A DNA stretch of 16,064 nucleotides from a bacterium (GTDB taxonomy: Bacteria; Hydrothermota; UBA3072; B12-G15). The stretch is taken from positions 1 to 16,064 of the forward strand of contig QNDZ01000018.1 in NCBI GenBank assembly GCA_003646055.1, read 5' to 3'. Positions 1 through 16,064 of the stretch are shown piece after piece. A model generated the notes under the pieces. That model saw nothing but the letters and a program-made list of their open reading frames with translations. It was not told the origin of the DNA and ran no database searches. Numbering within the stretch: position 1 is the stretch's first letter; every line of letters begins with the position of its first letter. Made by a program: the position numbers and the translations under genes.

Positions 1-1
1 G

Positions 2-892
2 AACAAACTCTGGAATGCATTCAGGTTTATTGATATGAACCGTACAGATGTAGAACCTTCAATAGAGGATATATACCTTACCCGCATAGATAGATGGATT
101 ATTTCAAGGACAATGAAGACCATCCGGGAGGTTGAAAACCACCTTAATAATTTCCGTGTTAATGATGCTGTGAGGCTTATATATGATAGGTTCTGGTTTG
201 AGTTCTGCGACTGGTACCTTGAGATGATTAAGCCCTCCATAGGGAAGGGTGAGGAGGAGAGGGAGAGGAGCATGAAGGTTGCCCTGTGGGTGATGTCCCA
301 GTTCCTAAAGATGCTGAACCCGTTTATACCCTGCATTGCTGAAGAGATTTACCACATACTCTTTGAGACAGAGAGGAGTTTGTCTGAAGAGGAGTGGCCT
401 GTATATGAAAAAACACTTGAGGACGAAGATGTTGAGGATGAGGTTTCATTCGTTATGGAGTTTGTAGAGAATGTCAGGAATGTGAGGGGTGAGTTCAAGA
501 TACATCCATCAGTGGATTTAACCGTGTTCCTTGACGGTGATGAAGGAAAGATGAAACTCCTTGAGGAGGAAATGCCATGGATTGTGCATCTCACCAGGGT
601 CAGGAAACTTGAAAAGGGGACAAGAAGGACTGAATCTGCATTTTTTGGTCTTAAAGGCCTTGATGTCTATGTGCCTCTTGAAGGTCTTATAGATGTGGAT
701 AAAGAGAGGGAGAGGCTAAGGAAGGAATATGATAAACTTGTAAAGGAGATAGAAAAACTGGAAGGCAGACTCTCAAATGAAGAATTTCTTAAGAAGGCAC
801 CTGAGAAGGTTGTGAACAGTGCAAAGGAAAAGCTGGAATACTTCAGGGAAAAGGCAGAGAAAATCAATGAAATGCTCAGGCATCTGGGTTAA
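2..892 (+). CDS. valS: Valine--tRNA ligase, C-terminal part (5' end outside window)
   Basis: This is the 3' portion of valyl-tRNA synthetase, the cytosolic enzyme that charges tRNA-Val. The reading frame is open from base 2 and begins with NKLWNAFRF, the conserved class I synthetase segment at the end of the catalytic core. The ATG at 35 is therefore an internal Met, not the start. Next comes an all-helical anticodon-binding domain (DRWIISRTMKTIREV, then FWFEFCDWYLEMIKP). The last ~65 residues form the coiled-coil tRNA-binding arm typical of ValRS, with DVDKERERLRKEYDKL followed by LSNEEFLKKAPEKVV. About 296 codons are visible, roughly a third of a normal ~870-aa ValRS. The catalytic HIGH and KMSKS motifs must lie upstream of the window. 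No terminator follows, so read-through into the next operon is possible. The family assignment is secure. Confidence 0.96.
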   Translation, partial: NKLWNAFRFIDMNRTDVEPSIEDIYLTRIDRWIISRTMKTIREVENHLNNFRVNDAVRLIYDRFWFEFCDWYLEMIKPSIGKGEEERERSMKVALWVMSQFLKMLNPFIPCIAEEIYHILFETERSLSEEEWPVYEKTLEDEDVEDEVSFVMEFVENVRNVRGEFKIHPSVDLTVFLDGDEGKMKLLEEEMPWIVHLTRVRKLEKGTRRTESAFFGLKGLDVYVPLEGLIDVDKERERLRKEYDKLVKEIEKLEGRLSNEEFLKKAPEKVVNSAKEKLEYFREKAEKINEMLRHLG

Positions 893-896
893 ATCC

Positions 897-924
897 TTGA
901 CAATGGAATTAACAGGTTTATGAT
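897..924 (+). promoter_or_regulatory. Sigma70-type promoter for the 945-12687 operon
   Basis: A perfect -35 TTGACA (897-902) is followed after 16 bases by TATGAT (919-924), a 5/6 match to the -10 consensus. It lies just after the valS stop. Transcription would start near 931, only about 14 nt before the ATG at 945, so the leader would be almost nothing but the ribosome site. That leaves no room for an attenuator or riboswitch. The motif and spacing are seen in the sequence; promoter activity is inferred. Confidence 0.65.
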
Positions 925-930
925 AGTTTA

Positions 931-939
931 AAAAGGAGG
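931..939 (+). promoter_or_regulatory. Shine-Dalgarno site that fixes the start of the binding-protein/TonB gene
   Basis: AAAAGGAGG lies 5 nt before the ATG at 945. A GTG two codons upstream (939) overlaps this site and so cannot use it. The ATG at 945 is therefore the better start. Confidence 0.8.
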
Positions 940-944
940 TGTAT

Positions 945-3038
945 ATGTCAAGGTTTTTTATAGGTCTCCTTATTATTCTGATACTCTCTGGTTGTGCCCA
1001 GCAGCAGAAATTCACATATCAGGGAGAAAAGGGAGGGACTCTAATAATAGCAACCTTTGATGAGCCCTCCAATTTGAGCCCTGTTTATCCCTCGTTCACA
1101 GGTCTTTCTCCAGTTGTAAAGCTTCTTTTTGCACCACTCCACAAGACAGGTCCTGACGGCAAGGTGATGCCATGCCTTGCCAATTCATGGGAGTACTCAG
1201 AGGATATGAAGACCATCACGTACTATCTTGACAGGAATGCAAAATGGTCAGATGGAACACCTCTGACCGCAAAGGATGTGGTTGCAACATTTGAGGCACT
1301 CAAAGACCCTGCAAACCAGTATCCACTCATAGGTAGGTTAAGATTTATTAAGAGTGCCAAGGTTGTGGGTGAACACGCTGTCCAGTTTGAATTCAGAAGG
1401 ATTTATGCGGACGAACTTTTGAATTCAAACCTCTATCCACTGCCAGCAGGTAAGATAAAGGGGATAAAGAATCTTAAATTTATGGATTACACAAGGAAGC
1501 CTGATATTACCTCAGGCCCATATATTTTGAACGAATGGAATCCTGGAAAGTATATAGAACTGATTGCAAATGAAAATTACATCTATGGAAGGCCTCCAAT
1601 AGACAGAATAGTTTTCTGGTTTCCTGCCTCTTATGATGAACTCCTTGATGAGTTGAAGCAGAAGCATGTGGATATAGTACTTGATGTTCCACCAGACAGG
1701 GTTGAGAAACTTGATGGATATAATGTGAAGGTTGAGCCAGGGCAGAGTTATGTGTTCGTGGGATGGAATAACAAGAAATTCAAAAAGGCATTGAGACAGG
1801 CATTCTCCATGGCCATAGATAAAAAGTCAATTATTAAGGATGTATTGAAGGGGTATGGGCAGGAGGCTTATGGCCCAATCACACCAGGGCACTGGGCATA
1901 TGAACCAGAGGTAAAGAACATTGCCTATGCGTACAATCCCCAAAAGGCAAAGGATTTAATCTCTTCCCAGGGATACAGGGACAGAAACAGGGATAGGTTT
2001 TTTGATGGTTTGAGGGTTGAGATTATTGCGGATAAGAACGACCCTGTTAAATCCGCAACTGCTGACCTTGTTGCAAAGCAATTGAGGAAGGCTGGTGTCA
2101 GGGCTGTTGTGAGAAAACTGGACACCCCTGCCTTCATATCAAGGCTCTTAAAGAAGGACTTTGATGCATTCATCCTGGGATGGAATGTGGAAAAGGAATT
2201 CAGCCCCTCTCCGATATGGAATTCAAGGGGGGTTTATAACTTTGTTGGTTACAAAAATACAGATATTGACATGCTGATTGAAAGGGGAATCCTCACCCTA
2301 GATAGGAGGGAGAGCAAGAAGATATGGTCAGAGTTCCAGAAGAGGATTGTTGAGGATGCACCGTACACATTCCTCTATGTCCCTTCTGTTATAGAACTTG
2401 TCAGGTCAGGGATAAAGAATGTTGATGTTAAGGATGCAAGGCTTCTCACAGAAAAACTTGACGAGCTATGGATACCCGCAACAACAAGGGTTAAGGTTAC
2501 AGTAGCTGACCTTGGTAAGAGGTACAGGGAGTCCCAGAAGAAGGCAGCACGGCCCGCTGCACCTGCACCCAGAAGAACACCCACAGCCACTGCAGAGAGC
2601 ATACTCCAGCAGAGCCTTCTTGCCCAACAGCAGGCAGAAGCGCAGAAGACCGAGCAGAAAACCGAAAAGCCATCAGAAGTTGAAACAAAGAAACCAGAAG
2701 GGGAAATGAAACCACCAGAGGAAACCAAGCCTGCTGAAGAGAAGCCCACCCAGCCTGTTATAAAGACTCTGCCACAGGTGAAAAATGGAATAATTCCTGT
2801 GTACCCTGATGTTGCAAAGAGGGTTGGTGCCACAGGAATGGTGTTTGTTACAGTGCTTGTTGGAAAGGATGGAAAGGTGAAGAAGGCAAAGATACTCAGA
2901 AGTTTTGGAAATGCTGCATGTGATAAGGCTGCCCTTGATGCTGCAAAGAAATGGACTTTTATTCCAGGAACCATAAATGGAGAACCTGTTGAAATGGAGA
3001 CAACAATTCCATTCAGGTTCCCACCACCAGAGGAGTGA
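945..3038 (+). CDS. Peptide-type ABC solute-binding lipoprotein fused to a C-terminal TonB domain
   Basis: This 697-aa protein (from the ATG at 945) starts with a lipoprotein signal. A hydrophobic stretch (FFIGLLIILI) runs into lipobox LSGC with the lipidated Cys at residue 17, followed by AQQQ. The +2 residue is Ala, which in E. coli would favour the outer membrane. Residues ~28-510 match the family 5 extracellular solute-binding proteins (DppA/OppA/NikA type), with the GGTLIIATFDEPSNLSP opening, WSDGTPLTAKDVVATFEAL and RQAFSMAIDKKSII. This family binds oligopeptides, nickel chelates or sugars for ABC importers. Residues ~530-610 are a Pro/Glu/Lys/Gln-rich linker. Residues ~611-693 are a TonB C-terminal domain, with PVYPDVAKRVGATGMVFVTV, VGKDGKVKKAKILRS and AALDAAKKWTFIPG. 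No permease or ATPase gene lies nearby, so the substrate is unknown. The stop overlaps the pyrR start by 1 nt (TGATG). Both domain calls are firm; the function of the fusion is not known to me. Confidence 0.9.
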   Translation: MSRFFIGLLIILILSGCAQQQKFTYQGEKGGTLIIATFDEPSNLSPVYPSFTGLSPVVKLLFAPLHKTGPDGKVMPCLANSWEYSEDMKTITYYLDRNAKWSDGTPLTAKDVVATFEALKDPANQYPLIGRLRFIKSAKVVGEHAVQFEFRRIYADELLNSNLYPLPAGKIKGIKNLKFMDYTRKPDITSGPYILNEWNPGKYIELIANENYIYGRPPIDRIVFWFPASYDELLDELKQKHVDIVLDVPPDRVEKLDGYNVKVEPGQSYVFVGWNNKKFKKALRQAFSMAIDKKSIIKDVLKGYGQEAYGPITPGHWAYEPEVKNIAYAYNPQKAKDLISSQGYRDRNRDRFFDGLRVEIIADKNDPVKSATADLVAKQLRKAGVRAVVRKLDTPAFISRLLKKDFDAFILGWNVEKEFSPSPIWNSRGVYNFVGYKNTDIDMLIERGILTLDRRESKKIWSEFQKRIVEDAPYTFLYVPSVIELVRSGIKNVDVKDARLLTEKLDELWIPATTRVKVTVADLGKRYRESQKKAARPAAPAPRRTPTATAESILQQSLLAQQQAEAQKTEQKTEKPSEVETKKPEGEMKPPEETKPAEEKPTQPVIKTLPQVKNGIIPVYPDVAKRVGATGMVFVTVLVGKDGKVKKAKILRSFGNAACDKAALDAAKKWTFIPGTINGEPVEMETTIPFRFPPPEE

Positions 3039-3589
3039 TGGGTAATAAAAAACTGCTTGACAGAGATGGAGTCAGGGAGCTTATAGGCTCCCTGGCTTCT
3101 GATATAATCAACAGGAACAGAAAGAACATAAAAAATATCTGTATCATTGGTATAAGGAACAGGGGGGATATCCTTGCAGAGAGGCTGGCAAAGTACATTT
3201 ATAAGGAAACAGGAATAAAACCACCTGTTGGTGCCATTGATATAACCCTTTACAGGGATGACCTTACTACCATCGGTCCAAGACCATTGATTGGACCTTC
3301 TGAGATTCCCTGTTCTATTGACAACAGGATAGTAATACTTGTAGATGATGTGCTTTACACCGGCAGGACAGTGAGGGCTGCACTGGACGAACTCGTAGAT
3401 TTTGGAAGACCATTGAGGATAGAACTTGCTGTTCTGGTGGACAGGGGTGGCAGGGAACTCCCGATATGTCCAGATTATGTTGGTATAAAGGAGGATATTG
3501 ATAAAAGTCTCAATGTTGCTGTTTATCTTGAAGAACTTGATGGTGAGGAAGGGGTGATAGTGAAAAAGGAGGAGTATGGAAAGGTTTAA
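3038..3589 (+). CDS. pyrR: PyrR bifunctional pyrimidine regulator / uracil phosphoribosyltransferase
   Basis: This 183-aa protein is full length for PyrR, with the type I phosphoribosyltransferase fold. The PRPP-binding motif is [20 protein letters not shown], at about residues 100-119. [17 protein letters not shown] and [17 protein letters not shown] are typical PyrR segments. In Bacillus-like systems PyrR binds UMP or UTP and attenuates pyr mRNA, and it also converts uracil plus PRPP to UMP. The ATG at 3038 is preferred. A GTG at 3035 precedes it in frame but lies within the AGGAG ribosome site. The gene overlaps the upstream stop by 1 nt and pyrB by 14 nt. No PyrR-binding leader fits in these junctions, so the RNA target must lie elsewhere, or the protein may act mainly in uracil salvage. 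The identification is confident; the regulatory role here is inference. Confidence 0.95.
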
Positions 3590-4520
3590 ACAGAAACACC
3601 TTCTTGGGATAGAGGAACTTTCAAGGGATGAAATAGATTCCATACTGGACACAGCCATAATAATGAAGTCTGTCCTTGAGAGGAGGATAAAGAAGGTTCC
3701 CACATTGAGGGGTATAACTGTTGCCAACCTGTTCTTTGAGCCAAGCACAAGAACCCTTAATTCATTCCTCATAGCAGAGAGAAGGCTTTCTGCTGACACA
3801 ATCAATGTATCAAAGAGTTTTTCAAGTGTTTTGAAAGGGGAGACATTGCTTGATACTGCAAGGAACCTTGAGGCCATGAGGGTTGATATGGTAGTAATAA
3901 GACATTCAGTCCCCTGTTCTCCTCATTATCTTGCAGAACGGATAAGTGCATCTGTTATTAATGCAGGGGACGGTGCCCATGAACATCCAACACAGGCATT
4001 GCTTGACATGCTCACGTTGAGGGAGAGGTTTGGGAATATAGAAGGTTTAAAGGTATCCATTATAGGAGATATTCTTCATTCAAGGGTAGCACGTTCATTG
4101 ACAATTGGCCTTTTGAAGAAAGGTGCAGATGTTATTCTCTGTGGTCCACCAACATTCCTTCCTGAATGGTTTGAGGATTACGGTGTAAAAATCACGTATA
4201 ATCTCAAGGATGCAATTGTGGACAGGGATGTAATTTATGTTCTCAGGATACAGAGAGAGAGGCAGGATGCAGCATTTTTGCCATCTTTAAGGGAATACAT
4301 CAGGTATTACTCAGTTAACAGGGATGTTTTGAATAGATATGCAAGAAAAGATGTGATAATAATGCATCCAGGGCCTGTGAACAGGGGTGTTGAACTTGCT
4401 CCAGATGTTGCTGATGGGCCGTGGTCGCTCATACTCCATCAGGTTACCAATGGCATTGCAGTGAGGATGGCAATTCTCTATCTTTTGAGTGGAATTGGCT
4501 CCTCTGGAGGGGTGGAATGA
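3576..4520 (+). CDS. pyrB: Aspartate carbamoyltransferase catalytic subunit
   Basis: PyrB joins carbamoyl phosphate and aspartate to make N-carbamoyl-aspartate, the first committed step of UMP synthesis, in the cytosol. The protein is 314 aa, normal for the family. The carbamoyl-phosphate loop is FFEPSTRT (residues 53-60). The 80s loop is [12 protein letters not shown]. Other conserved pieces are [15 protein letters not shown] (131-145), LHSRVARSL and [11 protein letters not shown] (263-273). One oddity is that the usual STRTRxSF reads STRTLNSF, so the Arg after the STRT motif is Leu; the catalytic STRT itself is intact. AAGGAGGAG sits just before the ATG at 3576, which overlaps pyrR by 14 nt. 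The end overlaps pyrC by 4 nt (ATGA). No pyrI regulatory subunit gene is adjacent. It may pair with PyrC, as in bacteria with an ATCase-DHOase complex, but that is inference. Confidence 0.97.
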
Positions 4521-5785
4521 AGATATTGATAAAGAACGTGAGGATTTTTGACCCTGCGTCAGGAATTGACGAAGAGGGAGATGTTTTTATAAAAAATGGC
4601 ATTGTCTCAAAAAAGAAGGAGGAGACCAGAAACATTATTGAGGGTAAAGGACTTTACCTGTTCCCAGCATTCATAGATATTCATACACATATAAGGGAAC
4701 CAGGTGGTGAGGATATTGAGAATTTTGAATCTGCCTCAAAGGCTGCTGTTGCTGGGGGTTATTCAACGATTTTTATGATGCCCAATACAGAACCTCCCAT
4801 TGACAATGATGGGATGGTGAGGTTTGTTGTGAAGAGGGCAAGGGATGTGGGGCTTGTTAAGATTTACCCTGTTGGCGCAGCAACCATTGGGAGGAGGGGC
4901 GAGAGACTCACTGACATGAGGGCGATGATTGAGTGTGGTTGTATTGGATTTTCAGATGATGGAAGCCCTGTAAAAAACCCAAGGATTTTAAGAAGGATTC
5001 TTGAGTATCTCAAAGGTACAGGGATAAAGTTCATAGAGCATCCTGAAGATACTGAACTCTCCTCTGATGGAAGCATGAATGAGGGCTCCCTTTCAAATAA
5101 ACTTGGTGTTCCAGGTATACCATGGGTATCAGAGGCTTCTGTTGTTATAAGGGATATACTGATTGCTGAATATTTGTCTTCACCCATACACTTTGCCCAT
5201 ATATCAACAGAGGCATCTCTGGACCTTATTCAGTTTGGAAGGAAGAGGGGTGTAAAGATAACATTTGAAGTCACTCCCCATCATCTTTTGCTTGATGAAG
5301 ATAATGTTAAAATCACAGATTCCAATTTTAAGATGAATCCTCCATTGAGAAGCAAGAGGGACAGGAAGGCACTGATAAAGGCGCTTAAAAAAGGTTTTGT
5401 GAATGCAATTGCCACTGACCATGCACCACATCCGCTCTATAAAAAGGAACTTGAGTTTTCACTTGCTCCATTCGGGGTGATAGGGCTTGAAACCGCTTTC
5501 TCCACACTGTACACAGAATTTGTTAGAAAGGGTGTTATAGGTCTTAATGAGTTGATTGAGTATATGTCGGTTAAACCTGCCGGAATCTTTGACCTGAAAA
5601 CAGGTATGGTGAGGGACGGAGCCCCTGCAGATTTTGTTCTCATTGACCTTAAAAAGAAATGGAAAATAACAGAGGATAAATTCCACTCCCTCTCCAGGAA
5701 TTCTCCGTTTCTTGGCTGGGATGTGTATGGCAGGGTTGTCTATACTATTGTGGATGGAAAGGTTGTGTACAAAGAAGGAGATTAA
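4517..5785 (+). CDS. pyrC: Dihydroorotase, class I
   Basis: PyrC is the zinc amidohydrolase that cyclises N-carbamoyl-aspartate to dihydroorotate, the third step of UMP synthesis. The open frame runs further upstream, but the start is the ATG at 4517. It has GGAGG 6 nt upstream, an ATGA overlap with pyrB, and an N-terminus ([16 protein letters not shown]) that matches the family. The protein is 422 aa, the usual class I length. Metal and catalytic residues are in place: [11 protein letters not shown] (His56, His58), FSDDGS (Asp147/148), His175 in FIEHPED, His228 in FAHIST, and Asp301 in IATDHAPHP. Substrate-binding [11 protein letters not shown] is also present. It follows pyrB directly, so the two steps flanking carbamoyl-aspartate are encoded together. 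The remaining genes (carA/B, pyrD/E/F) are not in the window. The assignment is secure. Confidence 0.97.
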
Positions 5786-5794
5786 GGAGGATAG

Positions 5795-7114
5795 ATGGTT
5801 AATATTGAACAGATGATTGATGTTTTTGAAAAAACAATCAAGGGAAATGAAGGTTTAGAACTGTTGATGTTTGCAGAAAGGAGTTTGTTTATCAGGTATG
5901 CAAGGTCTGTGATTCACCAGAATGCACTATTTGATGATACTGTGATAAACCTTGGAATGAGAAGGGGTGAAAAACTTGCTTCAACGGTTTTTACATCTCC
6001 AGATATCGATAAACTCAATCAGGAGATTGAAAAACTTAAAGGTTTGCTGGAATTGATGCCTTCAATTAAAGGCCTACCTCCAATAGTAGAGCCGTATCCT
6101 TTTGAACCAGTGGAAGCAAAAATTGAGGAAATAAAGCCAGAGGTTGAATTTGAGAAGGTGAAAAAAATCATTGAGGCGGCAGAGAATGTCTATGTTCATG
6201 GAATATTGAAAAGGGGATATTCAGTAATTCTGTACACCAATGGAAGGGGATTACACCTTTCGCATGTTTCCCCTGTGAAGTACATGAAGGTGATATATGA
6301 AAAGGGTGACAGGCTTGTAAGAAAGGATTATTTTGATACAGATATTGAACCTGAAAAGGTGATTGATGACCTGAAGTGGAGGATTGAGGCGGGTGATGAG
6401 GAGGTCTTGATAGACCCTGGAAGATACACTGTGATACTTGAGCCATCTGCCCTTGCAGATCTTGCCGAGATGATGGGATATGTAAGTTTAAATGCCAGGG
6501 CAGTAATAGAGGGTCGTTCCTTCTTTGAACATGGGAAGAAAGTGTTTAGCGATGCCATAACAATAGTGGATGACCATGGATTCCCTGATGGTTTCTCCCT
6601 TCCCTTTGATTTTGAGGGTATGCCAAGGAAGAGGGTTGTGATGATTGATAAAGGTGTGTGCAGAAATATTGTTACTGACAGGCTCATGGGGAAGAGAATG
6701 AATAAAGAATCCACAGGCCATTCACTTGGGTTTCTCAATCCTGGTTTTTCATTCCCCATGCATATGGTATTTGACGCTGGGGATACAAGCATTGATGAGA
6801 TGGTGAAGGAAACGAAAAAGGGATTGTTTATTTCTAACTTTCATTACATAAATGTTATAAACCCCAAAGACCTGACCCTTACAGGGATGACCCGTTTTGG
6901 TACCTATCTTATTGAAGATGGAAACATAACCAAACCTGTTAGAAACTTGAGGTTTACCCAGAGTGTTGTTGAGGCATTCAACAATGTTGTATCAGTAACA
7001 AATAAAAGAGAGATAATTGGTCCAACGGATACCTATTCATATACAATTCCCCATCACATGGTTGTTCCAGGAATTAAGATTGAGGGGTTTAATTTTACAG
7101 GGAGAACGGAATGA
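5795..7114 (+). CDS. TldD/PmbA-family protein, PmbA-like (no HExxxH site)
   Basis: This 439-aa protein belongs to the TldD/PmbA (modulator of gyrase, PF01523) family. In studied bacteria its members form a heterodimeric TldD-TldE(PmbA) metalloprotease that degrades unfolded peptides and processes some modified-peptide antibiotics. Family features are the N-terminal AERSLFIRYARSVIHQN strand region, the central DDHGFPDGFSLPFDFEGMP (259-277) followed by RKRVVMIDKGVCRNIVTDR, and the C-terminal TGMTRFGTYLIEDG (363-376) with KPVRNLRFTQSVVEAFNNV. Where TldD carries its HExxxH zinc motif this protein reads LADLAEMMGYV (about 220-230), so the metal site is missing, as in PmbA. No TldD partner lies in the window. 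The ATG at 5795 has AAGGAGG 4 nt upstream. The stop overlaps the next start by 4 nt. The family is secure. The link to the pyrimidine genes is unexplained. Confidence 0.85.
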   Translation: MVNIEQMIDVFEKTIKGNEGLELLMFAERSLFIRYARSVIHQNALFDDTVINLGMRRGEKLASTVFTSPDIDKLNQEIEKLKGLLELMPSIKGLPPIVEPYPFEPVEAKIEEIKPEVEFEKVKKIIEAAENVYVHGILKRGYSVILYTNGRGLHLSHVSPVKYMKVIYEKGDRLVRKDYFDTDIEPEKVIDDLKWRIEAGDEEVLIDPGRYTVILEPSALADLAEMMGYVSLNARAVIEGRSFFEHGKKVFSDAITIVDDHGFPDGFSLPFDFEGMPRKRVVMIDKGVCRNIVTDRLMGKRMNKESTGHSLGFLNPGFSFPMHMVFDAGDTSIDEMVKETKKGLFISNFHYINVINPKDLTLTGMTRFGTYLIEDGNITKPVRNLRFTQSVVEAFNNVVSVTNKREIIGPTDTYSYTIPHHMVVPGIKIEGFNFTGRTE

Positions 7115-9591
7115 AGGTTAAACTTGCAGAGATTGAATCATCGTCAGAACTTTTCAGCAAGTATATAATATCAATAAAAAGAACTATAGGCAGGAGTGAG
7201 GTTCTTGAGGAAGTAAGAACAAATCTCCAGAAATTTTTCCAGAACAGGGTATTCCCTTCAGATTTTCTTGAATTCTTGAATCAGCATGAGGTTATAATCT
7301 TTACTGATTTCAATGAGGAGGAAAGATACAGGATTGGAAGGGATATAACAAATCCAGAAGAGGTATCTCTTTTCCTTGGTGAGGTATATTCCAACATCAA
7401 GAATTCTTCCCCTGTTTTTCTCCCAATATTTGAGGCATTGATAATCAAAATATTTCCAACGATTTTCAGCACTGCAAGGGAATCAGAAGGATTTGGTAGA
7501 AGGATAAAAAAGGTTTTTGATGACCTATCAAAATCCATTCCTGAGAATGATAGAAAGTTTCTTGACCATTTACATAAGGGACCATATCTCCTGGGGATTA
7601 ACCTGAGAAGTCTCAATCTTGGAGACCTTGAACAGTTTTATCATAGATATGGTTTCACAACGGATGCACTCAAAGAAATGCACGACACACTTATGGATAG
7701 TTTCAGGGCAAGGGAGGAGGAGCACCTCCTTAAACTGCTTGAATCAACAGAGATAACTGATTATGCTGATTTGAGGAATTTCCCCTTCAAGGACTTCCTT
7801 TACCCGTCTGAAAAGGCACTTAACAAGTTTGCAAAAATGGTATCCACCAAGGCTGCTTCAAAGGAGAAAATCCTGAAGCAGCAGGACAAAGAACTTGATA
7901 TGCTTTCCAAGAAGGTAAGGGATGAAACCCAGAAGATTCTTGAAAAAACAATGAAGGAACTCCAGAATATCCTTGACGTCAATGCAAGGGGTGATTTAAG
8001 TAAGGCAATAGAGGGTTCACAGATAGCAATCATTGACCTTTTGAAGAGGATTAAATTCCATATGAGGATATTCAAAGACTATCTTGAGAAGATGGAGGAA
8101 CTTGGAAAGAGGATTGAGGAGAACAGGGGATTGCAATCAATGAACCCTGAAAAGTTGATGGAATTCCTTCCACCACAGCCAGAATGGGAGATTGAGAAGA
8201 TTGTGAGGGAATACTGGCGCGCTGAGAAGTATTTTGATGTTATTGAGCCCAAAGTTTTAAAAATCGTACAGAAAAATTTGACAAGGGATGCAAAGAGAGA
8301 CCCGGATATTTTTGAACCAATACTTGATGAAAGCAGAAAGGGGGTTTATGTTGACCCTGAGATGGCTGTGGGAAACTATCATTTGATTATGAGAAGCATA
8401 CTTGAACCCATTTACATTTACAAAATTTTAGGGGATATTGTGTATGTATGGCCACCAAAGGTTGACCCACAGAATCCAAAATCCTATGTTGATGCCACAG
8501 ATGCCATACACATAACGGGAATAGAACTCCTTCCCAATGGAAAGTTTTACAGATTTTCCAGAAAGGGGAAGGTTGCACCCAATGTGAATGTTTCTCTGCT
8601 TGAAAGGCAAAAGGAGATAGGTGGAATTCTAACAAGAAACTTTGCCTCACTTGTTACTGTACTCGTATATGATGTGAGGGGCTCAACATTCATGTCCCAT
8701 AAACTCCATGATGCTGAAAAACAGAGGAGTATTCTTAATAAATTCCACTACGTTGTTTTTGATACTGCAAGGAAGGGTGGTGGATTTCTTTTGAAGGAAA
8801 CAGGGGATGGAGGGATTATCTGGTATGGTGGGAATTCACAGGAACTTTTCAGGGAGATCTACAAAACCTTCTGGTCTGAAAAGGAATACCAGATACGTTT
8901 TTCAACTGCTGTGGAGGAGGAGTTCAATCTTCTCAAAGACCCTTCTTCTGGATTAAAGGCAGTGGGTTCTGCTGTGGGGATTGTTAATGCTGCTGAGGAG
9001 TTTGTTAAGGCAAATTACATGCATTACAGAGAGTGGTTTGGTGAACTGGCAGAAAAAGAGGTTCTCCATGAGGGGATTACATATGCACTACTACCTCCAG
9101 AGTTCAAGGCACTTTTCAGACTCGGGATTGGTATAGCAAGTGGTAAACCCGGCAAGGATGTTGTATTTACACCCAACTCATTTGGTGACCCGGATCTTAC
9201 AGGGCTTCTTGTTAATGAGGCAACAGTGTTTTCAACAGGCAGATCACCAGAGAGGTCTGTTATATTGATTGACCACCCAACCCTTATGAATATAATTCTC
9301 AATAGTGAAAGGTTCTACCTTACAGGGAGATACGGTGAAAGATTGGAGAATGATGAGGTGATAGAGAAACTGCTCAGCATCCTCAGGATGAGAGAGGGTG
9401 AAAGGACCTACTTCATGGAAGGGTACAGGATAAAGAGGGCTGGTATTTATTACATGGATGAAGAAGATAAGTCAAAACAACTTTTGCTTGAGCCAGCAGA
9501 GATTGAGTTTGAAATTAAGGAGGATGGAGAATTTGTTTCTGATAGAGGTAGAGTAAAGATTCTCTACCAGGTTATACCCGAAGAAGAATGA
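7111..9591 (+). CDS. Large soluble protein with a C-terminal class III nucleotide cyclase homology domain
   Basis: I do not recognise this 826-aa protein as a whole. Residues ~1-240 are helical with no identified domain. About 245-340 is strongly charged and coiled-coil-like (KEKILKQQDKELDMLSKKVR). About 400-505 is a further unrecognised module. Residues ~510-735 (8638-9315) resemble a class III adenylate/guanylate cyclase domain. VYDVRGST supplies the first metal Asp (D521). LLKETGDGG supplies K562 and the second metal Asp (D566), and LGIGIASG (671-678) is the usual strand. DLTGLLVNEA supplies D695 and N702. The Lys/Asp pair is the adenine-type base-recognition pair. The transition-state Arg expected four residues after the Asn is Val706. 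The GD to GIGIASG spacing is ~105 residues, about 45 more than usual. No signal peptide or membrane segment is visible, so it is probably cytosolic. The ATG overlaps the previous stop (ATGA), and its own stop overlaps the GAF-GGDEF gene. Activity is uncertain: it could be a divergent cyclase or a nucleotide sensor. Confidence 0.7.
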   Translation: MKVKLAEIESSSELFSKYIISIKRTIGRSEVLEEVRTNLQKFFQNRVFPSDFLEFLNQHEVIIFTDFNEEERYRIGRDITNPEEVSLFLGEVYSNIKNSSPVFLPIFEALIIKIFPTIFSTARESEGFGRRIKKVFDDLSKSIPENDRKFLDHLHKGPYLLGINLRSLNLGDLEQFYHRYGFTTDALKEMHDTLMDSFRAREEEHLLKLLESTEITDYADLRNFPFKDFLYPSEKALNKFAKMVSTKAASKEKILKQQDKELDMLSKKVRDETQKILEKTMKELQNILDVNARGDLSKAIEGSQIAIIDLLKRIKFHMRIFKDYLEKMEELGKRIEENRGLQSMNPEKLMEFLPPQPEWEIEKIVREYWRAEKYFDVIEPKVLKIVQKNLTRDAKRDPDIFEPILDESRKGVYVDPEMAVGNYHLIMRSILEPIYIYKILGDIVYVWPPKVDPQNPKSYVDATDAIHITGIELLPNGKFYRFSRKGKVAPNVNVSLLERQKEIGGILTRNFASLVTVLVYDVRGSTFMSHKLHDAEKQRSILNKFHYVVFDTARKGGGFLLKETGDGGIIWYGGNSQELFREIYKTFWSEKEYQIRFSTAVEEEFNLLKDPSSGLKAVGSAVGIVNAAEEFVKANYMHYREWFGELAEKEVLHEGITYALLPPEFKALFRLGIGIASGKPGKDVVFTPNSFGDPDLTGLLVNEATVFSTGRSPERSVILIDHPTLMNIILNSERFYLTGRYGERLENDEVIEKLLSILRMREGERTYFMEGYRIKRAGIYYMDEEDKSKQLLLEPAEIEFEIKEDGEFVSDRGRVKILYQVIPEEE

Positions 9592-11129
9592 GACCTGAAT
9601 TCAAGATATTCTCGCGTATAATAAAAGCAATAAACTCCCCGAGTAAAGGGATTGACGAGGTTCTGCACATAATAATGGTAAATATCTCTGAATTAATCCA
9701 GGCAGAGGCCTGGTCACTCTTTATCCTTGATGAAGAGAAAAGAGAACTTGTTTTCCATGAGGTGTTCGGAGAGAAGGCTGAGAAATTGAAAGGTATGAGA
9801 ATACCCATGGATAAAGGGATAGTAGGTTGGGTTGCCACAAACAAAAAGCCTGTGATTGTGGACGATGTATATAAAGACAAAAGGTTCTTCAAGGAGGTTG
9901 ATAAAAAATCAAGATTCAAAACAAAATCGATCCTTGCTGTTCCTATGATAAGCAGGGGTAAACTTGTTGGGGTTGTTGAGGTTATAAATAAGAAGGATGG
10001 AAAGCCTTTCACAAAGGGAGACCTTGAAATAATAAAGACCTATGTTGAACAGGCAGCACTTGCCCTTGAGAATGCAAATCTTTTAAAGAATTTGAAACAG
10101 AAGATTGACTATTTGACCCTGCTTTCAAGGATAAATAGAAACATAACTTCAATACTTGATTTCAAACTGCTTCTTAATAGAAGTGCCGAGATTATAAGAA
10201 AAACATTTGGTTATCACTATGTTTGCATCGGTCTTAAAAGGGGGAAAAAGGTAATTCTCCAGGGATTTTCCACTGCTGAAGGTCTTCCACCAAGAAGGAC
10301 CGTGATTTATGAGGGTGAAGGTATTGTTGGTGAGGCGATAAGACTGAAGAAACCCGTTGTTGTTCAGGATGTCTCAAAGGAAACAAGGTATCTTCCAGGG
10401 ATTGAGGGAACACTTTCAGAGATGGTTATACCTATCAAGAAAAAGGGTCAGTTGCTTGGTATAATTGATATAGGTAATAATTATAGTGATTCATTCAAAA
10501 ATGAAGAAATAGAGGTAATCACCCAGGTTTCTCATCAACTTGCAGTTGCAATAGAGAATGCAAAACTTTATGAGAAGATAAAAGAGTCCACATTGAGAGA
10601 CGACCTTACAGGTTTTTATAATTCCAGATATACAGAAGGGCCTTTGAAAGACCTTGTGAATGAGGCTGTTAAAGAAGGTCATCCAGTCTCCCTCATATTC
10701 CTTGACCTTGACCATTTTAAGTGGGTGAATGATAGTTTTGACCACCTTGTGGGAAGTTATACACTCAGACTTGTGGCAAACAGGTTGAAGCGTTATATTA
10801 AAGATGTTGGTATTGGTGTCAGGTATGGTGGCGACGAGTATATGATTATACTGCCCGGGATGAATCTTAAAGAGGCAGTTGAGTTTGCCGAGTTTTTGAG
10901 GAAGAAGTTGAATGGTAGAAGGTTTAAGATTTCAAAAAATACAAGATACAGAATATCTGCAAGTTTTGGGGTTTCTTCTATGCCTGAAGTGGCAGGAAGT
11001 GTTGAGGAACTTATCAGGACTGCAGATATTGCCATGTATAAGGTGAAGGAACTGGGAAGAAACAACACGGCATACTTTGACAAAGAGAGGAGGATAAGAC
11101 TTGTCAACGATTGGAAAGACCGTATCTGA
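9588..11129 (+). CDS. GAF-GAF-GGDEF nucleotidyl cyclase, possible Hypr type (3',3'-cGAMP)
   Basis: This 513-aa cytosolic protein has two GAF sensor domains (about 5-165 and 180-325), each with family sequence (DKGIVGWVATNKKPVIVDDV, then GEGIVGEAIRLKKPVVVQDV). A linker helix leads to a GGDEF domain (about 332-500) with RDDLTGFYNSRY, FLDLDHFKWVND (371-382), active-site GGDEY (414-418) and ADIAMYKVKELGRN. GGDEF enzymes make cyclic dinucleotides, usually c-di-GMP, on dimerisation. In the guanine-binding helix the usual NDxxGHxxGD reads NDSFDHLVGS. Asn381 is kept, but the Asp nine residues later is Ser390. Asp to Ser at this position is the signature of Hypr GGDEF enzymes, which make 3',3'-cGAMP. 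No RxxD inhibitory site is present at the usual place before GGDEY, where the sequence is KDVGIGVRY. The start overlaps the preceding stop (ATGA). The fold is secure; the product is inference. Confidence 0.93.
   Translation: MRPEFKIFSRIIKAINSPSKGIDEVLHIIMVNISELIQAEAWSLFILDEEKRELVFHEVFGEKAEKLKGMRIPMDKGIVGWVATNKKPVIVDDVYKDKRFFKEVDKKSRFKTKSILAVPMISRGKLVGVVEVINKKDGKPFTKGDLEIIKTYVEQAALALENANLLKNLKQKIDYLTLLSRINRNITSILDFKLLLNRSAEIIRKTFGYHYVCIGLKRGKKVILQGFSTAEGLPPRRTVIYEGEGIVGEAIRLKKPVVVQDVSKETRYLPGIEGTLSEMVIPIKKKGQLLGIIDIGNNYSDSFKNEEIEVITQVSHQLAVAIENAKLYEKIKESTLRDDLTGFYNSRYTEGPLKDLVNEAVKEGHPVSLIFLDLDHFKWVNDSFDHLVGSYTLRLVANRLKRYIKDVGIGVRYGGDEYMIILPGMNLKEAVEFAEFLRKKLNGRRFKISKNTRYRISASFGVSSMPEVAGSVEELIRTADIAMYKVKELGRNNTAYFDKERRIRLVNDWKDRI
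11088..11093 (+). promoter_or_regulatory. Shine-Dalgarno site that fixes the TTG start of the nucleoside kinase
   Basis: AGGAGG lies 7 nt before TTG at 11101, inside the end of the GGDEF gene. Of the possible starts, the TTG is the one placed correctly for this site. The GTG at 11134 has no such site. Confidence 0.7.
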
Positions 11130-12687
11130 GATAGTGGGAAAGGTGGATTATCCTGTTACACTTGCCCTTGTGGACAATCAATACACAGGGCTGAACGATA
11201 TTGTCCCTGAATGGGCGGACATAAAACTTCTTGACCTGACCCACCCGGAAGGAAGACGTACCTATGAAAGAACCATAACATTTCTTCTTTCCTATGTTGC
11301 ATACAAAAAAGGTGTGACCATTAAGATTGAGCATTCATATGGGGATGCCCTGTATGGAGAGATTGAGAGTGGTGAGTTTAATCTTGTTCAGGCAAAAAGG
11401 GAAATAGAAGAACTTGTGAAGCAGAATATAGAAATAGAGAAGAAGATGTTAACAAAGCATGAGGCAATCTACTATCTCCAGAAAGAGAACAAAGAGGATG
11501 ACCTGAGGATAATCCAGTATCTATCACGGGACTTTATCCCCCTTTACAGGATTAAAGATTATATTTGTTATTTCGCAGGTCCTCTGCTTCCAAACACAGG
11601 TTTTCTTAAACTCTTTGATATAGTGCGCATGGGTGATGGTTTCCTGATTATTCTGCCTGATAGAAAAAATCCATCACAACTGGGGAGGATAGAAGAAAGG
11701 CAGAAACTCTTGAAAACATACAGCGAAACAAAAAAATGGGCTGAAATACTTGATATATGGAGTATAGGCCACCTGAATGAGTCTGTTGTTTCAGGGAAAA
11801 TAAGTGAGATTGTGAAGGTTGCTGAATCCTTCCATGAAAAGAAGATAGCATATATCTCAGATGAAATTCTGCACAGGAAGGGAACCGTGAGGATTGTCCT
11901 GATTGCAGGGCCGAGTTCCTCTGGCAAGACTACCTTTTCAAAGAGGCTGAGTGTTCATATGAAGGTGAATGGTCTTAAACCAAAGGCATTCGGCCTTGAT
12001 GATTATTTTGTTGACAGGGATAAGACACCTCTTGATGAGGAAGGAAATCCATATTTTGACTCTATAGATGCCATAGACCTCAAGCTCTTCAATGAACACT
12101 TGAGTAAACTTTTATCAGGTGAGGAGGTAGAGATACCCAGGTTTAATTTTAAGAAGGGTAAGAGGGAATGGGTTGGAAGGAAGATGCGGTTAAAACCTGA
12201 TGAAATCCTTATTATTGAAGGACTCCATGCTCTGAATCCAAGGCTTACTGAGAGTGTGGACGATGCATACAAGTACAAGATTTATGTGAGTGCATTAACC
12301 CAGTTGAATATCAACAGATTGAATAGAATACCAACAAGGGACGTGAGGCTTTTGAGGAGAATATTCAGGGATACCCTGTTCAGGGGCAATCCACCCTCCG
12401 TGACACTTGAAAGATGGGGGAGTGTTGTGAGAGGGGAAGAGGAGAACATATTCCCATTCCAGGAGAATGCGGATGTGATGTTCAACTCCTCCCTTGTGTA
12501 TGAACTTGCCGTGTTGAAGAACTTTGTTGAAACTCCTTTAAGGTCCATTACTGCTGATGACCCATACTACTGTGAGGCACTGAGGCTTTTAAACTTTCTC
12601 AACCACTTCCTGCCAATCACTGAGGAGGAGATACCCCCCACTTCAATATTAAGGGAGTTCATTGGAGGTAGTAGCTTCAGATATTGA
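11101..12687 (+). CDS. Uridine-kinase-like nucleoside kinase with ThrRS-like N-terminal region
   Basis: This 528-aa protein has a C-terminal uridine kinase/phosphoribulokinase-type P-loop domain and a long N-terminal region. The N-terminal ~200 residues resemble the TGS and second additional domain of threonyl-tRNA synthetase (VDYPVTLALVDNQYTGLND, then a helical stretch and FLKLFDIVRMGDGFLIILP). The same pairing occurs in Firmicutes and Thermotoga proteins annotated 'nucleoside kinase'. Kinase features are Walker A GPSSSGKTT (270-278), LDDYFVDRDKTPLDEEGNP (299-317), FDSIDAIDL, IIEGLHALNP (371-380) and the lid RRIFRDTLFRG (419-429). A likely role is ATP- or GTP-dependent phosphorylation of uridine/cytidine to the monophosphate, which fits pyrR, pyrB and pyrC upstream. 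The substrate has not been shown for this architecture as far as I can tell from sequence. The TTG start overlaps the GGDEF gene by 29 nt. This is the last gene of the packed run. Confidence 0.88.
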   Translation: MSTIGKTVSEIVGKVDYPVTLALVDNQYTGLNDIVPEWADIKLLDLTHPEGRRTYERTITFLLSYVAYKKGVTIKIEHSYGDALYGEIESGEFNLVQAKREIEELVKQNIEIEKKMLTKHEAIYYLQKENKEDDLRIIQYLSRDFIPLYRIKDYICYFAGPLLPNTGFLKLFDIVRMGDGFLIILPDRKNPSQLGRIEERQKLLKTYSETKKWAEILDIWSIGHLNESVVSGKISEIVKVAESFHEKKIAYISDEILHRKGTVRIVLIAGPSSSGKTTFSKRLSVHMKVNGLKPKAFGLDDYFVDRDKTPLDEEGNPYFDSIDAIDLKLFNEHLSKLLSGEEVEIPRFNFKKGKREWVGRKMRLKPDEILIIEGLHALNPRLTESVDDAYKYKIYVSALTQLNINRLNRIPTRDVRLLRRIFRDTLFRGNPPSVTLERWGSVVRGEEENIFPFQENADVMFNSSLVYELAVLKNFVETPLRSITADDPYYCEALRLLNFLNHFLPITEEEIPPTSILREFIGGSSFRY

Positions 12688-12796
12688 TGGAAGAGTTTTC
12701 ACTTGCATGAAAAATTTTCTTAATTAATATTCCATAGTTTGTTGAAAATCAATAAAAGTTTTTCAGGTATAAAACTTGTATATGTAGCCAGAATAA
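12688..12796 (+). other. AT-rich intergenic gap with possible weak promoter
   Basis: This is the only sizeable gap inside the coding run. It contains a small palindrome GAAAAATTTTC (12709-12719) and TTAATTAA (12720-12727), but no GC-rich hairpin that would end the upstream operon. A TTGAAA (12742-12747) and TATAAA (12768-12773) could be -35 and -10 elements of the nuclease gene. Their spacing of 20 bases is too long for a good sigma70 promoter. Confidence 0.35.
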
Positions 12797-12798
12797 AT

Positions 12799-12803
12799 GG
12801 AGG
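12799..12803 (+). promoter_or_regulatory. Shine-Dalgarno site that fixes the nuclease start
   Basis: GGAGG lies 5 nt before the ATG at 12809. The ATG at 12797 overlaps the site, and the one at 12806 is only 2 nt away. The start at 12809 also gives the best signal peptide (MKRIILLFFFIGFVLFG). Confidence 0.75.
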
Positions 12804-12808
12804 TGATG

Positions 12809-15601
12809 ATGAAACGCATAATTTTATTGTTCTTTTTTATAGGTTTTGTTTTGTTTGGGCAGACTGTTGTAACCATTGAGGAAATCCAGGGACATGCTTC
12901 CTCTTCGCCTTATGATGGACAGGTTGTTAAGACATATGGGGTAGTTACAGGTGTTTTTTCAAGGGGCTTCTTTATGGAGATGAAGCCAGGTGGAGCATGG
13001 AGAGGGATTTATGTTTATCTGGGTTCTGCACCTTCGGTTTCTGTTGGGGACAGTGTTGAGGTTACAGGTACAGTTACAGAATACTATGGATTAACCGAAA
13101 TAGGGTCTTCTCCCACCTATTCTGTTCTTGGAACAACCACCCCCCTTATCCCAACTGATGTCCAGACCGGGCCTGCCAATGATGAACAATGGGAAGGTGT
13201 TCTTATCAGGGTTGTTGATGCAGTTTGTGAGTCCCTGCCAAATGTTTATGGAGAATGGATTGTTGATGATGGAACAGGGAACTTGATGGTGGACGACATG
13301 GGGGTATCATTTACTCCCACTGTTGGAGATACTTATACTATAACAGGTCCTTTGACATATACTTACAGCAGATTTAAGATAGAACCACGGGATGCCAATG
13401 ATATTTCAGGACCCATTCATTTTACCTTCCATACCATATATGAAATTCAGGGACAGACCACTGTTTCCCCATATGTTGACAGCAATGTTGTTACCACTGG
13501 TGTTGTGACAGGTGTGTTCAATTCAGGTTATTTTATTGAGGAGAGCCCTTTTACACCCTGGCATGGTATTTATGTATATACAAACTCTGCACCGGGTGTA
13601 TCAAGGGGGGATAGTGTTATTGTTAAAGGTACTGTTTCAGAATACAGGGGATTTACAGAGATAAGCCTGTTCAAGGACAGTGTTGTTGCAACAGGCAAAC
13701 ATGTTCCACCTTATCTTACAAAGACGGATAGTGTGAATCTTGAGGCATATGAGGGGCTTCTCGTTAAGGTAATGGATGCCACTGTTCAGGATACAGGGCT
13801 TGCAGGTGCAGAGTTCACAATAGACGACGGCACGGGCATATGCAGGGTTGATAACTGGGGCGTCACTCTCCACCCCTATCCAGATGATGTATTGGACTTA
13901 ATTGGATGTGTTGATGTTTACAATGATACTGCAAAAATAGAGCCCAGAGATTCTGCTGATGTGAATTTCCATCCCATGTTCAGGGATATTTCAAGGAATC
14001 CCTTAAACCCCAATTTTCTTCAGAATGTTCTGATAAAGGCAAGGATAATTGATAATTCACAGGTTTTGTACGACAGCCTTTACTACAAAGTTAATTCTGG
14101 TGTTTATACCTCTATTTACCATGACAGCACAAGGCTTGATACCTTCTACTTCACCATTCCCAAGTACAACAAAGGGGATACTGTTCATTATTATCTATGG
14201 GCAGAGGACGACTCTTCAGGTGTTTCAACAACTTCTGATTTTTATTACATTGTAGGGGATACTGGTTTTATCCAGTTCAGGGTTCTTACATATAACGTGC
14301 TTGATTTCAGTGGAACTTCTGCCTCTGCAAGAGCGGATGACTTTGAAATAGTGATGAGGTATATAAATCCAGACATAGTGGTTATCCAGGAACTTATAAA
14401 TGAGGCAGGGGCTGATACCCTCTTAAACAGATTGAATCAGGCAGGTATCGGGACATGGAGCAGGGCTGCATTCTGGGATGGGCCAGACACTGACAATATG
14501 CTCTTTTACAAAAATTCCATTGTTTCCCTTGTTTCCCAGGATACCATCATACCGCCTGATGGTTTGAGGGCAATATCCGAATATGTTGTTGAGGTTAATG
14601 GGAGTCAACTGTACATATACTCCTGTCATCTTAAGGCCTCCACAGGGTACGAAAGCCAGAGGTTTGAAGAGGCTCAGTTTTTAAGACAGCATATAGAGAA
14701 CCTTCAGGGTTCAAAAGGTGACTTTGAGTGGTTGATTGTGGGAGATATGAACTTCTACAACTCTGAAAGTGACAGTGGTTATACCGAGTTTATCAGGGCA
14801 CATGCATTGCCCGATACAAACCTTGGTCGTTCAAAGGACATACTCGGACTGCCAGGTGACTGGCACGATAACGCTACTTTTGCACCTTATCATACCCAAT
14901 CAACAAGGTCTTCCAATGGAGGGCTTGATGACAGGTTTGACTTTATATTTGCCAAGTATGAGCTGGACAATAATATTGGCGTGGATTATGTATCAAACTC
15001 ATACACAACCTTTGGGAATGATGGGAATCACTTAAATCTATCTGTGAATGATGGAGTGAACAATGCTGTCCCTGATAGTATTGCTGATGCCCTTTATGGT
15101 TTTTCTGACCATCTTCCTGTGTATGCTGACTTCAGGAGTTCCAGTCCCCTTGGTATACATGAACTGCCTGTTTTCACATGCTACCCTGGAGATGGGTGGA
15201 TAGGATTGAATTTATTTACAGGTGTTGAAGCAGATGTTGTTATAAAGAAGGGTAGTAGAATAATATATTCAGGCGCAATTTTTGACGAACTGAGGATTAA
15301 GGACTATAAACCAGAAAAGGGGTTCAACAAATACACAGCACTTGTTACATATAAGGATGGTTTTGAAGAGAGGGTGGTTGCAGAGACCTTTTATGATGAG
15401 GTTATTAAGGTTTCAGCCATTCTGCATGGAATCAGGATAACAGGAGGAAAGCACAGAAAATTCAGGATTTTTGATATTACAGGCAGGATGATTAAGAGTG
15501 TTCAGCCTGAAAAGAACATCTGGGATATCAGGTTGAGACCTGGGGTTTACTTTGTAAGGCAGAGAGACTCTGGTAGAACGTTCAAACAGGTTGTGTTTTA
15601 A
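12809..15601 (+). CDS. Secreted nuclease: two OB-like repeats, EEP catalytic domain, T9SS-like sorting tail
   Basis: This 930-aa exported protein starts with signal peptide MKRIILLFFFIGFVLFG. Residues ~21-201 and ~207-385 are two copies of an OB-fold-like module, like the nucleic-acid-binding modules of extracellular nucleases (YhcR/ExeM type). A beta-sandwich-like spacer (~391-485) follows. Residues ~489-776 are an endonuclease/exonuclease/phosphatase (DNase I-like) domain with FRVLTYNVLDF, IVVIQELINEAG (metal Glu), YSCHLKAS (catalytic His607), IVGDMNF (Asp646, Asn648), DDRFDFIF and FSDHLPVYADF (Asp767, His768). The complete set predicts an active Mg-dependent nuclease or phosphodiesterase. 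The C-terminus (~780-930) ends in FRIFDITGRMIKSV and LRPGVYFVRQ, the pattern of Por/type IX C-terminal sorting domains, suggesting export to the cell surface or medium. A role in scavenging extracellular DNA for nucleotides would fit the neighbouring salvage genes but is inference. It appears to be a single-gene unit with its own terminator. Confidence 0.9.
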   Translation: MKRIILLFFFIGFVLFGQTVVTIEEIQGHASSSPYDGQVVKTYGVVTGVFSRGFFMEMKPGGAWRGIYVYLGSAPSVSVGDSVEVTGTVTEYYGLTEIGSSPTYSVLGTTTPLIPTDVQTGPANDEQWEGVLIRVVDAVCESLPNVYGEWIVDDGTGNLMVDDMGVSFTPTVGDTYTITGPLTYTYSRFKIEPRDANDISGPIHFTFHTIYEIQGQTTVSPYVDSNVVTTGVVTGVFNSGYFIEESPFTPWHGIYVYTNSAPGVSRGDSVIVKGTVSEYRGFTEISLFKDSVVATGKHVPPYLTKTDSVNLEAYEGLLVKVMDATVQDTGLAGAEFTIDDGTGICRVDNWGVTLHPYPDDVLDLIGCVDVYNDTAKIEPRDSADVNFHPMFRDISRNPLNPNFLQNVLIKARIIDNSQVLYDSLYYKVNSGVYTSIYHDSTRLDTFYFTIPKYNKGDTVHYYLWAEDDSSGVSTTSDFYYIVGDTGFIQFRVLTYNVLDFSGTSASARADDFEIVMRYINPDIVVIQELINEAGADTLLNRLNQAGIGTWSRAAFWDGPDTDNMLFYKNSIVSLVSQDTIIPPDGLRAISEYVVEVNGSQLYIYSCHLKASTGYESQRFEEAQFLRQHIENLQGSKGDFEWLIVGDMNFYNSESDSGYTEFIRAHALPDTNLGRSKDILGLPGDWHDNATFAPYHTQSTRSSNGGLDDRFDFIFAKYELDNNIGVDYVSNSYTTFGNDGNHLNLSVNDGVNNAVPDSIADALYGFSDHLPVYADFRSSSPLGIHELPVFTCYPGDGWIGLNLFTGVEADVVIKKGSRIIYSGAIFDELRIKDYKPEKGFNKYTALVTYKDGFEERVVAETFYDEVIKVSAILHGIRITGGKHRKFRIFDITGRMIKSVQPEKNIWDIRLRPGVYFVRQRDSGRTFKQVVF
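12878..13414 (+). repeat. OB-like module, copy 1, in the secreted nuclease
   Basis: This is protein-level tandem repeat unit 1 (~180 codons). It starts at EEIQGHASSSPYDG and contains TYGVVTGVFSRGFFME, GIYVYLGSAPSVSVGDSVEV, GTVTEYYGLTEI, IVDDGTGNLMVDDMGV and FKIEPRDANDI. Each of these segments recurs in the same order in the next copy. Confidence 0.8.
13439..13966 (+). repeat. OB-like module, copy 2, in the secreted nuclease
   Basis: This is repeat unit 2, directly after copy 1. It has YEIQGQTTVSPYVDS, TTGVVTGVFNSGYFIEE, GIYVYTNSAPGVSRGDSVIV, GTVSEYRGFTEI, TIDDGTGICRVDNWGV and AKIEPRDSADV. The two copies are clearly homologous at protein level but diverged in DNA, so this is an old duplication. 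Confidence 0.8.
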
Positions 15602-15604
15602 TAA

Positions 15605-15628
15605 AAAGGGGGTTTAAAAGCCCCCTTT
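15605..15628 (+). terminator. Hairpin terminator after the nuclease gene
   Basis: AAAGGGGG (15605-15612) pairs perfectly with CCCCCTTT (15621-15628) around an 8-nt loop, starting 4 nt after the stop codon. The trailing T run is short (TTTAT). The A run on the other side would give a similar structure on the opposite strand. Confidence 0.75.
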
Positions 15629-15695
15629 ATCACTGTAAATCAAAAGTATATTAAAAAACTCCCAACATTCAACACCAAGCGTGGAACTTCTTGTA

Positions 15696-15724
15696 TTGAC
15701 AGGGGATGGGAATAGGTGTATAAA
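15696..15724 (+). promoter_or_regulatory. Near-consensus sigma70 promoter for the small protein gene
   Basis: TTGACA (15696-15701) is followed by exactly 17 bases and TATAAA (15719-15724). It lies between the upstream terminator and the ribosome site at 15743. The predicted transcript starts near 15731, with an A-rich leader of about 26 nt. This is the strongest promoter match in the window and suggests high, independent expression of the gene at 15757. Confidence 0.8.
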
Positions 15725-15756
15725 ATAAAAAAAACAGGAAAAAAAGGAGGTGCTTC

Positions 15757-16064
15757 ATGAAGAGAGTTCTTATTGTTCTTGCTGTACTTATGGCTCTGCC
15801 CCCACTGGGTTTGCTTGCTCAACTACCAGTAGCAACAGACGCCTGCATGCAGGCGCAGATGGATGCACAGGCAGATGTGAATAAATCCCTATGGTTCTTA
15901 GTAGGTTGCTTACCCCCAGCTGGTGGTGGGTGTTTACTGGGGTTATGGGGTGTCGGGATTGGAGCTGTTACCAGTTTAGGGACAATAGCATTATCTTCTT
16001 TTATTGAACCATCACCACCAACATCAAGGCTTCTCGGTCAACAACAAGATTATGTGGCAATTTA
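15757..16064 (+). CDS. Small secreted or membrane protein of unknown function (3' end outside window)
   Basis: The frame is open from the ATG at 15757 to the window edge, giving 102 codons with no stop. AAAGGAGG lies 6 nt upstream and a strong promoter precedes it. The product begins with a clear signal peptide (MKRVLIVLAVLMALPPLGLLA, cleavage likely around LLA-Q). Next comes a short hydrophilic part (DACMQAQMDAQADVNKS), then a Gly-rich hydrophobic segment (about residues 46-80) that could span the membrane. The visible end is EPSPPTSRLLGQQQDYVAIY. The order D-A...D-A..DV, W...G, Gly-rich hydrophobic helix, P-x-P-P, LLG, YV..Y resembles small uncharacterised proteins I associate with FCB-group genomes. 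I can name no function. Several Cys (DAC, VGC, GGC) lie around the hydrophobic part. Confidence 0.75.
   Translation, partial: MKRVLIVLAVLMALPPLGLLAQLPVATDACMQAQMDAQADVNKSLWFLVGCLPPAGGGCLLGLWGVGIGAVTSLGTIALSSFIEPSPPTSRLLGQQQDYVAI

Follow-up and report, generated by a model that had tools for sequence, protein, structure and literature searches.

Gene layout of the locus

The DNA analysed here, which we refer to as the window, is a stretch of 16,064 nucleotides from a bacterium assigned to Hydrothermota, UBA3072, B12-G15 (assembly GCA_003646055.1, contig QNDZ01000018.1, 1 to 16,064, forward strand); the GGDEF gene, its two neighbours and the parts of each described below lie on its plus strand. 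An open reading frame at 9588..11129 encodes a 513-aa protein, a candidate Hypr-type GAF-GAF-GGDEF enzyme, in which Pfam recognises two GAF stretches and a GGDEF domain and for which the AlphaFold model has a mean pLDDT of 88.2. The first GAF domain covers residues 22-160 (9651..10067; Pfam), and the second, at residues ~192-330 (10161..10577; Pfam, two stretches), takes its bounds from the secondary structure of the AlphaFold model. A first-pass annotation of this DNA likewise described tandem GAF domains as input. The GGDEF domain (residues 337-493; 10596..11066) was recovered by Pfam, by a search of the window's own genome and by a match to 6d9m, which is its best PDB sequence match and also the highest GGDEF row by VIA.

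The start of the GGDEF gene is overlapped by 4 bases by a gene for an 826-aa protein (7111..9591) with a predicted class III nucleotide-cyclase fold at its C-terminus. The cyclase-homology region, supported by the predicted fold and by invariant residues, comprises residues 513-826 (8647..9588) and includes a long internal insertion. Downstream, an overlapping open reading frame (11101..12687) is uridine-kinase-like, with a match to Pfam PRK and one to NCBIfam udk that falls below the latter's cut-off. Orthologs of the GGDEF protein scoring above 300 bits occur in 16 of 147 genomes of the window's phylum, and the loci of the 15 genomes other than the window's own were fetched for comparison. 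The pair lies behind pyrR-pyrB-pyrC in the window (3035-12687) and in 7 of these 15 loci (L039-L044, L046), and a uridine-kinase-like gene follows it in 6 of the 15; in these loci the nucleotide-messenger module sits inside a pyrimidine gene cluster.

Signature residues of the GGDEF domain

The first-pass annotation had proposed that Ser390 (10755..10757) replaces the Asp that reads guanine. A gapless alignment places this nucleobase-specificity residue in the column of PleD Asp344 and Ser348 of the Geobacter enzyme GmGacA, and the guanine-recognition position indeed holds Ser, not Asp. Sequencing or alignment error was considered as a source of Ser390 and rejected, as the sister genome (97% identity) and six further ortholog loci have the same residue. 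A second Hypr mark is Ser346 (10623..10625), which aligns with GmGacA Tyr304 in a column whose offset is fixed by Ser348 and which occupies the cross-dimer site of the canonical Arg. The 2019 eLife study of GacA (PMC6456294) reports that 94% of predicted diguanylate cyclases retain this Arg, where it stacks on the base bound by the opposite half-site, and that it is exchanged in Hypr enzymes. cGAMP predominates in the output of the Hypr enzymes in which the site is Tyr, Ser, Ala or Gln, and two that have Arg make more c-di-GMP, such that a non-Arg residue is usual but not universal (PMC6456294). The sugar-edge contact, Asn381 (10728..10730), aligns with GmGacA Asn339, whose role is described in the same paper.

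The catalytic motif, GGDEY (10827..10841; open reading frame and alignment), agrees with the pattern in PMC6456294 that natural Ser/Thr enzymes are found with GGDE[F/Y] only, not GGEEF. All 28 rows compared share D373, D375, K378, D382, H386, R412, GGDE and K487. With GGDEY and Asn381 intact, the view that the domain looks catalytic holds as a prediction of activity, and a degenerate GGDEF domain was ruled out given that the catalytic residues are retained. The I-site is degenerate, reading KDVG for RxxD (10800..10811); among the 29 nearest homologs a single one has RxxD. The window protein thus combines the sequence features examined for a Hypr GGDEF, namely the GGDEF fold with its catalytic residues, Ser390, the central Asp and a non-Arg cross-dimer residue.

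These features extend well beyond the window. Of 700 homologs at E 1e-40, the best 120 were examined, and two (P0032 and P0108) were set aside as non-GGDEF; among the remaining 118 proteins, residue 390 is Ser in 109, Gly in 7, Ala in 1 and Asp in 1, leaving 117 without Asp. The nearest named homologs, among the matches listed, come from candidate division WOR-3, TA06 and Edwardsbacteria. At the 15 ortholog loci the residue is Ser in 7, Gly in 6, Ala in 2 and Asp in none; by comparison, all six other GGDEF domains of the window's genome have Asp (seven GGDEF matches in total). Because the Hypr features are present and 117 of the 118 listed GGDEF homologs lack Asp, we regard the prediction of a Hypr synthase as well supported; the observation behind the first-pass annotation is confirmed, and its reading of the protein as a further Hypr enzyme is probably right.

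A larger set of 263 GGDEF domains, redundant and collected with a profile of the window protein's family, revealed how the signature positions vary together. Ser, Gly or Ala occupies position 390 in 157 of these domains, none of which has Arg346, and GGEEF is absent from all 154 of them with a fully readable motif. The 103 domains with Asp390 include 75 with Arg346 and 58 with GGEEF. Replacement of Asn381 by Asp, Val or Cys occurs only where Asp390 is gone (0/103 Asp390 domains).

One may postulate an alternative in which the window protein is an ordinary diguanylate cyclase that tolerates Ser, its c-di-GMP acting on MshEN pilus ATPases and being degraded by EAL or HD-GYP enzymes of the same genome. 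There is a precedent in GSU3350, which stayed a pure diguanylate cyclase when given Ser by mutation; the other four of the five canonical enzymes with the D-to-S exchange alone lost their activity (PMC6456294). We nevertheless consider this scenario unlikely, since a cross-dimer Ser goes with cGAMP-rich output in the same source and the combination of non-Asp, non-Arg and GGDE holds throughout the family as collected, which would be unexpected under plain drift.

Recurrent pairing with a cyclase-fold gene

We examined 35 loci, consisting of the 15 ortholog regions and 20 regions hand-picked from genomes with cyclase-fold matches. Both genes are adjacent in 25; in eight, one of them (L181) close to a contig end, no GGDEF adjoins the cyclase-fold gene, and two have the GGDEF without a cyclase-fold gene. 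In the latter two (L045 and L022) the contigs begin or end 1.2-1.5 kb upstream of the GGDEF, and the genome of L045 (G017) has cyclase-fold genes on another contig without a GGDEF (L193). The GGDEF adjoining the cyclase-fold gene lacks Asp390 in 25 of 25 fetched loci, which do not form a random sample, since 20 regions were hand-picked and G016, G034 and G038 were chosen for a nearby GGDEF already seen. The motif of the paired GGDEFs is GGDE[Y/F] wherever it could be read (24/24; that of L046 is cut by a contig end). As a control, 20 GGDEF domains were hand-picked from listed matches elsewhere in five of the pair-bearing genomes, on contigs with no listed cyclase-fold match, and all 20 have Asp390. 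What is new here is the recurrent pairing of a non-Asp GGDEF with a little-described cyclase-fold protein; we found no published account of such a Hypr pairing in the open-licence literature searched.

Within the module, the base-reading pair (positions 381-390) varies among Asn-Ser, Asn-Gly, Asn-Ala and Asp-Ser. Seven loci (L177-L180, L182, L183, L196) have tandem cyclase-fold genes followed by a shorter GGDEF with Asp381 and Ser390, and the acidic residue seems to have moved there to the other base-contacting position. This variability bears on two further alternatives. A different main product, c-di-AMP or another purine dinucleotide, would lie within the Hypr repertoire, which includes c-di-AMP and the acceptance of other purines (PMC6456294 and PMC9140294), and the specificity positions do vary inside the family; the window protein itself, however, retains the sugar-edge contact Asn381, and we regard this outcome as very improbable. 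Only slightly less remote is a catalytically weak GGDEF that serves the cyclase-fold partner as a subunit for nucleotide sensing or regulation. The recurrence of the gene pair would fit such a role, as would the occurrence in many relatives of Gly or Ala at position 390, which would remove the side-chain contact to the base, and the replacement of Asn381 by Asp, Cys or Val in some, but the invariance of the catalytic residues, GGDE included, is unlike degenerate GGDEF domains.

For the upstream protein, Pfam and NCBIfam returned no cyclase match, and the class III assignment comes from its predicted structure. Together with the long insertion (residues ~600-668, window 8908-9114, with model confidence below 50 at 644-661), this sets it apart from the nearest known class III nucleotide cyclases, CyaB of P. 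aeruginosa and CyaC of Spirulina. A full-length homolog search found 2 proteins at E 1e-10; a search with residues 490-800 found 156 at E 0.001, of which 120 were listed, and a PDB sequence search with the protein's profile gave chance-like ribosomal matches only. Asp521, Asp566, Lys562 and Asp695 are invariant in 31 of 31 rows; we take D521 and D566 to be the two metal-binding Asp and K562 and D695 the adenine-type Lys/Asp of class III cyclases. Positions 702 and 706, presumably those of the usual transition-state Asn and Arg, differ from class III cyclases: 13 of the 31 rows have Asn at the former, and no row has Arg at the latter. As Asn and Arg are not both present at these presumed positions, we do not file the protein as an active cyclase.

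Cyclic dinucleotide machinery and proposed function

The GEMM-Ib riboswitches that the first-pass annotation had suggested seeking in the same genome did not appear: RF01051 (GEMM-I) had 0 matches in the window's genome, the assembly of which is 80.6% complete, and none in the sister genome G001 under stricter filters, and an Rfam gathering search of the window gave 0 riboswitch matches. The proposed extension of cGAMP signalling to this lineage consequently stands for the synthase, as a well-supported prediction, and is unsupported for a receptor. Across the 147 genomes of the phylum, searched with stricter filters than the window's own genome, RF01051 occurs in six, all among the 16 ortholog carriers (Fisher p 6e-7, uncorrected for kinship, with four of the six from one family), and in 0 of 14 control genomes; one further match (L058) is borderline. 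In the class I aptamer, the G20A exchange permits binding of cGAMP (PMC6274999). By our reading of the cmscan alignments, ligand position 20 is A (cGAMP type) in L054 and G (c-di-GMP type) in L052, L053, L055, L056 and L057. The relatives thus have a sensor class suited by its sequence to cyclic dinucleotides, with the c-di-GMP type in the majority. Gly390 rather than Ser390 is found in five of the six genomes with a riboswitch, including the one with A.

The c-di-GMP type of five of the six stronger riboswitches in relatives adds some weight to the ordinary diguanylate cyclase considered above. So does the window's genome, in which c-di-GMP machinery is probably present given 3 MshEN, 1 EAL and 6 HD_5 matches; PilZ had no match there. 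In Myxococcus, cGAMP is degraded by the HD-GYP enzyme PmxA (PMC8844925).

Our preferred reading, which we consider probable, is that the GGDEF protein of the window is a Hypr-type enzyme belonging to the WOR-3/TA06 assemblage, with 3',3'-cGAMP as its main or a substantial product, some c-di-GMP, and a cyclase-fold regulatory partner. The restriction of RF01051 to ortholog carriers and the A of L054 also speak for this reading; weighing against it are the lack of RF01051 matches in the window's genome and its sister, the predominance of G and of Gly390 among the riboswitch carriers, Ser at just 7 of the 15 ortholog loci, the outcome of the D-to-S exchanges and the weak tree support for one Hypr group. 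Two protomers would each bind one purine NTP over GGDEY. Ser390 could form hydrogen bonds with adenine as well as with guanine, whereas Asp would require guanine, and with Ser at 346 the cross-dimer Arg and its preference for guanine would be gone; the two exchanges together would make 3',3'-cGAMP the main or a substantial product beside some c-di-GMP. Loss of the RxxD I-site may free the enzyme from canonical product inhibition, its likely input would be the tandem GAF domains, and the class III cyclase-fold protein may act as its regulatory partner in the recurrent gene pair. A more speculative elaboration, which we put forward tentatively, is a relay in which the cyclase-fold protein makes a nucleotide signal or senses one by binding ATP, PDE5-like tandem GAFs read that signal and cGAMP-type synthesis is switched on; the base-reading pair would have diversified within this relay, and relocation of the acidic residue, away from the Watson-Crick position and onto the sugar-edge one, may confer specificities not yet described.

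The closest known systems, the Hypr enzymes GacA of Geobacter (GSU1658, Gmet_1914) and Bd0367 of Bdellovibrio, share with the window protein the Ser at the specificity site and the non-Arg cross-dimer residue, and GacA also shares GGDE[F/Y] and the GGDEF fold. The Myxococcus enzymes GacA/GacB are stated to be Hypr (PMC8844925) and are likened here on the basis of that description. The window protein has tandem GAF domains, and the 6d9m record names GacA a response-receiver, GAF-containing protein. Unlike the known Hypr enzymes, the window protein lacks the primary I-site and adjoins a cyclase-fold gene, and its relatives include Gly, Ala and Asp381-Ser390 variants. Hypr domains make up 0.17% of GGDEF domains (PMC9140294), and their named sources in the accessible parts of PMC9140294, PMC6456294 and PMC8844925 are Geobacter, Bdellovibrio and Myxococcus, together with two further bacteria (Cabther_A1065, Ddes1475). 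No paper on WOR-3 with cyclic dinucleotides or GGDEF was found in the open-licence literature, which is weak evidence of absence. If the preferred reading is true, a Hypr family that recurs as half of a gene pair in this uncultured assemblage would extend the range over which cGAMP signalling is sought. Its natural Gly, Ala and Asp-Ser variants would provide material on the selection of ATP or GTP by GGDEF domains, and the cyclase-fold gene a handle on the control of a Hypr enzyme. What goes beyond a new member is the recurrent cyclase-fold pairing and the way in which the base-reading pair has drifted within the module.

Relationship to other GGDEF domains

We reconstructed a tree of 149 rows in which columns 346, 381, 390 and 416 were masked, with GmGacA included and Bd0367 left out. 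A single change accounts for the 99 Asp390 rows, and GmGacA falls among the Ser rows. Support was weak (SH-aLRT of 65 for the split from Asp390 and 83 for a 51-row fork), and the fork as drawn also takes in three rows with Asn390 and one Asp390 row on a long branch (L037). This topology suggests, but does not prove, that the Hypr domains share one origin. A scan of genome contigs found distant GGDEFs (23-40% identity), among them nine Ser390 domains, from Myxococcota, Acidobacteriota, Geobacteraceae and an unplaced bacterium, and three Asn390 domains.

Several minor observations accompany these results. In family f9, GEMM-I riboswitches (L053, L054, L055, L056) lie near genes that, as read from open reading frames, encode large secreted-looking proteins. 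The riboswitch L057 (G007:C153) precedes a gene with a possible PEP-CTERM end, which we take to resemble that signal; as G007 is split into 540 contigs totalling 3.9 Mb, the one with L057 may stem from contamination. Finally, three Bacillaceae GGDEF domains (L072, L077, L083) combine a GGEEF motif with Asn in the Asp344 column.
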